A stretch of DNA of 64,000 nt from Leisingera sp. ANG1 (GTDB taxonomy: Bacteria > Pseudomonadota > Alphaproteobacteria > Rhodobacterales > Rhodobacteraceae): contig NZ_AFCF02000007.1 of NCBI RefSeq assembly GCF_000203975.2, positions 124,001 through 188,000 on the forward strand, read 5' to 3'. Below, piece after piece: positions 1-64,000 of the stretch (position 1 is its first letter; each line of letters opens with the position of its first letter). A program made the translations under genes and the position numbers. The notes under the pieces were generated by a model, which did not search any database, was not told the origin of the DNA, and saw only the letters and a program-made list of their open reading frames with translations.

Positions 1-587
1 GGCCGGTCGATTTCCAGCGCGAATTTCTTCCAGTACTCCGGCGTCACCAGCCCCATGTCCCAGCCGCTGGCGATGTTGAGCCCCTGAATGTCCAGCACGT
101 CAAAGCCGCGCTCGACCAGGAACTCCGCCTCGGCGGTGTTGATGTCATCCAGATAAGGGGTGCCGACCACCAGCTTCTTGGCACCCAGCTCGTTCAGCGC
201 ATCCAGAACGCCCTGGACCAGGCACATCGGCTGCGCCCAGGGTGCGCCTTTTTTAATCTCGGCCATCACCCGCTGTTCGCCGATCACGATAGACCCGGAC
301 GTGCAGCTGTAGCTGACCACATCGGGCTTCGCCTCCGGCTGAATGCGCGCCGCAGCATCGGCCATGTGCTCGATATGCTTGGCCAGCGTTTCGGTCGTGG
401 TGTGGTCGTCGGTCTTCAGCCGGGTGACATAAACCGCCACGCCCTTTGGCGCCATGTCCCAAAAATCCCCCTCGGCAGAGGGGTCGGTGGACATCAGGAT
501 AAAGCCCAGCTTGGCGCGGTGGAAACGCCCGGCATCCATCTCCGGGGTGCGCGGCTTGGACTGGATGGTTTGGCCTGGCTGAAACAT
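1..587 (-). CDS. EutA-like Asp/Glu racemase family enzyme, 3' end beyond the window
   Basis: The first 195 codons are visible and the stop lies left of the window. The fold family is Asp/Glu/hydantoin racemase, arylmalonate decarboxylase and maleate isomerase. The motif SCTSGS with Cys95 matches the first catalytic cysteine of the EutA (ectoine catabolism) branch rather than maleate isomerase. The second cysteine would lie outside the window. The ATG at 587 overlaps the TGA of the upstream M24 gene (TGATG), so the two are translationally coupled. A second, complete member of the family lies at 9766-10548, also next to an M24 gene. Substrate is not deducible; isomerisation or racemisation of a catabolic intermediate is an inference from family and context. 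Confidence 0.8.
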   Translation of the reverse strand, partial: MFQPGQTIQSKPRTPEMDAGRFHRAKLGFILMSTDPSAEGDFWDMAPKGVAVYVTRLKTDDHTTTETLAKHIEHMADAAARIQPEAKPDVVSYSCTSGSIVIGEQRVMAEIKKGAPWAQPMCLVQGVLDALNELGAKKLVVGTPYLDDINTAEAEFLVERGFDVLDIQGLNIASGWDMGLVTPEYWKKFALEIDR

Positions 588-1729
588 CAGAGGATGACCT
601 CCTCAACAGATTTCGGATGCTGGGTCAGCTGTTCCCAGCCATCCTCGGTGATGATGAAACTGTCGCCGACCTGGGCGCGGAAGGTGTCGACAGAGACCGA
701 CCCGTCCACCGCCAGCACCATGCCGGGCTGGATGATGGTGGTGTCGCCGGTGACCAGCTGCGGCGCCTCCAGGAAGCTGAAACCGGTGGCCCGGCCGCAG
801 CGGAAGGGGTATTCATACCCCGCTCCCTGGATCACCTCGGCATAGGCCGCATGCACGCTTTCCGCAGTGACGCCAGGGCGCAGCGCCTCCAGCGCCGCCT
901 TCTGGCTGGCCACGGCAACTTCATAGACCTTTACCTGCGCCGGGTCTGGCTCACCGATCCAGAAGGTGCGGTCAAAGCCCAGCTTGAAGCGGTGAAAATT
1001 GGTCATCCCGCAGAAGCACAGGAACACAGGCTCGCCGCGCCGCATGATCCGGGTCGAGGCCCGGTGGTGGGTTTTAATGATATCCTTGCCCGAGGCCATG
1101 ATCTGCAGAAAATGCGTATTGGGCGACATGTCGCCATCGTCGTAGTGCGCCGCCAACAGCTCTGCCGCCTTGCGGGTGCCTGCCTGGCTGGTGGCAATCG
1201 CCACCTCGAACTCTGCCACGCCGTCTCCGATCGCGGCCCGGCCCGCATTCATCATCGCAGTTGCGACCTCGCCAGCATGGCGGGCCAGCTGCAGCTCCTG
1301 CGGTGATTTGATCATCCGCATCTGGTTCAGGATCGGCGTTGCGCTGGTGATCTTCTCTGCGGCGACCAGATCGTTCACATAGGCGCGCACCGGCGGCGGC
1401 ATGTGGCCGGGCTCGATGCCCACCGCCCCGGCCTTGCGGACCGCCGCAGGCAGCTCCTCGCGCCACTCGTTGCCCATGCCGTCATTCCAGGCCGCGATCC
1501 GGTCCACCCGCGCGGCCGCTTCAGCGCTGTTGAGGTCGATGGTCGGGGTGATCAGCAGCGTCTCGCCGTCCTTGGGCACCACCAGAATGGTCGGTCGGCC
1601 AAACTCCATATGAAGGTAATCGTAATAGCCGGTCAGGTAATAGACGTTGTCGTCATCGGTGATCAGCGCCACATCAATGCCGGCATCGGCAAGTTTTTCC
1701 TGGAAACGGGACAGTCGCTCGGTGAACAT
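587..1729 (-). CDS. M24-family hydrolase, creatinase-like, metal ligands lost
   Basis: A 380-residue protein with an N-terminal creatinase_N-like domain (about 1-130) and a C-terminal pita-bread M24 domain (about 140-380). Metal-dependent M24 enzymes need Asp, Asp, His, Glu, Glu. Here the first Asp region reads LCFCGM (237-242), the usual GHG position reads CGRATG, and the final Glu region reads QVGDSF. The creatinase-style segments THHRAST (220-226) and LGFDRTF (250-256) are present. It is therefore probably a metal-independent C-N hydrolase of creatinase type. The Glu of creatinase near the C-terminus is not obvious, so creatine itself is not assured. I chose the ATG at 1729 because the longer frame to 2113 runs through the LysR gene and the promoter region. 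It is coupled to the EutA-like gene downstream and divergent from LysR. Confidence 0.8.
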   Translation of the reverse strand: MFTERLSRFQEKLADAGIDVALITDDDNVYYLTGYYDYLHMEFGRPTILVVPKDGETLLITPTIDLNSAEAAARVDRIAAWNDGMGNEWREELPAAVRKAGAVGIEPGHMPPPVRAYVNDLVAAEKITSATPILNQMRMIKSPQELQLARHAGEVATAMMNAGRAAIGDGVAEFEVAIATSQAGTRKAAELLAAHYDDGDMSPNTHFLQIMASGKDIIKTHHRASTRIMRRGEPVFLCFCGMTNFHRFKLGFDRTFWIGEPDPAQVKVYEVAVASQKAALEALRPGVTAESVHAAYAEVIQGAGYEYPFRCGRATGFSFLEAPQLVTGDTTIIQPGMVLAVDGSVSVDTFRAQVGDSFIITEDGWEQLTQHPKSVEEVIL

Positions 1730-1796
1730 CGGATTTCCCTGTAAGTTATGGAGAGCCGGGCGGCACAGCCCTGCCGCACCTTGGGCCTTGAACCAA

Positions 1797-1824
1797 ATGC
1801 TATGGCTAAAACCCCGTTTTCCAA
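1797..1824 (-). promoter_or_regulatory. Predicted promoter of the M24/EutA-like operon
   Basis: On the minus strand TTGGAA (1819-1824) and TAGCAT (1797-1802) are separated by 16 nt and lie 24 nt downstream of the LysR box at 1849-1863. The ehuB promoter at 6003-6030 has the same two spacings (24 and 16). That shared geometry is the main support, because the -10 element alone is weak. Confidence 0.55.
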
Positions 1825-1845
1825 AGTGACATTCGGTCCGGAATT

Positions 1846-1864
1846 GTGATAACCGGTGGTTATG
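1846..1864. promoter_or_regulatory. LysR operator 1 (T-N11-A palindrome)
   Basis: The sequence GTGATAACCGGTGGTTATG contains the perfect inverted repeat ATAACC-3-GGTTAT (1849-1863) and obeys the LysR T-N11-A rule. Sixteen of its 19 bases recur at 6052-6070. The site overlaps the ATG (1862) of the LysR gene, which suggests autoregulation. Confidence 0.75.
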
Positions 1865-2740
1865 AAAAACTACCGCCGCGCGCTGCCACCCCTCGACTAT
1901 CTCCTGTTCTTCGAAGCTGTTGCCAGACACGGCAATTTCACCCGTGCCGCGGAAGAGCTGAATGTCAGCCAAGCCGCTGTCAGCAAGCGAATCAAAGTGC
2001 TGGAGGACTGGCTGGGCATGACCCTGGTGAACCGCCGCGGCCGCAGCCTGTCGCTGACCCGCAACGGCAAGATCCTGGCGGCCAATTCCGGCGAGGCGCT
2101 GGATTACCTGCACTCATGCCTGCAGCAGCTGCGCCGCGCTAGCGCCAGCACAAGGCTGTCGCTGGCGGCCAATGTCGCCGTGTCGCAATACTGGCTGACG
2201 CCCAGGATCAATGAATACCTGCTCAGCAGCGATGCCGCACCGGTCACTCTCACCGCCTCGGACAAGGACGCCGACCTGTTCGCGCTGGAGGCGGATGCGA
2301 TGATCTACTATGGCCAGGACATCCCGGCCGGCTGGGACGGCGCGCTCCTGTTCGAGGAGCGCTGGATGCCGGTCACCTCCCCCGCCAAGGCGCAGCGTGA
2401 AGGCGGCCTGGCCGCGGCGACCCTGCTCGATTTTGACAAGCTGACACCGAAGTGGGTGAACTGGGGCGATTTCGCCGAACTGACCGGCAACCCGGACATT
2501 GCCCGGGCCACCAAGGTCAACCTGGGCTCATACGGCAGCACCCTGGATACCGCGGTGCGCGGCCGCGGGGTAGCGCTCGGCTGCCCCGATGTGCTGCGGT
2601 TCGAAATCGACGCCGGCCGACTGGTGCCGCTGGAGAAGTACCAGCTGCTGACCGGGCGCAGCTACTTCGTGATCTGGCGCACGGGCCTGCTCACCGGGCA
2701 GACCCGCAGCCTTCTGAATGATGTGGGCATCCCGCTCTGA
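1862..2740 (+). CDS. LysR-type transcriptional regulator (GcvA-like)
   Basis: A 292-residue protein that begins MKNYRRALPPLDYLLFFEAV, the usual GcvA-type opening. It has an N-terminal winged helix-turn-helix (about 8-67, with FTRAAEELNVSQAAVSKRIK) and a C-terminal LysR substrate-binding domain. The GTG at 1856 is a possible alternative start, but alignment and the family pattern favour ATG 1862. Its start codon sits inside operator 1 and there is no clear Shine-Dalgarno, so it may be leaderless or translated weakly. It is divergent from the M24/EutA-like operon and convergent with ehuA. Operator 2 upstream of ehuB implies that it also controls the importer. The co-inducer is unknown. Confidence 0.9.
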   Translation: MKNYRRALPPLDYLLFFEAVARHGNFTRAAEELNVSQAAVSKRIKVLEDWLGMTLVNRRGRSLSLTRNGKILAANSGEALDYLHSCLQQLRRASASTRLSLAANVAVSQYWLTPRINEYLLSSDAAPVTLTASDKDADLFALEADAMIYYGQDIPAGWDGALLFEERWMPVTSPAKAQREGGLAAATLLDFDKLTPKWVNWGDFAELTGNPDIARATKVNLGSYGSTLDTAVRGRGVALGCPDVLRFEIDAGRLVPLEKYQLLTGRSYFVIWRTGLLTGQTRSLLNDVGIPL

Positions 2741-2757
2741 GGCGGTTACACCGCCTC
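2739..2757. terminator. Hairpin shared by the convergent lysR and ehuA ends
   Basis: GAGGCGG (2739-2745), a five-base loop and CCGCCTC (2751-2757) form a perfect 7-bp stem. It includes the LysR stop and, in the loop, the ehuA stop. There is no U-tract on either strand, so it is terminator-like or mRNA-stabilising only. Confidence 0.45.
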
Positions 2758-3561
2758 CCGGACCGCGCTTAGGAACTGCTGCGTCCGCTCCCGCTGCGGG
2801 TTGCCGAACAGCTCGGCCGGCGGGCCCTGCTCCTCGATCCTGCCGCCATAGAAGAAACACACCCGGTCCGAGATATCGCGGGCAAAGCCCATCTGATGGG
2901 TCACCATCAGCATGGTCAGGTTATGCTCTGACACCAGCTTGCGGATCACGTTGGTCACCTCACCGATCACCTCCGGGTCCAGGGCGGATGTCACCTCGTC
3001 AAACAGCATCACCTTGGGCCGCATCGCCAGCGCCCGGGCAATCGCCACCCGCTGCTGCTGGCCGCCGGATAGGCGCGACGGATGCTGGTCCTTCTTGGAG
3101 ATCATGCCAACCATCTCCAAAAGCTCCTCCGAGCGGTCGCGCGCCTCCGCCTTAGACAGGCCCAGCACCTGCACCGGCCCCTCCATGCAGTTTTCCAGCG
3201 CGGTCATATGCGGGAACAGGTTGAAGTGCTGGAAACACATGCCGATGTCAGCCCGGCGGCTGCGCAGGTGCCGTTCGTTGGCGGGCACCAGATGGCCGCC
3301 CTTGGGCATATGGGTCAGCGGTTTGCCATCCACATAGATCACCCCGCCATTGATCCGCTCCAGCGTCATCAGCATCCGCAGCACGGTGGTCTTGCCCGAC
3401 CCGGACGGGCCGATGATCGACACCATCTCACCGGCGGCGACATCCAGATCCAGATCATCCAGCACGGTCAGCGCGCCATAGGATTTGTTCACCTTGCGGA
3501 AGCTCACCATCGGCGTGTCTTCACCGGTCATCTCAAGCGGAAAGCCAGTCTTGTCCAGCAT
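2746..3561 (-). CDS. ehuA: Polar amino-acid/ectoine-type ABC transporter ATPase EhuA-like
   Basis: A 271-residue cytoplasmic ATPase of the polar amino acid transporter (HisP/GlnQ/EhuA) class that powers the two permeases encoded just upstream. It has Walker A GPSGSGKTT (about 52-60), signature LSGGQQQRVAIARA and Walker B/D-loop LFDEVTSALDPE. About 17 extra N-terminal residues precede the conserved VSFRKVNKSYG; an internal Met (MVSFRK) is an alternative start. The ATG at 3561 is two bases from the ehuD stop and follows a GGGA-type ribosome site. It is the last gene of ehuBCDA. The symbol is by similarity of the whole set to the ectoine/hydroxyectoine importer, and the substrate may differ. Confidence 0.85.
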   Translation of the reverse strand: MLDKTGFPLEMTGEDTPMVSFRKVNKSYGALTVLDDLDLDVAAGEMVSIIGPSGSGKTTVLRMLMTLERINGGVIYVDGKPLTHMPKGGHLVPANERHLRSRRADIGMCFQHFNLFPHMTALENCMEGPVQVLGLSKAEARDRSEELLEMVGMISKKDQHPSRLSGGQQQRVAIARALAMRPKVMLFDEVTSALDPEVIGEVTNVIRKLVSEHNLTMLMVTHQMGFARDISDRVCFFYGGRIEEQGPPAELFGNPQRERTQQFLSAVREAV

Positions 3562-3563
3562 CG

Positions 3564-4229
3564 TTACAGTCCCAGTTTGCGGCGCACATACCCTTCGAAC
3601 AGGCGGATCAGACCCGCTGCCGGCAGGGAGATTGCCAGAAAGATTATGCCCACCATCGTATAGGGTTCCAGGAACCGGTAGTTCTCAGACCCGATGGCAT
3701 TGGCGGTATGGATAAGCTCGGCCACCCCGATCACCGACAGCATCGGCGTATCCTTGAAGATGCCGACCAGATAGTTGCCCATGCCGGCCAGCGCCGGCGG
3801 GATCGCCTGCGGGATGATCACCCGGCGGTATTTCTGCGCGGTGGTCATGTTGAGCGCAATAGCGGCCTCCCACTGGCCTTTCGGCACGCTCTCGATGCCG
3901 CCGCGGTAGACTTCTGACAGGTAGCAGGCATAGTGCAGGCCGATCGCGATCATCCCGGACATCCAGGGGCTGAGCCGGACGCCGAACTGCGGCCCCACAT
4001 AGAAAACAAAGAAGATCTGCAGGATCAGCGGAGTGGAGCGAATGAACTCCACGAATTCGCGCACGGTGAAGGTCAGGGCCCTTGACGGCGTACGCTGCGC
4101 CAGCGCCAGCATCAGCCCAAATACCACAGCTATGACGTACCCTGCGCCGGCTGCAATCAGTGTGTTGCCAGTGGCGTAGACCAGCCGCGGCAGGATTTCC
4201 CAGGTAAACTCCCATTTCCAGTCAAACAT
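3564..4229 (-). CDS. ehuD: ABC transporter permease EhuD-like
   Basis: A 221-residue inner-membrane permease of the HisMQ family. The opening FDWKWEFTWEILPRL resembles the EhuD opening. Several hydrophobic segments are visible, and the EAA loop that contacts the ATPase is the region GQWEAAIALNMTTAQKYRRVIIPQAIPPAL (about 138-165). It pairs with EhuC (three-base gap) to form the transport channel. I assigned C versus D from the different N-terminal sequences of the two permeases; a swap would not change function. Confidence 0.82.
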   Translation of the reverse strand: MFDWKWEFTWEILPRLVYATGNTLIAAGAGYVIAVVFGLMLALAQRTPSRALTFTVREFVEFIRSTPLILQIFFVFYVGPQFGVRLSPWMSGMIAIGLHYACYLSEVYRGGIESVPKGQWEAAIALNMTTAQKYRRVIIPQAIPPALAGMGNYLVGIFKDTPMLSVIGVAELIHTANAIGSENYRFLEPYTMVGIIFLAISLPAAGLIRLFEGYVRRKLGL

Positions 4230-4232
4230 GGC

Positions 4233-4898
4233 TCAGGCCCTCCCCAGCTTGCGCGCCATATGGCGTTCCAGCCAGCGCATGAACGGCGTCACCAGAAAGC
4301 GGGCCAGCAAATAATAGATCACCAGCGCCGCGCCGAAGACCTGCGCCGACAGGAAGGTGGAGGAATTGATCTGCCGTGACTCGAACATCAGGTCGGCGAC
4401 TGAGATCAGCGACACCAGCGCGGTGCCTTTCAGCAGCTCGATCATCAGGTTGCCCCAAGGCGGCAGCATGTTGACCAGCGCCTGCGGCAGTATGATCCGC
4501 CGCATCCGCTGCGCCGGGCTCATATTGATGGCCAGCGCCGCCTCCCACTGCCCCTTGGGCACCGACAGGATGCCGCCGCGCACCAGTTCGGCCCCGTAGG
4601 CGCCGATGTTCATGCCAACCGCCAGATAGCCGGCGGTGAATTTCTCGATGGTCAGCCCGAACAGCGGCAGCACAAAGAAGATCCAGTAGAGCTGCACCAC
4701 CAGCGAAGTGCCGCGGAAAATCTCGATATAGGTCACGGCGGTGCCGCGCAGCAGCGCGTTCTGCGACAGCTTCATCAGCCCCATGCAAAGGGAAATGGCG
4801 ACACCCAAGGCGGCGGCGAGCAGGAATTGAGCAACAGTTATCCCGGCGCCGGACAACAGCCGCGGCCAGTACTGTGCCAGAAAGTCGTAAAGCCCCAT
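4233..4898 (-). CDS. ehuC: ABC transporter permease EhuC-like
   Basis: A 221-residue membrane permease. The stretch YIEIFRGTSLVVQLYWIFFV followed by LPLFGLT and NIGAYGAELVRGG is characteristic of EhuC-type permeases. The EAA loop reads GQWEAALAINMSPAQRMRRIILPQAL. It is the first permease gene after the 64-nt intergenic stretch that carries the 4929-4953 stem-loop, and sits three bases before ehuD. It acts in the cytoplasmic membrane as one half of the EhuCD channel. Confidence 0.83.
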   Translation of the reverse strand: MGLYDFLAQYWPRLLSGAGITVAQFLLAAALGVAISLCMGLMKLSQNALLRGTAVTYIEIFRGTSLVVQLYWIFFVLPLFGLTIEKFTAGYLAVGMNIGAYGAELVRGGILSVPKGQWEAALAINMSPAQRMRRIILPQALVNMLPPWGNLMIELLKGTALVSLISVADLMFESRQINSSTFLSAQVFGAALVIYYLLARFLVTPFMRWLERHMARKLGRA

Positions 4899-4928
4899 CC
4901 GTCATTCGTCTTTCAAACAGAATTACAT

Positions 4929-4953
4929 GCGGCGGAGCGCAGGGCTCCGCCGC
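4929..4953. terminator. Stem-loop between ehuB and ehuC
   Basis: GCGGCGGAGC (4929-4938) and GCTCCGCCGC (4944-4953) form a perfect 10-bp stem around a five-base loop. No U-tract follows on the minus strand. Its position just after a binding-protein gene fits the known use of 3' stem-loops to keep binding-protein mRNA more abundant than permease mRNA. Confidence 0.6.
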
Positions 4954-4962
4954 ACTGTCAGA

Positions 4963-5805
4963 TCAGCGGTTGGCGCAGACCCACTCCGCGGATTTGTCGC
5001 CGGGCAGGTTGCTTGCGGTGTAGCCGTAAGCTTCAACGGACTGCATCATCGCGTCGGTTCCGACATATTCCGCCAGCGCCGCATTGAATTTGGCCATGAA
5101 ATCACTGTCCGCCTCGCGGAAGCCGACCCCCACCCAGTTCTGCGTCCAATCCGGCAGCGCAGCGGGATCGGTCACATCTACGGCCTCGTCGCTTTCCGCC
5201 AGATGCGCAGCCTCGAAATAGGTCATGCCGCCGGCATCCGCCCGGCCCGCCTTCACGGCGGCCAGCATCTCGGTCGGCCCCGGCACTTGCATGATCATCG
5301 CATCGGTCAGGCCTTCCTTCTTGGCCGCCTCCACGGTGTTGTAGCCGGCGCCGGTGACCAGCAGCGCCTCAGCCGCCAGGATGTCCTGATAGTTCTGGAT
5401 GCCCTTGGGGTTGCCCGCCGGCACGATAAAGGCATCGCCGGCCTGCGCGATCGGCTCGGAGAAGGCGATGTTCTGGCAGCGGCTGTTCAGGATATACAGG
5501 CCGCCGGTGATCATGTCATAGCGGTTGGCCTGCAGGCCGGGGATCAGCCCGCCCCAGTCGGTCACGGTGGTTTCCACGTTCTCGTGGCCCATTTCCTTCA
5601 GAATGCCGAGCGCGATTTCATTCACGAAGCCCTTGGCGTCGCCGTTTTCATCCGGGTAGCCCCAGATCGGAATGTTGGAGAAGCCGATGCGGATCGGCTC
5701 GCCCGCGGCGATCCGGTCCTCGATCGGGCCGGCCAGCGCCGCAACGCCGCTGACCACAACCGCCAGCGCTGCCGCGCCAATGGTTTTCAGTGTTTTACCA
5801 GTCAT
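4963..5805 (-). CDS. ehuB: Periplasmic solute-binding protein EhuB-like
   Basis: A 280-residue SBP_bac_3 protein with a signal peptide (about 1-25, ending near AALAG). The segments GLIPGLQANRYDMITGGLYI and RCQNIAFSEPI match the EhuB subfamily closely. It captures solute in the periplasm for EhuCDA. The ATG at 5805 is preceded by GGAGGATATC, a good ribosome site. The promoter and operator 2 lie about 200-265 bp upstream. The canonical ligand would be ectoine or hydroxyectoine, but the ectoine degradation genes eutB/eutC/eutE are not present here, so a related zwitterion is possible. Confidence 0.87.
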   Translation of the reverse strand: MTGKTLKTIGAAALAVVVSGVAALAGPIEDRIAAGEPIRIGFSNIPIWGYPDENGDAKGFVNEIALGILKEMGHENVETTVTDWGGLIPGLQANRYDMITGGLYILNSRCQNIAFSEPIAQAGDAFIVPAGNPKGIQNYQDILAAEALLVTGAGYNTVEAAKKEGLTDAMIMQVPGPTEMLAAVKAGRADAGGMTYFEAAHLAESDEAVDVTDPAALPDWTQNWVGVGFREADSDFMAKFNAALAEYVGTDAMMQSVEAYGYTASNLPGDKSAEWVCANR

Positions 5806-6002
5806 GATATCCTCCCAGTTTATTCATGGATCCGTTGCTGTTTTGATGCCGCTGCCCCTTCAGGGATCTTCCGGCAGGTTATGCTTCCGGCGCTGCCCGC
5901 CTGCCGTCATCCGCGGCCTGTTCCGGTGCGCCCCTTTGAACCTGGCTCGTCCGGAGGCCTGTGCCCCCTTGGAAACAAGACAATTTCGCCCAAGGTCAGC
6001 CC

Positions 6003-6030
6003 AGCCTAAGGTCATAAAGACACATTTCAA
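6003..6030 (-). promoter_or_regulatory. Predicted ehuB promoter
   Basis: On the minus strand TTGAAA (6025-6030) and TAGGCT (6003-6008) are spaced by 16 nt and lie 24 nt from the LysR box. This is the same geometry as the promoter at 1797-1824. Confidence 0.55.
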
Positions 6031-6051
6031 AATGACCATTCCTGTTGCCTA

Positions 6052-6070
6052 GTGATAACTAATGGTTATG
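6052..6070. promoter_or_regulatory. LysR operator 2 upstream of ehuB
   Basis: The sequence GTGATAACTAATGGTTATG differs from operator 1 only in three central bases and keeps the ATAAC/GTTAT arms and the T-N11-A spacing. Confidence 0.75.
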
Positions 6071-6107
6071 ATTGTCCATCTTTCTCCTTTTCTCCCGCTG
6101 CAGCCCG

Positions 6108-8564
6108 TTATGCCCCTGCCAGCATCCTCTTGCTGTCCGGGTCATAAAATGGCGTCAGGCTGACATCCGCCGCGATGCGCTTGCCTTCGACCAGCACCGT
6201 AAAATCGCCCGCCGCCGCCGCGGCCCTGTCCGTTTCCCCTTCCGGCAGGGTCAGAAAGCACAGGCCCACGGACGCCCCGACCGTTTGCCCCCAAGCGCCG
6301 GCGGTCACATAACCCGCCACCTTGCCGTCCCGCAGCACTGGCTCGTTGTGGTGCAGCAGCGGCCCGGGATCGCGCAGCTTGATGGAACACAAAAACGGCC
6401 CCTTGTTCTCTGCCTTGCGCGCCAGATAGGCCTCGCGCCCGATGAAGGTGACCGGCTTCTCCGTCTTGCAGACAAACTCCAGCCCGATCTGATGCGGCGC
6501 CTCGGTATAGGCCATGTCGTGACCCCAGTGCAGGAACCCCTTTTCCAGCCGCAGCGCATTCAGCGCCTCGCCGCCGATCAGCCGGATGCCAAAACCTTCG
6601 CCCGCCTGCATCAGCACCTCGAACACATGCTCGGCGAAATCCGGGGTGACGAAGATCTCCCAGCCCAGTTCGCCCGAGTAGGACAGCCGCTGTGCAAACA
6701 CCTGGGCGTGGCCGATGTGGAAATGCCGCAGGCTGTTAAACGGAAACGCGGCGTTCGACAGATCCGCATCGCTGACCGCCTCAAGCAGCGCCCGGCTCTG
6801 CGGCCCCATGACGCCCAGCACCCCATATGCGGAGGTCGCATCGCGCAGCCGCACGTCCTCATCCTCGCAGATCAGATCGCGCAGATGCAGATAGTCGCGC
6901 CTAGTGTGCGAGATTGAGCTCATCACCATGAAGCTCTCATGCCCGTGGCGTGCCACCGTGACGTCGCTCTCGATACCGCCACGCTCGTTCAGCATCAGCG
7001 TATAGGCAACCCGGCCATTGGCCATCGCCATGTTGTTGGTGCAGGCCCGTTGCAGGAAGCTTTCGGCATCCCTGCCCTCGACCATCAGCTTACCCAGCAT
7101 GGAATAGTCGATCATAGCAACCGCTTCGCGGGCGGCCTTCTGCTCTTCCTGCACATGGGGGAACCAGTTCTGGCGGCCAAAGCTGTATTCATACTTCGGC
7201 TCTACCCCTTCCGGCGCAAACCAGCCGGGGCGCTCCCAGCCCTGTGTCTCGGTGAAACAGGCGCCGCGTGCCTTCATCGGATGATAGAACGGAGTGCGGC
7301 GCAGGTTGCGGGCAGTCTCGCGCTGGCGGTTCGGCCAGTGCATCGCATAGGTCAGCACCAGCGTCTCCGGGCAGCGCGCCTGCAGATAGGCATCGCGCGC
7401 CTGGAACTCCTCGCAGCGCTTGGGGTCCATCTCGCTCAGGTCAATCGGCGGATGGCCATCGATGATCCATTGCGCCAGCGCCCTCCCCGCACCGCTGCCG
7501 GACTGGATGCCGGTGGAATTCACCCCGCCAAGGACAAAGTAATTGGCAATATCCGGCGCCTGGCCCAGGATGAAGCGTCCGTCATAGGAATAGCTCTCCG
7601 GCCCGTTAAAGAAGGTGCGGATGCCGGTTTCCTGCAGCAGCGGCACCCGGTTCATTGCCAGCTCCAGCACCTCCATCACGTCGTCTTCGACAAACGGCAG
7701 GCTGTCGAATTCGAAATCTTCGGAGATCCCCTTCATGCCCCAAGGCTTGGCCTGGAAATGGGCAAAGCCGAACAGCAGCTTGCCGGCATCCTCCTTCCAG
7801 TAGGTGCCGTCGCAATAGGACCGCAGCACCGGCAGGTCGCTGGGCAGGTTTTCGATGGCCTCAGTCACCAGATAGTAATGCTCGCAGGCGTGCAGCGGCA
7901 CGCCGACGCCGTTCTGGCGGCCCAGCTCGCGCGCCCACATGCCGCCGCAGTTCACCACATAATCGGCGCTGATGCTGCCCTGGTCCGTGCGCACACCCAC
8001 AGCCTTATTGCCGCGGGTCAGCACCTCTTCGACCTTGATGTTTTCAAATATCTTCGCGCCGCGCATCCGCGCGCCCTTAGCCAGCGCCGTGGTCAGATCC
8101 ACCGGGTTGGCCGATCCGTCGCTGGGCATATAGATGCCGCCCAGAACCCCCTCCGGGTTCATCAGCGGCCAGCGCTCCCGGATTTCATCGGTTTCCAGAT
8201 ACTGGGCTTCGACTCCAAACAGCGCCGCAAAATCCGCCTTGCGCTTCAGCTCCGCCATCCGCTCATCGTTGACGGCAATGGAGATCGACCCAGACCGCCG
8301 GTATCCCGGGTTCTGGCCGGTCTCCGCCTCGATCTCCTGCAGCAGCTCGATGCCGTATTTGGCGAATGCAGTGGTGGCATGGCTGCCCTGTAGCTGCCCG
8401 ACCAGCCCGGCCGCGTGCCAGGTGGTGCCGCTGGTCAGCTGTTTGCGCTCCAGCAGCACCACATCCGACAGCCCCTGCTTGGCCAGGTGATAGGCAACGG
8501 AACAGCCGTGAATGCCGCCGCCGATAATGACAACCTGGGCATGGGACGGGAGGTCTTTTTTCAT
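6108..8564 (-). CDS. FAD-dependent dimethylglycine/sarcosine dehydrogenase-like protein with GcvT domain
   Basis: An 818-residue flavoprotein. The N-terminal DAO domain (about 10-370) has the FAD motif GGGIHG and the segment TSGTTWHAAG, whose His is the covalent FAD attachment site in this family. An FAO_M linker domain follows. The C-terminal GcvT/GCV_T_C aminomethyltransferase region (about 430-815) binds tetrahydrofolate and captures the released one-carbon unit. The predicted reaction is oxidative N-demethylation in the cytoplasm. I prefer ATG 8564 (MKKDLPSH); an upstream ATG at 8579 would add five residues and lies three bases after the M24 stop. It is in an operon with the M24 and EutA-like genes upstream. 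The substrate (dimethylglycine, sarcosine or another N-methyl amine) is not decided by sequence. Confidence 0.86.
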   Translation of the reverse strand: MKKDLPSHAQVVIIGGGIHGCSVAYHLAKQGLSDVVLLERKQLTSGTTWHAAGLVGQLQGSHATTAFAKYGIELLQEIEAETGQNPGYRRSGSISIAVNDERMAELKRKADFAALFGVEAQYLETDEIRERWPLMNPEGVLGGIYMPSDGSANPVDLTTALAKGARMRGAKIFENIKVEEVLTRGNKAVGVRTDQGSISADYVVNCGGMWARELGRQNGVGVPLHACEHYYLVTEAIENLPSDLPVLRSYCDGTYWKEDAGKLLFGFAHFQAKPWGMKGISEDFEFDSLPFVEDDVMEVLELAMNRVPLLQETGIRTFFNGPESYSYDGRFILGQAPDIANYFVLGGVNSTGIQSGSGAGRALAQWIIDGHPPIDLSEMDPKRCEEFQARDAYLQARCPETLVLTYAMHWPNRQRETARNLRRTPFYHPMKARGACFTETQGWERPGWFAPEGVEPKYEYSFGRQNWFPHVQEEQKAAREAVAMIDYSMLGKLMVEGRDAESFLQRACTNNMAMANGRVAYTLMLNERGGIESDVTVARHGHESFMVMSSISHTRRDYLHLRDLICEDEDVRLRDATSAYGVLGVMGPQSRALLEAVSDADLSNAAFPFNSLRHFHIGHAQVFAQRLSYSGELGWEIFVTPDFAEHVFEVLMQAGEGFGIRLIGGEALNALRLEKGFLHWGHDMAYTEAPHQIGLEFVCKTEKPVTFIGREAYLARKAENKGPFLCSIKLRDPGPLLHHNEPVLRDGKVAGYVTAGAWGQTVGASVGLCFLTLPEGETDRAAAAAGDFTVLVEGKRIAADVSLTPFYDPDSKRMLAGA

Positions 8565-8582
8565 GTGAGCGGATCCCATGTG

Positions 8583-9764
8583 TTAGATGATGATTGGCAG
8601 CTCGCGCGGTGCGCGGCGGGACAGAAGTTCGGCGCCATCCGCGCGGATGACGATGTTTTCCTCGTGCAGCATCATCTTGCTGCCGCCAAAGGCGAAACCG
8701 GGCTCAAGCGTCAGCACCATGCCTTCCTCGATCACTGTATTGTCGCCCGGCATCAGAGACGGCCATTCGGTGACCTGCATGCCCAGCCCGTGGCCCATGC
8801 GCCCGATCTGATGGCCGCTGCAGCCGCCCTCCTCCAGCACCTTGGCCATAACCCCCCACAGGTCCGTGGTGGTGATGCCGGGGCGCGCCGCCTGCAATCC
8901 GGCTTCGGTTGCGCGCCAGGCCAGATCATAGGCGAATTTGGCTTCATCCGCGGCACGGCCAAAGGCATAGTTGCGGTCGAAGTCGCAGCTGTAGCCGCCC
9001 CATAGCGACCCGGTGTCCAAGAGCAGCATGTCGCCGTCTTCAATCACCCGGTCGGTGGGCCGGTTGATCACATCCGCAAACCCGCCGGGGCCGGAGCTGC
9101 CCACCAGGTACGGCACATCATCGGCACCGTGCTGCAGCAGGCTGATCTTGAACTTGGCAAAGGCTTCGCGCTCGGTGTCGCCCGCCCGGATATGGTTCGG
9201 CAGATCCTCGAATGTTGAGGACGCGATGCTGCAGATCCGCGCGATCTTGGCAATCTCCGACTCGGATTTCACCATCCGCAACCGGCGCACCACTTCGGTC
9301 CCATCGCCAACAGAGATGCCGCCCAAGGCCTCCTGCAGCCGTTGAAAATCTGCCGCCGGCATACGCACATGAGTTTCATGTCCCATCGGCACGCCCAGGG
9401 TGCCGCCACCGGGCATCAGTTCCCGCAAGGTGTCCGCCAGCAGCGAGATACCATCATCCTTCGGCTGCGGCGCCAGCCAGGTGCGGATATCAGAAATCCA
9501 GGTCAGCGCCATGCTGGGCGCCCCGATCTCCGGGATCACCGCCACCGGCGCACCGCTGGCTGGGATCACCACGAACCAGGGCCGCGTCGGGCTCAACCAG
9601 AAAATGGTGTCAAAGCCGGTGAAATAACGCACTTCTGGTTCGGTGGTCAGCAGCAGCGCATCCAGCCCTAGGCCCGCCATGATCCTTTGGGCGGCTTGCG
9701 TGCGCTGCTCAAACTCCTGTGTGGTAAACCCGCGCTCTGCAGCGGGGTGCATCTCTGCCGTCAT
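8583..9764 (-). CDS. M24-family metallohydrolase (Xaa-Pro aminopeptidase/DoeA fold), metal ligands intact
   Basis: A 393-residue protein with a creatinase_N domain (about 20-165) and an M24 catalytic domain (about 175-393). All five metal ligands are visible: Asp250 (LLLDTG), Asp261 (SCDFDR), His325 (GHGLG), Glu354 (LEPGF) and Glu369 (HEENIV). This contrasts with the ligand-poor paralogue at 587-1729. The family includes Xaa-Pro dipeptidases, ectoine hydrolase DoeA and DMSP lyase DddP; length and N-terminus do not fit DddP. Pairing with an EutA-like gene one base upstream and with an Ehu importer resembles the ectoine EutA/EutD(DoeA) pair, so hydrolysis of a cyclic amidine or amide is a reasonable inference. 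Confidence 0.82.
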   Translation of the reverse strand: MTAEMHPAAERGFTTQEFEQRTQAAQRIMAGLGLDALLLTTEPEVRYFTGFDTIFWLSPTRPWFVVIPASGAPVAVIPEIGAPSMALTWISDIRTWLAPQPKDDGISLLADTLRELMPGGGTLGVPMGHETHVRMPAADFQRLQEALGGISVGDGTEVVRRLRMVKSESEIAKIARICSIASSTFEDLPNHIRAGDTEREAFAKFKISLLQHGADDVPYLVGSSGPGGFADVINRPTDRVIEDGDMLLLDTGSLWGGYSCDFDRNYAFGRAADEAKFAYDLAWRATEAGLQAARPGITTTDLWGVMAKVLEEGGCSGHQIGRMGHGLGMQVTEWPSLMPGDNTVIEEGMVLTLEPGFAFGGSKMMLHEENIVIRADGAELLSRRAPRELPIII

Positions 9765-9765
9765 C

Positions 9766-10548
9766 TCAGTAATCCATCTTCATTTGGGTGTGAAACAGCA
9801 TGCCTGCCCCGGCGATGCTGTCTCCGATGCCGGCCAGCCTGGCCAGATGCCAGGCCGTGACCTGATTGCTGGACAGGACCGGCTTGCAAATGGCCTTCTC
9901 GGCCTCCGCCAGGATTTCCATGACCCGCAGGCTGGTGCAGGACACAAATACGCCGTCGCAATCCGCACGGCGGCCGATCTCCTTGATCGCCTCCAGAATG
10001 CTCTGCGAGGAAATCCGCGCCACTTTGAAATCGTCGCTCTGGTTAAAGCTGCCGACTGCGTTCACCTGGAACCCAGCCGCAGCCAAATTGTCCCGCATGC
10101 CTTCAGTCACCTCGACGGCATAAGGGGTAATCAGCGCGATCCGCTTCAGCTTCAGCGCACTCAGCGCCGCCTTGCAGGCGGTCAGCGGATTGGTGGTCTT
10201 TGCCGCCGGATGAACGCTGCGCAGGATCGCATCCACCCGCGCCTCGCCGATCATCGTTGCCCCCGACGTGCAGCAATAGCCGATGGCGTCCAGTTCGAAC
10301 GAAGCAGGCAGCAGCGCCGCCGCCGTAGGCAGGTCCGCCTCCATCTTCCGCAACGTATCGCCGGAGACTTCCATCTCATTGGGGATCCGCGCGTGATACA
10401 GCACCACTCCGGGCCGCCGCAGCACACCCGACAGCTCATGCTCCAGAGTCTGATCCGATTGCAGAACGATCAGGCCAATCCGGGCCACGCTGCCCAGCCC
10501 CCCGTCACTGGTGAATTGCAGTGCTTGAATATCCGGCACCAAATTCAT
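9766..10548 (-). CDS. EutA-like Asp/Glu racemase family protein
   Basis: A 260-residue protein. The catalytic cysteine pair of the family is visible as YCCTSG (Cys92-Cys93) and SCTSLR (Cys204), the pattern of EutA-like enzymes near arylmalonate decarboxylase. I chose the ATG at 10548 because GGAGG lies nine bases upstream; the frame stays open for 25 more codons. The TGA is separated from the ATG of the M24 gene by one base. It is the first gene of the operon eutA-like, M24, FAD/GcvT and is controlled from the GntR operator region. The role is probably isomerisation or racemisation of the substrate or product of the M24 enzyme. Confidence 0.82.
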   Translation of the reverse strand: MNLVPDIQALQFTSDGGLGSVARIGLIVLQSDQTLEHELSGVLRRPGVVLYHARIPNEMEVSGDTLRKMEADLPTAAALLPASFELDAIGYCCTSGATMIGEARVDAILRSVHPAAKTTNPLTACKAALSALKLKRIALITPYAVEVTEGMRDNLAAAGFQVNAVGSFNQSDDFKVARISSQSILEAIKEIGRRADCDGVFVSCTSLRVMEILAEAEKAICKPVLSSNQVTAWHLARLAGIGDSIAGAGMLFHTQMKMDY

Positions 10549-10650
10549 GGGCCTGCCTCCAAAACCCGCGGGATTTCTGCCCCGCTCCCCCAGCCCCTCC
10601 CTTGCAAACCATGGCCACGCCATGCACTCAGGATACAGAGCCCCTGGAGC

Positions 10651-10662
10651 TGGTATATACCA
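10651..10662. promoter_or_regulatory. GntR operator, copy 1
   Basis: TGGTATATACCA is a perfect 12-bp palindrome of the GntR/HutC type. Its centre is 18 bp from that of the second copy at 10669-10680. Inside it the TATATA at 10654-10659 could serve as the -10 of the minus-strand operon. Confidence 0.75.
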
Positions 10663-10681
10663 CCAATCTGGTATATACCAA
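10654..10681 (-). promoter_or_regulatory. Predicted promoter under GntR control
   Basis: On the minus strand TTGGTA (10676-10681) and TATATA (10654-10659) are 16 nt apart and both lie within the two operators, so repressor binding would occlude RNA polymerase. Confidence 0.45.
10669..10680. promoter_or_regulatory. GntR operator, copy 2
   Basis: A second perfect TGGTATATACCA, 26 bp upstream of the GntR start codon. The two copies lie between the divergent GntR gene and the eutA-like operon. Confidence 0.75.
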
Positions 10682-10706
10682 AGAAAATTTGCGGAACTGC
10701 TGCATC

Positions 10707-11447
10707 ATGATGAAAAACGATCTGGAACAGAGAAAAAAAACACCAGTTTTTCAAATGGTTATTGACCATCTGAGAGAGCAAATCCGCAGCGGTGCCCTGC
10801 CCGTTCACGCGGCTCTACCCTCGGAAAGAGCCATCGCAGAGCAGTTTGGCATCAGCAGAATGACCGCACGCCGCGCGCTGCTTGCGGTTGAAATGGAAGG
10901 CCTCGCCTACAGTTCCGGGCGCCGCGGCCGATTCGTGTCGCCGCAGCGGGTGGCTTATGACATCAGCCAAACTGTCAGCCTCTCGGCCCTGCTCGGCCAG
11001 GACGGGCCCGGCCTGACGATCAAGGTGGTCTCCCAACAGATGGCCGCAGCAGATGCGGTCTTGTCCGCAAAGCTGGCCGTGCCCGAAGGAGAGTCGCTGT
11101 ACAAATACACCCGGGTGTTCCTGCTTCAGGACCACCCCGCCTTTGTCGAAGAAGAATACGCCATTGCCAGCCTGTTCCCCGGCCTGTTCGACCACAATCT
11201 GCAGCAGTCGACCACGGTGCTGATGGAGCGGGAATACAACGTGCCGCCACATTCCGGTGACATCACGATCCGGATGCGCGCATTGAATGAACAGGAGGCG
11301 GGATTACTAAACTTGCCGACCTACAATGCCGGCATCGAGCTTGAGCAGGTGATTTACAGTAAGGACGGCAAGCCATTCTGCTTCGGCCGCCAGATCTGGC
11401 GCGGCGAACTCGCGGAATTCACCGCGCATGCCATCGTCAGGAGGTAG
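10707..11447 (+). CDS. GntR family regulator, HutC subfamily (UTRA domain)
   Basis: A 246-residue regulator with an N-terminal GntR winged helix (about 12-75: LPSERAIAEQFGISRMTARRAL) and a C-terminal UTRA ligand-binding domain (about 95-240). It starts with two adjacent ATG codons at 10707 and 10710; either could be used. It is divergent from the EutA-like/M24/FAD-GcvT operon and its twin palindromic operators lie in the shared 158-bp gap. It probably represses that operon and itself until the substrate or an intermediate binds UTRA. The ligand cannot be read from sequence. Confidence 0.9.
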   Translation: MMKNDLEQRKKTPVFQMVIDHLREQIRSGALPVHAALPSERAIAEQFGISRMTARRALLAVEMEGLAYSSGRRGRFVSPQRVAYDISQTVSLSALLGQDGPGLTIKVVSQQMAAADAVLSAKLAVPEGESLYKYTRVFLLQDHPAFVEEEYAIASLFPGLFDHNLQQSTTVLMEREYNVPPHSGDITIRMRALNEQEAGLLNLPTYNAGIELEQVIYSKDGKPFCFGRQIWRGELAEFTAHAIVRR

Positions 11448-11727
11448 TTTTCAATCTGGAAAGTGCTTCTGATTGGCAGCTCTTTGAGCTGTATGCGTCC
11501 CTCACAGCGCGCTTCCATCTAATTGAAGCCTGCGTGCAGATGGTGTTCGCTGCAAGCAGCATGACGGTCAATGACCGCTTTCACGGACCTCGGGGAAGGT
11601 TTCGGGTTAGCGAAGAAAGACCGGCCCCCACACGGCCTGGAAAAATCCTCGCAAGTGCAGAAAGAACTGCGCATGAGCAGCGAAGGGCAGGATTGTCCCG
11701 CCCGGCAGTCACCATGCTGAGGCCTCC
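11448..11727. other. 280-bp intergenic region with one hairpin
   Basis: It separates two convergent genes. Apart from the hairpin at 11685-11703 I see no gene, promoter pair or repeat. Confidence 0.5.
11685..11703. terminator. Hairpin downstream of the ABC ATPase gene
   Basis: GGGCAGGA and TCCCGCCC form an 8-bp stem with one G-U pair and a three-base loop, 25 nt beyond the ATPase stop. No clear U-tract follows. Confidence 0.4.
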
Positions 11728-12657
11728 TTACCCTGCTTTGGTCAGCGACAGGAAGACATCCTCCAGGTCCGCTTCCTCGGTCTTCACGTCGCGGATTGAA
11801 ATCCCTGCCGCATGGACCGCGGCCAGCACGTCTTCGGCGCTGGTGGCCTGGCTGCGGTAGCGCAAGCAGACGGCGCCGTCTTCGCGCAGCTCGGACTCAA
11901 TGCCGTCTCCTTGCGGCAGCACCGTGACCGGCACCGCGGGCTGCACCACCATGGTTTTGGCGTCGAGCCGGCCCAGCAGGCTGGATTTGCTGTCGCGCGC
12001 CACCACCTCGCCCTGGTTGATGATGGCGATCTCGTCGCACATCTCCTCGGCCTCCTCCAGGTAATGGGTGGTGAGGATGATGGTCATGCCTTGCGCGTTC
12101 AGCTTGCGGATGTTCTGCCACAGCATCTGGCGCAGCTCGATGTCGACGCCCGCTGTCGGCTCGTCCAGAACCAGGACGCTCGGACGATGGACCAGCGCTT
12201 TGCCCAAGAGGAGCCGCCGCCGCATGCCGCCAGAAAGGGTGCGGGCATAGGCCTCTGCCTTGTCTTCCAGGCCGATCATCCGCAGGATCTCGTCGCTGTG
12301 GCGTTCGGCCTTCGGCACGCCGTACAGCCCTGCCTGCACCTCCAGCGCGCCGCGCGGGGTGAAGAAGGGGTCGAGGTTCAACTCCTGCGGCATCACGCCG
12401 ATTGCAGCGCGGCTCTGGCGCGGGTTTGCGTCCTGGTCGAAGCCCCAGATGGAGACCGAGCCGGAGGTCTTGCGCACCAGGCCCGCCAGGATGTTGATCA
12501 TCGTCGATTTGCCTGCGCCGTTCGGCCCCAGGAGGCCAAAGACAGAACCGCGCGGCACTGTCAGGTCGACGCCCTTGAGCGCGTGTTTCTCCGGCTGGCC
12601 CTTATGGCCCTTGTAGATTTTGCGCAAAGCTTTGATCTGGATTGCGTCCGCACTCAT
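11728..12657 (-). CDS. ABC-2 type transporter ATPase subunit (DrrA/YadG-like)
   Basis: A 309-residue single-domain ABC ATPase with Walker [10 protein letters not shown] (about 43-51), signature [15 protein letters not shown], Walker [12 protein letters not shown] and switch His ([11 protein letters not shown]). A C-terminal extension of about 80 residues is typical of drug or polysaccharide exporter ATPases. It should pair with an ABC-2 permease such as YadH, but no permease gene is adjacent; both neighbours are unrelated and on the other strand. The energised substrate is unknown. Confidence 0.88.
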
Positions 12658-12728
12658 CGCCGCACTTGCCCCCGGTTTTTCCTTGGCTCATAAAAGCGCC
12701 TAGCCGAAAAGTGAAAGGACTGCCAGCC

Positions 12729-12911
12729 ATGAGCACCGAAGCGCCGGAAACCAGGATCGTGAACAGCCGCAAGGTGGCCTGCGACGGCAGCGAAGGCGCG
12801 CTGGGGCATCCGCGGGTCTATCTGCAGATCCCGGAGGAGCAGGGCTGGGTCGAATGCCCCTATTGCGACTGCAAGTTCATCTATGAGGACGCGGCCAAGG
12901 CGGCGGAGTGA
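12729..12911 (+). CDS. Small zinc-finger protein, zf-CHCC family
   Basis: A 60-residue protein with the zf-CHCC arrangement Cys18, His27, Cys43 and Cys46 (the last two in ECPYC), like the C-terminus of the complex I accessory subunit NDUFS6. In alphaproteobacteria such stand-alone proteins are common and poorly characterised. The ATG at 12729 is the only in-frame start that gives the compact family length. It is divergent from the ABC ATPase gene, with about 70 bp between them. Confidence 0.85.
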
Positions 12912-12948
12912 TCCGGGCCGCAGCAGGCTGCAAAGGCAGTGTCCGGGC

Positions 12949-12972
12949 GCCGGAAAATTCGAATTTTCCGGC
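12949..12972. repeat. Perfect 24-bp palindrome
   Basis: The half-site GCCGGAAAATTC is followed directly by its reverse complement, with no loop. It abuts a second palindrome at 12973-12994 between the zinc-finger and flavodoxin genes. Confidence 0.85.
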
Positions 12973-12994
12973 CAAATTTCTTTGAAGAAATTTG
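12973..12994. repeat. 22-bp palindrome adjoining the previous one
   Basis: CAAATTTCTT and AAGAAATTTG flank a TG centre. It starts at the base after the 24-bp palindrome, so the two form a tandem cruciform-type element. It may act as a terminator for the zinc-finger gene or as a protein-binding site. Confidence 0.8.
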
Positions 12995-13042
12995 CCTGCA
13001 TCCGGTAGTGTCCGATGCGGGAAACAAGCGCGGGCAGCGGAT

Positions 13043-13528
13043 ATGGCACAGCTTCTGATCGTCTACCACTCACGCACTGGCGGCAGCCGCCGGATGGCGG
13101 AGGCAGCGTATGAGGCCGCGCGCGGTGAGGTCGAGACCGTTTTGAAGCGGGCCGAAGATGCCGGGCCGGAGGATCTGCTGGCAGTGGACGGCTATATCTT
13201 CTGCGCACCAGAGAATCTGGCGGCGCTGTCCGGCCAGATGAAAGAGTTCTTTGACCGCTGCTATTACCCGGTGCTGGGGCAGATCGAGGGGCGGCCTTAT
13301 GCGCAGATGGTCTGTGCCGGCTCCGACGGCGAAAACGCGGCGCGGCAATGCGCGCGGATTGCCACCGGCTGGCGTCTGAAAGAGGTGCAGAAGCCGCTGA
13401 TTATCTGCACCCATGCGCAAACGCCGGAGGCCATTCTGGCGGAGAAGGTGATCCCGGAGGATCAGCTGGAGGCCTGCCGCGAGCTGGGGCTGGCGATGGG
13501 CGCGGGGCTGATGATGGGGGTGTTTTGA
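13043..13528 (+). CDS. Flavodoxin-like NAD(P)H oxidoreductase
   Basis: A 161-residue flavodoxin-fold protein. It begins MAQLLIVYHSRTGGSRRMAE, whose YHSRTGGSR is an FMN phosphate-binding loop, and has a second flavin loop region around CAPENLAALSG (about 53-63) and FFDRCYYP. The start ATG 13043 places the beta-1 strand immediately at the N-terminus; longer in-frame versions would extend into the palindrome region. It is likely an FMN-dependent reductase of the flavodoxin/NADPH-dependent FMN reductase superfamily in the cytoplasm. The partner is unknown. Confidence 0.83.
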   Translation: MAQLLIVYHSRTGGSRRMAEAAYEAARGEVETVLKRAEDAGPEDLLAVDGYIFCAPENLAALSGQMKEFFDRCYYPVLGQIEGRPYAQMVCAGSDGENAARQCARIATGWRLKEVQKPLIICTHAQTPEAILAEKVIPEDQLEACRELGLAMGAGLMMGVF

Positions 13529-13555
13529 GCCATCCTACCCAGTCAATGCTCCGCG

Positions 13556-14071
13556 TTATTCACGGAACTCTGCGCAGATGGCATTTGCGGTCCCGTATTT
13601 CCGTTTCAGAAGCCCTTTCAGCCCCTTTCCTGCCCAGACCTTGAATTCGCCGCCATCGCTCAATTCACCCGTCCCCCAGACGGTGTAGGCGGCAAGGTTT
13701 GCATAGGAGAACTTTGCCGCACCGGAACGGCCATCATCACAGGTGATCTGTGCGTTCCCATAGTTGCCGACCGTGCTTTGTATCTTCCATTGCCCTGAGC
13801 ATTCTGCCCCGGCCACGGTCCTGCCGCTGAAGGTCCCGTCAAGCCAACCGATTGCGCGGCCAGTGAAAAGATCGCCCCCTTCCAGGCAGGCGGCCACCGG
13901 CGTGCAGTTATTGGGGTCGCCCGGCGAGTGCGTGCAGTTCTTGGGGAAAATGGCGTCAATCGAGCCGTCTTGGCTGACCGGAGCGGCGCAGGAGACAAGA
14001 ACCGCCAGCGCGGCCGACAGAACGGCAATTGAAGTGCGGCGGGGGATGAAGGATAAGGATTTTCGAAACAT
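13556..14071 (-). CDS. Predicted lipoprotein of unknown function
   Basis: A 171-residue protein with a signal sequence that ends in a lipobox (AVLVSC, Cys at about 28), so it is predicted to be a membrane-anchored periplasmic lipoprotein. The mature part has several cysteines (NCTHSPGDPNNC, CLEG, ECSGQ, ITCDDG) and Gly-rich, beta-type repeats in which short WLDGTF- and KFSYAN-like segments resemble MORN-type strands. I do not recognise the family. It is divergent from polA and convergent with the flavodoxin gene. Confidence 0.65.
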   Translation of the reverse strand: MFRKSLSFIPRRTSIAVLSAALAVLVSCAAPVSQDGSIDAIFPKNCTHSPGDPNNCTPVAACLEGGDLFTGRAIGWLDGTFSGRTVAGAECSGQWKIQSTVGNYGNAQITCDDGRSGAAKFSYANLAAYTVWGTGELSDGGEFKVWAGKGLKGLLKRKYGTANAICAEFRE

Positions 14072-14102
14072 GCGGGCGCCAAATCAACGGGAGTGAATGA
14101 CC

Positions 14103-16910
14103 ATGAGCAATACCCAGTTCGGCAAAGGTTGTCACCTCCACCTGATCGACGGCTCGGCCTTCATCTTCCGCGCCTATCACGCGCTGCCGCCGCTCACGCG
14201 CAAGTCCGACGGGCTGCCGATCGGCGCCGTGGCGGGCTTCTGCAACATGCTGTTCAAGCAGGTGGAGGACAACAAGGGCCCGGATGCGCCGACCCATGTG
14301 GCGGTGATTTTCGACTATTCCGGCAAGTCCTTCCGCAACGAGATGTACGATTTGTACAAGGCCAACCGCCCGCCGGCGCCGGAGGATCTGGTGCCGCAGT
14401 TCCCGCTGACCCGCGACGCCACCCGCGCCTTCAACATCGCCTGCAAGGAGATCGAAGGCTTCGAGGCCGACGACATCATCGCAACCCTGGCGCATCAGGC
14501 GCGCGATGCAGGCGGGCGGGTCACGATCATTTCGTCGGACAAGGACCTGATGCAGCTGGTCGGCGGCGGCGTCGAGATGCTGGACGCGATGAAGAACAAG
14601 CGCATCGACAGCGACGGCGTGGTGGAGAAATTCGGTGTCGGCCCCGACCGGGTGGTGGATGTGCAGGCGCTGGCTGGCGACTCGGTTGACAACGTGCCGG
14701 GGGCGCCGGGGATCGGGATCAAGACCGCCGCGCTGCTGATCAACGAATTCGGCTCTTTGGAAGAGCTTCTGGACCGCGCCGAAGAGATCAAGCAGCCCAA
14801 GCGCCGCCAGACGCTGATCGAGAAGCGCGATCAGATCGAGCTGTCGAAGAAGCTGGTGCAGCTCGACTGCAATATGGAGCTGGACTTCACCCTGGACGAT
14901 CTGGAAGTGAAGGAGCCGGACGCGGAGACTCTGCTGACCTTCCTGTCTGAGATGGAGTTCCGCACACTGTCCAAGCGCATGGCCGATCAGCTGGGCATGG
15001 AGGCGCCGGCGATCCCGGAAGCCCCCGCCGCAGCGGCGGCCAGTGCGGCAGCGGCGCCGGAGGCGGTGCCGTTCGACAAGGAGAAATACGAATGCGTCCG
15101 CGACGCAGCGGCGCTGCAGGTCTGGGTTGACCGCATCCGCGAGCGCGGCTGGGTGGCGGTGGATACCGAGACCACCGGCCTGGATGAAATGGTCGTCGAT
15201 CTGGTCGGCATCTCGCTGTGTGTGGAGGCGGGTGAGGCCTGCTATATCCCGCTGGCGCATAAGGCCGGGGGCGATGATCTGTTCGGCGGCGAGGGGCTGT
15301 CCGAGGGGCAGATGCCGCTGGAGGAAGCGGTCGCCATGCTGAAACCGGTTCTGGAAGACCCGGCGATCATGAAAATCGGCCAGAACATGAAATACGACGC
15401 CAAGATCCTGCACCGCTACGGCGTGGATGTGGCGCCGGTGGATGACACCATGCTGATGTCCTATGCGCTGCATGCCGGCATGCACGGGCATGGCATGGAT
15501 GCGCTGTCCGAACGCTATCTGGATCACACGCCGATCCCGATCAAACCGCTGCTGGGCAGCGGCAAATCGGCGATCACCTTTGACCGGGTGCCGATCGAGG
15601 ACGCGGTGCCTTATGCGGCGGAAGACGCCGACATCACCCTGCGCCTGTGGCAGGTCTTCAAGCCGCAGCTGCATCAAGAACGGGTCACGACGGTCTATGA
15701 AACGCTGGAGCGGCCGCTGGTGCCGGTGCTGGCGGATATGGAGCGCAACGGCATCAAGGTGGACCACGACACGCTCTCGCGCATGTCCAATGCCTTTGCC
15801 CAGAAAATGGCGGGCTTAGAAGCCGAAATCCACGAGCTGGCGGGCGAGACCTTCAATGTCGGCTCGCCCAAACAGCTGGGCGAGATCCTGTTTGACAAGA
15901 TGGGGCTGGAAGGCGGCAAGAAGGGCAAAACAGGCGCCTATGCCACCGGGGCGGATATCCTGGAGGATCTGGCAACCGAACACGACCTGCCCGCGCGGGT
16001 GCTGGACTGGCGGCAGCTGTCCAAGCTGAAGTCGACCTACACCGATGCGCTGCAGGACCACATCAACCCGGACACCGGCCGGGTGCATACGTCTTATGCC
16101 CAGACCGGGGCGAGCACCGGCCGCATGGCCTCCACCGATCCGAACCTGCAGAACATTCCGGTGCGCACCGAGGAAGGCCGCCGTATCCGCGAGGCCTTTG
16201 TGGCAGAGGAAGGCAATGTGCTGCTGTCGCTCGACTACAGCCAGATCGAGTTGCGCATTCTGGCGCATATGGCCGGAATCGACGCGCTAAAGCAGGCCTT
16301 TGCCGAAGGCGTCGACATTCACGCGATGACCGCGTCCGAGATGTTCGAGGTGCCGCTGGAGGAGATGACGCCAGAGATCCGCCGCCAGGCCAAGGCGATC
16401 AACTTTGGTGTGATCTACGGCATCTCGGGCTTTGGCCTGGCGCGCAACCTGCGCATTCCGCGCAAGGACGCGCAGGGGTTCATCGACCGCTATTTCGAGC
16501 GCTTCCCAGGCATCCGCAAGTACATGGACAGCACCGTCGAGTTCGCCAAGGAGCATGGCTACGTCCAGACCCTGTTCGGGCGCAAGATCCACACCGCGGA
16601 GATCAACGCCAAGGGGCCCAAGGCGGGCTTTGCCAAGCGCGCCGCGATCAACGCGCCGATCCAGGGCACCGCCGCAGACGTGATCCGCCGGGCAATGATC
16701 CGGATGCCGGAGGCGATTGCCCATCTGCCAGCGCGGATGCTGCTGCAGGTGCACGACGAACTGCTGTTCGAAGTGCCGGAGGCGGCGGTGGAGGAGACCA
16801 TCGAAACCGCGCGCCAGGTGATGGAAAACGCCGCCGACCCGGCGGTGCATCTGGACGTGAAGCTGGTGGTGGACGCAGGTCGCGGTTCGAACTGGGCCGA
16901 AGCGCACTGA
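14103..16910 (+). CDS. polA: DNA polymerase I
   Basis: A 935-residue three-domain enzyme for repair and Okazaki fragment processing. The N-terminal 5'-nuclease/FEN domain covers about 1-290. The 3'-5' exonuclease (about 320-510) keeps its acidic motifs: DTET at about 353, NMKYD and YAAEDAD. It is therefore predicted proofreading-competent, unlike Taq-type enzymes. The polymerase domain has motif A LDYSQIELR (about 709), motif B RRQAKAINFGVIYG and motif C QVHDE (about 883). I prefer ATG 14103, nine bases after GGGAG; ATG 14097 lies too close. An Ala/Pro-rich linker (about 300-320) separates the first two domains. Confidence 0.97.
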   Translation: MSNTQFGKGCHLHLIDGSAFIFRAYHALPPLTRKSDGLPIGAVAGFCNMLFKQVEDNKGPDAPTHVAVIFDYSGKSFRNEMYDLYKANRPPAPEDLVPQFPLTRDATRAFNIACKEIEGFEADDIIATLAHQARDAGGRVTIISSDKDLMQLVGGGVEMLDAMKNKRIDSDGVVEKFGVGPDRVVDVQALAGDSVDNVPGAPGIGIKTAALLINEFGSLEELLDRAEEIKQPKRRQTLIEKRDQIELSKKLVQLDCNMELDFTLDDLEVKEPDAETLLTFLSEMEFRTLSKRMADQLGMEAPAIPEAPAAAAASAAAAPEAVPFDKEKYECVRDAAALQVWVDRIRERGWVAVDTETTGLDEMVVDLVGISLCVEAGEACYIPLAHKAGGDDLFGGEGLSEGQMPLEEAVAMLKPVLEDPAIMKIGQNMKYDAKILHRYGVDVAPVDDTMLMSYALHAGMHGHGMDALSERYLDHTPIPIKPLLGSGKSAITFDRVPIEDAVPYAAEDADITLRLWQVFKPQLHQERVTTVYETLERPLVPVLADMERNGIKVDHDTLSRMSNAFAQKMAGLEAEIHELAGETFNVGSPKQLGEILFDKMGLEGGKKGKTGAYATGADILEDLATEHDLPARVLDWRQLSKLKSTYTDALQDHINPDTGRVHTSYAQTGASTGRMASTDPNLQNIPVRTEEGRRIREAFVAEEGNVLLSLDYSQIELRILAHMAGIDALKQAFAEGVDIHAMTASEMFEVPLEEMTPEIRRQAKAINFGVIYGISGFGLARNLRIPRKDAQGFIDRYFERFPGIRKYMDSTVEFAKEHGYVQTLFGRKIHTAEINAKGPKAGFAKRAAINAPIQGTAADVIRRAMIRMPEAIAHLPARMLLQVHDELLFEVPEAAVEETIETARQVMENAADPAVHLDVKLVVDAGRGSNWAEAH

Positions 16911-16925
16911 GGCAGGTTTGCCATG

Positions 16926-16949
16926 GCCGGCGGGGCGCTCCCGCCCGGC
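16926..16949. terminator. Hairpin after polA
   Basis: GCCGGCGGG pairs with CCCGCCCGGC with one bulged C and a five-base loop, 16 nt after the polA stop. A short TTC follows. Probably the polA transcript end. Confidence 0.45.
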
Positions 16950-17103
16950 TTCGATCTGACGATCTCATCCCCTTGGGCATGGCGCCGCTGGCGCGGCGCG
17001 GATTGTGCCGCACCCTCACCTCACCGGGTCAAGGGAGGCGCAGCCTCCGCGCGGCCAGCGCGGCTTGCCCTTGACGCGGCCCGCCCTGAAAACAATCGGC
17101 AGC

Positions 17104-17134
17104 GCCCCTCAAGGGCAGACCTGCCCTTAGGGGC
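17104..17134. repeat. Strong 13-bp stem-loop
   Basis: GCCCCT pairs with AGGGGC and, after one bulged C, AAGGGCA pairs with TGCCCTT around a short loop. It lies directly upstream of repeat copy A. Confidence 0.6.
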
Positions 17135-17151
17135 TTCTCAGCGAACTCTCT

Positions 17152-17230
17152 GTGCGCCGCGCCAGCGGCGCCGCGCCCAACCGGTGCTGCTGCATCTTTG
17201 ATGCAGCTTGCGGCGGGCGGGAGTTCCCCC
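17152..17230 (+). repeat. Intergenic modular repeat, copy A
   Basis: The layout is hairpin 1 (GCGCCGC/GCGGCGC), core GCCCAAC (17175-17181), hairpin 2 (GCTGCATC-TTT-GATGCAGC) and the tail GGCGGGCGGGAG. It lies between the convergent polA and DUF2798 genes. See the finding on the five copies. Confidence 0.65.
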
Positions 17231-17250
17231 TGCCCAGTTACCGCCCCGTT

Positions 17251-17487
17251 TCAGTTGCCCGCGGGCTGCTTGACCAGCTTGGCAACCAGCCTGCGCACCA
17301 GGGGCGCGGCGGTGAAGGCGACGGCAAAGGCAATTGGCCAGCTCAGGCTCCAGGCCTGCATCCAGGCGCCGCCGAATCCTGCGCCGAAACCCAGCGCTTT
17401 CCAGGTGGCAACACCGGTCACGATGAAGGACATCATCCCTGACAGGATCAGGCTGAACAGAACGGGTGCAAAACGGGCGGGGAGCAT
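17251..17487 (-). CDS. DUF2798 family small membrane protein
   Basis: A 78-residue protein with two hydrophobic helices (about 8-28 and 42-62), the DUF2798 layout, beginning MLPARFAPVLFSLILSGMMS. I chose ATG 17487 because AGGA lies upstream and its paralogue starts at the equivalent residue. It is closely related to the protein at 17578-17814 (shared PARFAP, LSG-MMS, WSLSWPIAF/WAYSWPVAF and APLVR segments), so a tandem duplication is evident. Inner-membrane location is predicted; function is unknown. Confidence 0.8.
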   Translation of the reverse strand: MLPARFAPVLFSLILSGMMSFIVTGVATWKALGFGAGFGGAWMQAWSLSWPIAFAVAFTAAPLVRRLVAKLVKQPAGN

Positions 17488-17577
17488 TGGCGGGATCCTT
17501 TTCCTGTTGCGGCACCTTATGCCGTGCCGGGAATCACATTTCAATTAACGAATGTGTTTTCCGGCCTGCCGCGGGCA

Positions 17578-17814
17578 TCATGCCGCATCCGGCGGGCGGA
17601 TTGCTATGGCCACAATCTGGCGCACCAGCGGCGCCACCATCAGCACAACCGGAAAGGCCACCGGCCAGCTGTAGGCCCAGGCGGTCAGCCAGGCGGCGGC
17701 AAAGCCCTCATCCGTGCCGGCAACCCGCAGGGTGGAGATGCCCGACACGATCGAGGACATCATCAGCGACATCAGGAAACCGGACAGAAGCGGGGCAAAG
17801 CGGGCGGGGATCAT
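17578..17814 (-). CDS. DUF2798 family small membrane protein, tandem paralogue
   Basis: A 78-residue protein of the same length and layout as the downstream copy, opening MIPARFAPLLSGFLMSLMMS. A good AGGAGG ribosome site precedes ATG 17814. The two paralogues are 90 bp apart and could be one transcription unit. Two transmembrane helices are visible. The two differ at most positions outside the shared motifs, so the duplication is not recent. Confidence 0.8.
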   Translation of the reverse strand: MIPARFAPLLSGFLMSLMMSSIVSGISTLRVAGTDEGFAAAWLTAWAYSWPVAFPVVLMVAPLVRQIVAIAIRPPDAA

Positions 17815-17927
17815 GGCAGCCTCCTTGGCAGCGGGACATGGGGTTCTGCCGGAGATATGCGGTGCCTTGACTGCGGAACAATCTGCGCCGCTGCACAGAT
17901 ATCTGCGCAGGCGGACCAGGACGACGG

Positions 17928-18680
17928 TCAGCCCATCCAGCCCAGGCTGTCCTCGGTGCGGCGGGTCGAAGGGGTGTATTCAGCGCTGACCCAGCCGCCA
18001 TAACCGCTGGCGTCGATGGCTTCGAACAACTCTTGAAAGTCCACCGGCCCGGTGCCCGGCTCGCAACGTCCCGGCGCGGCGCCGATCTGCACATGCACGG
18101 CGCGGGGGCCGAAGGTCTCCCACACTTTGAGCGCGTCGCCGTGGATCATCTGCGCGTGGTAGGCGTCATACTGCAGGCCGACATTGGGGCGGTCGACCGC
18201 TTCCAGCACGTCGATTGCCAGGTTGTAGTCGTCAAGGAAATAGCCGGGCTGGTCGCCGCTGTTCAGCGGTTCAATGGTGAACTGCTGTTCCGGCGCGCGG
18301 TCGGCGGCCCATTGCAGGTTTTCGATGAAGGTCCGCTGCGCATCCGCGCCCTTGGCGTAGCCGGCCATCACGTGGATCTTGCCCGCCTTCAGCGCCTCGG
18401 CGTAGCGCAGCACCCGGCGGATGTCGCGCTGGAAGCGGTCGACACCTTCGGGCACCGCCGCATAGCCGGGCATACCGCCGGTGTAATTGGGCGGCGGCGC
18501 GTTGATCAGCAGCAGCCGCAGCCCGTTCGCCATCAGCGCGCGCTGGGTTTCCTTGGCGGCGAGTTCGTAAGGGTAGAGGATCTCCACCGCCTCAAACCCT
18601 GCCGCGGCGGCGGCCTGGAACCGGTCGAGATAGGGCAGCTCAGCAAACAGCAGCGAGATATTGGCCGCGAAGCGGGGCAT
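17928..18680 (-). CDS. Hydroxypyruvate isomerase-like TIM-barrel protein
   Basis: A 250-residue AP-endonuclease-2-type TIM barrel of the Hyi/OtnI family. It opens MPRFAANISLLFAELPYLDR, typical of hydroxypyruvate/2-oxo-tetronate isomerases. Likely metal ligands include the Glu in FTIEPLN (about 150), the Asp-Tyr-His of QYDAYHAQ (about 180), and a Glu in SAEYTPS near the C-terminus. GGAGAATCCT precedes ATG 18680. It would interconvert hydroxypyruvate and tartronate semialdehyde, or a related sugar acid, in the cytoplasm. The remainder of the glyoxylate pathway is not adjacent, so the exact substrate is open. Confidence 0.84.
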   Translation of the reverse strand: MPRFAANISLLFAELPYLDRFQAAAAAGFEAVEILYPYELAAKETQRALMANGLRLLLINAPPPNYTGGMPGYAAVPEGVDRFQRDIRRVLRYAEALKAGKIHVMAGYAKGADAQRTFIENLQWAADRAPEQQFTIEPLNSGDQPGYFLDDYNLAIDVLEAVDRPNVGLQYDAYHAQMIHGDALKVWETFGPRAVHVQIGAAPGRCEPGTGPVDFQELFEAIDASGYGGWVSAEYTPSTRRTEDSLGWMG

Positions 18681-18840
18681 AGGATTCTCCTTGTTGACTG
18701 AAGGTCTAGCGCCGCGCGGCGGGGCAGCCAAGGCGTCAAAAGAGCAGAATTTTCCTATTAAACTTTCGTTAACCAGAGGCTGGCTGGTTTTTGCCGCACG
18801 TCACACGCGATTGACCGGATCACCAATTGCTGAAGAGGAC

Positions 18841-18903
18841 AGCGCCCGTCCCGCGCGGGGAGGGCGAGAAGCGCGCGCCCTGTTGGGGGGCGGGACGGGC
18901 GCT
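18841..18903. repeat. 13-bp inverted repeat with structured loop
   Basis: AGCGCCCGTCCCG (18841-18853) and its exact complement (18891-18903) enclose 37 bp that contain a further GC-rich inverted segment. It is downstream of the DUF1285 gene (minus strand). Confidence 0.6.
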
Positions 18904-18923
18904 GCCCGGCCTTTCGGCCGGGC
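18904..18923. terminator. Terminator-like hairpin after the DUF1285 gene
   Basis: GCCCGGCC-TTTC-GGCCGGGC is a perfect 8-bp stem with a tetraloop, 25 bp beyond the DUF1285 stop. No U-tract follows on the minus strand. Confidence 0.5.
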
Positions 18924-18948
18924 GGTGGAATTGTGGATGGCTGAGAGA

Positions 18949-19545
18949 TTACTCCACATCAATTTCAGCGGACGGAATCAGCGGGAAGAACTTGCCGCCG
19001 GACCAGACACCGAACCAGTCGCCGTAGTGTTCGCCCAGATCCGCCAGCCGGTAAAAGCTCTTGCGGTCAATCAGCGCCTCCAGGCCCGCGCGGATCATGA
19101 CATAGGGGGATGGTTCACCGGTTTCGGGGTCGCGCTCTGCCCGGATCATGTGGTCCGGCCCGGCTGCGGCACTGTCGCCAATGTTGGTGGTGAAGGTGAT
19201 CATCTGATCGCGCCCGTGCCCGGCCACATCGAAATCCACCGCAACAAAGGGCGCGTCCTCAACGGTGATGCCGACCTTTTCAACCGGGGTCACAAGGTAG
19301 TATTTGCCGTCCTCCAGCTTGAGAATGGAGGCAAACAGCTTGACCAGCTCGAACCGGGTGAAGGGCGTGCCGAGGTAGTACCACGCGCCGTCGCGTGCGA
19401 TGCGGATGTCCAGATCGCCACAGAACGGCGGGTTCCACAGGTGGACGGGCGGCAATCCCTTGCCCTTTCCGGCTGCTTTTGCCGCCGCGGCAATGCCTTC
19501 GGCATCGGGGGTCACGGGTTTTTGTCCGCTCATTGCTTTTGCCAT
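18949..19545 (-). CDS. DUF1285 domain protein
   Basis: A 198-residue soluble protein with the DUF1285 pattern LWNPPFCGDLDIRIARDGAWYYLGTPF (about 36-62) and VEDAPFVAVD. The family consists of two small beta-rich domains of unknown function and is common in alphaproteobacteria. Two starts are possible, ATG 19545 and ATG 19533 (MSGQKP); the AGGA is one base from the first and thirteen from the second, so neither is clearly favoured. It is divergent from the MoxR operon with 52 bp between them. Confidence 0.82.
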   Translation of the reverse strand: MAKAMSGQKPVTPDAEGIAAAAKAAGKGKGLPPVHLWNPPFCGDLDIRIARDGAWYYLGTPFTRFELVKLFASILKLEDGKYYLVTPVEKVGITVEDAPFVAVDFDVAGHGRDQMITFTTNIGDSAAAGPDHMIRAERDPETGEPSPYVMIRAGLEALIDRKSFYRLADLGEHYGDWFGVWSGGKFFPLIPSAEIDVE

Positions 19546-19597
19546 TTCCTGTCAGCACGATAGAGTAACAGCATATATCCGGGAAACGAGGAATGTC

Positions 19598-20601
<1,004 letters not shown>

Positions 20602-20605
<4 letters not shown>

Positions 20606-21495
20606 CAAGGCCTGCGGCCTCTGACGCTGCAACCGGATTGCGGCACCGGGCGGAGGCCGAGGCCAGCGCCCTGCCGCCGCTCTTGGTGCAGGCGCGGCAT
20701 CTGGCAGGCTCTGTCCTGATGGGCGAGCATGGCCGCCGCCGGGCTGGAACGGGGGATGATTTCTGGCAGTACCGCCCGGCGCAGGCCGGCGACAGCCGCC
20801 GGATGATCGACCACCGGCGTTCTGCCATGGGTGATGTGCAGTACGTGCGCGAGCGGGAGTGGCAGATTGCCCAGACGGTGCACCTGTGGGTCGATACCGG
20901 CGCCTCGATGCGGTTTGCCTCGACGCCCAAGCTGCCGCAGAAGTCGGACCGCGCGCGACTGCTGGGGCTGGCGGCTGCGGTGCTGATGGTGCAGGGCGGC
21001 GAACGGGTGGGCCTCACCGGCGGCACGCTGCCGCCGCGGCGCGGTAATGTGCAGATCCTGCGTCTGGCGGAGGCTTTGTCGGATGACGATGCGGAGGATT
21101 ACGCCCCGCCCGGCCACCGGGCGCTGATCCCGCATGCGCGGGCGTTGTTCATCTCGGATTTTCTGGGTCCTTATGAGCCGGTGGAGCAGGCGCTGTCCAA
21201 GGCTGCTGCGCGTGGGGTGTGTGGCGTGCTGCTGCAGGTGCTGGACCCGGCAGAGGAGGCTTTCCCATTCGCAGGCCGCACGCTGTTTCAGAGCATCGCG
21301 GGCGGTGTCACACATGAAACACTGAAGGCCTCTGCCCTGCAGGAGCGCTATCTGGACCGGCTGGCAGAGCGGCGGGACGCGCTGGAACGCCTCTGCCGCG
21401 AGGCCGGCTGGCGGTTCGGGCAGCACCACACGGGCGATCCGGCGCAGGCGGCGCTGATGTGGCTTTACCACGCTTTGGAGCGGACCGCGCCATGA
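20602..21495 (+). CDS. DUF58 domain protein
   Basis: A 297-residue protein with the DUF58 core DFWQYRPAQAGDSRRMIDHR (about 52-71), followed by a VWA-like beta strand VHLWVDTGASM (about 93-103) with a partial MIDAS-type D-x-G-x-S pattern. It uses a GTG start inside the MoxR stop, and its TGA overlaps the ATG of the next gene (ATGA). In Bat/Moxr operons this protein is the partner of MoxR, and is predicted cytoplasmic here since no membrane helix is evident. Confidence 0.87.
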
Positions 21496-24293
21496 CCATG
21501 ATTGCAGGCATCGGCTTTACCGCTCCCTGGCTCTTGCTGGGCTTGCTGGCCCTGCCGGTGCTGTGGCTGCTGCTGCGGGCGATCCCGCCTGCGCCGAAAC
21601 GCCAGCCGTTCCCGGCGGTGACGCTGCTGCTGGGGCTGAAAGATGACGAGAGCCTGTCGGACCGCACGCCATGGTGGCTGCTGCTGCTGCGCCTTCTGGC
21701 GGTGGCGGCGGCGATCATCGGCCTGGCGGGGCCGGTGCTGAACCCCGCGACCGAAGATACCGGCGGCAGCGGACCGCTGCTGATTGTGATGGACGCCAGC
21801 TGGGGCGGCGCGGCGGGCTGGAAGCAGACCAGCGCCCAGGCCGGGGTGCAGCTGGACGAGGCCGGGCGGGCGGAGCGCCCGGTAGCGGTGCTGCGGTTGA
21901 GCGCGCCGGAACCCCTGCAATTCCGCGCCGCCAGCGGCTGGCAGAGGCAGCTGGCCGGGCTGGTGCCGCTGCCCTGGCAGCCGGGGCCGGAGCTGCTGGC
22001 GCAGGCGCTGGAGGCGATTGGCGCCGCCGAGGGCGGTTTTGACACTGTCTGGTTCAGCGACGGGCTGGACTATCCGGGCCGCGAAGGGCTGATCGAGGCG
22101 CTGGGACAGCGCGGCGGGATCGAGGTTTATGAACAGCCGCTGCCGGTGCTGGGGCTGCTGCCCGCGAGCTACACAGGCAGTGCAATTGAGCTGACGGTGC
22201 AGCGCAGCCGCGCCGGGCCAGCGCAGGAGATTTCCGTGGTGGCGCAGGGCAAGGATCCGGGCGGCACCGAGCGCAGCCTGGCGTCGCTGCCGCTGCGGTT
22301 TGCGGATGGCGCCCGCACGGCCTCGGCTGAACTGTCACTTCCCTCCGAATTGCGCGCGCGGCTGTCCCGGTTTGAAGTCCGCGGCGTGACCTCGGCAGGT
22401 GCAGTGGCGCTGACCGATGACTCGTTAAGGCGGCGCGAGGTGGCGCTGGTCTCCTCTGAAAGTGCCGACGAGGGATTGGCGCTCTTGTCGCCGCTGCACT
22501 ACCTGCGCCAGGCGCTGGCGCCCTCAGCCGAGCTGCTGGAAGGCGCGCTGCGGGATCTGCTGCCTGCCAACCCCGATGTGATCGTGCTGGCCGATGTGGC
22601 GCGGCTGGCGCCCGCGCAGGAAGAGGCGGTGATTGAATGGGTGGAAAACGGCGGCCTGCTCTTGCGCTTTGCCGGGCCGCGGCTGGCCGCGAGCGATACC
22701 GCGCGCGCGGGTGAAGAACCGCTGATGCCGGTGCGCCTGCGCATTGGCGGCCGCAGCATCGGCGGCGCCATGAGCTGGGGCGAGCCGAAGACGCTGGCGC
22801 CCTTTGGCGAGGGCTCGCCGTTCTACGGGCTGGAGGTGCCGCAGGAGGTCTCGATCAGCTCGCAGGTGGTGGCGCAGCCGGATCCGGAGCTGGCGCAGCG
22901 GGTGATTGCAGAACTGGCCGACGGCACCCCGCTGGTGACGCGCAAGACGCTGGGCCAGGGCCAGGTGGTGCTGTTTCACGTGACCGCCAATGCGGAGTGG
23001 AGCAGCCTGCCGCTGTCGGGCCTGTTCGTGTCGATGCTGGAGCGGCTGGCGGTGTCCTCCTCTGCAGCGCAGCCCAAGTCGGAGGATCTGGAGGGCACCA
23101 CATGGACGCCGGTGGAGGTGCTGGACGGTTTCGGCCGCCTGGAAGCGGCGGAGACGCTGCCCGGCGTGGCAGGCCCGGATCTGGTGGCGGCGCCCGCGGG
23201 GCCGGAGCTGCGGCCCGGGGTCTATGACGGCGGGCGGCGGATGCTGGCGCGCAATGTGCTGCGCCCGGGTGATGAGCTGATGGCAGCACGCTGGCCGGCC
23301 TCGGTTGCGGTCAGCGGTTATGGCGCGCCGCAGGAGCTGCCGCTGGGCGGCGCGCTGCTGACGCTGGCGCTGGGGCTATTGGCGCTGGATGTGCTGGGAA
23401 CGCTGGCGGTCTCCGGCCTGCTGGGCCGCGCCCGCACCGCCGCACTGGCGGCGGCACTGGGTCTGGCGGCGCTGGTACCTGCGCAGGAGTTGCGGGCGCA
23501 GGAAGCCACCGCACCCTCGCAAGCACAGACGCAGGAGGATTTGCGGGCAGCGGCCATTGCCTCGGAACTGGTGCTGGCGCATGTGCTGACCGGCGACGCG
23601 CAGGTCGACCGGGTCGCGGCGGCGGGGTTGCGCGGGCTGACGGACACGCTGTTCTTCCGCACCTCGGTTGAACCAGCCGCGCCGGCGGGTGTTGATCTGG
23701 AGCGCGATGAGCTGGCGTTTTACCCGCTGCTCTACTGGCCTGTCACCCGCGATCAGCCGCTGCCCTCCTCGGAGGCCTATGCGAAGCTCAACACCTATCT
23801 GCGGTCCGGCGGGATGATCCTGTTTGACACCCGCGATGCGGATCTGGCGGCCTCTGGCGCGACCAGCCCGGCGGCGCGGCGGCTGCAGCAGATTGCGCTG
23901 CCGCTGGACATTCCGCCGCTGGAGGTGGTGCCGGAGGATCATGTGCTGACCCGCGCCTTCTACCTGCTGCAGGCCTTTCCCGGCCGCCACGGGCGCGGCC
24001 CGGTCTGGGTCGAAGCGGCGCCGCCGGATGCGGAACAGGCCGAAGGCATCCCCTTCCGCAACCTCAACGACGGGGTGACGCCGGTGGTGATCGGCGGCAA
24101 CGACTGGGCCGCGGCCTGGGCGGTGGATGAGAACGGCCGGCCCTTGCTGCCGGTCGGGCGCGGCTATGCCGGGGAGCGGCAGCGGGAGCTGGCGTTCCGG
24201 TTCGGCGTCAACCTGGTGATGCATGTGCTGACCGGCAACTACAAATCCGACCAGGTGCATGTGCCGGCCCTGTTGGACCGGCTGGGGCAATAG
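21492..24293 (+). CDS. BatA N-terminal/DUF4159 membrane protein
   Basis: A 933-residue protein. The N-terminus has two transmembrane helices (about 10-30 and 60-85) in the BatA-type layout, a long region with Rossmann-like beta-alpha pattern, another hydrophobic segment about 615-665 and a C-terminal DUF4159 domain (about 700-933, with FYPLLYWPVTRDQPLPSSEA). The start ATG 21492 overlaps the DUF58 stop. The family pairs with MoxR-DUF58 and is thought to act at the cell envelope; no substrate is known. The codon bias is extremely GC/Leu/Ala-rich, like its neighbours. Confidence 0.85.
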   Translation: MTMIAGIGFTAPWLLLGLLALPVLWLLLRAIPPAPKRQPFPAVTLLLGLKDDESLSDRTPWWLLLLRLLAVAAAIIGLAGPVLNPATEDTGGSGPLLIVMDASWGGAAGWKQTSAQAGVQLDEAGRAERPVAVLRLSAPEPLQFRAASGWQRQLAGLVPLPWQPGPELLAQALEAIGAAEGGFDTVWFSDGLDYPGREGLIEALGQRGGIEVYEQPLPVLGLLPASYTGSAIELTVQRSRAGPAQEISVVAQGKDPGGTERSLASLPLRFADGARTASAELSLPSELRARLSRFEVRGVTSAGAVALTDDSLRRREVALVSSESADEGLALLSPLHYLRQALAPSAELLEGALRDLLPANPDVIVLADVARLAPAQEEAVIEWVENGGLLLRFAGPRLAASDTARAGEEPLMPVRLRIGGRSIGGAMSWGEPKTLAPFGEGSPFYGLEVPQEVSISSQVVAQPDPELAQRVIAELADGTPLVTRKTLGQGQVVLFHVTANAEWSSLPLSGLFVSMLERLAVSSSAAQPKSEDLEGTTWTPVEVLDGFGRLEAAETLPGVAGPDLVAAPAGPELRPGVYDGGRRMLARNVLRPGDELMAARWPASVAVSGYGAPQELPLGGALLTLALGLLALDVLGTLAVSGLLGRARTAALAAALGLAALVPAQELRAQEATAPSQAQTQEDLRAAAIASELVLAHVLTGDAQVDRVAAAGLRGLTDTLFFRTSVEPAAPAGVDLERDELAFYPLLYWPVTRDQPLPSSEAYAKLNTYLRSGGMILFDTRDADLAASGATSPAARRLQQIALPLDIPPLEVVPEDHVLTRAFYLLQAFPGRHGRGPVWVEAAPPDAEQAEGIPFRNLNDGVTPVVIGGNDWAAAWAVDENGRPLLPVGRGYAGERQRELAFRFGVNLVMHVLTGNYKSDQVHVPALLDRLGQ

Positions 24294-24302
24294 GAGCGCG
24301 CG

Positions 24303-26345
24303 ATGACACAGACGATCCTGTTTGACCCGCTGGTGCCCTGGCCGGTGATCTGGGCTGCCGGCGCGGTGACCCTGGCCGCCTTGCTGCTGGGCCTGTGGAA
24401 AGGGCTGCCCGGCTGGGCGCTGCGGGCGCTGGCCGCACTGGTGCTGCTGGCGGCCCTGTCTGGTCCGGTGCATCAGAGCGAGGACCGCGCGCCGCTGAGC
24501 GATATCGTGATCGTGACGGAAGACCAGACCGCCAGCCAGCAGTTGCGCGACCGCCCGGAACAGACGGAGCGCGCGCGCAGTCAGTTGAAGGCGGCGCTGG
24601 CGGACCGGCCCAACACCGATGTGCGCTGGGTCACCGTGCCGGATGGCGAGGGCGACGAGGGCACAAGGCTGATGGCAGCCGTTGCGCAGGCCTTGGCGGA
24701 TGAGCCGCGAGCGCGGGTGGCGGGGATCATTGCCCTGAGTGACGGGCAGGCGCATGACGCCGATCAGCCGGTGAACCTGCCCGCCCCGATGCACCTGCTG
24801 CTGACTGGCCGCGAAGACGACTGGGACCGCCGCCTGATCGTGAAGAACGCGCCTGGCTTTGCCATCATCGGCGAGCCGGTCAAGCTGACGCTTCGGATCG
24901 AGGATCAGGGTGCGGTGCCGGTTCAGGGTGGTTTTGCCGACCTTGAGGTTTCAGTCGCGGGCGGGCCGCCGCAGCGGTTTGCCCTGCCCGTCGGCGTCGA
25001 TTTCGAACTTCCGATGGTGCTGCAGCACGGCGGGCGCAACGTGATCCAGTTCTCTGTGCCGGAGGAGCCGGGCGAGCTGACCGCGCGCAACAATCAGGCG
25101 CTGGTGCAGATCAACGGGGTGCGCGACCGGCTGAGGGTCTTGCTGGTGTCGGGTGAGCCGCACGCGGGCGGGCGCACCTGGCGCAACCTGCTGAAGTCCG
25201 ACAGCGCTGTGGATCTGGTGCATTTCACCATCCTGCGCCCGCCAGAGAAGCAGGACGGGGTGCCGGTGGAGGAGCTGTCGCTGATCGCCTTCCCCACCCG
25301 CGAGCTTTTCCTGGAGAAGATCGAGGATTTCGACCTGATCATCTTTGACCGCTACAAGCGGCGCGGCATCCTTCCGGCGGTCTATCTGGACAATGTGGCC
25401 AATTACGCGATGGGCGGCGGTGCGGTGCTGGTGGCGGCGGGCCCCGATTTTGCCAGCGCCGACAGCATCTATCGCTCGCCGCTGTCGCTGATCCTGCCGG
25501 CAGAGCCTTCGGCGCGGGTGCTGGAGGAAGCCTACCGCCCGGAAATCACCAATTTGGGCAAGCAGCATCCGGTAACCTCGGGGCTGGAGGGGGCGGCAGA
25601 CTGGGGCCGTTGGCTGCGCCAGATCGAGCTGCGGACGCCGGAGGGCCATGTGCTGATGAGCGGTGCCGGCGAACGCCCCCTCTTGGTGCTGAACCGGGTC
25701 GGCGAGGGCCGGGTGGCCCTGCTGGCCTCGGACCATGCCTGGCTGTGGAGCCGCGGCTATGAGGGCGGCGGGCCGCAGCTGGAACTGCTGCGCCGCCTTG
25801 CCCATTGGATGATGAAGGAGCCGGAACTGGAGGAAGAAGCGCTGTGGGCCGAAGTCTCTGGCCAGCGGATGCGCATCCTGCGGCGCACGCTGGCGGGCCG
25901 GGTGGGGCAGGTGACGGTGACAGCGCCCGATGGGTCCACCGTGGCGCTGGAGCTGCGTCCGAGCGCGCCGGGGTTATGGGAAACCCGCTATGAGGGGCCG
26001 GAGCCGGGGCTGTACCACCTGCAGGAAGGCGAAGAAAGCACGGTGGTGGGGCTTGGGCCGGCCGCCCCCAAGGAGTTTGAGGAAACCATTGCCACCGGGT
26101 CTGTGCTGGCACCGCTGCTGGAACCCCTGCGCGGCGGCGTCCTGCGGCTGGAAGACGGGATGCCGTCCTTGCGCAATGTGCGGCCCGGGCGGCCCGCATC
26201 GGGGCGTGGCTGGATCGGCCTGACCCCGCGGGAGGCTTATGAGACGCTTTCGGTCAGCCAAGGCCCGCTTCTGCCCGGCTGGCTGGCGCTGCTGCTCGCG
26301 TCCTTCTTCCTCCTCGCAGGCTGGCTGCGTGAGGGGCGGCGCTAG
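24303..26345 (+). CDS. Large membrane protein of the MoxR/DUF58 operon
   Basis: A 680-residue protein with two N-terminal helices (about 13-56), a long extracytoplasmic or cytoplasmic middle with an Ig-like region (about 190-270) and a class-I-glutamine-amidotransferase-like beta-alpha region (about 280-500, RVLLVSGEPHAGG, IIFDRYKR, GGGAVLVAAGPDF), and a C-terminal helix (about 650-672). The usual catalytic Cys of amidotransferases is not evident. This fits the glutamine-amidotransferase-like membrane proteins that end Bat-type operons. It begins ten bases after the DUF4159 stop. Function is unknown; the operon probably stabilises the cell envelope. Confidence 0.78.
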   Translation: MTQTILFDPLVPWPVIWAAGAVTLAALLLGLWKGLPGWALRALAALVLLAALSGPVHQSEDRAPLSDIVIVTEDQTASQQLRDRPEQTERARSQLKAALADRPNTDVRWVTVPDGEGDEGTRLMAAVAQALADEPRARVAGIIALSDGQAHDADQPVNLPAPMHLLLTGREDDWDRRLIVKNAPGFAIIGEPVKLTLRIEDQGAVPVQGGFADLEVSVAGGPPQRFALPVGVDFELPMVLQHGGRNVIQFSVPEEPGELTARNNQALVQINGVRDRLRVLLVSGEPHAGGRTWRNLLKSDSAVDLVHFTILRPPEKQDGVPVEELSLIAFPTRELFLEKIEDFDLIIFDRYKRRGILPAVYLDNVANYAMGGGAVLVAAGPDFASADSIYRSPLSLILPAEPSARVLEEAYRPEITNLGKQHPVTSGLEGAADWGRWLRQIELRTPEGHVLMSGAGERPLLVLNRVGEGRVALLASDHAWLWSRGYEGGGPQLELLRRLAHWMMKEPELEEEALWAEVSGQRMRILRRTLAGRVGQVTVTAPDGSTVALELRPSAPGLWETRYEGPEPGLYHLQEGEESTVVGLGPAAPKEFEETIATGSVLAPLLEPLRGGVLRLEDGMPSLRNVRPGRPASGRGWIGLTPREAYETLSVSQGPLLPGWLALLLASFFLLAGWLREGRR

Positions 26346-26361
26346 GCGGCTGCCGCAGCCA

Positions 26362-26440
26362 GGGCTCTCCCGCCTTTCGCAGGTTTTCTGGCAAAAACCC
26401 GCGAGCGTTGGGCCAAGCGCCGCGCCAAAGGCGCGGCGCG
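26362..26440 (-). repeat. Intergenic modular repeat, copy E (reverse orientation)
   Basis: Read on the minus strand it has the GCGCCGCGCC-AAA-GGCGCGGCGC hairpin (26417-26439), core GCCCAAC (26407-26413), a second hairpin and the AGGCGGGAG tail. It lies between convergent genes. Confidence 0.6.
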
Positions 26441-26443
26441 GGT

Positions 26444-26466
26444 CGCTTCGGGCACAGCCCGAAGCG
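26444..26466. terminator. Perfect hairpin between convergent genes
   Basis: CGCTTCGGGC-ACA-GCCCGAAGCG is a 10-bp perfect stem with a three-base loop, 27 bp beyond the stop of the minus-strand hydratase-like gene. Likely terminator for at least one strand. Confidence 0.5.
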
Positions 26467-26492
26467 AAACACCTCATCCCAACGGCAGCGGA

Positions 26493-27341
26493 TTATTCCG
26501 GGAAAAACACCTCAACAACCGGGTCACCCGGCAGGCCCTGATAGGTCACGCTGACCCCGCCCTTGGTCTTTTGCGGCGGAAACAGCGGACCGAAGGAGCC
26601 GACGGAAATCAAGTCTCCGGATTTGAACACCACCCCCTTGGAGCGCAGCCACAGGGCGGCATTGACCGGGTTGCCCAGTACCGCCCTGCCCGGCGCCTGA
26701 ACCAGAATGCCGCCCGCCGCATCGCGCATTGTGACCGACATCTCCTCCAGCATCCGGGCCATTGCTGCCGGGTCCTCCACCGGAAGTGGCGCGCCGAGGA
26801 CGCCGAGACGGGTACCAACCCCCATTGCGGTGATCGTCTCAGCCGTGAAGGGCTGGTCCTTGGCAAGCGTCAGGTCGGGCAGTTCGATAAAGGGGCGGAT
26901 GGCGGAGATATGGGCGAGGGCTTCCGCAGGCGTTGTGGCACCGTTGATCGCTTCGTCCGCAACCACCAGCACGAGGTCCGCCTCCACCATCGGGATGGCA
27001 CCCCAGGGGGCGTCAAGAGTGGCACCGTCTTCCAGCATCATGTTTTGATAAAGCACCCCTTGCACAGGCTCGGTGGCTCCGAAGAGGTCCTGCGCCGGCT
27101 TGCTGGTGAGGCCTGCCTTGTAGCCGACAACAGGTCCCATAATTGGTTCCATGGCTAGAGCCAATTTGGCTTGAGAGCAGAGCGCGTCCTGCATGCTGCC
27201 GCCGGGGGACAGCGCCCGTGCCGGAGTCTTGGCCAGGTAGCTTTCTGTGAAGGCAGAGATTTCTGCATCCGTGGCGCAGGCGGCTATGGCCGCAGGAGCC
27301 GTCAGGGCCAGGGTGCAGGCGGCGAGCAGGGGTTTCAGCAT
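26493..27341 (-). CDS. Exported FAH/MhpD-type hydratase-like protein
   Basis: A 282-residue protein of the fumarylacetoacetase/2-keto-4-pentenoate hydratase superfamily (GPVVGYKAGLTS, VEADLVLVV, ALWLRSKG, GDLISVGSFGPL). Members act on 2-keto acids in aromatic catabolism and are cytoplasmic. This one starts with an apparent Sec signal (MLKPLLAACTLALTAPAAIA, cleavage near ACAT) and has Cys residues after it. The start ATG 27341 was chosen because it puts the signal at the N-terminus; 26 more codons are open. It lies downstream of pbpC with a 28-bp gap. The exported location would be unusual. Confidence 0.78.
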   Translation of the reverse strand: MLKPLLAACTLALTAPAAIAACATDAEISAFTESYLAKTPARALSPGGSMQDALCSQAKLALAMEPIMGPVVGYKAGLTSKPAQDLFGATEPVQGVLYQNMMLEDGATLDAPWGAIPMVEADLVLVVADEAINGATTPAEALAHISAIRPFIELPDLTLAKDQPFTAETITAMGVGTRLGVLGAPLPVEDPAAMARMLEEMSVTMRDAAGGILVQAPGRAVLGNPVNAALWLRSKGVVFKSGDLISVGSFGPLFPPQKTKGGVSVTYQGLPGDPVVEVFFPE

Positions 27342-27369
27342 GCAAAGGACCTCGCAGGAATGCAGGGGA

Positions 27370-29517
27370 TTAATCGATCCGCAGGTTAACCCGGTCGGAG
27401 CGGCCCGTACCATCGACAATCACCAGCGAGGAGAAGCCGGGGCCGGGGCTGGGCAGGGAGAACTCGCGGCGGCGCTGGCCGGAGAGCACCGGCAGACCGT
27501 TGGCCAGCACCAGAAAGGGCGCAGTGCCGCCGCGGAGTTTGAGGGTGAGGTCAGCACCCGCAAGCTCAAGCCTTGCGCCTTCGGGCGGGAAGATCAGTTC
27601 GGGCGCGTCTGCCGGTTCAGAGAAGGCGGCATCGCGGGGGCGGAAGCGCTGCAAGGGCCGCGGCAATTCAGCGGAGCTGACGATCAGCGTGGCGGGAGGC
27701 GGCGGCAGCAGCGGGTCCAGCGCGGGTTTCAGACGCCCGAAGGCTTCAAACAGCACCGGCGCGGCCAGGTCACCGCCGAAGATGCCGGGCACCGGCGTGC
27801 CATCAGCGCGGCCCATCCAGACGCCGATCACATGGCGCCCGTCCCAGCCGATTGCCCAGGCATCGCGGTGGCCGTAGGACGTGCCGGTTTTATAGGCGAT
27901 GGTGCCGGCCCGCGCGCCTGCGGGCACCGGCAGGCCGCGCAGGATGTCTGCCACCTGCCAGGCGGCCTCGGGCGAGGCGAGGCGGCCTGCGGGCTGCGGC
28001 GCCTCGCCCTGCATCACACGCAGGCGCGGCCCCTGCCCGCCTGCCGCCAGCCCGGCGTAAAGCTGCACCATGTCCTGCAGGCTGATACCCAGGCCGCCAA
28101 GCGACAGCGCCAGCCCCGGCGCGCCGCCGGGCAGCTCAGGCTTGGCACCGACGGCCCGCAGCGAGGCCATCACCCGCGCCGGGCCAAGTTCCTGCGTCAG
28201 TTTCACCACGGGGATGTTGAGGGACAGATGCAGCGCTTCGCGCACGGTTATGTCGCCGCGGAATTCGCCGTCGAAGTTCTGCGGCGCGTAGCCTGCGAAA
28301 TTGACCGGGCCGTCATGGATCAGGGTTTCCGGATGCGCCAGCCCCTGGTCAAAGGCGAGGCCGTAAATCAGCGGTTTCAGTGTGGAGCCGGGAGAGCGGA
28401 TCGCCTGGGTCATGTCGACAAAGCCGCGCCGACTTGTATCCGAGTAACCAGGTGAGCCGACCATCGCCAAAACTTCTCCGGTCTGGTGGTCAGCGGCGAT
28501 GAGCGCGGCGGAGAGGCGCGGGTCTGAGCTGCGCACGGCTTCACCCAGCAGGGTTTCCATCCGGGATTGCACTGCGCCGTCGAGTGTGAGGCGCAGCTGG
28601 CGTTTGCCGGGATGCTGCGCCGCGACCCGGTCCGACAGATGCGGCGCGAGGCGCGGGAAGGCGGCCATCTTGTAAGGCAGTACGGTCTGGCGGCCGGCAG
28701 CGGCCTGTTCTGCACTGAGGATGCCTTGGGCTTCCATGCGCTTCAGCACCCGGTCACGGGCATCGCTGGCAGCCTGGGGGAAACGGTCGGGGCGGCGGCG
28801 TTCGGGACTCTGCGGCAGGGCGACCAGCAGCGCGGCCTCGGCGGGCGTCAGCCGCTTTGGTTCCTTGCCGAACCAGCTGTAGGTTGCCGCGCGGATGCCC
28901 TCTGCCGCGCCGCCATAGGGGGCGTGGGTCAGATATAGGGTGAGGATTTCGTCCTTGCTCAGGCGGCGTTCCAGCGCCAGCGCCACCCGCATCTGGCGCA
29001 GTTTGCCAGCCCAGCGGCCGGTGGTCCCGTCCTCCAAAAGGCGCGCGACCTGCATGGTGAGGGTGGAGCCGCCGGAGACAGTGCGCCCGTTCCACAGCAC
29101 CTGGCCTGCGGCGCGCAGGAGGGCGATGGGATCAACGCCGGCATGGGACCGGAAGCGTTTGTCCTCGTAGCGCAGGAGCATGTCCAGAAAGCGCGGATCG
29201 ACGTCCTGCGGCTGGACAGCGAGGCGCCAGAGGCCGGTGCCAACCGGGTAGGCGCGCAAGAGTTTGTCTTGGCGGTCGCGGACTTCGGTGGAGGTTTCGG
29301 TGAGGGTGAGCGGCAGGTTTGTGCGGTCGATCCAAGTGTCGAAGGCGCGATAGGCGGCGAACGTCACTGCAATCAGGACTGCTAGGACCAAGGCGCTCCA
29401 TTTTTGCCACTTGCCTGGCCGATAGGTCGGGCATCGCCCGTCCGCCCCCCCGGGCGGGCGATACTCGCCCCCCCGCGGACGGGCGATGCCCTCAGTTTTT
29501 TTGTGCCAACGTATCAC
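27370..29517 (-). CDS. pbpC: Penicillin-binding protein 1C
   Basis: A 715-residue bifunctional peptidoglycan synthase. It has a short cytoplasmic N-terminus, one membrane helix (about 40-60), a glycosyltransferase domain (about 75-250: YEDKRFRSHAGVDP, GGSTLTMQ), a transpeptidase domain (about 300-560: nucleophile Ser378 in PGSTLK, KTGT at about 544) and the C-terminal BiPBP_C domain of PBP1C. It starts with GTG 29517 inside the TGA of the macroglobulin gene (GTGA), the same pairing as yfhM/pbpC of enterobacteria. The 39-residue N-tail is encoded largely by a palindromic DNA element (29429-29491). Confidence 0.93.
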   Translation of the reverse strand: MIRWHKKTEGIARPRGGEYRPPGGADGRCPTYRPGKWQKWSALVLAVLIAVTFAAYRAFDTWIDRTNLPLTLTETSTEVRDRQDKLLRAYPVGTGLWRLAVQPQDVDPRFLDMLLRYEDKRFRSHAGVDPIALLRAAGQVLWNGRTVSGGSTLTMQVARLLEDGTTGRWAGKLRQMRVALALERRLSKDEILTLYLTHAPYGGAAEGIRAATYSWFGKEPKRLTPAEAALLVALPQSPERRRPDRFPQAASDARDRVLKRMEAQGILSAEQAAAGRQTVLPYKMAAFPRLAPHLSDRVAAQHPGKRQLRLTLDGAVQSRMETLLGEAVRSSDPRLSAALIAADHQTGEVLAMVGSPGYSDTSRRGFVDMTQAIRSPGSTLKPLIYGLAFDQGLAHPETLIHDGPVNFAGYAPQNFDGEFRGDITVREALHLSLNIPVVKLTQELGPARVMASLRAVGAKPELPGGAPGLALSLGGLGISLQDMVQLYAGLAAGGQGPRLRVMQGEAPQPAGRLASPEAAWQVADILRGLPVPAGARAGTIAYKTGTSYGHRDAWAIGWDGRHVIGVWMGRADGTPVPGIFGGDLAAPVLFEAFGRLKPALDPLLPPPPATLIVSSAELPRPLQRFRPRDAAFSEPADAPELIFPPEGARLELAGADLTLKLRGGTAPFLVLANGLPVLSGQRRREFSLPSPGPGFSSLVIVDGTGRSDRVNLRID
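29429..29491. repeat. Palindromic element inside the pbpC coding region
   Basis: A 17-bp arm GGGCATCGCCCGTCCGC (29429-29445) and its exact complement (29475-29491) enclose a second GC hairpin. On the plus strand it is followed by ctcagttttttt. It encodes residues about 9-29 of PbpC in frame. Confidence 0.8.
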
Positions 29518-32500
29518 CTGACTTCCACACGCCCTGCCGCCGTACGGGCGCGGTAGGCCGGGCGGTACATGTCCTCGACCGAGGCCGCCGGATGGTGGAA
29601 CACGCCGGATGTCACTGCACGAACCACATAGGCCAGCGTCACCGCCGAAGCGTCGCGCACATTCACCGCCGCCAGGAAGCGGTCGCTGCGGAACTCGGCG
29701 TGTTCCGCCTCAGCCGGGTTCAGCCAGTCGAGATCGCGCAGATCGCCGGAGCGCAGGAGGTTGGGGTTGTCGATCTCAAATCCCGCAGGCAGCGGGTCGT
29801 TGATCATCAGCCGGGCGCCGGTTTTCTCATGCGGCGTCACCCGCAGGACGGCGACAAAGCGGGCGCCTGCTTGCACGGACTGCACCTCCAACGGCTGCCC
29901 CTCCAGCGTGAAGTAGCTGCGCTCGATGGTGTAGCCGAAGCCGCCCGCGGCCGGCGGAACCTCTGGCACGCCAAGGGTGGTGAGGGTTATTTCAGCTGTT
30001 TTGCCGCTGGCGGCGGTCAGTGCCAGTTCCGGCACGTCCTGACCGTCAGCCGCCTGCACAAACGGGCCCTGGACCGGCTGGCCGTTCACGAGCAGACCTG
30101 AGTCCTCGGGATTCTGCGCCAGCGCACGGGCGGCCATCAGGGTCCACGCGGATTCTTGGGTGGAGCGATAGCCGCTGGCGTTTGAAAGCCGCGCGGACAG
30201 GCCGGCGCGGTCCACGGCCTTTGATCCGGCTTCCGCCGCCAGAGCCAGAACGCCCGCGGTGTCGCGCAGGCGGGTGCCGAAATCGGCGCGCCAGAGGCGG
30301 GCTTCACCCTGGCTCTCGGCACCGATCATCTGCGCTGCGCGGGCGAACATCCGGTCAGCGCGGCGCTGGTCGCCATAGGCCGCAAGGGCTGCTCCTAATT
30401 GGGCAGCGGCGAGGGGGGTGGCGAAACCCTCCCCCTTCACATCGGCATAGTAGCGCAGGTCGCCCATCTGGGCCGCGCCCTCCCGCGCCAGCACCAGGAG
30501 GGCATAGGCGATCTCCTCGCCGCCGATGTCGAAATCGGCAGCATAGTTGATGCGGTTGCGCAGGTTGTCCATGGCCTGGGCAAAGGCCTGTTGCGGCACC
30601 TCATAGCCTTGCGCACGGGCGCGGCTGAGGAAGTCGCTGGCATAGGCATCCAGCCAGAACTCGCCGCTGTCCGCACGCCAGAGGCCGAAGGCGCCGGAGG
30701 GGGCCTGGCGGGTCAGCACCTGGCGGATGGCGGCATTGATGCGGGCATCCACCGCGGGGCCGTCACCCAGTCCCGCCGCCTGCGCGACGGAGCTGAGGTA
30801 GAGGAGCGGCAGCGCCTTGGACGTGACCTGCTCGGTGCAGCCGTAGGAGTACTGGTCCAGCTCCGCCAAGAGGCCCGGCACGTCGAACTTGGCGAGCGGG
30901 CCGGAGGAGATGGTGGCCCGGGCGGTGCCGGGGCGGAGGCCTGTGAAGACGTCCTTGCTGAACAGGAAGGTGTCACCGGCTGCGAGGGTGAAACGGCGGG
31001 TTTCCGAGGTCACCGGATCATTGGCACGGACGGGCATCCGCAGGTCTTGCCGCAGCTCCTGCCCGTCCGGCGTGGTGAGGGTGAGGGTCAGCGCGTGGTC
31101 GCCCACGGTTTCAGCGGTGACGGGGAGTTCCAGCACTGCCTTGCCCTGATCTGCCAGAGTGACGGAGGTTGGCAGGCTGCCGAGCGTCAGGCCGCCGGCG
31201 GTGGCTGCCGTCAGCTGCATGTCTCCGGCGGGGCCGTCTGCGTGGACGATTTCAATGCGGGCGCGGCTTTGATCGCCCGGCGCCAGGAAGCGAGGCAGCG
31301 AGGCAGTGACTACCACCGGGTCGCGCACCAGCATGTCGGCCTCCGCCTGTCCCACAGCCTTGCCCGACCAGGCGACCGCCATCAGCCGCACGGTGCCGTT
31401 GAAGGCGGGGAGCGTCAGGGGGAATACGGCCTCGCCATTGGCGTCCACTTTCAGCGGGCCGGAGAACAGCGCCACAAGGTCCTGCGTTGGCGGCGGCGAT
31501 TGCATTTTCATGCCGCTGTCCGCATCACCGCCGGAGCGGATCCGTCCCATCGCACCGTTGCCGGGGTCAATGAGGCGGCCGTAGACGTCGCGCAGCTCCA
31601 TCCCCAGGCGGCGCTGGCCGTAGTAATGCGCGCTGGGATCGGGGCTGGTGAAGCCGGTGAGGTTGAGGATGCCGAGGTCGACGGCGGCTACCGTCAGCCA
31701 GACCTCCTCGCCCTCAGCCGCGCCGTCCACGCGGAGTTTTGCCACTTGGGTGCCGCGCGGGCGGACAACGTCGGGGACGTCAATCGCGACCTGCAGCTGC
31801 TGGCCGGGCTGGGTGACGCTGGCATGGGCCAGGCCCAGCGCGCGCAGCGGGGTGCGGCCACGGTCGCCAGCCACGGGCTGGATCACGGTGGCGGTCACAT
31901 AGGCGCCGCTGCCCCAATCCTGCGTGACCTCCAGCGGGATCATGGTTTCGCCTGCCGGGACCTCCACCGCGATGCGGTGGACCAGGTGGTTGGAGACCAC
32001 CGAAATCAGCGCCGTGCCCGCGGCCTGCGGCACGATGCGCAGGCGGGCGGTGTCGCCGGGGGCATAGCTTTCGCTATCCAGCGACAGCTCCAGCCGGGCG
32101 GGGGTCTCGGTGCTGCCCTCGGGCGCGTACCAGCCGGCATAGAAGTCATAGGCGGCGGAGGCATAGGCGCCGTCAAGACGCTCCACCACCAGCTCATAGC
32201 GGCCCCAGTCAACGGGCTGGGAGAGCGCAAGCGGATCGCTGCCCAGCTGCGCCTCGCCGGTGGCGATACGGGTGCGGCGGGTGATCGGCTCCCAGTTCCA
32301 GTTGCCGTAGAGCTGATACCATTGATAGCGGGTTTCGACCCGGTTCAGGGTCCATTTCACGCGCATCGGCATCGGGGTCAGGTCCGGGGCCAGGGCGATG
32401 AGTTCGAAGCCTGCCTCAGAGCCTTCTGCCGCGACCTCGTCAAACATGGGTTTGATGCCAAGGACCGGACCAGCGGGGCGGACCGGCAACTCCAGCGTGC

Positions 32501-34964
32501 GCTCCACGGGGCGCGCGGCACCATCGGCAACGCGGGTGGTGAGGGTTGCCAGCAGAGGCTTGCCCTCTGCGGGGGTCGCGGCGGGGAGGCTGGCCGGAAA
32601 AGTCGCACTGCCGTCGGCTCCGGTCTCCTGGCCGCCGAAATATTCGGTTTGGGCAGAAGACGCCTCATCATAGCGGCCAAAGCGGAAGCCGGGCCATTGA
32701 TCCAGTGTGTTTGCGGCGGTGAGGCGGAGGCTGCCCTCCACCTTCAGGCCCGCGCCCGGCGCGCCGAACAGGTAGTCGGCTTGCAGATCAATCTGGGCTG
32801 CACCGCCCGGCTGGAGGGCATCTGCATTGGCGACCTTCTGGGTAAAGTCGATGCGCTCAGGCAGAAAATCCTCAACCAGGATCTGGCGGCTGGCCAGCGC
32901 CGGGGCCTTGAGGTCGCTCTTGATCTCGATCCGCCAGGTGCCGCGCGGGGCGGCGGGGCCGGTGGCAAGGGCAAAGACATGGCCGCCCTGATGGCCTGCG
33001 GCGGAGGTCTGGCGGGTGTATTCCACGCCGTCCGGGCGCAAAAGGATTGCGGTGAGCGGCAAGCCGTCGATGGCCTGCGCATTGCTGTCGCGGGCCAGCG
33101 CGGTCGCATGCACGGTTTCCCCGGCGCGGAAGGCGCCGCGGGTGGTCGCCAGGAACACATCCACCGGCCCCGGGGCGGGACGGCCCGAAACGCCGCGGTC
33201 GGAGAGGTCAAAGGCGGCATCATTGAGGGGCAGGAAGGTGAAATCCCCCTCCCCTGCCCGCGCGGTGATCAGCGCCGGTGCCGCGCCGCTGGTGCCGCGG
33301 GTGAGGCCTGGGGCAAAATGCACATATCCGCTGGCGTCGCTGCTGGCGGTCGCCAGAACCTCATTGGCGGCGGAGATCAGGCTGACCTCGGCATCCGCCT
33401 GCGGTTTGGCATCGCGCAGCCCCTGCACCTGCACATGCAGCCCGTCGCTACCGGACATGGTGCTGAGGCCGAGGCCGGTCAGCACAAACCACTGGGTGGC
33501 GCCTGCATCGTCATAAGGATCAGCGCCCGGCACCCGGGCGGTGAGCGCGTAAAGCCCCGGCTTCTTCTGCCCAGTCAGCGCATCTTCCAGTGGCAGGCGG
33601 CTGGTCATCACCTGATTGATGGCGGTGTCAACGCTGGCACTGCCGGTCCAGATTTCCTCGGCAATATCCGAGGCAAAATGCTCATCCTCCCACTGGGAGA
33701 GCGGCTTGGCGAAATAGCCCTCCTGCAGGGTGCGCAGCACGTTGCGGCTGCTGACCCGGCGCATGCGCAGGTCGAGGTCCGTGACATTCACAGTTTCCAC
33801 CGGCAGCGCCGCCTGACCGCCTGCGGGCAGCACATAGGCGCGGCCCGGGAAGCGGACCTGCGGGGAGCGGTCGCGGACATAGTGGGTCAGCTCCACGTCC
33901 TTCAGAAGCTGCTCGCCGCTGGCGGCGGGCAAGCCGCGGCGCAGGGTGATGCGGTAGCGCTTGCCGTGCTCCACCCCGTCCACACACAGCTGGCGGCCCT
34001 GAGCGGTAACGGCAAGATTGCCCTCAGGTAGACGGACATAGTTTTCGTAGTCGGTGCCAGCCTGTTCCAGATCTTCGGAAAACTCGGCACAGATGCGCGG
34101 TGCGGCGCTGTCGCTTTCGACGGTGCTGGAGGTGACTCGGAAGCCGTATTTCCGGATTGCATGGTTCAGCAGCTCGGCGTTGGCCTTGAGAGGAATGATC
34201 TCCTCCGCCAGATGCAGGAGCGGCAGCATATCCCGCCCGCGGCCCAGTGATTCCACCGACTCAGCTGCCTGGCGCAGCGCCTGGGCCTGCGCCTCGGGTG
34301 CCTCTGTCCGCAGGTAGCCGTTCAGCGCCGCGGAATAAGCCTGCACACGGTAACGGCGCTGCTGGCTGCGGCTGTTGCTGTCCTTGGCGGCACGCAGCAA
34401 ATATCCTGAAAATTGGGTCCAATCCGCAGCCTCATCGCTCAGCACCGCGGCCTGCGCCATCCAGCGCAGCGCAGCCAGCGACTCGCCATCCCGAAGCAGG
34501 GTGCGGGCAGCGGTGCGGGCCTCATCCGCGTTATTGGTTTCCAGCGGGTAGTCCAGTCCCATAGTGCGGGCTAATCCGGCGGCGCGCTGCAGTTCCTGAT
34601 CCGACAGGAAATCCAGCCGCGCGACGCGCGATGCTGCGGAGGCGGCCAGCCCGGGCGCGGCGGGCTGTTTCACCGCTGACAGGGCCCCCGCATAAGGGCT
34701 GGATTGTCCCAGCGCGGATTTGGGGAAACAGGCGTTTGCCCGTTGATTGAACACGAATCCAGCGCAGTCCGCCTGCGCTGAGCAAGCCCGGGCGCAGGAC
34801 GCGGCATCGGTGTCAAACAGCGGCTGCAGGTCGGATCCGAAGAAATCGGTATCCGCGTAAGCCTGGTAACGAAACTCGGGAACCGCCTGCTGCGCCTGGG
34901 CAGCCGGCAGAAACACAACAAAAGCAATGAAATAGAGAAAAGCAGAAGCAAACAGACGCGGCAT
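29514..34964 (-). CDS. Alpha-2-macroglobulin family protein with PAN/Apple domain
   Basis: A 1816-residue exported protein. A signal peptide (about 1-24, AQA) precedes a PAN/Apple-like Cys-rich domain (about 27-80), then MG domains, the bait-region-bearing A2M domain and the thioester domain with GCTEQ (Cys1376). The thioester is therefore predicted functional. It would trap proteases in the periplasm and repair-couple with PBP1C, encoded downstream with a four-base overlap. The start ATG 34964 has GGAGGG just upstream; the longer TTG start is less likely. No lipobox is seen, whereas enterobacterial YfhM is a lipoprotein. Confidence 0.92.
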   Translation of the reverse strand: MPRLFASAFLYFIAFVVFLPAAQAQQAVPEFRYQAYADTDFFGSDLQPLFDTDAASCARACSAQADCAGFVFNQRANACFPKSALGQSSPYAGALSAVKQPAAPGLAASAASRVARLDFLSDQELQRAAGLARTMGLDYPLETNNADEARTAARTLLRDGESLAALRWMAQAAVLSDEAADWTQFSGYLLRAAKDSNSRSQQRRYRVQAYSAALNGYLRTEAPEAQAQALRQAAESVESLGRGRDMLPLLHLAEEIIPLKANAELLNHAIRKYGFRVTSSTVESDSAAPRICAEFSEDLEQAGTDYENYVRLPEGNLAVTAQGRQLCVDGVEHGKRYRITLRRGLPAASGEQLLKDVELTHYVRDRSPQVRFPGRAYVLPAGGQAALPVETVNVTDLDLRMRRVSSRNVLRTLQEGYFAKPLSQWEDEHFASDIAEEIWTGSASVDTAINQVMTSRLPLEDALTGQKKPGLYALTARVPGADPYDDAGATQWFVLTGLGLSTMSGSDGLHVQVQGLRDAKPQADAEVSLISAANEVLATASSDASGYVHFAPGLTRGTSGAAPALITARAGEGDFTFLPLNDAAFDLSDRGVSGRPAPGPVDVFLATTRGAFRAGETVHATALARDSNAQAIDGLPLTAILLRPDGVEYTRQTSAAGHQGGHVFALATGPAAPRGTWRIEIKSDLKAPALASRQILVEDFLPERIDFTQKVANADALQPGGAAQIDLQADYLFGAPGAGLKVEGSLRLTAANTLDQWPGFRFGRYDEASSAQTEYFGGQETGADGSATFPASLPAATPAEGKPLLATLTTRVADGAARPVERTLELPVRPAGPVLGIKPMFDEVAAEGSEAGFELIALAPDLTPMPMRVKWTLNRVETRYQWYQLYGNWNWEPITRRTRIATGEAQLGSDPLALSQPVDWGRYELVVERLDGAYASAAYDFYAGWYAPEGSTETPARLELSLDSESYAPGDTARLRIVPQAAGTALISVVSNHLVHRIAVEVPAGETMIPLEVTQDWGSGAYVTATVIQPVAGDRGRTPLRALGLAHASVTQPGQQLQVAIDVPDVVRPRGTQVAKLRVDGAAEGEEVWLTVAAVDLGILNLTGFTSPDPSAHYYGQRRLGMELRDVYGRLIDPGNGAMGRIRSGGDADSGMKMQSPPPTQDLVALFSGPLKVDANGEAVFPLTLPAFNGTVRLMAVAWSGKAVGQAEADMLVRDPVVVTASLPRFLAPGDQSRARIEIVHADGPAGDMQLTAATAGGLTLGSLPTSVTLADQGKAVLELPVTAETVGDHALTLTLTTPDGQELRQDLRMPVRANDPVTSETRRFTLAAGDTFLFSKDVFTGLRPGTARATISSGPLAKFDVPGLLAELDQYSYGCTEQVTSKALPLLYLSSVAQAAGLGDGPAVDARINAAIRQVLTRQAPSGAFGLWRADSGEFWLDAYASDFLSRARAQGYEVPQQAFAQAMDNLRNRINYAADFDIGGEEIAYALLVLAREGAAQMGDLRYYADVKGEGFATPLAAAQLGAALAAYGDQRRADRMFARAAQMIGAESQGEARLWRADFGTRLRDTAGVLALAAEAGSKAVDRAGLSARLSNASGYRSTQESAWTLMAARALAQNPEDSGLLVNGQPVQGPFVQAADGQDVPELALTAASGKTAEITLTTLGVPEVPPAAGGFGYTIERSYFTLEGQPLEVQSVQAGARFVAVLRVTPHEKTGARLMINDPLPAGFEIDNPNLLRSGDLRDLDWLNPAEAEHAEFRSDRFLAAVNVRDASAVTLAYVVRAVTSGVFHHPAASVEDMYRPAYRARTAAGRVEVR

Positions 34965-35114
34965 GGCACCCTCCAATACTGGGGGCAGGCTGGCACGGGC
35001 TTAACGTCATAGCAAGATTCCTCCGCGTAACAAAAAGGGAGAGCAGCGCCGCTGCCCTGCGCGCAGAAATTGCTGGGCGCTATTTTGTGCTGATGGATTG
35101 CGGAGTTTGCAGGG

Positions 35115-37481
35115 ATGAGCCTTGCTGACAAACTGGCGGAGGAACGGCGGGCAAGGCTCGCCGCCGAACGGCTGCTTGAGCTGAAGCAAGCCGAGCTGTC
35201 CGCTGCCAACCGCAAACTGGGCCGCCACGCGCTGGCGCTGACCAAGCAGATCGGCCAGACCCAGGCCGAGGTCGCCACCGTGCGTGACGAAAACGCCAAG
35301 GTGAAATCCGACCTCCATACCGCCAACGAGAAGATCGAGACCGCCGAACGGCGGCTGTGGCATTCGATCCAGGCGTTTCAGGACGGGTTTGCCTTCTTTG
35401 ACGCGGCGGGCCATCTGATCGGCGCCAACACGGCTTACCTCAACATCTTTGACGGGCTGGAAGAGGTCACGCCGGGCATCACCTACGCGCGGATCCTGGA
35501 GCTGCTGATCGAAGAGGGGCTGATCAGCACCGGCAGCATGAAGGCCGGCGACTGGCATGCGATGATGACAGAGCGCTGGAAGTCCGATTCCCCGGAACCG
35601 GTTGTGGTCCAGCTCTGGGATGAGCGTTACTTGCGGCTGATTGACCAGCGCGGCCATGGCGGTGATGTGGTGACGCTGGCGCTCGATATCACCTCAACCG
35701 TGCGTTATGAGCAGGAACTGCAGGATGCCCGCGCCCGGGCCGAGGCGGCAAACCGCGCCAAATCCGCCTTCCTCGCCAATATGAGCCACGAGATCCGCAC
35801 CCCGATGAACGGCGTGGTCGGCATGGCAGAACTTCTGAACGACACCGAACTGGACGATGAGCAGCGGCTTTATGCCAAGACCATCAAGAATTCGGGCGAG
35901 GCGCTGCTGGTCATTATCAATGACGTTCTGGATTACTCCAAGATCGAGGCCGACAAGCTGGAGTTGCACCCGCAGGAGTTCGACCTGGAGCGCAGCCTGC
36001 ATGAGGTGGTGATGCTGCTGCAGCCCACCGCCCGCGACAAGGGGCTGGCGCTGCTGGTGGATTACGACCTGTTCCTGCCCACCCGCTTCACCGGCGACCC
36101 GGGCCGCATCCGGCAGGTGCTGACGAACCTGGCCGGCAATGCGGTGAAATTCACCAAGACGGGCCATGTCACTCTGCGGGTGACCGGCATCACCTCCCCC
36201 GAAGACGGCCAATGCGCGGTGCATGTCACTATCGAGGATACCGGCATCGGCATCCCTGCCGACAAAATCGAGCATGTGTTCGGCGAATTCAACCAGGTCG
36301 AGGACGAGCGCAACCGCAAGTTCGAGGGCACCGGCCTGGGGCTGGCGATCTCCAAACGCCTGATCGAGATGATGGGCGGCGAGATCTGGGTCGACAGCGA
36401 AGAGGGCAAGGGATCCTGCTTTGGCTTCCGGGTGCCGCTGCCGGTGACAGGCCCGGCTGAGCAGGCGCTGCCGAAACTGCCCGGCAGCCTGCGCCATGTG
36501 CTGCTGGTGGATGATGTGCCGCTGAACTGCGAGATCCTGCAGAAGCACCTGCAGATGCTGGGGCTGCAGGTGACAACGGCCGGCACTGCCGCCGAGGCGC
36601 TGGCGGCGATGCAGGGCGGCATCAGCCTGGTGCTGAGCGGCCATAACCTGCCTGGTTTGGACGGCTTGCAGCTGGCCCGCGACCTCAGGGCTTACGGCTG
36701 GGACCGGGTGCCGGTGCTGCTTCTGAACTCCAGCCCGCATGCTGCCATCGGGCCTGATGTGCGGCAGCTGGTCAGCGGCGTGCTGCAAAGCCCCGCACCG
36801 CGCAGCGATCTGTTCAGCCAGCTGGCCCGGATCGGCAGTGACGCCGCGGCTCCGGCCCCGGTTCCCGCCGCGCCTGCTCCAGCGGCGCCTGCTCCAGCGG
36901 CGCCTGCTTCAATAGCCCCCGCTGCTGCTCCTGCGGCACCGGCTGCGGTGCCGGCTCCCTCACCCGTGCCTCCTGCACCTGCTGCGGCGGTGCCTGTACA
37001 ACCTGCTGTCCCTGCTGCCGCTGCCCCGCCTGCAGCCCCTGTCGTGCGCAAGATGCGGGTGCTGGCGGCGGAGGACAACAAGACCAACCAGCTGGTGTTC
37101 CGCAAGATCGTGAAGGAGCTGAACATCGAGCTGCAGTTCGCCGGCAACGGGCTGGAGGCGGTGGAGGCGTTCAAGACCTTCCGCCCTGACCTGATCTTCA
37201 TGGACATCTCGATGCCGGTGATGGACGGCAAGGAAGCCACGATGGAAATCCGCAGGCTGGAAGCCGGGACTGGCACCCATGTGCCGATGGTGGCGCTGAC
37301 AGCACATGCAATGGCGGGCGATTCCGAGGGTATTCTGGCCGCCGGGCTGGACCATTACCTGACCAAACCGCTGCGCAAGGCGCTGATCCACGACCAGATC
37401 CGCAGTCATGCGCCTGCAGGCGTTCAACCGGTGGAGGCTGATGGTCCGCCTGCCCAGGCTGCCGCGGGCGGCGCACCCTAA
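35115..37481 (+). CDS. Hybrid histidine kinase with one degenerate and one intact receiver
   Basis: A 788-residue cytoplasmic protein (no helix seen) with an N-terminal coiled coil (about 1-75), a PAS-7-type domain (about 80-195), HisKA (His225 in [10 protein letters not shown]), HATPase_c (about 275-450), a first receiver-like domain (about 455-575), an Ala/Pro linker of about 70 residues (from about 577) and a second receiver (about 655-775) whose phosphoacceptor is Asp697 (FMDISMP). The first receiver reads [11 protein letters not shown] where Asp should be, so it should not be phosphorylated. No partner regulator is adjacent. The signal is unknown; PAS suggests an intracellular redox or ligand cue. 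Confidence 0.9.
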
Positions 37482-37675
37482 GCAGGCCCCGGGGCCCTAT
37501 TGCCAGCCGCTTTCTGCCCGCGTCCCAAGGCCCGGTGGGCAAGGCTTTGGGTCCGCCACAAGCAGCTGAGGCTGCGGCCGTCACAATCTGATCCTGTCTT
37601 GACGCGCCGGAACACCCGACGGTTCTCCCGCCCCCGCGGGCGCACCGGCTGCGCCGGAGACGCCCTTATGCGGCC

Positions 37676-37765
37676 TTGGGCCCGGCTGCGCGCGTTCCGC
37701 GCGCTGCCGGGCCCAACCGGAACGGTGCATTCTTTGAATGTGCCAGAGCGGGCGGGAGCCTCCCC
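37676..37765 (+). repeat. Intergenic modular repeat, copy B
   Basis: The hairpin is TTGGGCCCGGC/GCCGGGCCCAA with inner GCGCGC arms (37676-37716), all perfectly paired. Core GCCCAAC (37711-37717) overlaps its 3' arm. A weaker hairpin with a TTT loop follows, then GAGCGGGCGGGAGCC. It lies between convergent genes. Confidence 0.65.
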
Positions 37766-37773
37766 GCTCTCAC

Positions 37774-38538
37774 TCAGGATTTGCGCAGGAAGACAGGCTT
37801 GTCCGGCTCCGACATCTGCGGCTGGTAGGCATAGCCGCCGGCATCGAAGTCCTTGAGGCTTTCGCTATCCGTCAGCCGGCGCTGGATGATATAGCGCGCC
37901 ATCGCTCCGCGGGCGCGCTTGGCGTAGAAGCTGACCACCTTGGGGGTGCCGTTCTTGTCTTCCATGAACACCGGGGTGACCACCCGCAGCTTCAGCGCCG
38001 CCAGATCCACCGCACCGAAATATTCCTGGCTGGCGCAGTTCACCAGCACCTCTGCGCCAACGGCCTCTGCCTGCGCGTTCAACGCCTCGGATATTTGCCT
38101 GCCCCAGAATTCATAGAGGTTCTTGCCGCGCGGGTTCTTCAGCCGCGAGCCCATCTCCAGCCGGTAGGGCTGCATCGCGTCCAGCGGGCGCAGCACGCCG
38201 TAAAGGCCTGACAGAATGCGGAAATGCTCCTGCGCCCAAGCCATTTCATCCGTGTCCAGCGAGGATGCCTCCAGCCCCTGGTAGGTGTCGCCGGCAAAGG
38301 CCAGCGCCGCCGGGCGGGTCGCATCCGTTTTCGGGTCGGCGGCAAACTCCTGGAACCGGGCATGGTTCAGCTTGGCCAGATCCTCGCTGATGTGCATCAG
38401 CTTCATCAGGTCTGCCACGGATTGTTCGCGCGCCACATCCGCCAATTCCACCGCGTCGTCATGCAGCGCGGGCCAGGTCATCTCCTGATCCCGTTCCGCC
38501 CAGTCCAGCTTCTTGGCCGGAGAGGTTACTACCAGCAT
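37774..38538 (-). CDS. yaaA: YaaA peroxide-stress protein
   Basis: A 254-residue UPF0246/YaaA protein. It begins MLVVTSPAKKLDW, the conserved opening, and carries GLYGVLRPLDAMQPYRLEMG and NCASQEYF blocks. In E. coli YaaA limits intracellular free iron and lowers oxidative DNA damage during peroxide stress. The start ATG 38538 matches the family N-terminus; 63 more codons are open but lack homology. It is transcribed in the same direction as recQ upstream (29 bp gap). Confidence 0.93.
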   Translation of the reverse strand: MLVVTSPAKKLDWAERDQEMTWPALHDDAVELADVAREQSVADLMKLMHISEDLAKLNHARFQEFAADPKTDATRPAALAFAGDTYQGLEASSLDTDEMAWAQEHFRILSGLYGVLRPLDAMQPYRLEMGSRLKNPRGKNLYEFWGRQISEALNAQAEAVGAEVLVNCASQEYFGAVDLAALKLRVVTPVFMEDKNGTPKVVSFYAKRARGAMARYIIQRRLTDSESLKDFDAGGYAYQPQMSEPDKPVFLRKS

Positions 38539-38567
38539 ATCTGCCCCCTTCCGCTCTTGGCGCGACC

Positions 38568-40625
38568 CTAGCCCGCGCCGCGCAGGACGTCCAGAAATGC
38601 CGAGGCGAAACGTTCGGCGCGGCGCTCTCCTAACAGCCTTGTGATGCCGGCCTCGTCGCCAGCACGCAGCTGCGCCACCTTGGCCAGCAGCGACGCCGAA
38701 CAGCTGAGCGGCTTCAGCGTGCCGCATGCACCGCGGGTGAGCTGTGCCTGCGCTTCCAGCAGCCCGTCAAAAACGGAACCGGAGTCCCGGCCCGCCAGCT
38801 TGCGCCGTGCCGGATGCAGCTGCTCAACCGCACCGGTGATCACGCCCAGGAAATCATCGCCGTAGCGTTCCAGCTTCTTGGCGCCAACGCCATTGATGCG
38901 CGCCATCTGGTCGAGGGTTTCCGGGCGCAGCTCGGCCATCTCGATCAGGGTGCGGTCGGGGAAGATCACATAGGCCGGCACTTTCTGCGCCTCGGCCAGC
39001 GCGCGGCGCTTGGCCTTGAGCGCCGAGAGCAGCGGGGCGTCCTCCTCGGAGACCAGCGCCTTGACCGCCGGGCGGCGGTCTGCGGATTTGATGGTGTCGC
39101 GGCGCAGCTCAATGGACTGCTCACCGCGCAGGATCGGCAGCGCCGCTTCGGTGAACCGCAGGGCGCCGTGGCGTTCCGGGTCCGGGCGCAGCAGGTCATG
39201 GCCCATCATCTGCCGGAACACCGCCTGCCACTGGCGCTTGCCAAATTCCTTGCCGCAGCCGTAGACCGACAGTTCGTCATGGCGCTTGGCGCGGATCCGC
39301 TCGTTGTCGGCACCCAGAAGGATGTCAATCAGATGGCCGGAGCCGAACCATTCCTCTGTCCTGAGCACCGCCGACAGCGCCTTTCGCACCACTGTGGTGC
39401 CGTCGAACACATCAGCGGGCGTGTCGCAGAGGTCGCAGTTGCCGCAAGGCTCTGCCTCTTCGCCGAAGTAGCCCAGCAGTTTCTGGCGGCGGCAGTGCAA
39501 CGCCTCGGCCAGCCCCAGCAGCGCATTGAGCCGCGCATGGTCGGCGGCGCGGCGTTCGGGCGGGGCGAGGCCCTCGTCGATCTGGGCGCGGCGCAGGCGG
39601 ATGTCGTCGGGGCCGAACAGGGTCAGGGTTTCGGCCGGCGCGCCGTCGCGGCCCGCGCGGCCGATTTCCTGGTAGTAGGCCTCTATGGATTTCGGCAAGT
39701 CGGCATGGGCGACCCAGCGAATGTCGGGCTTGTCGATGCCCATGCCGAAGGCAACCGTTGCGACCACGATCAGACCGTCCTCGCGGGCAAAGCGGGTCTC
39801 GACGATGCGGCGGTCCTCAGCCTCCATGCCGCCGTGGTAGAAACAGGCGGAATGGCCTGCTTCGCGCAGCGCAGCAGACAGCGCTTCGGTTTTGGCGCGG
39901 GTGCCGCAGTAGACGATGCCGGACTGGCCCTTGCGGGCGGCGGCGAACTCCAGGATCTGGCGGCGCGGGCTGTCCTTGGCCCCGAAGGCGAGGTGAATGT
40001 TAGGCCGGTCAAAGCCGCGCAGGAAACTGCGGGGGGCCTCGCCGTCGAAGAGTTTCTGGACGATTTCTTCCTGGGTTTCCTGGTCTGCTGTTGCAGTGAA
40101 GGCGGCCAGCGGCACGTCCAGGGCGCGGCGCAGCTCGCCGATGCGCAGGTAGTCGGGGCGGAAGTCATGGCCCCACTGGCTGACGCAATGGGCCTCGTCC
40201 ACCGCAATCAGGCTGACGCCGATGCGGCGCAGCATCCCCATGGCGGCACCGGAGGCGAGGCGTTCGGGGGCCATGTAGAGGAGCTTGAGCCGCCCGGCCT
40301 CGATTGCCTCCCAGACCTGTTCGGTCTCTTCATCGGTGTTGCCGGAGGTAAGCGCACCGGCGTTGACTCCGGCCTCCTGCAACGCGCGGACCTGGTCGCG
40401 CATCAGCGCAATCAGCGGGGAAATCACCACGGTGATTCCGTCGCGCAGCAGCGCGGGCAGCTGGAAGCACAGCGACTTGCCGCCGCCGGTGGGCATGATC
40501 GCCAGCACGTTTTCCCCGGCGGTCACGGCGTCGACGATCTCCTCCTGCCCCGGGCGGAAGGCGTCAAAGCCGAAAATCTCGCGCAGAATGGGAGTCGCGC
40601 CGCTGAGGGCGGTCATATCCGTCAT
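38568..40625 (-). CDS. recQ: ATP-dependent DNA helicase RecQ
   Basis: A 685-residue helicase: superfamily 2 motor (about 10-345; Walker A TGGGKS, DEAH-box VDEAHC, aromatic loop following), RecQ-Ct zinc module (Cys cluster CGNCDLC, about 388-394), winged helix and HRDC domain (about 530-610). It unwinds DNA during repair of stalled forks. A C-terminal tail of about 75 residues follows the HRDC. Start ATG 40625 (MTDMTALSG) has only a weak ribosome site; the second ATG three codons later is an alternative. Confidence 0.94.
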   Translation of the reverse strand: MTDMTALSGATPILREIFGFDAFRPGQEEIVDAVTAGENVLAIMPTGGGKSLCFQLPALLRDGITVVISPLIALMRDQVRALQEAGVNAGALTSGNTDEETEQVWEAIEAGRLKLLYMAPERLASGAAMGMLRRIGVSLIAVDEAHCVSQWGHDFRPDYLRIGELRRALDVPLAAFTATADQETQEEIVQKLFDGEAPRSFLRGFDRPNIHLAFGAKDSPRRQILEFAAARKGQSGIVYCGTRAKTEALSAALREAGHSACFYHGGMEAEDRRIVETRFAREDGLIVVATVAFGMGIDKPDIRWVAHADLPKSIEAYYQEIGRAGRDGAPAETLTLFGPDDIRLRRAQIDEGLAPPERRAADHARLNALLGLAEALHCRRQKLLGYFGEEAEPCGNCDLCDTPADVFDGTTVVRKALSAVLRTEEWFGSGHLIDILLGADNERIRAKRHDELSVYGCGKEFGKRQWQAVFRQMMGHDLLRPDPERHGALRFTEAALPILRGEQSIELRRDTIKSADRRPAVKALVSEEDAPLLSALKAKRRALAEAQKVPAYVIFPDRTLIEMAELRPETLDQMARINGVGAKKLERYGDDFLGVITGAVEQLHPARRKLAGRDSGSVFDGLLEAQAQLTRGACGTLKPLSCSASLLAKVAQLRAGDEAGITRLLGERRAERFASAFLDVLRGAG

Positions 40626-40750
40626 GGGGGCGGAGGGCCTCGTGGTCAGTGCTGCTCTTCTTTGGCAGGCACAATCCCACAGGAGGCATGAGGCGGCAAG
40701 GCCCGCAGGTAAAAAGCCCGGCAGGAAACGCCGGGCCGGAGATTTTCAGA

Positions 40751-41038
40751 TCAGTAGAACGCCGAGACGTTGTTCACCAGGATGATGCGCAGCGCATAGA
40801 CGCCGATCAGCACCGCCAGCGGCGCCAGATCAATGCCGCCCATGTTGGGCAGGATGCGGCGCACCGGCGCGTAAAGCGGCTCCAGGATCCGGTTCAGGCC
40901 GTACCAAATCTGCCCCACCAGCTGCTGGTGAAGGTTCAGGACCTGGAAGTTGATCAGCCAGCTCATGATCACATGGGCAATGATGAAGAACCAGACCACG
41001 TCCAGGATCAGCATCAGGATTTGGAACAGCGAGACCAT
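40751..41038 (-). CDS. YggT family membrane protein
   Basis: A 95-residue inner-membrane protein with two hydrophobic segments (about 5-30 and 70-90) and the YggT core LNRILEPLYAPVRRILPNMGGIDLAPL. The family is linked to osmotic or cell-division-related membrane functions but is not well defined. Start ATG 41038 fits the family length. It is divergent from the thioesterase-like gene. Confidence 0.88.
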   Translation of the reverse strand: MVSLFQILMLILDVVWFFIIAHVIMSWLINFQVLNLHQQLVGQIWYGLNRILEPLYAPVRRILPNMGGIDLAPLAVLIGVYALRIILVNNVSAFY

Positions 41039-41171
41039 CGGTATTTCCCTCTTTCGAACAGCCTCACAGGTAAGCAGACGCAGCGAAATGCGCAAGGCTT
41101 CCGCGAGGTTGCGGTTGACGCCCTGTAAACGGGTGGCATCACGGGCACATGCCATCAAGGAGCGCGCGCCG

Positions 41172-41720
41172 ATGTACCCGATATTCCGCCTGATCAAGGA
41201 TACCGTTCTGGCCAGCCGGATGGAGCCGCTGCCGATCACTGGGATGCATGTCTCGCACCACATCTGCTGGCCTTGGGACCTGGACATGTGGATGGAGCTG
41301 AACAACGGCCGCACCATGACGCTGTATGACCTGGGGCGCACTATGCTGGCGCAGCGGGTGGGGCTGATCAAGGCGCTCCGGCAGAAACGCTGGGGGCTGA
41401 CAGTGGCAGGGTCCTCCGTCCGCTACCGCCGCCGCATCCGCGGCTTCGAGAAGTTCGAGATGCGCAGCCGCACCGCGGGCTGGGATGAAAAGTTCATCTA
41501 TGTCGAGCAATCCATGTGGAAGAAAAACGGCGACTGCGCCAGCCATGTGATGTTGCGCACGGCGGTGACGGACAAGCACGGTATCGTGCCGCCCGGGAAG
41601 GTTCTGGAGGCGCTGGGACAGGACACGGAAGCCTCGCCCGAGCTGCCTGGCTGGATCAGGGACTGGTGCGCGGCGGATGGCGGCCGGCCCTGGCCGCCAA
41701 TGCAGGACGGGCTTGCCTAG
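41172..41720 (+). CDS. Hotdog-fold thioesterase-like protein (THEM6/4HBT_2 type)
   Basis: A 182-residue protein with the hotdog-fold pattern HHICWPWDLDMWMELNNGRTMTLYDLGR (about 34-60) in which the conserved Asp/Asn region of 4-hydroxybenzoyl-CoA thioesterase-like proteins appears as DLDMWMELNNGR. It is probably a cytoplasmic acyl-CoA thioesterase of unknown substrate. Start ATG 41172 gives the domain at the N-terminus. A 50-bp gap separates it from the following transporter, and the two could be co-transcribed. Confidence 0.78.
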   Translation: MYPIFRLIKDTVLASRMEPLPITGMHVSHHICWPWDLDMWMELNNGRTMTLYDLGRTMLAQRVGLIKALRQKRWGLTVAGSSVRYRRRIRGFEKFEMRSRTAGWDEKFIYVEQSMWKKNGDCASHVMLRTAVTDKHGIVPPGKVLEALGQDTEASPELPGWIRDWCAADGGRPWPPMQDGLA

Positions 41721-41770
41721 GCCCCTGCCCGCCTGCCATACCTGAAGGCAACAAGAATAAGAGGCCGGGT

Positions 41771-43135
41771 ATGCAGCAGGTGTCCACGCGCAAGCGGATC
41801 TGGGGGTGGTGGTTCTTTGACTGGGCCAGCCAGCCTTATCAGACCCTGCTCGTCACCTTTGTGTTCAGCCCGTTCTTTGCCGCCGTGGCCGCCGAGTATT
41901 TCATGGGCCAGGGATTGGACAGCGAGGGCGCCAAGGCGCAGGCGCAGACCGTGTGGTCGATGTGCCTGACCATAACCGGGCTGATCATCGGCTTCGGGGC
42001 GCCGTTCCTGGGGGCGCTGGCGGATATCACCGGCAGGCGGTTGCCCTGGATCATGATGTTTTCGCTGATGTATCTGATCGGCGCCTGGGGGCTGTGGTAC
42101 ATGGACCCGGGCGGCAGCAACCTGTGGTGGATGCTGGTCAGTTTCGGCTTTGGTTTCATCGGCGCCGAATTTGCCCTGATCTTTGTCAATGCGCAGCTGC
42201 CGACACTGGCAAGCCGCGAGGACGTGGGCGACATCTCCGGCTCCGGTTTTGCCTTTGGCTATCTGGGCGGGGTGATCGCACTGTTCATCATGCTCTTGCT
42301 GTTTGTGGAACAGGGCACCGGCAAAACGCTCATTGGCCTCAGCCCGGCACTGGGCCTGAATGCGGAGGCCAAGGAAGGCACCCGCGCCGTCGGCCCCTTC
42401 ACCGCAATCTGGTTTGCCGTCTTCATGATCCCTTACTTCCTTTGGGTGAAGGACCGCGGCGCGACAGGGCGCAAGGCCAGCCTGGGCAAGGCCTGGCAGA
42501 TGGTGGTCAAGCTGGTCTCCGGCCTGCGCAGCCGGCTGAGCCTGGCAAGCTACCTCGGCTCCTCGATGCTGTACCGGGATGCGCTGAACGGGCTCTACGG
42601 TTTTGGTGGCGTCTATGCCAAGCTGGTGCTGGGCTGGGAAATCACCCAGATCGGCATCTTCGGCATTGTCGCCGCCTTCGCCGCCACGGTGTTCAGCTGG
42701 CTCGGCGGCAAGGCCGACCGGCGGTTCGGACCCAAGCCGGTGATCATCACCTCGATCCTGATCCTGTCTTTCGTTTGCCTGATCATCGTCTCCATGTCCC
42801 GGCACCAGATATTCGGCGTTGCGCTGGCGGAGGGTTCTACCCTGCCGGACACGGTATTCTTTGGCTGCGGTATGCTGATCGGCGGTTTCGGCGGCATCCT
42901 GCAGGCGGCCAGCCGCAGCCTGATGGTGCGCCACACCAGCCCCAAGGACGCGACTGAGAGCTTTGGCCTTTATGGCCTGTCAGGGCGCGCCACCGCGTTT
43001 CTGGCGCCGATGCTGATCGGCGTTGCAACAACTGTCACCGGCAGCGCCCGGCTGGGTATCACCCCGGTCATCGGCCTGTTTCTGATCGGATTGGTATTGT
43101 TATTCTGGGTTCAAGGAGAAGGAGATCAGGGTTGA
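41771..43135 (+). CDS. UMF1/Atg22-type MFS transporter
   Basis: A 454-residue major facilitator with about 11-12 helices. It opens with the UMF1 signature WWFFDWASQPYQTLLVTFVF. An MFS loop between helices 2 and 3 reads GALADITGRRLPW. It is related to fungal vacuolar Atg22 amino-acid effluxers; the bacterial substrate is unknown. Its TGA overlaps the TTG start of mepA. Confidence 0.87.
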   Translation: MQQVSTRKRIWGWWFFDWASQPYQTLLVTFVFSPFFAAVAAEYFMGQGLDSEGAKAQAQTVWSMCLTITGLIIGFGAPFLGALADITGRRLPWIMMFSLMYLIGAWGLWYMDPGGSNLWWMLVSFGFGFIGAEFALIFVNAQLPTLASREDVGDISGSGFAFGYLGGVIALFIMLLLFVEQGTGKTLIGLSPALGLNAEAKEGTRAVGPFTAIWFAVFMIPYFLWVKDRGATGRKASLGKAWQMVVKLVSGLRSRLSLASYLGSSMLYRDALNGLYGFGGVYAKLVLGWEITQIGIFGIVAAFAATVFSWLGGKADRRFGPKPVIITSILILSFVCLIIVSMSRHQIFGVALAEGSTLPDTVFFGCGMLIGGFGGILQAASRSLMVRHTSPKDATESFGLYGLSGRATAFLAPMLIGVATTVTGSARLGITPVIGLFLIGLVLLFWVQGEGDQG

Positions 43136-44001
43136 GACTGTTACTTGCCATCTGTCTGGCGGTTGCGGGACTGAGTGTTCCGGCAAGCGCGCAGACCCCC
43201 GCCAAGGCGCTGTTTGGGGCCAAGCCCAGCGCTTCACAGCAAAAACCGGCGCCGTTCGGCTCCTACGCCAAGGGCTGCGTGGCCGGCGCCGCGCAGCTGC
43301 CCGAGACCGGACCCACCTGGCAGGCGATGCGCCTCAGCCGCAACCGCAACTGGGGGCATCCAGCGGCTATTGATTTTGTGAAAGACCTGAGCCGCGTCGC
43401 CGCCAGGCAGCGCGGCTGGAAGGGACTATATATCGGTGACATCAGCCAGCCGCGCGGCGGGCCGATGCTGTCGGGCCACCGCAGCCATCAGATCGGGCTG
43501 GACATCGACATCTGGATGCGCCCGCCCGACCGGCTGAACCTCAGCCCCAGCGCGCGGGAGAACATCTCTTCGATCTCCATGCGCCGCGCCAAGGGCGCCT
43601 ATGTGAACGCGAGCTGGAGCCGCGCCCATCACGAGATCTTGAAGGCGGCGGCACAGGACAAGCGGGTGGCGCGGATTTTCGTGTTTCCCGGCGCCAAGGT
43701 GCAGATGTGCAATGACGAGAAGGGAGACCGCCGCTGGCTGCGCAAGATCCGGCCCTGGTGGGGCCACCACTACCACTTCCATGTGCGGCTGGCCTGCCCT
43801 CGGGGCGCCCGCGGCTGTGTCGATCAGGCGGCCCCGCCCAAGGGTGACGGCTGCGCCGATGCGCAGCAGTGGGTGAACAACATTCTGAACCCGCCGCCGC
43901 CGAAACCGGTTGACCCGAACGCGCCAAAGCCTAAACCACGGCGGGACTACACCCTTTCGGACCTGCCCCAGCAATGCGCCGCCGTTCTGCAATCAAACTG
44001 A
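43132..44001 (+). CDS. mepA: Penicillin-insensitive murein endopeptidase
   Basis: A 289-residue periplasmic LAS-type metallopeptidase that cleaves D-Ala-meso-DAP crosslinks. It has a signal peptide (about 1-20, ASA) and zinc-site motifs GHRSHQIGLDIDIW (His, Asp) and WGHHYHFHVRL (His). Length matches MepA. It starts with TTG 43132 inside the UMF1 stop, behind AGGAGAAGGAG. The C-terminus is Pro-rich (PPPPKPVDPNAPKPKPRR). Its last 28 bp overlap the next gene in a different frame. Confidence 0.92.
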   Translation: MRLLLAICLAVAGLSVPASAQTPAKALFGAKPSASQQKPAPFGSYAKGCVAGAAQLPETGPTWQAMRLSRNRNWGHPAAIDFVKDLSRVAARQRGWKGLYIGDISQPRGGPMLSGHRSHQIGLDIDIWMRPPDRLNLSPSARENISSISMRRAKGAYVNASWSRAHHEILKAAAQDKRVARIFVFPGAKVQMCNDEKGDRRWLRKIRPWWGHHYHFHVRLACPRGARGCVDQAAPPKGDGCADAQQWVNNILNPPPPKPVDPNAPKPKPRRDYTLSDLPQQCAAVLQSN

Positions 44002-44885
44002 TCCTGGCTGTTGCCGCTGCCGCCGGACTGGCGGCAGCAGGCTATGCCGCCAGCCGGCCGCTAGCGGCGGACAGCACCGCACAGTATCTGGGCAGCTATA
44101 CCTGGACGTTGAAAAAGCCCTGGTTCGGCGGCTTCTCGGCGCTGAAGATCACCGATGGCGGCCGCGCCATGGTGGTGCTGAGCGACCGGGCGACACTGGT
44201 CACGACGGACATTCAGCGCAAGGGCGGCCGGATCTCCGGCATTACGGCCCGAACCGCGCACCGGCTGCGCGCCTCCACCGGCAAGACACTGCGCGGCTTT
44301 GCCGGCGACAGCGAGGGTCTGGCCATTGCGCCGGACGGCAGCCGCTACATCTCCTTTGAGGGTGCGGCGCGGGTCGCCCGATACCGCCGCCCGGACAGCC
44401 GCGCCAAGGTGCTTCCGCGGCCCAAGGGGTTCCGCAAGCTGCCGCCCAACAAGTCACTGGAGACCCTGGCGATCAATGCCCGCGGGCACCTCTACACGCT
44501 GCCGGAACGGGCCTATGACAAACACGGACAGATCCCGGTCTGGCGCTGGAACGGGCGGCGCTGGAGCCGGCCCTTCAGCCTGCCGCCGCGCGGCGGGTTC
44601 CTGCCGGTGGATGCGGATTTCGGCCCCGACGGGCGGTTCTACCTCCTGGAGCGCGATCTGACCCTGCTGGGCTTCCGCTCCCGGCTGCGCCGCTGGGACA
44701 TCACCGACAGCGGTCTGGAGAATGAAACCGTGCTGCTGCAAACCGGCCCCGGTACTCATGACAACCTTGAAGGCCTGTCGGTCTGGACCGATGCAAGCGG
44801 CCGGATGCGCGCCACCATGGTATCCGACGATAACTTCCTGCCGGTGCAGCGCACCGAGCTGGTGGAGTACGCCCTGCCCCGCTGA
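43974..44885 (+). CDS. Exported phytase-like/esterase-like beta-propeller protein
   Basis: A 303-residue protein with an N-terminal membrane anchor or signal (about 7-27, Ala-rich) and the Phytase-like domain (PF13449 type: GGFSALKITDGG, DSEGLAIAPDGSRY, THDNLEGLSVW). The acidic residues in SEGLA and NLEGL are characteristic of the calcium-binding propeller. The function in bacteria is not settled. It overlaps mepA by 28 bp, so the two envelope genes are coupled. Confidence 0.83.
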   Translation: MRRRSAIKLILAVAAAAGLAAAGYAASRPLAADSTAQYLGSYTWTLKKPWFGGFSALKITDGGRAMVVLSDRATLVTTDIQRKGGRISGITARTAHRLRASTGKTLRGFAGDSEGLAIAPDGSRYISFEGAARVARYRRPDSRAKVLPRPKGFRKLPPNKSLETLAINARGHLYTLPERAYDKHGQIPVWRWNGRRWSRPFSLPPRGGFLPVDADFGPDGRFYLLERDLTLLGFRSRLRRWDITDSGLENETVLLQTGPGTHDNLEGLSVWTDASGRMRATMVSDDNFLPVQRTELVEYALPR

Positions 44886-44894
44886 CGCAGCACA

Positions 44895-44960
44895 CCCGCG
44901 CCGCGCCCAACCGCAAGGGGGCCTTTGCAGAAGGCACACGGCGCGGGCGGGAGCCTCCCC
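44895..44960 (+). repeat. Intergenic modular repeat, copy C
   Basis: CCCGCGCCG (44895-44903) pairs with CGGCGCGGG (44939-44947) around core GCCCAAC (44905-44911) and the GCCTT/AAGGC hairpin. The tail reads GGCGGGAGCCTCCC. It is the only copy between same-strand genes. Confidence 0.6.
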
Positions 44961-45060
44961 CGGGTGCGGAAACCTTGCGAAACCGGCACAGGCAGTCTAA
45001 GGGATCCGGTCTTTTGCTGCGGAGCCCTCTCTGCGGCCCCGAAACAAACGGATCCTGCGC

Positions 45061-45696
45061 ATGACCCGCTCGCATATTCCCGGCATTCTTGCCATGGCCG
45101 CCGTGGTGGTGGCCTCCAACGTCCTGGTGCAATTCCTGTTCGGCAACTGGCTGACCTGGGGCGCCTTCACCTATCCGGTGGCTTTCCTGGTCACCGATGT
45201 GATGAACCGCGTCTACGGCGCTGCCGCCGCGCGCAAGGTCGTGGTGGCGGGCTTTATCACCGGGGTAATCTGCTCGCTGATCGGCACGCAGATCATGCTG
45301 CAGGGCGATGGCTTCACTTACCCGGCGGTGACCCTGCGCATTGCGCTTGGCTCCGGCCTCGCCTTCCTGACCGCGCAGATGCTGGACGTTGCCATCTTCT
45401 CTGCACTGCGCGAGGGGAAATGGTGGCGGGCGCCGCTGGCCTCCACCCTGATCGGCTCCTCGGTGGACACCGCGATCTTCTTCACTGTTGCCTTCTCCGT
45501 CTCGCTCGCCTGGATCGAACCGGCCAATGACGTATCCTGGGCGGGCGACATGCTGCCTCTGATCGGACAGGGGCCGGTGGTGCCCTACTGGGTCTCGCTG
45601 GCCTTCGCCGACTGGCTGGTGAAACTGTCGCTGGCGCTGCTCGCGCTTGTGCCCTTCCGCATCATCGTGCGTAAGCTCTCCGCAAAGACCACATGA
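45061..45696 (+). CDS. yhhQ: Queuosine precursor transporter (VUT/YhhQ family)
   Basis: A 211-residue membrane protein with about six helices of the VUT/QPTR family (NVLVQF, WLTWGAFTYPVAFLVTDVMNRVYG). It imports preQ0 or preQ1 for queuosine tRNA modification. The conserved TYPVAFLVTD and DTAIFF segments are visible. It is separated from the phytase-like gene by about 175 bp, including repeat C. Confidence 0.9.
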   Translation: MTRSHIPGILAMAAVVVASNVLVQFLFGNWLTWGAFTYPVAFLVTDVMNRVYGAAAARKVVVAGFITGVICSLIGTQIMLQGDGFTYPAVTLRIALGSGLAFLTAQMLDVAIFSALREGKWWRAPLASTLIGSSVDTAIFFTVAFSVSLAWIEPANDVSWAGDMLPLIGQGPVVPYWVSLAFADWLVKLSLALLALVPFRIIVRKLSAKTT

Positions 45697-45703
45697 TTTT
45701 GTT

Positions 45704-45731
45704 TTGACATCTGCCGAATCTGTGGCAGGCT
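45704..45731 (+). promoter_or_regulatory. Predicted promoter of the arfB leader
   Basis: TTGACA (45704-45709) and CAGGCT (45726-45731) are 16 nt apart, close to the ehuB promoter pattern TTGAAA-16-TAGGCT. The leader ORF begins about 28 nt downstream of the likely start site. Confidence 0.5.
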
Positions 45732-45751
45732 GGGCTTACACGAAACATCAG

Positions 45752-45881
45752 AAAGGAGGTGCCCATTGTCTAGAGAAGCTATGGAGAGCAGTGCCGGAAC
45801 AGTTCAGAAGGAGTGCGGCCGAGGCAGCCCTTGGTACGTATAGATCACTGAATTGGTGCTGACCTAACCGGTGCACCTCCT
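45752..45881 (+). promoter_or_regulatory. Sequestrable Shine-Dalgarno of the leader ORF
   Basis: AAAGGAGGT (45752-45760) is a near-perfect ribosome site. AGGAGGTGC (45754-45762) is the exact complement of GCACCTCCT (45873-45881), 110 nt downstream. The pairing would close off translation of the leader ORF. Confidence 0.6.
45766..45843 (+). CDS. Candidate 25-residue leader peptide upstream of arfB
   Basis: TTG 45766 follows the Shine-Dalgarno AAAGGAGGT by six bases and opens a 25-codon frame ending in TAG. The peptide is LSREAMESSAGTVQKECGRG followed by SPWYV (the first residue would be Met). I know no family for it. The last codons (GGC AGC CCT TGG) contain CAGCCCTT (45825-45832), which is identical to the 3' part of the downstream terminator stem. 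This makes the ORF a plausible attenuation leader for arfB rather than a free-standing peptide, but the latter is not excluded. Confidence 0.55.
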   Translation: MSREAMESSAGTVQKECGRGSPWYV

Positions 45882-45898
45882 ATCATCTCGAAGGGCTG
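45825..45898 (+). promoter_or_regulatory. Possible antiterminator pairing
   Basis: CAGCCCTT (45825-45832) in the leader ORF can pair over eight bases with AAGGGCTG (45891-45898), the 5' arm of the terminator. GGAACAG (45796-45802) is a second ORF segment that can pair with CTGTTCC (45896-45902). Either pairing would prevent terminator formation. Confidence 0.45.
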
Positions 45899-45922
45899 TT
45901 CCCCGCGTGTGGAACAGCCCTT
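45891..45922 (+). terminator. Intrinsic terminator/attenuator upstream of arfB
   Basis: AAGGGCTGTTCC and GGAACAGCCCTT form a perfect 12-bp stem with an eight-base loop, followed by TCGATTTT. It ends 37 bp before the arfB ATG. Confidence 0.8.
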
Positions 45923-45959
45923 TCGATTTTAAGATCCCCTTCCGCAAACCACCCAAGCC

Positions 45960-46379
45960 ATGATCCGCATCAACGACCAGATTACCCTGCAAGACTGGGA
46001 AATGACCGAGAGCTTCATCCGCGCCTCGGGTCCCGGCGGGCAGAATGTGAACAAGGTGGCGACCGCCGTTGAGCTGCGGTTCGAGGCCGAGCGCTCGCCT
46101 GCGTTGGCGCCCCCGGTCAAATCGCGGCTGAAACGGCTGGCCGGGCGGCGCTGGACCAAGGACGGCGCCATCATCCTGCAATGCGACGAAACGCGGTCCC
46201 AGCAAAGGAACCGCGAGATCGTGCGCGAGCGGCTGGCGGAGCTGGTGCGCAAGGCGCTGGTGGCGCCGAAGCGGCGGATCGCCACCAAACCGACCCGCGG
46301 CTCAGTCCGGCGGCGGCTGGACGCCAAGAAGCAGCGCGGCGAATTGAAAGCGACGCGCGGTAAGATCGACCCGGATTGA
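45960..46379 (+). CDS. arfB: Alternative ribosome-rescue factor ArfB (YaeJ)
   Basis: A 139-residue peptidyl-tRNA hydrolase that releases peptide from ribosomes stalled without a stop codon. It has the RF-1-like domain with GGQ (residues 26-28, SGPGGQNVNK) and a basic C-terminal tail (KRRIATKPTRGSVRRRLDAKK) that enters the mRNA channel. ATG 45960 has no visible Shine-Dalgarno and lies 37 bp after a strong terminator. Expression therefore probably depends on read-through of that terminator or on an internal start I cannot see. Confidence 0.93.
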   Translation: MIRINDQITLQDWEMTESFIRASGPGGQNVNKVATAVELRFEAERSPALAPPVKSRLKRLAGRRWTKDGAIILQCDETRSQQRNREIVRERLAELVRKALVAPKRRIATKPTRGSVRRRLDAKKQRGELKATRGKIDPD

Positions 46380-46455
46380 CCCAGCCCCGCTTCCGGGGAT
46401 TGCACCTGCTCTCCTCTCCGCCCATGCTGGCGCCAAACAATGCGGGAGGGAAATC

Positions 46456-47202
46456 ATGCGGCTGGACGGAAAGACCGCCATCGTGACGGGCGGCGCCTCG
46501 GGCTTTGGCGCGGGCATTGTGCGCAAGTTCCTGGCAGAAGGCGCGCGGGTGATGATCGCAGACATCAATGGTGCGGCAGCAGAGGCAATGGCAGCGGAGC
46601 TGGGCAGCAATGCGATTGCGCAGACCGTGGATGTCTCTGATGGCGCGTCTGTCAACGCGATGGCAGAGGCAGCGCTGGCGCATTTCGGGCAGCTGGATAT
46701 CCTGGTGAACAACGCAGGCGTCACTCACCTGCCCAGCCCCCTGGAGGAGATCAGCGAGGCGGATTTCGACCGGGTGCTGGGCGTCAACGTGAAATCGGTC
46801 TACCTGACCGCCCGCGCGCTAGTTCCGCATATGAAGGTCAACCAGCGCGGTGCGATCCTGAATGTCGCCTCCACCGCAGGCGTCTCGCCGCGCCCCAACC
46901 TCAACTGGTACAACGCCTCCAAGGGCTGGATGATCACCGCCACCAAGACCATGGCAGTGGAACTGGCCCCTCACGGCGTGCGGGTCAATGCAATCAACCC
47001 GGTGGCAGGGGAGACGCCGCTGCTGAAGTCCTTCATGGGCGAGGACACCCCGGAGATGCGCGCCAAGTTCCTGTCCACCATCCCGATCGGGCGGTTTTCG
47101 ACGCCGGAGGACATGGGCAATGCCGCCTGCTTCCTGTGTTCGGACGAGGCCAGCATGGTCACCGGCGTCGCCATGGAAGTAGACGGAGGGCGCTGCATAT
47201 GA
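46456..47202 (+). CDS. Short-chain dehydrogenase/reductase
   Basis: A 248-residue classical SDR with Rossmann TGGASGFG (about 11-18), NNAG, catalytic Ser-Tyr-Lys in ASTAGVSPRPNLNWYNASKG (Tyr and Lys of YNASK) and the C-terminal GVAMEVDGGRCI block. NAD(P)-dependent oxidation of an unknown alcohol. Its TGA overlaps the ATG of the cupin gene, so the two are co-expressed. Confidence 0.93.
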   Translation: MRLDGKTAIVTGGASGFGAGIVRKFLAEGARVMIADINGAAAEAMAAELGSNAIAQTVDVSDGASVNAMAEAALAHFGQLDILVNNAGVTHLPSPLEEISEADFDRVLGVNVKSVYLTARALVPHMKVNQRGAILNVASTAGVSPRPNLNWYNASKGWMITATKTMAVELAPHGVRVNAINPVAGETPLLKSFMGEDTPEMRAKFLSTIPIGRFSTPEDMGNAACFLCSDEASMVTGVAMEVDGGRCI

Positions 47203-47552
47203 GGCCTGTGAATCTGGCAGAAAAGCTGGCGATGTTCTCCAGCCACTGGGACCCGCATGTGGTGGCGGAATACAACGGCAACGATGTGATGGTGGTGAAG
47301 TTTCAGGGCGAATTTCCCTTTCATCATCACCCGGACACCGACGACTTCTTTCTGGTGCTCGAAGGGGAGATGGTCATGGATATCGAGGGTGAGCCGCCCC
47401 GGACCGTACGCGCGGGCGAACTGTTCGTGGTCCCAAAGGGCGTCACACACCGCCCCCGCGCCGAACAGGAATGCAAGGTGCTGCTGATAGAGCCGAAGGG
47501 TGAGCCGAACACCGGCGATGCGGCAACCGCAGCCCCCAAGCCGCGGATCTGA
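47199..47552 (+). CDS. Single-domain cupin protein
   Basis: A 117-residue cupin with motif 1 FPFHHHPDTDDFFLVLEGEM (metal-binding His residues and Glu) and motif 2 RAGELFVVPKGVTHRP (His). The strong His/Glu pattern indicates metal binding. It overlaps the SDR gene by four bases and may act on its product or stabilise the pathway. The tail is Ala/Pro-rich. Confidence 0.87.
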   Translation: MRPVNLAEKLAMFSSHWDPHVVAEYNGNDVMVVKFQGEFPFHHHPDTDDFFLVLEGEMVMDIEGEPPRTVRAGELFVVPKGVTHRPRAEQECKVLLIEPKGEPNTGDAATAAPKPRI

Positions 47553-47634
47553 CCCGGCCTTTTCATCTTTCTTCAAATACTCCCGCCGGAGGCCGCGCGC
47601 GCCAGCGCGCTCCCCAGATAAAGGACGTCCCGCC

Positions 47635-48657
47635 ATGCTCCCCGGTCTCAGGAACCTGATCACCGACGTGCCCGGCATTCTCGTTGGCAACGCCCAGGAT
47701 GCGGCATTGAAATCCGGCGCCACGGTGCTGACGGCGGACAAACCCTTCACTGCTTCGGTGCATGTGATGGGCGGTGCGCCGGGCACGCGGGAGACCGATC
47801 TGCTGGCGCCGGACAAATCGGTGGCAAAGATCGACGCGCTGGTGCTGTCGGGCGGCTCTGCCTTCGGGCTGGATGCCTGTTCCGGTGTGATGGACGCGCT
47901 GCATGAGGCGGACAGAGGCTTTCCGGTCGGCCCGGTGCGGGTGCCGCTGGTGCCGGGGGCCATTCTTTTTGACCTGCTGAACGGCGGGGATAAGGGCTGG
48001 GACCAGAACCCCTACCGCGCCCTGGGCCGGGCGGCTTTTGAGGCGGCGGCGGAAGAATTCGAACTTGGCACCGCAGGCGCTGGCACCGGCGCGCTGACGG
48101 CGATGCTGAAGGGCGGGTTGGGGTCTGCATCGCTGGTGCTGGACAGCGGAGTCACCGTTGGCGCCCTGGTTGCAGCCAATCCGCTGGGCGCCGTCACCAC
48201 CCCGGGGGAGCGGCATTTCTGGGCCGCGCCGTTTGAAATCGGCGATGAATTCGGCGGGATCGGGCCTGATACCGCCTCCGGGCTGGGCCGCAGCCAGCAG
48301 AGCCGCAAGGTCGAAGCGATCCAGAAACTGAGCGGCGCCCCGCTGCCGCCGGAGGGGGCCAATACCACCATCGCCATCGTTGCCACCGACGCGGCACTCT
48401 CCAAGGCGCAATGCCAGCGGCTGGCCACGGCGGCCCATGACGGCATCGGCCGCGCCATCCTGCCTGCCCATTGCCCCGGCGACGGCGATCTGGTCTTTGC
48501 CGCCAGCACCGGCGCCAGAGAGCTGGAGGCACCGGACGCGGAACTGGGCCAGTTCTGCCATGCTGCCGCGCTGTGCCTGAGCCGTGCCATCGCACGCGCG
48601 GTCTATCTCGCCTGGCCTGAACCAGGCGACCTGCTGCCCTGCTGGGCCGAGCCTTGA
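47635..48657 (+). CDS. P1 (S58/DmpA) family aminopeptidase-like protein
   Basis: A 340-residue N-terminal nucleophile protein related to L-aminopeptidase D-Ala-esterase/amidase DmpA. It opens GLRNLITDVPGILVGNAQD, a typical DmpA opening; GTGALTAMLKGGLGSASLVLDSG (about 165-187) lies near the usual self-cleavage site. The predicted nucleophile region lacks the classical Gly-Ser I can confidently place, so processing is uncertain. The start ATG 47635 fits the family. Confidence 0.82.
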   Translation: MLPGLRNLITDVPGILVGNAQDAALKSGATVLTADKPFTASVHVMGGAPGTRETDLLAPDKSVAKIDALVLSGGSAFGLDACSGVMDALHEADRGFPVGPVRVPLVPGAILFDLLNGGDKGWDQNPYRALGRAAFEAAAEEFELGTAGAGTGALTAMLKGGLGSASLVLDSGVTVGALVAANPLGAVTTPGERHFWAAPFEIGDEFGGIGPDTASGLGRSQQSRKVEAIQKLSGAPLPPEGANTTIAIVATDAALSKAQCQRLATAAHDGIGRAILPAHCPGDGDLVFAASTGARELEAPDAELGQFCHAAALCLSRAIARAVYLAWPEPGDLLPCWAEP

Positions 48658-48767
48658 AACACCGCAGCTTCCTGCCGGGACTTTGATGCGCGTCAAACTG
48701 CCGGTTGACACTGCCGGCTAATAAATCATGAGTCACACCTGCCAACTCATAGACTGGAGCAAGCAAT

Positions 48768-49229
48768 ATGAAACCTCTTTTGACTGCCGCCATTTTCGGC
48801 CTCCTCGCCGCCCCTGCCTTTGCCGAAGGCGACCCGGCCAAGGGCGAGAAGGGGTTCAACAAGTGCAAGTCGTGCCACATGGTGGTGTCCGACGCGGGCG
48901 ATGTGATCGTCAAGGGCGGCAAGACCGGCCCGAACCTGTGGGGCCTGGCAGGCCGTCAGGCGGGCACCGTCGATGGCTTCAACTACAGCGATGACCTGGT
49001 TGCCGCTGGCGAAGCCGGACTGGTGTGGGACGAAGAGAAATTCGTCGCCTTCGCGGCAGACCCTAAGAAATTCCTGCAGGCTGAAACCGGCGACAGCAAG
49101 GCCAAGTCGAAAATGTCGTTCCGCCTGAAGAAGGGCGGCGAGGACATATATGCCTTCCTGGCCAGCAACGGCCCCGCCCCAGCGGAGGAAGCTGCGGCTG
49201 AGGAAGGTGCAGAAGCCGCCACCGAATAA
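48768..49229 (+). CDS. Soluble class I cytochrome c
   Basis: A 153-residue periplasmic cytochrome with signal peptide (about 1-19, AFA), heme motif CKSCH (about 33-37) and the axial Met in KMSFRL (about 121). It resembles cytochrome c2/c550 electron carriers. The C-terminus is an Ala/Glu tail of about 18 residues that is atypical for c2. A stem-loop terminator follows the gene. Confidence 0.9.
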   Translation: MKPLLTAAIFGLLAAPAFAEGDPAKGEKGFNKCKSCHMVVSDAGDVIVKGGKTGPNLWGLAGRQAGTVDGFNYSDDLVAAGEAGLVWDEEKFVAFAADPKKFLQAETGDSKAKSKMSFRLKKGGEDIYAFLASNGPAPAEEAAAEEGAEAATE

Positions 49230-49256
49230 GCCCTGAAGCCGTCAAAAACGGCCCTG

Positions 49257-49284
49257 AAGCCGCGGCATTTTAGCCGCGGCTTTT
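49257..49284 (+). terminator. Intrinsic terminator after the cytochrome c gene
   Basis: AAGCCGCGGC-ATTTTA-GCCGCGGCTT is a perfect 10-bp stem with a six-base loop, followed by TT. Confidence 0.8.
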
Positions 49285-49381
49285 CGCGTAATTGCTTTCC
49301 GTGCCCGCAAACGTTAGCGGTAGTTGCTATACCCGCCGGAATGCGGCAGGCCGCAGAACAGAAAACTGCCACGGACACAGC

Positions 49382-49924
49382 ATGAGCCATATGATCCCCG
49401 CCTGGGTGAACGGTGAATTGACCCCGGTCGACAAGCTGGCTGCGCATGAGCGCGGACTGAAGCACAAGGCGGTCTCTGTCTTTGTGGTGAAGGGCGTGGA
49501 AATCCTGATGCAGCGCCGGGCGATGGGGAAATACCACACGCCGGGCCTGTGGGCGAACACCTGCTGCACCCACCCGATGTGGGACGAACAGCCCTCGGCC
49601 TGTGCCGTGCGGCGCATGAATGAGGAACTGGGGCTGACCGGCCTTTATCCTGAATTCCGCCACCACCTGGAATACCGCGCCGATGTCGGCAACGGGCTGG
49701 TCGAGCATGAGGCCGTGGATGTGTTCCTCGCCCATGCCCACCGGCCGCTGCGGATTGCCGCCAACCCGGATGAGGTGATGGAGACCCGCTGGGTCGACTA
49801 CCACGACCTCTTGGCGGAGGTGAGCCGCCATCCGGAACGCTTCACCCCCTGGCTGAAGATCTACCTGCACAACTACGCCGATGTGATCTTTGGCCCCGAC
49901 CTGATCATCGCCGGACGGCGCTGA
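49382..49924 (+). CDS. idi: Isopentenyl-diphosphate delta-isomerase, type 1
   Basis: A 180-residue Nudix-fold isomerase of IPP and DMAPP, with the conserved TCCTHP (catalytic Cys in the motif) and the acidic Nudix-type block RRMNEELGL. The Glu in VEHEAVDVF corresponds to the second catalytic residue region. In the Roseobacter group, type 1 Idi is often linked to carotenoid or bacteriochlorophyll supply, but no such genes are in this window. It is transcribed alone after the cytochrome terminator. Confidence 0.93.
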   Translation: MSHMIPAWVNGELTPVDKLAAHERGLKHKAVSVFVVKGVEILMQRRAMGKYHTPGLWANTCCTHPMWDEQPSACAVRRMNEELGLTGLYPEFRHHLEYRADVGNGLVEHEAVDVFLAHAHRPLRIAANPDEVMETRWVDYHDLLAEVSRHPERFTPWLKIYLHNYADVIFGPDLIIAGRR

Positions 49925-49993
49925 CTTCTTTCCTTCCCTGCCTGCTTGCTCCGCCCCGTATGCCGTGGTTATCTGCGCGCAAAACTAGCGAGT

Positions 49994-51259
49994 ATGCTTA
50001 TCATGCCCATTCTCATCTCTGGCGGTGGAATTGCCGGCCTGACCCTCGGGCTGACGCTGCATCAGATCGGAGTGCCCTTCCGCATCTTCGAGGCCGCGCA
50101 GGAGCTGAAGCCGATGGGGGTTGGCATCAACCTGCAGCCCAACGCGGTGCGGGAGCTGTTCGAACTGGGGCTGGAAGCAGAGCTGGACGCCATCGGTGTG
50201 CGCACCCGGCAACTGGGGTTTTACAGCAAGCTGGGCAAGACGATCTGGGAAGAGCCCCGCGGCACCGGTGCGGGCTATGCCTGGCCGCAGTATTCGGTGC
50301 ACCGGGGAGCGCTGCAGATGATGCTCTACCGCGCCCTGGCAGAGCGTGCCGGTGCGGACTGCATTGAGACCGGCGCACGGGCGGCAGGGTTTGAAAACAC
50401 AAACGAAGGCGCAGCGCTGCTACTGGCGGACGGGCGGCGGTTGGAAGGGTCCCTGGTTGTGGCAGCGGACGGCATCCACTCCGCCCTGCGTGCGCAGATG
50501 GCGCCGGATGAGGGCGCGCCGATCTGGAACGGCCGCATCCTGTGGCGGGCCACCACCCAAGCGCCCGCTTTCAAGGGCGGCGCAGCAATGGCAATGATCG
50601 GCCACGATCATCTGCGGCTGGTGGCCTATCCGATCTCAGCGCCGGATATTGATGGCCGCGTCACCATGAACTGGATTGCGGAAAAGAGCTTTGATCCCTC
50701 CGCCCCTTGGCGCCGGGAGGACTGGAACCGGCCTGCGGACATTCAGGAGTTTCTGCCGGATTTCGAGGATTGGCAGTTCGATTGGATCGACGTGCCGGCC
50801 CTGATCCGCGGGGCGGAAGTGGTCTATGAATACCCGATGGTGGACCGCGACCCGCTGGCGCGCTGGACCCAAGGCAACACCACCCTGATGGGCGACGCCG
50901 CGCACCCAACCTACCCGGTGGGATCGAACGGCGCCAGCCAGGCCATCGTCGACGCGCGGGTGATCGGCGCGAAACTGCTGGAGCACGGGGTTACTGCCGC
51001 GGCGCTCAAGGCCTATGAGGCAGAGGTGCGCCCAGTGACGGCAGCGGTGAGCCTCGCCAACCGCGCGGGCGGCGGGCCGGACGGGGTGCTGCAGCGGGTC
51101 GAAGATCTCTGCGGTGGCGACTTTGCTGACATCGGCGAGGTCATCCCCAAGGCTGAGCTGGCCGCCCACGCCGCCAAGTACAAGTCCATTGCGGGCTTCT
51201 CCATCAAAGAGCTGAATGCCCGCTCTGCTACCATCCCGGCAGGCGCCCACGTCAGCTAG
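49994..51259 (+). CDS. FAD-binding monooxygenase
   Basis: A 421-residue flavoprotein hydroxylase of the PheA/TetX-like family. It has the FAD GxGxxG region ISGGGIAGLTLGL, the middle DG motif (VVAADGIHSALR) and the GD motif NTTLMGDAAHPTYPVGSNGASQAI. It would hydroxylate an aromatic or related substrate with NAD(P)H and oxygen. Two starts are possible, ATG 49994 and ATG 50003 (MPILISGGG); the second puts the FAD motif nearer the usual place. The product range is not readable. Confidence 0.88.
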   Translation: MLIMPILISGGGIAGLTLGLTLHQIGVPFRIFEAAQELKPMGVGINLQPNAVRELFELGLEAELDAIGVRTRQLGFYSKLGKTIWEEPRGTGAGYAWPQYSVHRGALQMMLYRALAERAGADCIETGARAAGFENTNEGAALLLADGRRLEGSLVVAADGIHSALRAQMAPDEGAPIWNGRILWRATTQAPAFKGGAAMAMIGHDHLRLVAYPISAPDIDGRVTMNWIAEKSFDPSAPWRREDWNRPADIQEFLPDFEDWQFDWIDVPALIRGAEVVYEYPMVDRDPLARWTQGNTTLMGDAAHPTYPVGSNGASQAIVDARVIGAKLLEHGVTAAALKAYEAEVRPVTAAVSLANRAGGGPDGVLQRVEDLCGGDFADIGEVIPKAELAAHAAKYKSIAGFSIKELNARSATIPAGAHVS

Positions 51260-51295
51260 ACCGCACACACAATCCGCTTCTCAGCAAAACGAGAA

Positions 51296-51375
51296 CGCCG
51301 CGCAAACCGCGGCGCCTCGCCCAACTGTGAGGCGCATTCTGCAAACGCGGCGGAGCAGGCGGGAGCCCCCTCCCT
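51296..51375 (+). repeat. Intergenic modular repeat, copy D
   Basis: Hairpin CGCCGCG-CAAAC-CGCGGCG (51296-51314), core GCCCAAC (51319-51325), a weak second hairpin and AGGCGGGAG. It sits between the convergent monooxygenase and glpK genes. Confidence 0.6.
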
Positions 51376-51385
51376 GCCCCTGTGG

Positions 51386-52876
51386 TTACACGCCAATCAC
51401 CGCCTGCACTGCGCGCTGCCAGCGGGCATAGGCCGCCTGCCGAGCCGCGGGCTGCATCAGCGGCACGAACTGGCGGTCGAGCTTCCAAGTGTCGGAAAAG
51501 CCGGTCTGATCCGGGTAGATCCCGGCCCGCATACCGGCCAGCCAGGCAGCGCCCAGCGCGGTGGTTTCCTGCATCACCGGGCGGTCGACGGCGGCGCCCA
51601 GGATGTCCGACAGGCTTTGCATGGTCCAGTCGCTGGCGCTCATGCCGCCATCGACGCGCAGGGTCACGGTGTGGTGGCTGTCGTCCTCCCAGTCGGCGCG
51701 CATCGCCTCATAGAGGTCGCGGGTCTGATAGGCGACACTTTGCAGCGCGGCGCGGGCAAACTCCGCCGGGCCGGAATTGCGGGTGAGGCCGAACATGCCG
51801 CCGCGGCATTCCGGCTCCCAATAGGGCGCGCCGAGGCCGGTGAAGGCGGGCACCAGGATCACGTCCTGGCCCGGATCGGCCCGCAGGGCCAGTTCACCCG
51901 ATTCCGACGCCTGTTCGATGATCCCCAGCCCGTCGCGCAGCCATTGCACCGCGGCGCCGGCGATGAAGATCGAGCCTTCCAGCGCATAGGTCGGTTTGCC
52001 GTCGAGCTGATAGGCAATGGTCGTCAGCATCCGGTTCTTGGACACAACCGGTTCATCCCCGGTGTTCAAGAGCGCAAAGCAGCCCGTCCCGTAAGTGGAT
52101 TTCATCATCCCTGGCTGGAAACAGGCCTGGCCTATGGTGGCCGCCTGCTGGTCGCCGGCCACGCCCAGAATCGGGACCGGACCGCCCAGGATTTCCGGAT
52201 CGGTGGTGCCGAAATCAGCGGCGCTGTCCTTCACCTCCGGCAGCATCTGCTGCGGCACATCCAGAAGATCGCTGATGGTGCGGCTCCAGCGGCCCTTGCG
52301 GATGTCATACATCAGCGTGCGCGCCGCGTTGGTGGCGTCAGTGACGTGCGACGCGCCGCCGGTCAGGCGCCAGATCAGGAAGCTGTCCACCGTGCCGAAC
52401 AGCAGATCGCCTGCCGCGGCACGGTCGCGGGCGCCCGGAACAGTGTCGAGGATCCATTTCACCTTGGTGCCGGAGAAATAGGGATCAAGCAGCAGCCCGG
52501 TGCGGTCCGCTACCATTTCCGCGTGGCCTGCCTCGCGCAGCTGTTCGCAGATGGCGGCGGTGCGGCGGTCCTGCCAGACGATGGCGTTGTGGATCGCCTT
52601 GCCGCTGGCCTTGTCCCAGACCACGGTGGTTTCGCGCTGGTTGGTGATGCCGATGCCCGCGATATCCGCGGCAGAGACCTCCAGATCCGCCATCACCTTG
52701 CGGCAGACCGCGACGGTGGTTTCCCAGATCTCCTCCGGGTCATGCTCCACCCAGCCCGCCTGCGGGTAATGCTGGGTAAACTCCTGCTGCGCGGTGCCCG
52801 CGACCTGCATGCCTGCATCAAACAGGATTGCCCGGGTCGACGTGGTGCCCTGATCAATTGCCAGAATATAGGTCAT
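51386..52876 (-). CDS. glpK: Glycerol kinase
   Basis: A 496-residue FGGY kinase phosphorylating glycerol with ATP. The conserved opening [33 protein letters not shown] and the FGGY signature [16 protein letters not shown] are visible. No glpF or glpD adjoins it. It is separated from panC by about 67 bp with no clear terminator; glpK and panBC read in the same direction but are probably independent. Confidence 0.96.
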
Positions 52877-52943
52877 CGGCTGCCCTCCAGTCTCCTCTGA
52901 CCGGGGACAATAAACGCAAAGGTGCTACCGCTACCAGCCCCTA

Positions 52944-53816
52944 CTAAGAATTTAGTTTCAATACTGCGATATTGTCGATCAGGCGGATGCCATCCATCCA
53001 GGCCGCGGCCAGCAGGCGTGCCGGACGGGTTGGAGTGTCCAGCGCCTCCAGTGTTTCAGCGCAGCGCAGGTCGAAGTATTCCACGTCGCCGAACCCCGCC
53101 TCAGCCAGCGCCTGACGCGCGGCGGCCTCCAGCGGCGCCCAGGGTTCGCCCTCGGACGCCTTGGCGGCAGCTTCGCGCATCGCGGCGTTAAGGGCCGCAG
53201 CTTTCGCCAAAGCCTCCTCCGAAAGCCGTAGGTTGCGAGAGGACATGGCGAGGCCCGACGGCTCTCGCACGGTTTCGCAGCCAATGACCTCAATCGGGAT
53301 GTCCAGATCGCGCGCCATGCGGGTCACCACCATCAGCTGCTGGTAATCCTTCTGGCCGAAAAACGCCTTGTCCGCGCTGGTCTGCAGGAACAGCTTGGCG
53401 ACCACCGTTGCAACGCCATCGAAATGGCCGGGCCGGAAGGGGCCTTCCATCACCGCGGTGATGCTGCCGCCGACGGAGACATTGGTGGCATAGCCGTCCG
53501 GGTAGATCTGGTCCGGGTCCGGGACATAGATCAGGTCAACGCCGTAGGGCGCGAGCTTTTCCGCGTCCTCGTTCTCGGTACGCGGGTAGTTCGCCAGATC
53601 TTCCGGATTGTTGAACTGCTTGGGGTTCACGAAGATGGTCACGATCACGCGGTCGCAAGCCTGTTTGGCGGCCTCCACCAGCGACAGATGGCCGGCGTGC
53701 AGCGCGCCCATAGTCGGCACCAGACCGATGGTTTCACCGTTGCGGCGCCAGTCTGCCGTCTGGGCGCGCAAGTCAGACAGACGTCGCAGGATCGGAGCAG
53801 TCATGCCGGCACTCAT
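52944..53816 (-). CDS. panC: Pantothenate synthetase
   Basis: A 290-residue enzyme condensing pantoate and beta-alanine. It has the nucleotidyl-transferase HIGH-type motif [11 protein letters not shown] (about 37-47), the KMSKS-like SSRN region in [12 protein letters not shown] and the [10 protein letters not shown] segment. Its ATG overlaps the TGA of panB (ATGA). A C-terminal block [19 protein letters not shown] is typical. Confidence 0.96.
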
Positions 53817-54643
53817 CCTTTGGAAGGCGCTTGATCAGCGAACACATGCTCCGCTGCGGGGAAGCTGCGTGCCCGCACTTCGGCGGCGTATTCGGCAATC
53901 CCGGCCTCAGCCAGCGGGCCAAGATCGGCGTAGCGTTTGACGAATTTCGGCTTGAACGCGGTGAAGAAGCCCAGCATGTCATCAACCACCAGGATCTGCC
54001 CGTCACAGCCGGCGCTGGCGCCGATGCCAATGGTGGGAATTGCAACCTCTGCGGTAATCTTGTCGGCCAGTTTCTGTGGCACCTTCTCCAGCACCACGGA
54101 AAACGCCCCGGCCTCAGCCACCGCGCGGGCATCGGCCAGCACGGCATCAGCCTGCGCATCGCGCCCCTGCACCTTGTAGCCGCCCAGGGTGTTGATCGAC
54201 TGCGGCGTGAGGCCAATATGCGCCATCACCGGGATGCCGCGCTTGACCAGGAAGCGGATGGTTTCGGCCATCTCGACGCCGCCTTCCAGCTTGACCGCGG
54301 CACAGCCGGTTTCAGCCATCAGCCGGGCGGCGTTGCGGAACGCCTGCTGCGGGCCTTCCTCGTAAGACCCGAACGGCATGTCGATGACCAGCATCGCCTG
54401 GTTCAGACCGCGCGCGACCGCCTGGCCGTGCAGGATCATCATCTCCATTGTGACGCCCAGGGTGGAGGTCAGCCCGTGCAGCACCATGCCGACACTGTCG
54501 CCGACCAGCACGAAGTCGCAGTGCTTGTCCATCAGCCGGGCCATCGGCGTGGTATAGGCCGTCAGGCTCACCAAAGGAGTGCCGCCCTTGCGGGCACGGA
54601 TGTCTTCGGCGTTGGGCGCCTGTTTCTTGGCTGTCGCGCTCAT
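53813..54643 (-). CDS. panB: Ketopantoate hydroxymethyltransferase
   Basis: A 276-residue TIM-barrel enzyme that transfers a hydroxymethyl group to 2-oxoisovalerate, the first step of pantothenate synthesis. The motifs [26 protein letters not shown] (metal-binding Asp), [11 protein letters not shown] and HIGLTPQS are visible. The start ATG 54643 (MSATAKKQ) follows GGACAG; an upstream ATG would add 11 residues. It is in an operon with panC. Confidence 0.95.
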
Positions 54644-54810
54644 GGCTGTCCTGTCCGCGGTTCTTAGAGTGGACACGGATTACCAATTAACGCCGCGTGC
54701 TTCCAGTGCGCGAAATGCCGCCCGGCCTTGATTACGCACGGGAAACAGGGAAACTCGTTTCCAATAGGCGCCGTTTTCAGGCCCGCAGATTGCACACAGG
54801 GAGATTTCAG

Positions 54811-56289
54811 ATGGGTTTCAGATCCTTTGTTTTTGCCGCCAGTTCCGCGCTGGCACTGCTGGCGGGCGGCGCCTGGGCCAAAGACAGCGTCACCATCGGC
54901 CTGCAGCTGGAGCCGCCGCACCTGGACCCGACCAGTGCCGCCGCGCAGGCCATAGACTCGGTGGTTTACAGCAATATCTTCGAGGGTCTGACTCGTTTTA
55001 TGGGTGATGGGTCGGTGGTGCCGGCGCTGGCGGAAAACTGGGAAATTTCCGAGGACGGCACCGTCTATACGTTCAAGCTCCGTGAGGGCGTGACTTTTCA
55101 CGACGGCAGCACGCTGGATGCGGAAGACGTGAAATTCTCGCTCGACCGCGCCCGCGCTGAGGACAGCACCAACGCGCAGAAGGCGCTGTTCGAGGGGATC
55201 GCTTCGGTGGAGGCACTGGACCCGCAGACCGTGCAGGTCACGCTGGAGGCACCGAACGGCAGCCTCTTGTTCAACCTGGCCTGGGGCGATGCGGTGATCG
55301 TCGCACCGGAAAGCATCGAAGACATCAAAACCAATCCCATCGGTACCGGCGCCTATACCTTCCAAGAATGGGTGCAAGGCGACCGCATTACGCTGGCGCG
55401 CAACCCGGATTACTGGGGCGAACAGCCTGCGCTGGCCTCGGCCACCTTCAAGTTCATCTCCGACCCCACCGCTGCCTTTGCCGCGATGATGGCCGAGGAT
55501 ATCGACGCCTTTGACAACTTCCCGGCGCCGGAGAACCTGCCGCAGTTCGACGCAGACCCGCGGTTCCAGGTGCTGGTCGGCTCGACCGAGGGCGAAACGA
55601 TCTTGTCCACCAACAACAAGCAGCCGCCGTTTGATGACATCCGGGTGCGGCAGGCCCTGGCCCATGCCATCGACCGGCAGGCGATCATCGACGGCGCCAT
55701 GTTCGGCTACGGCACCCCGATCGGCACCCATTTCGCGCCGCACCACCCGGCCTACAAGGATCTGACCGGCATGTCCTCATACGACCCGGAACAGGCCAAG
55801 GTGCTGCTGGCGGAGGCGGGTTTCCCGGATGGGTTCGAGACCACCCTGCACTTGCCGCCGACCTCCTACTCCCGCCGCGGCGGTGAGATCGTTGCCGCGC
55901 AGCTGGCCGCCGTGGGCATCAAGGCCGAGATCATCAACGTCGAATGGGCTCAATGGCTGGAAAGCGTGTTCCGCGGCAAGAGCTTTGGCCTCACGATCAT
56001 CAGTCATACCGAGCCAATGGACATCGGCATCTATGCCCGGCCAGACTATTACTTCCAGTATGACAGCAAGCCGTTTCAGGAGCTGATGGCAAAGCTGAAT
56101 ACCACCACCGACCCGGAAACGCGCGCCGCGATCCTGCAAGAGGCGCAGGAGGTGATCGCAGCGGATTATGTGAACGGCTACCTGTTCCAGCTGGCCAAGC
56201 TGGGGGTGGCCAAGGCAGGGCTGCAAGGGCTGTGGGAAAACGCGCCCACTGCCGCGATTGACCTGAGTGCGCTAAGCTGGGCGGAGTAA
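54811..56289 (+). CDS. Peptide/amine-type ABC solute-binding protein (SBP_bac_5)
   Basis: A 492-residue exported binding protein with signal peptide (about 1-23, AWA) and the family-5 core (LEPPHLDPTSAAAQAIDSVVYSNIFEGL; PALAENWEISEDGTVYTFKLREGVTFHDG). It probably delivers peptides, or a related cationic or amphipathic solute, to the OppBC-type permeases at 58799-60558. The cluster is split: its own permeases lie 2.5 kb downstream, after an ion channel and a divergent deacetylase gene. GGGAG precedes ATG 54811. Confidence 0.9.
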   Translation: MGFRSFVFAASSALALLAGGAWAKDSVTIGLQLEPPHLDPTSAAAQAIDSVVYSNIFEGLTRFMGDGSVVPALAENWEISEDGTVYTFKLREGVTFHDGSTLDAEDVKFSLDRARAEDSTNAQKALFEGIASVEALDPQTVQVTLEAPNGSLLFNLAWGDAVIVAPESIEDIKTNPIGTGAYTFQEWVQGDRITLARNPDYWGEQPALASATFKFISDPTAAFAAMMAEDIDAFDNFPAPENLPQFDADPRFQVLVGSTEGETILSTNNKQPPFDDIRVRQALAHAIDRQAIIDGAMFGYGTPIGTHFAPHHPAYKDLTGMSSYDPEQAKVLLAEAGFPDGFETTLHLPPTSYSRRGGEIVAAQLAAVGIKAEIINVEWAQWLESVFRGKSFGLTIISHTEPMDIGIYARPDYYFQYDSKPFQELMAKLNTTTDPETRAAILQEAQEVIAADYVNGYLFQLAKLGVAKAGLQGLWENAPTAAIDLSALSWAE

Positions 56290-56297
56290 CAGTACTG

Positions 56298-56328
56298 CCG
56301 CGAAGCACCCGCTGGCCGGGCTTCGCGG
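56298..56328 (+). terminator. Hairpin between the binding-protein and ion-channel genes
   Basis: CCGCGAAGC (56298-56306) pairs perfectly with GCTTCGCGG (56320-56328), followed by TTTCCCTT. It ends 27 bp before the channel start, so it may attenuate rather than fully separate the two. Confidence 0.55.
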
Positions 56329-56355
56329 TTTCCCTTGTAAACTGGCAGCTTGAGT

Positions 56356-57438
56356 ATGTTTGTTTCCGGTATCTTCCAGCCTCTCATCCGCCTTCTGGCT
56401 CTGGCTGCGGTGTGTTTTTCCTGCCTTGCCTGGCCAGCCTGGGCACAGCAGGAGCTTTCGGGCAGGCTGGAAGGTTTGACCGGACAACCCGAAGCCCCGC
56501 TGGAAGTGGGCATCGGCATCAAGATCGACCAGATCGTCAACGTCGATCAGAAGTCTGAAAACTATGGGGCGGTTGCGGTCATCCGGGCCGAATGGACAGA
56601 CCCGGCGCTGGCATTCGATGCCGGCGCGTTCGGGCGGAACTACCGCATATTCCAGCCCGATGCGCTGGCGGACTACGCCAAGTCTGCCGGTGCAGTCATC
56701 CCGGTTTTCGTGATCCAGAACCAGCAATCCAACCGCTGGATCCACCAATCCGCAGCCGGTGTCCGCTCAGACGGCCATGTGGTCTATGTTGAAAAATCCT
56801 CGCTGACGCTGCAGGCCCCGTATTTCGATTTCAGAAAATACCCGTTCGACACCCAGCGGTTTCAATTCGAAGTCGCCTCAGTTCTGCCTGCGGAATTCGT
56901 AAGCTACTACCCCCTGAACGACCACTCTGGGCTGGGCGATCTGCTGGGCGAGGAGGAATGGATCCTTGGGAATGCGCGCCTGATCAAGTCCAACGCCGAA
57001 GGGATCTCCGGCAATGACAGCGACCAGATCACGCTGGTGTTCGAAGGCAGCAGGCACATCACCTACTACCTGATCCGGGTGTTCCTTCCCATGCTGGTGC
57101 TGATCGCCGTCAGCTGGTCGGTCTTTTTCCTCGACGAGTACCGCAAGCGGATCGAAATCTCAGGTGCGAACCTGCTGGTCTTTGTCGCCTTCAACTGGGC
57201 GATTTCAGCGGACCTGCCTAAGCTGGGATACCTGACCTTTCTTGATTTCATCCTGCAGTGGATGTTCCTTGCCACCGGTGCGGTCATCGTCTTCAACGTG
57301 GTGCTGCGCCGGCTTAAACTGGCCGGGCGCGAGACCCTGGCCCGGAAGCTCGACAACTACGCGCTGAAGTGGATCTACCCCATCGGCTATGCGGCCATCG
57401 TCGGCTTTGCGGTGCTGAAGTTTCTGGTCACGTCTTAA
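56356..57438 (+). CDS. Prokaryotic pentameric ligand-gated ion channel (Cys-loop family)
   Basis: A 360-residue protein with signal peptide (about 1-31), a beta-rich extracellular domain (about 33-235) and four helices: TM1 about 237-260, TM2 about 266-290, TM3 about 294-318 and TM4 about 338-358. The Pro-loop segment DFRKYPFDTQ (158-167) matches DFRRYPFDSQ of the GLIC channel, and AFN (278-280) with LPK (288-290) in TM2 also matches GLIC. As in all prokaryotic members, the Cys pair is missing. I chose ATG 56356; TTG 56350 would add two residues. It lies after a binding-protein gene on the same strand. A ligand is not deducible; homologues such as ELIC respond to primary amines. Confidence 0.85.
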   Translation: MFVSGIFQPLIRLLALAAVCFSCLAWPAWAQQELSGRLEGLTGQPEAPLEVGIGIKIDQIVNVDQKSENYGAVAVIRAEWTDPALAFDAGAFGRNYRIFQPDALADYAKSAGAVIPVFVIQNQQSNRWIHQSAAGVRSDGHVVYVEKSSLTLQAPYFDFRKYPFDTQRFQFEVASVLPAEFVSYYPLNDHSGLGDLLGEEEWILGNARLIKSNAEGISGNDSDQITLVFEGSRHITYYLIRVFLPMLVLIAVSWSVFFLDEYRKRIEISGANLLVFVAFNWAISADLPKLGYLTFLDFILQWMFLATGAVIVFNVVLRRLKLAGRETLARKLDNYALKWIYPIGYAAIVGFAVLKFLVTS

Positions 57439-57477
57439 CAAGACGCAGTCTGCGCCTGGCATTCTGCCAATGCTGCG

Positions 57478-58599
57478 CTAGCCCCTGAAATGCCTGTCAC
57501 GCAGATAGGCCACCCGCTCCCGGATTTCCTGCCGGACCTCTCCACCGCGCGGCTGGTCGCGCAACGTCGTGAACCAATGCTCCGGCGGGTTGCGGCCCAG
57601 CCGGTTGCCGTTGAACTCCAGCCCGCGCAGCACCGCTTCGCCCGCTGCAGGCAATCGCTCCGGCACCTCATACCCGTTCAGCGTGGCCCAGACCCCGGTC
57701 CAGAGCCGCCCGACCGACCACGGGTTATAGCCACCGCCGCCCAGCACCAGATAGCGCGGCGCCATCCCCATCAGCGCCCGCACCACCGTCCAATGGGCGT
57801 TGTTCGACAGATCCAGATGCGGCAGCGGGTCTTCAGTGACGGCATCCGCCCCGCATTGCAGCACGATGGCATCCGGGCCAAACGCCTCTACCGCGGGCAG
57901 GATCAATTCATCGCGGATATGGGCCATTTCATCATCGTTGAAGCCGCGCGGCACCGGCAGGTTCAGCACTGATCCGCCCGCGTCATCGCTCAGCCTGCCG
58001 GTCTTGGGCCAGAGGTTTTCCTCGTGCACCGAGATCATCAGCACGTCAGGATCGCCGGCAAAGCCGTGCTCCACCCCGTCGGCGTGATGGGCGTCGATGT
58101 CCACATAGGCGATCCGTTGCGCGCCGTGATGGCGAAGGGACAGCATCGCCAGCACCGGATCGTTCAAGTAGCAAAACCCGTTGGCTCGGTCCGGCATTCC
58201 ATGGTGCGTACCGCCTGCCGGATTGTAGACGATGCCGCCCTCCGCCAGCAGCTCACCTGCCAGGATCGACCCGCCCGCGGCGGTGGCCGGGCGGCGGAAG
58301 ATTTCCGGAAATACAGGATTGGAAATGGTGCCCAGATGATGCCGTGCGCGCACCTCTGCACTCACTTCCTGCGCAGCCTCCGCCGCCTGCAGCGCGGCGA
58401 CATATTCGGGCGTGTGCCAGATGGTCAGCGCCGCGGGTTTGGCGCGGGGGGAATTCACATAGACCTCATCCGGCAGCCAGCCCAGCGCACGGGACAGGTC
58501 CATCACGGTGGAAACCCGCGGCACCCGCAAGGGATGGGTGCGGCCATAGGAAGAGCCGCGGTAGATTTCGGATCCGATGAAAAAGGGGCGGGACAGCAT
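57478..58599 (-). CDS. AcuC/HDAC-like deacetylase
   Basis: A 373-residue class I-type histone-deacetylase fold enzyme. It has GTHHG (catalytic His pair), FCYLND, the zinc ligands in DIDAHHADGVE (Asp and His) and a likely third ligand Asp in DAVTEDP, with the active-site Tyr in LGGGGYN. Substrates of bacterial members include acetoin-related, acetylpolyamine and acetyl-lysine targets. I chose ATG 58599 (MLSRPFFIGSEIYRG) as the family N-terminus; the open frame extends 67 codons further. It is convergent with the channel and divergent from the permease genes. Confidence 0.9.
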   Translation of the reverse strand: MLSRPFFIGSEIYRGSSYGRTHPLRVPRVSTVMDLSRALGWLPDEVYVNSPRAKPAALTIWHTPEYVAALQAAEAAQEVSAEVRARHHLGTISNPVFPEIFRRPATAAGGSILAGELLAEGGIVYNPAGGTHHGMPDRANGFCYLNDPVLAMLSLRHHGAQRIAYVDIDAHHADGVEHGFAGDPDVLMISVHEENLWPKTGRLSDDAGGSVLNLPVPRGFNDDEMAHIRDELILPAVEAFGPDAIVLQCGADAVTEDPLPHLDLSNNAHWTVVRALMGMAPRYLVLGGGGYNPWSVGRLWTGVWATLNGYEVPERLPAAGEAVLRGLEFNGNRLGRNPPEHWFTTLRDQPRGGEVRQEIRERVAYLRDRHFRG

Positions 58600-58798
58600 G
58601 GCATAGTCATAGCCTGCACGGCGCTCGAGGCGAAAGCCCCTGCGCCCCGCCGCGGGCCCGGGATACCGTGCGATAGCCGCACAAATTTCCGGCTCCAAGC
58701 GTTCAACCAGCTGAGAACGGGCGCTTATTTGCGTGCAACGCTGCCCGCCCCTCTCTCCCCTCTGGACCGCGACACCCGGCCCTCCTAACGTGGCAGCC
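58600..58798. promoter_or_regulatory. Divergent intergenic region between deacetylase and permease genes
   Basis: 199 bp that must carry both promoters. I found no convincing -35/-10 pair or operator palindrome by eye. Confidence 0.4.
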
Positions 58799-59746
58799 AT
58801 GCTGCGTTATGCCTTGAAACGCCTGGTGTCGCTGATCGTCAGCCTGGCCGTTGCCTCGCTGGTGATTTTCCTCGTGGTGGAGGTGGCACCGGGTGATCCC
58901 GCCTCCTTCATGCTGGGGGTCAATGCGCAGCCGGATACCATCGCCGCGCTGCGCACGGATTTGGGGCTGGATCAAGGCAAGGCCGCCCGCTACCTGAACT
59001 GGATCACCGGAATGCTGGCCGGTGATTTCGGCACCTCCTACACCTACCGCACGCCCGTTGCAGGGATGATTGCCGACCGGATGTGGGTGTCGCTGCCGCT
59101 GGCGCTTTATGCGCTGACGCTGTCGACGCTGATCGCCTTCCCTGCCGGCATCTATGCCGCCGCCCGCCGCGGCAAGCCGGGCGATATGGCGGTGATGGGA
59201 GCAACCCAGCTGGGCGTCGCGGTGCCAAACTTCTGGTTTGCGATGATGCTGGTCCTGATCTTTGCCATCAACCTGCGCTGGTTCGGCGCCGGCGGGTTTC
59301 CGGGCTGGGAAGCGGGGCTTAGAGCGGGCCTCCATGCGCTCACCCTGCCCGCCATCGCGCTGGCCCTGCCGCAGGCGGCGATCCTGACCCGGGTGATGCG
59401 CTCTGCCCTCCTGGACATCCTGGGCGAGGATTTCATGCGCACCGCCCGCGCCAAGGGCCTCAGCCGCCGTCAGGCGCTGTGGCGGCACGGGGTACGCAAC
59501 GCCCTGATCCCGGTGCTGACCATCATCGGGCTGCAGTTTTCGTTCCTGCTGGCGGGCGCCATCATCATCGAGCAGGTATTCTACCTGCCCGGCCTCGGGC
59601 GGCTGGTGTTCCAGGCGATTTCGTCACGTGACCTGATCGTGGTGGAGTCAGTGGTGATGCTCTTGGTCTTTGCTGTCATCACGGTGAATTTCCTGGTCGA
59701 TCTCGCCTATGCGCTGGTTGACCCCCGCCTCAGGAGCCGGACATGA
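58799..59746 (+). CDS. Peptide/nickel-type ABC transporter permease (DppB-like)
   Basis: A 315-residue membrane permease. The N-terminal segment MLRYALKRLVSLIVSLAVASLVIFL and the EAA-type loop DFMRTARAKGLSRRQALWRHGVRNAL define the BPD_transp_1 OppB class. About six helices are visible. The start ATG 58799 has no strong ribosome site. It overlaps the next permease by four bases. Confidence 0.92.
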   Translation: MLRYALKRLVSLIVSLAVASLVIFLVVEVAPGDPASFMLGVNAQPDTIAALRTDLGLDQGKAARYLNWITGMLAGDFGTSYTYRTPVAGMIADRMWVSLPLALYALTLSTLIAFPAGIYAAARRGKPGDMAVMGATQLGVAVPNFWFAMMLVLIFAINLRWFGAGGFPGWEAGLRAGLHALTLPAIALALPQAAILTRVMRSALLDILGEDFMRTARAKGLSRRQALWRHGVRNALIPVLTIIGLQFSFLLAGAIIIEQVFYLPGLGRLVFQAISSRDLIVVESVVMLLVFAVITVNFLVDLAYALVDPRLRSRT

Positions 59747-60554
59747 CCCGCAACCTGATCCTTGGCGCCGTGATGTCATCGCTGGTGCTGCTGCTAGCGG
59801 CACTGTCTTTCATCTGGACGCCGTTTGACCACGCGGCGATGAACATCCCGGGCAAGCTGCAGACACCGAATGCGCAGCACTGGCTGGGCACTGATCATTT
59901 CGGCCGCGACCTGATGTCGATGATCATGGTGGGCGCCCGCACCTCCATCGCCGTCGCCTTGGTGGCGGTTGGCATTGGCATGGGCGCGGGCGTGCCGCTG
60001 GGGCTGGCAGCAGCCGCGCGCAAGGGATCGTGGCTGGATGAATTGATCATGCGCGGCAATGATCTGGTCTTCGCCTTCCCGTCGCTGGTGATCGCCATCC
60101 TGATCACCGCCGTTCTGGGCGCGGGCGCAGTCAACGCCATCATCGCCATTGGCATCTTCAACATCCCCGTCTTTGCCCGCATCACCCGCGGCGCGGCGCT
60201 GTCCCTGTGGGAGCGCGAGTTCATCCTGGCCGCGCGGGTCGCAGGCAAGGGCTCGGCGCGCATATCAGCTGAGCATATCCTGCCAAACGTCATGAACCTG
60301 CTGATCGTGCAGGGCACCATCCAGTTTTCGCTCGGCATTCTGGCGGAGGCGGGCCTCAGCTATGTCGGCCTTGGCGCGCAGCCGCCCACGCCCAGCTGGG
60401 GGCGGATGCTGGCCGATGCGCAGACCATGGTCAGCTTTGCCCCGCATCTGGCCCTGGTGCCCGGCATGGCCATCATCCTGACCGTGCTGGGGCTGAACCT
60501 GCTGGGCGACGGCCTGCGCGACTATCTGGATCCGAAATTGAGGGTGGCGCGCGC

Positions 60555-60558
<4 letters not shown>
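59743..60558 (+). CDS. Peptide/nickel-type ABC transporter permease (DppC-like)
   Basis: A 271-residue partner permease with the OppC_N-like start, GTDHFGRDLMSMIMVGARTS and EFILAARVAGKGSARISAEHILPN as the ATPase-contacting loop. It overlaps the upstream permease and the downstream ATPase by four bases each, so the three are translated as a unit. Confidence 0.92.
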
Positions 60559-62154
<1,596 letters not shown>

Positions 62155-62162
<8 letters not shown>

Positions 62163-63606
62163 TCCCCTCTGGTTCGATCCCGCGCTTTGCCTGATTGGCG
62201 GCAAGTGGCTGCCCGCGGCCAGCGGCGGCACTCTGCCGCTGGTGAACCCGTCGGACGGCTGCAAAATCTGCCAGATCCCCCGCGGCGGCGCGGCGGATAT
62301 CGAGGCCGCGGTGCTGGAAGCAGAGGCGGCGCTGGACGGCGAATGGGGCCGCATGACTGCATTGGAGCGGGGCCGCATCCTGACCCGCATCGGCCAATTC
62401 GTGCTGGAACGGGTGGACCTGCTGGCCGCGATCGAGGCGATGGACGTGGGCAAGCCGCTGACCCAGGCGCGCGCCGATGCGGTGGCGCTGGCGCGGTATT
62501 GCGAGTTCTACGGCGGCGCGGCGGACAAGGTGATGGGGGAGACCATCCCCTATCTCGATGGCTACACCGTCTATACCCTGCGCGAGCCGCATGGGGTGAC
62601 GGGGCATATCGTGCCCTGGAACTACCCGATGCAGATCATCGGCCGCTCTGTCGGCGCCGCACTGGCGATGGGCAACGCCTGCGTACTGAAACCCGCGGAG
62701 GAGGCCTGCCTGACAGCGCTGGCGTTCGCCCATACCGCCATGGAGGCCGGGCTGCCCGCAGGTGCCCTGAACGTGGTGCCGGGCCTAGGGGCTGAGGCCG
62801 GCGCGGCGCTGGCGGCGCATCCCGGTGTGCATCATATCTCCTTCACCGGCTCGGTCAGAACCGGTGCGCTGGTCCAGCAGGCGGCAGGGGCCAATGTAGT
62901 GCCGGTCACGCTGGAGCTGGGCGGCAAGTCCCCGCAGCTGGTGTTTGACGATGCCGATCTGGATGCTGCACTGCCGTTTTTGGTAAACGCCGGCATTCAG
63001 AACGCGGGCCAGACCTGTTCCGCCTCCTCGCGTATCCTGGTCCAGCGCGGAGTGTATGAAGACGTGAAGGCACGGATGGCTGCAGCCTATGGCGCGCTGA
63101 CCGTGGGGCCGGCGTCAGAGGACCTGCGGGTCGGGCCGCTGATTTCCAGCCGGCAGAAGCAGATTGTCGAGGACTATCTGAAACAAGGCGCGGACCTGCC
63201 GGTAGCGGCGCAAGGGGCAATAGTGGAGCACGCCCCGGAAAGCGGCGCCTATGTGCGCCCCACCCTGTTTGCCGATGTGCCGGAGGGTCACGTGCTGGCA
63301 CGCGAAGAGATTTTTGGCCCGGTACAGGTGCTGATCCCCTTTGACACCGAGGAGGACGCACTGCGGATTGCCAATGCCACCGACTACGGGTTGGTCGCCA
63401 GCGTCTGGACCCGCGACGGGGCGCGGCAGATGCGGCTGGCGAAAGGCCTGCGCGCGGGCCAGGTGTTCCTCAACAACTACGGCGCCGGCGGCGGGGTGGA
63501 GCTGCCGTTTGGCGGCGTCGGAAAATCCGGCCACGGGCGGGAAAAAGGGTTCGAGGCGCTATACGGGTTTTCGCAGCTGAAGACCGTGGCGGCGCATCAC
63601 GGCTAG
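62155..63606 (+). CDS. Aldehyde dehydrogenase, betaine/aminoaldehyde type
   Basis: A 483-residue NAD(P)-dependent enzyme. The active-site Cys lies in GQTCSASSR and the general-base Glu in LELGGKSP; cofactor-binding VPWNYPMQ and FTGSVRTG are visible. It resembles betaine-aldehyde and 4-aminobutyraldehyde dehydrogenases. It overlaps the ABC ATPase gene and would oxidise an aldehyde made from the imported solute. Identity of that aldehyde is open. Confidence 0.91.
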
Positions 63607-63633
63607 CCCAGAAAATTAGGTCAGCACTATTAC

Positions 63634-63661
63634 CCCAATGTTTCGCGCGCGAAACATTGGG
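63634..63661. repeat. Perfect 28-bp palindrome after the transporter operon
   Basis: The half CCCAATGTTTCGCG is followed by its exact complement with no loop, 27 bp after the aldehyde dehydrogenase stop. It can be a bidirectional terminator for the operon and pncB, or a protein-binding site. Confidence 0.75.
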
Positions 63662-63726
63662 ACAGAAGCTCTGCCACTATTTGTACTGCCCCGCAGAATA
63701 CCCGCCGCAACACCGGCGAAGTGTTA

Positions 63727-64000
63727 TCAAACGATTACCGCCTGCCGCTCCTGCTCTCCGACACCGAAAACGCGCTTGTAGCGGGTGATTTCATCTGCCG
63801 GACCCATCGCCTTTTCCGGGTTGTCGGACAGTTTCACCGTGGGCCGCCCGTTGGCCGCAACCGCCTTGCAGACCAGCGAGAACGGCGCCAGCGCGTCATC
63901 CGGTACCAGCTTGCGGAAGTCGTTGGTCAAGAGCGTGCCCCAGCCGAAGGAAACCTTGGTGCGGCCCGAGAACTGCGCGTGCAGGTCCTGGATCTGCTGC
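63727..64000 (-). CDS. pncB: Nicotinate phosphoribosyltransferase, C-terminal part
   Basis: The last 90 codons of a gene whose 5' part lies beyond the right edge. The segments KVSFGWGTLLTNDF, SLVCKAVAANGRPTVKLSDNPEKAMG and the closing block match PncB, the NAD salvage enzyme that joins nicotinate to PRPP. It is convergent with the aldehyde dehydrogenase operon. Confidence 0.88.
   Translation of the reverse strand, partial: QQIQDLHAQFSGRTKVSFGWGTLLTNDFRKLVPDDALAPFSLVCKAVAANGRPTVKLSDNPEKAMGPADEITRYKRVFGVGEQERQAVIV

Follow-up and report, generated by a model that had tools for sequence, protein, structure and literature searches.

The window, that is, the whole stretch of 64,000 nucleotides from Leisingera sp. 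ANG1 that was analyzed, contains an intergenic region between a gene for a Vut_1 family transporter of the queuosine precursor transporter type and arfB, a gene for an ArfB-type peptidyl-tRNA hydrolase. A sequence-only reading had described this region as a likely leader-peptide attenuator of arfB. All the sequence elements that it named are present where it placed them, and they are given below together with the two genes and the RNA stems derived by comparison.

45061-45696, + strand: upstream gene, Vut_1 family transporter (Pfam PF02592, 5.5e-30)
45704-45731, + strand: putative promoter of the RNA gene, with -35 box TTGACA at 45704-45709, 16 nt, and CAGGCT at 45726-45731 (sequence)
45738-45930, + strand: RNA of inferred extent, starting at about 45738 and ending in the T-rich terminator tail (fold, RF01867 match)
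45750-45761, + strand: extended Shine-Dalgarno AGAAAGGAGGTG (able to pair with the 3' end of the own 16S over 12 nt)
45754-45762, + strand: stem P1, 5' side, in the Shine-Dalgarno (47-sequence alignment)
45763-45784, + strand: hairpin P2, holding the start codon (47-sequence alignment)
45766-45843, + strand: ORF of 25 codons, TTG start at 45766, stop TAG at 45841-45843 (sequence, comparison)
45794-45871, + strand: stem P3 (45794-45797 with 45868-45871) and inner helices, with unpaired CTAAC at 45864-45868 (alignment)
45796-45802 and 45825-45832, + strand: GGAACAG and CAGCCCTT, respectively, segments of the proposed antiterminator pairings
45873-45881, + strand: stem P1, 3' side, the anti-Shine-Dalgarno GCACCTCCT (sequence, alignment)
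45891-45930, + strand: intrinsic terminator, 12-bp stem 45891-45902/45911-45922 (sequence, comparison)
45960-46379, + strand: downstream gene arfB, with RF-1 domain (Pfam PF00472, 3e-20)

The features of this element exceed chance, as seen in its fold, its DNA matches and the conserved TTGACA box. Folding of the RNA strand at 45738-45935 gave -77.8 kcal/mol (z -5.0), and none of 200 shuffles was as low; the z values for three relatives of the RNA were -5.3, -3.6 and -3.2. The DNA search showed a match in 33 of 101 related genomes, comprising all 21 of the genus, among them the own genome, plus 12 from other genera, and in one set of relatives the Vut_1 gene stood upstream of the element in 30 of 30 loci. 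For 79 non-redundant relatives, which were picked by peptide pattern and include a few sequences from other groups, the best TTGACA-like box upstream was exact in 43 in comparison to 0 of 79 shuffled, and it lay 51-54 nt 5' of GGAGG in 60, so that the promoter claimed by the sequence-only reading appears to be conserved. The terminator, which had been claimed as well, gained support from being called in 211 of 249 elements, in comparison to 2 in a stretch lying 600 bases further along (not counting loci that ended before it) and 7 in single-base shuffles, and its stem carries two-sided changes in 7 of 10 pairs among 47 Rhodobacteraceae sequences. With both promoter and terminator conserved, the region holds a putative independent intergenic transcript. 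A simple consensus scan listed neither the TTGACA/CAGGCT promoter, because CAGGCT is far from TATAAT, nor the terminator at 45891-45930, because its T-run is interrupted. The one other promoter-like site on the + strand in that scan, CTGACC-16-TATCAT at 45859-45886 (9/12, expected 0.2), lies within the RNA gene and is directed at arfB; its -10 part is not conserved in other genera (alignment A1).

No Rfam family was found in the window at the curated cut-off. In a permissive search, with E calculated for the 281-base region, positions 45743-45920 aligned to positions 1-159 of RF01867, the Caulobacter sRNA CC2171, with 31.6 bits (E 3e-5) against a gathering score of 75; the alignment is full-length and significant, and because the curated score is not reached the window RNA is called a distant relative rather than a filed member. 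Shared with CC2171 are the GAAAGGAGGTGATCCAGTGTC core in the same place, the full-length alignment and the terminator hairpin at the end, while the window lineage differs in having a stem that locks the Shine-Dalgarno instead of one between codons 3-5 and the pre-terminator segment, and the accessible part of the Rfam entry lists an sRNA without an ORF, whereas the window RNA has one. Ten loci rescanned with RF01867 all aligned full-length with 31.3-47.8 bits, and 7 of these had not previously been found via the model. A search of the class with this model under stricter filters gave E values of 0.001 or less in 60 of 289 genomes (27.1-90.5 bits), with 9 of 289 over the cut-off, and the hallmark GAAAGGAGGTGRTCCNRTGTC with at most one mismatch was found at 83 places in 82 of 385 class genomes, in comparison to 1 match for the reversed pattern. 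Most class genomes gave no match by either the model or the pattern, and both undercount, since the model search missed the window's own genome and the hallmark fails to match it.

In the Rhodobacteraceae, the family pattern occurred once each in 110 of 159 genomes. The named genomes, with at least 119 stretches, include Sphingomonas, Novosphingobium, Bradyrhizobium, Mesorhizobium, Methylobacterium and Bosea among the matches listed, where Ancylobacter, Roseococcus, Inquilinus, a Caulobacterales record and Rhodobacteraceae are also found. One further element was seen in a record titled Gemmatimonadota (L190), which may be misbinned. The layout that recurs in many Alphaproteobacteria consists of a Shine-Dalgarno complementary to 16S over 10-18 nt, an ATG, GTG or TTG start, an ORF of 14-36 codons and a terminator, and the kinship between orders rests on the Shine-Dalgarno and start motif, this layout and the Rfam match.

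The strong Shine-Dalgarno noted in the sequence-only reading was borne out, as AGAAAGGAGGTG provides 12 nt of complementarity to the 3' end of the own 16S gene, CTGGATCACCTCCTTTCT (the gene was identified by eye). For the wider comparison 257 elements were gathered, 3 of which were dropped for want of a stop in the stretch read, leaving 254; the patterns behind a good share of them prescribed GGAGGTG, NTGT with C or T next to it and, in some cases, ATG/GTG, and these columns are thus set by construction. The run complementary to 16S in the 254 elements, in which GGAGGTG is preset by the patterns, was 14-18 nt long in 184 and 10-13 nt in 70, and 176 had 15-18 nt. The lineage with the TTG start has a shorter match, with GCCC instead of GATCC. 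At arfB itself (45960) no Shine-Dalgarno is visible in the window, as had been claimed.

The length of the ORF was 14-36 codons in 250 of the 254 elements and none was shorter, the stops being TGA in 126, TAA in 65 and TAG in 63, while the +1 and +2 frames were closed by a stop within fewer than ten codons in 94 and 119 elements and ran past 36 codons in 41 and 53, respectively. Fairer counts for the start codon were obtained from the 30 loci that the Rfam model ranked highest, which were gathered without a start-codon condition and all have ATG (16) or GTG (14) at one spacing with ORFs of 18-30 codons, and from the 83 hallmark places, where the one mismatch allowed could hit the start base and where TTG was seen in 4, CTG in 0 and otherwise ATG or GTG. 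In Rhodobacteraceae outside the window genus, the stop stands at codon 19, giving an 18-codon ORF, in 38 of 43 loci (TGA 22, TAG 10, TAA 6), and within the window genus the ORF has 25 codons in all 17 distinct sequences, ending in TAG (16) or TAA (1). Positions 45820-45822 of the window read CGA (codon 19) where most other Rhodobacteraceae have the stop, and the ORF runs 7 codons further in the genus.

Synonymous and nonsynonymous changes were counted pairwise rather than on a tree and for 18-codon ORFs only. For 60 Rhodobacteraceae ORFs, synonymous change was 0.427 in this frame in comparison to 0.275 expected, and 0.247 in comparison to 0.236 and 0.246 in comparison to 0.198 in the other two frames. 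The excess in this frame suggests that there may be some constraint on the peptide in Rhodobacteraceae. For 23 Sphingomonadales ORFs there was no excess in this frame (0.197 in comparison to 0.248 expected) and an excess in the other two (0.384 in comparison to 0.261 and 0.440 in comparison to 0.242). The peptides of different groups have little in common beyond Met-Ser. The results thus point to an ORF that seems to be selected to be translated, with starting and stopping preserved and the codon test mixed, and the short translated ORF proposed by the earlier reading does look translated from its kept start, stop and length. As starting and stopping are kept and the peptide mostly drifts, it seems to be translation itself that matters.

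To describe the structure of the RNA in Rhodobacteraceae, a consensus of 33 pairs was derived from 47 sequences (alignment A2) and scored on the same alignment, which favours the structure; 95.7% of its cells were paired and two-sided changes numbered 66 in comparison to 21.1 in shuffles, 0 of 500 shuffles reached 66, and pairing dropped to 64% or less when the structure was slid. The 47 sequences come from 57 non-redundant ones picked for TAACC/TAACT, 10 having been dropped by hand, mostly those with no called terminator, and Rhodobacteraceae-like sequences lacking the motif were left in the rest group. Stem P1, in which the Shine-Dalgarno pairs with the anti-Shine-Dalgarno, was paired in 96.5% of cells, and all 6 of its counted pairs vary on the 3' side only, as expected if 16S holds the 5' side; P1 taken alone is therefore backed by pairing and not by two-sided change. 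Independently of any alignment, the longest complementary run between the two segments averaged 8.6 nt in comparison to 5.7 nt in single-base shuffles (74 sequences), and in 25 of these 74 Rhodobacteraceae sequences the predicted unpaired fraction of the Shine-Dalgarno was 0.02, in comparison to 0.29 when the downstream part was shuffled. The anti-Shine-Dalgarno claimed by the sequence-only reading would thus sequester the ribosome site in the modeled RNA. Hairpin P2 was paired in 97.1% of cells in the 47 sequences, and in 2 of them the TTG start (45766-45768) comes with a compensating change of its partner at 45781, from G-U to U-A. P3 was paired in 95.7% with two-sided changes in 3 of 4 pairs, and CTAAC (45864-45868) is invariant in the 47 sequences, partly as an effect of their selection for TAACC/TAACT.

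Outside the Rhodobacteraceae the fold is a different one. In 56 sequences, hand-picked from 176 others and leaning to SHC or SHG starts (alignment A3), codons 3-5 pair with a segment before the terminator in 87.2% of cells in comparison to 76.5% shuffled, with 35 two-sided changes in comparison to 9.8 shuffled (0 of 500), and the pairing collapses when slid; this stem was first spotted in SHC/SHG-type sequences such as A3 holds. In three other groups the Shine-Dalgarno was somewhat more open than in shuffled sequences (0.37 in comparison to 0.27, 0.32 to 0.28 and 0.34 to 0.28), and it was less open in Bradyrhizobium (0.17 in comparison to 0.25, 7 sequences) and in the rest (0.22 in comparison to 0.26), so that among the groups compared it is locked in Rhodobacteraceae only. 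By these comparisons the gate is built differently in different lineages, and with folds that diverge in this way a single mechanism for all of them is doubtful.

Synteny with arfB is strong in Rhodobacteraceae. Among 108 genomes that have the element and an arfB among the matches listed (2 further genomes have no listed arfB place), arfB follows on the same strand within 450 nt in 91, and the element is kept with arfB not adjacent in 17, where arfB lies 0.7-7.5 kb on along the same strand in 8 and on another contig or strand in 9, the latter perhaps in part owing to contig breaks. A terminator was called in 6 of nine non-adjacent loci, and the other 3 show by eye a hairpin with a T-containing tail. 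In 30 loci from other families there was no match to arfB or vut1 within about 1.5 kb. For 146 other loci with a called gene downstream, this gene was on the opposite strand in 83 and on the same strand within 400 nt in 54, counts that are approximate as neighbors were predicted with a simple rule based on ORFs and GC3, and the ten loci checked by Pfam gave varied families in the 9 that had a match. The T-run and gap loci were picked by peptide pattern and include a few sequences from other groups; for these, the T-run beside arfB was not weaker than at the other loci of the group (6.27 in 56 loci in comparison to 6.22 in 27 loci), and the gap from terminator to arfB was 11-147 nt with a median of 38 (56 loci). 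In the window 37 bases separate the terminator stem from the arfB ATG at 45960, and the stretch 45923-45959 leaves little space between them, here as in many genera. A clear Shine-Dalgarno was present in few of 45 arfB starts, and some hold AAGG or GAGG. As the gap is often too short for a separate promoter, arfB in many genera probably relies on read-through or on a promoter within the RNA gene, and it may be read-through of the terminator that feeds it. A leaderless arfB transcript is another candidate.

The two antiterminator pairings that had been proposed were both at the level of shuffled sequences in the 47 Rhodobacteraceae, with no excess covariation: CAGCCCTT:AAGGGCTG was paired in 63.4% of cells in comparison to 63.0% shuffled, and GGAACAG:CTGTTCC in 58.9% in comparison to 58.6%. 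As a candidate, a conserved set of mutually exclusive antiterminator and terminator stems formed by either pairing was accordingly rejected. The attenuator reading is thus left with its promoter, short ORF, Shine-Dalgarno, anti-Shine-Dalgarno and terminator, but loses the switch by which translation of the leader was to control arfB, which is unsupported, and the comparative data do not favor an attenuator model for arfB.

A weaker version of the leader idea, specific to the family, is still alive, given the gap of 11-147 nt before arfB: in Rhodobacteraceae the element would act as a cis leader, with arfB supplied mainly by read-through or an internal promoter and its mRNA tuned by leader translation. 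The adjacency in 91 of 108 genomes, a gap often too short for another promoter, the scarcity of clear ribosome sites among the 45 arfB starts and the promoter-like site at 45859-45886 directed at arfB are all consistent with it. We nevertheless hold it to be unlikely, since neither proposed antiterminator is conserved, P1 and the terminator have no bases in common, so that termination need not respond to the state of the ribosome site, the element is kept in the 17 genomes where arfB is not adjacent, T-runs are of equal strength whether or not arfB adjoins, and arfB gave no match in the 30 loci from other families. If the element were instead a small messenger RNA whose product is the peptide, the kept start, stop and length would be accounted for, and so would the synonymous enrichment in Rhodobacteraceae, found mainly in this frame (0.427 in comparison to 0.275); this we consider quite improbable, as the peptides of the groups are alike in little beyond Met-Ser, Sphingomonadales have no synonymous excess in this frame (0.197 in comparison to 0.248) and the first codons lie within conserved stems. 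An ordinary sRNA that acts by base pairing, with the Shine-Dalgarno-like stretch serving as its seed or as part of its fold and an ORF that is there by chance, would agree with the strong folds and with Rfam filing the Caulobacter relative as 'Gene; sRNA', but a start codon that is ATG, GTG or, in 4 of the 83 places (one mismatch allowed), TTG and never CTG, and three stop codons that interchange at one position, make this highly improbable.

The reading which we prefer, and regard as fairly probable on the comparative evidence, is that of a standalone sRNA gene ended by a terminator, gated by the ribosome and translated, rather than a switch made for arfB. The sequence comparisons support the family, the selection on start and stop, the stems, the terminator and the presence of the element without arfB, and from these we infer transcription, translation, two-state behavior and an output that is the RNA rather than arfB. 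According to this model, an exceptionally strong ribosome site would drive translation of a 14-36-codon ORF, with few demands on the peptide that it encodes. In the free RNA of Rhodobacteraceae, the Shine-Dalgarno would be locked by the anti-Shine-Dalgarno in P1 and the start codon held in P2; the Shine-Dalgarno would stay open if a 30S subunit bound it on the nascent RNA, with about 115 nt still to be transcribed before the anti-Shine-Dalgarno appears, and ribosome binding to the nascent RNA would compete with the closing stem so that translation sets the state of the RNA. The RNA would then be either ribosome-bound or closed and could report or buffer translation initiation. The outputs considered were stability, a freed anti-Shine-Dalgarno or 3' segment, and arfB read-through, and the output may be the RNA itself, through its stability or a freed 3' part, rather than arfB. 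As a tentative extension, which we consider possible though somewhat doubtful, the element might be a class-wide gauge of ribosome availability, where the near-maximal 16S match loads 30S on a 14-36-codon ORF indifferent to its sequence, the bound or unbound state sets the fold and fate of the RNA, the gate of Rhodobacteraceae has been rewired to a lock of Shine-Dalgarno and anti-Shine-Dalgarno, and the gene is kept directly before a rescue factor that gets a trickle of read-through.

The data suggest that RF01867, a family classed as non-coding, extends well past its curated members and may well be translated, which raises the question of whether translation of a tiny, weakly constrained ORF sets the state of a small RNA; the position of arfB in Rhodobacteraceae would link the RNA to ribosome rescue if read-through occurs. 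The Caulobacter sRNAs reportedly stem from the work of Landt et al. in 2008. Spot 42 is a dual-function sRNA that carries a tiny ORF, and the window RNA differs from it in having the ORF at its 5' end, behind an extended Shine-Dalgarno, in a peptide that is not conserved between groups and in having no known target.

In the accessible parts of the following sources, Spot 42 is named in a reference title of the small-proteome study of Sinorhizobium meliloti (PMC10117765), which found 33% of 54 new sORFs on annotated sRNAs; ribosome profiling in Caulobacter showed most ncRNAs to be untranslated and two earlier ncRNAs to be in fact translated (Schrader et al. 2014, PMC4117421); and in Rfam 15 the RF01867/CC2171 structure gained one covarying pair (PMC11701678). 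RF01867 also stands in a prediction list for Mesorhizobium huakuii (PMC5596092), and neither that list nor the database table of Rfam 15, in the portions available, gives it a function. The trpL/rnTrpL leader of S. meliloti (PMC10117765, accessible part) is similar in its short ORF, stems and terminator, and its terminated RNA may act alone, whereas the window element has no conserved antiterminator among the two tested and its downstream gene varies across the class. The extended Shine-Dalgarno starts of Staphylococcus aureus (PMC13009471, accessible part) likewise combine a long pairing with 16S and weak start codons, but they are a common mRNA feature there, and here the site belongs to a small RNA gene with usually one match per genome. 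The literature search, which had most subscription papers outside its reach, returned no description of translation for the RF01867 family and none of this element before arfB; searching by peptide strings gave no match, nothing pertinent was found on how arfB is regulated or on any sRNA named at the locus, and papers on Ruegeria and Paracoccus sRNAs do not name the locus in the main-text parts matched by the search terms.

Some minor observations were also made on the gathered loci. Four of them (L068, L151, L152 and L248) have the same extended Shine-Dalgarno start with ORFs of 55-59 codons that by eye resemble secreted small proteins, and these may belong to another gene that shares the ribosome site. 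A GAGCARCCT-like motif (peptide EQP), which resembles GAGGCAGCCCTTGG of Rhodobacteraceae, lies near the end of the ORF in L051, L055, L147, L222 and other loci of the SS/SN group. On the Inquilinus contig that carries the element, a whalefall-1 RNA was found at L231:7753-7804 with 44 bits in comparison to a cut-off of 37.
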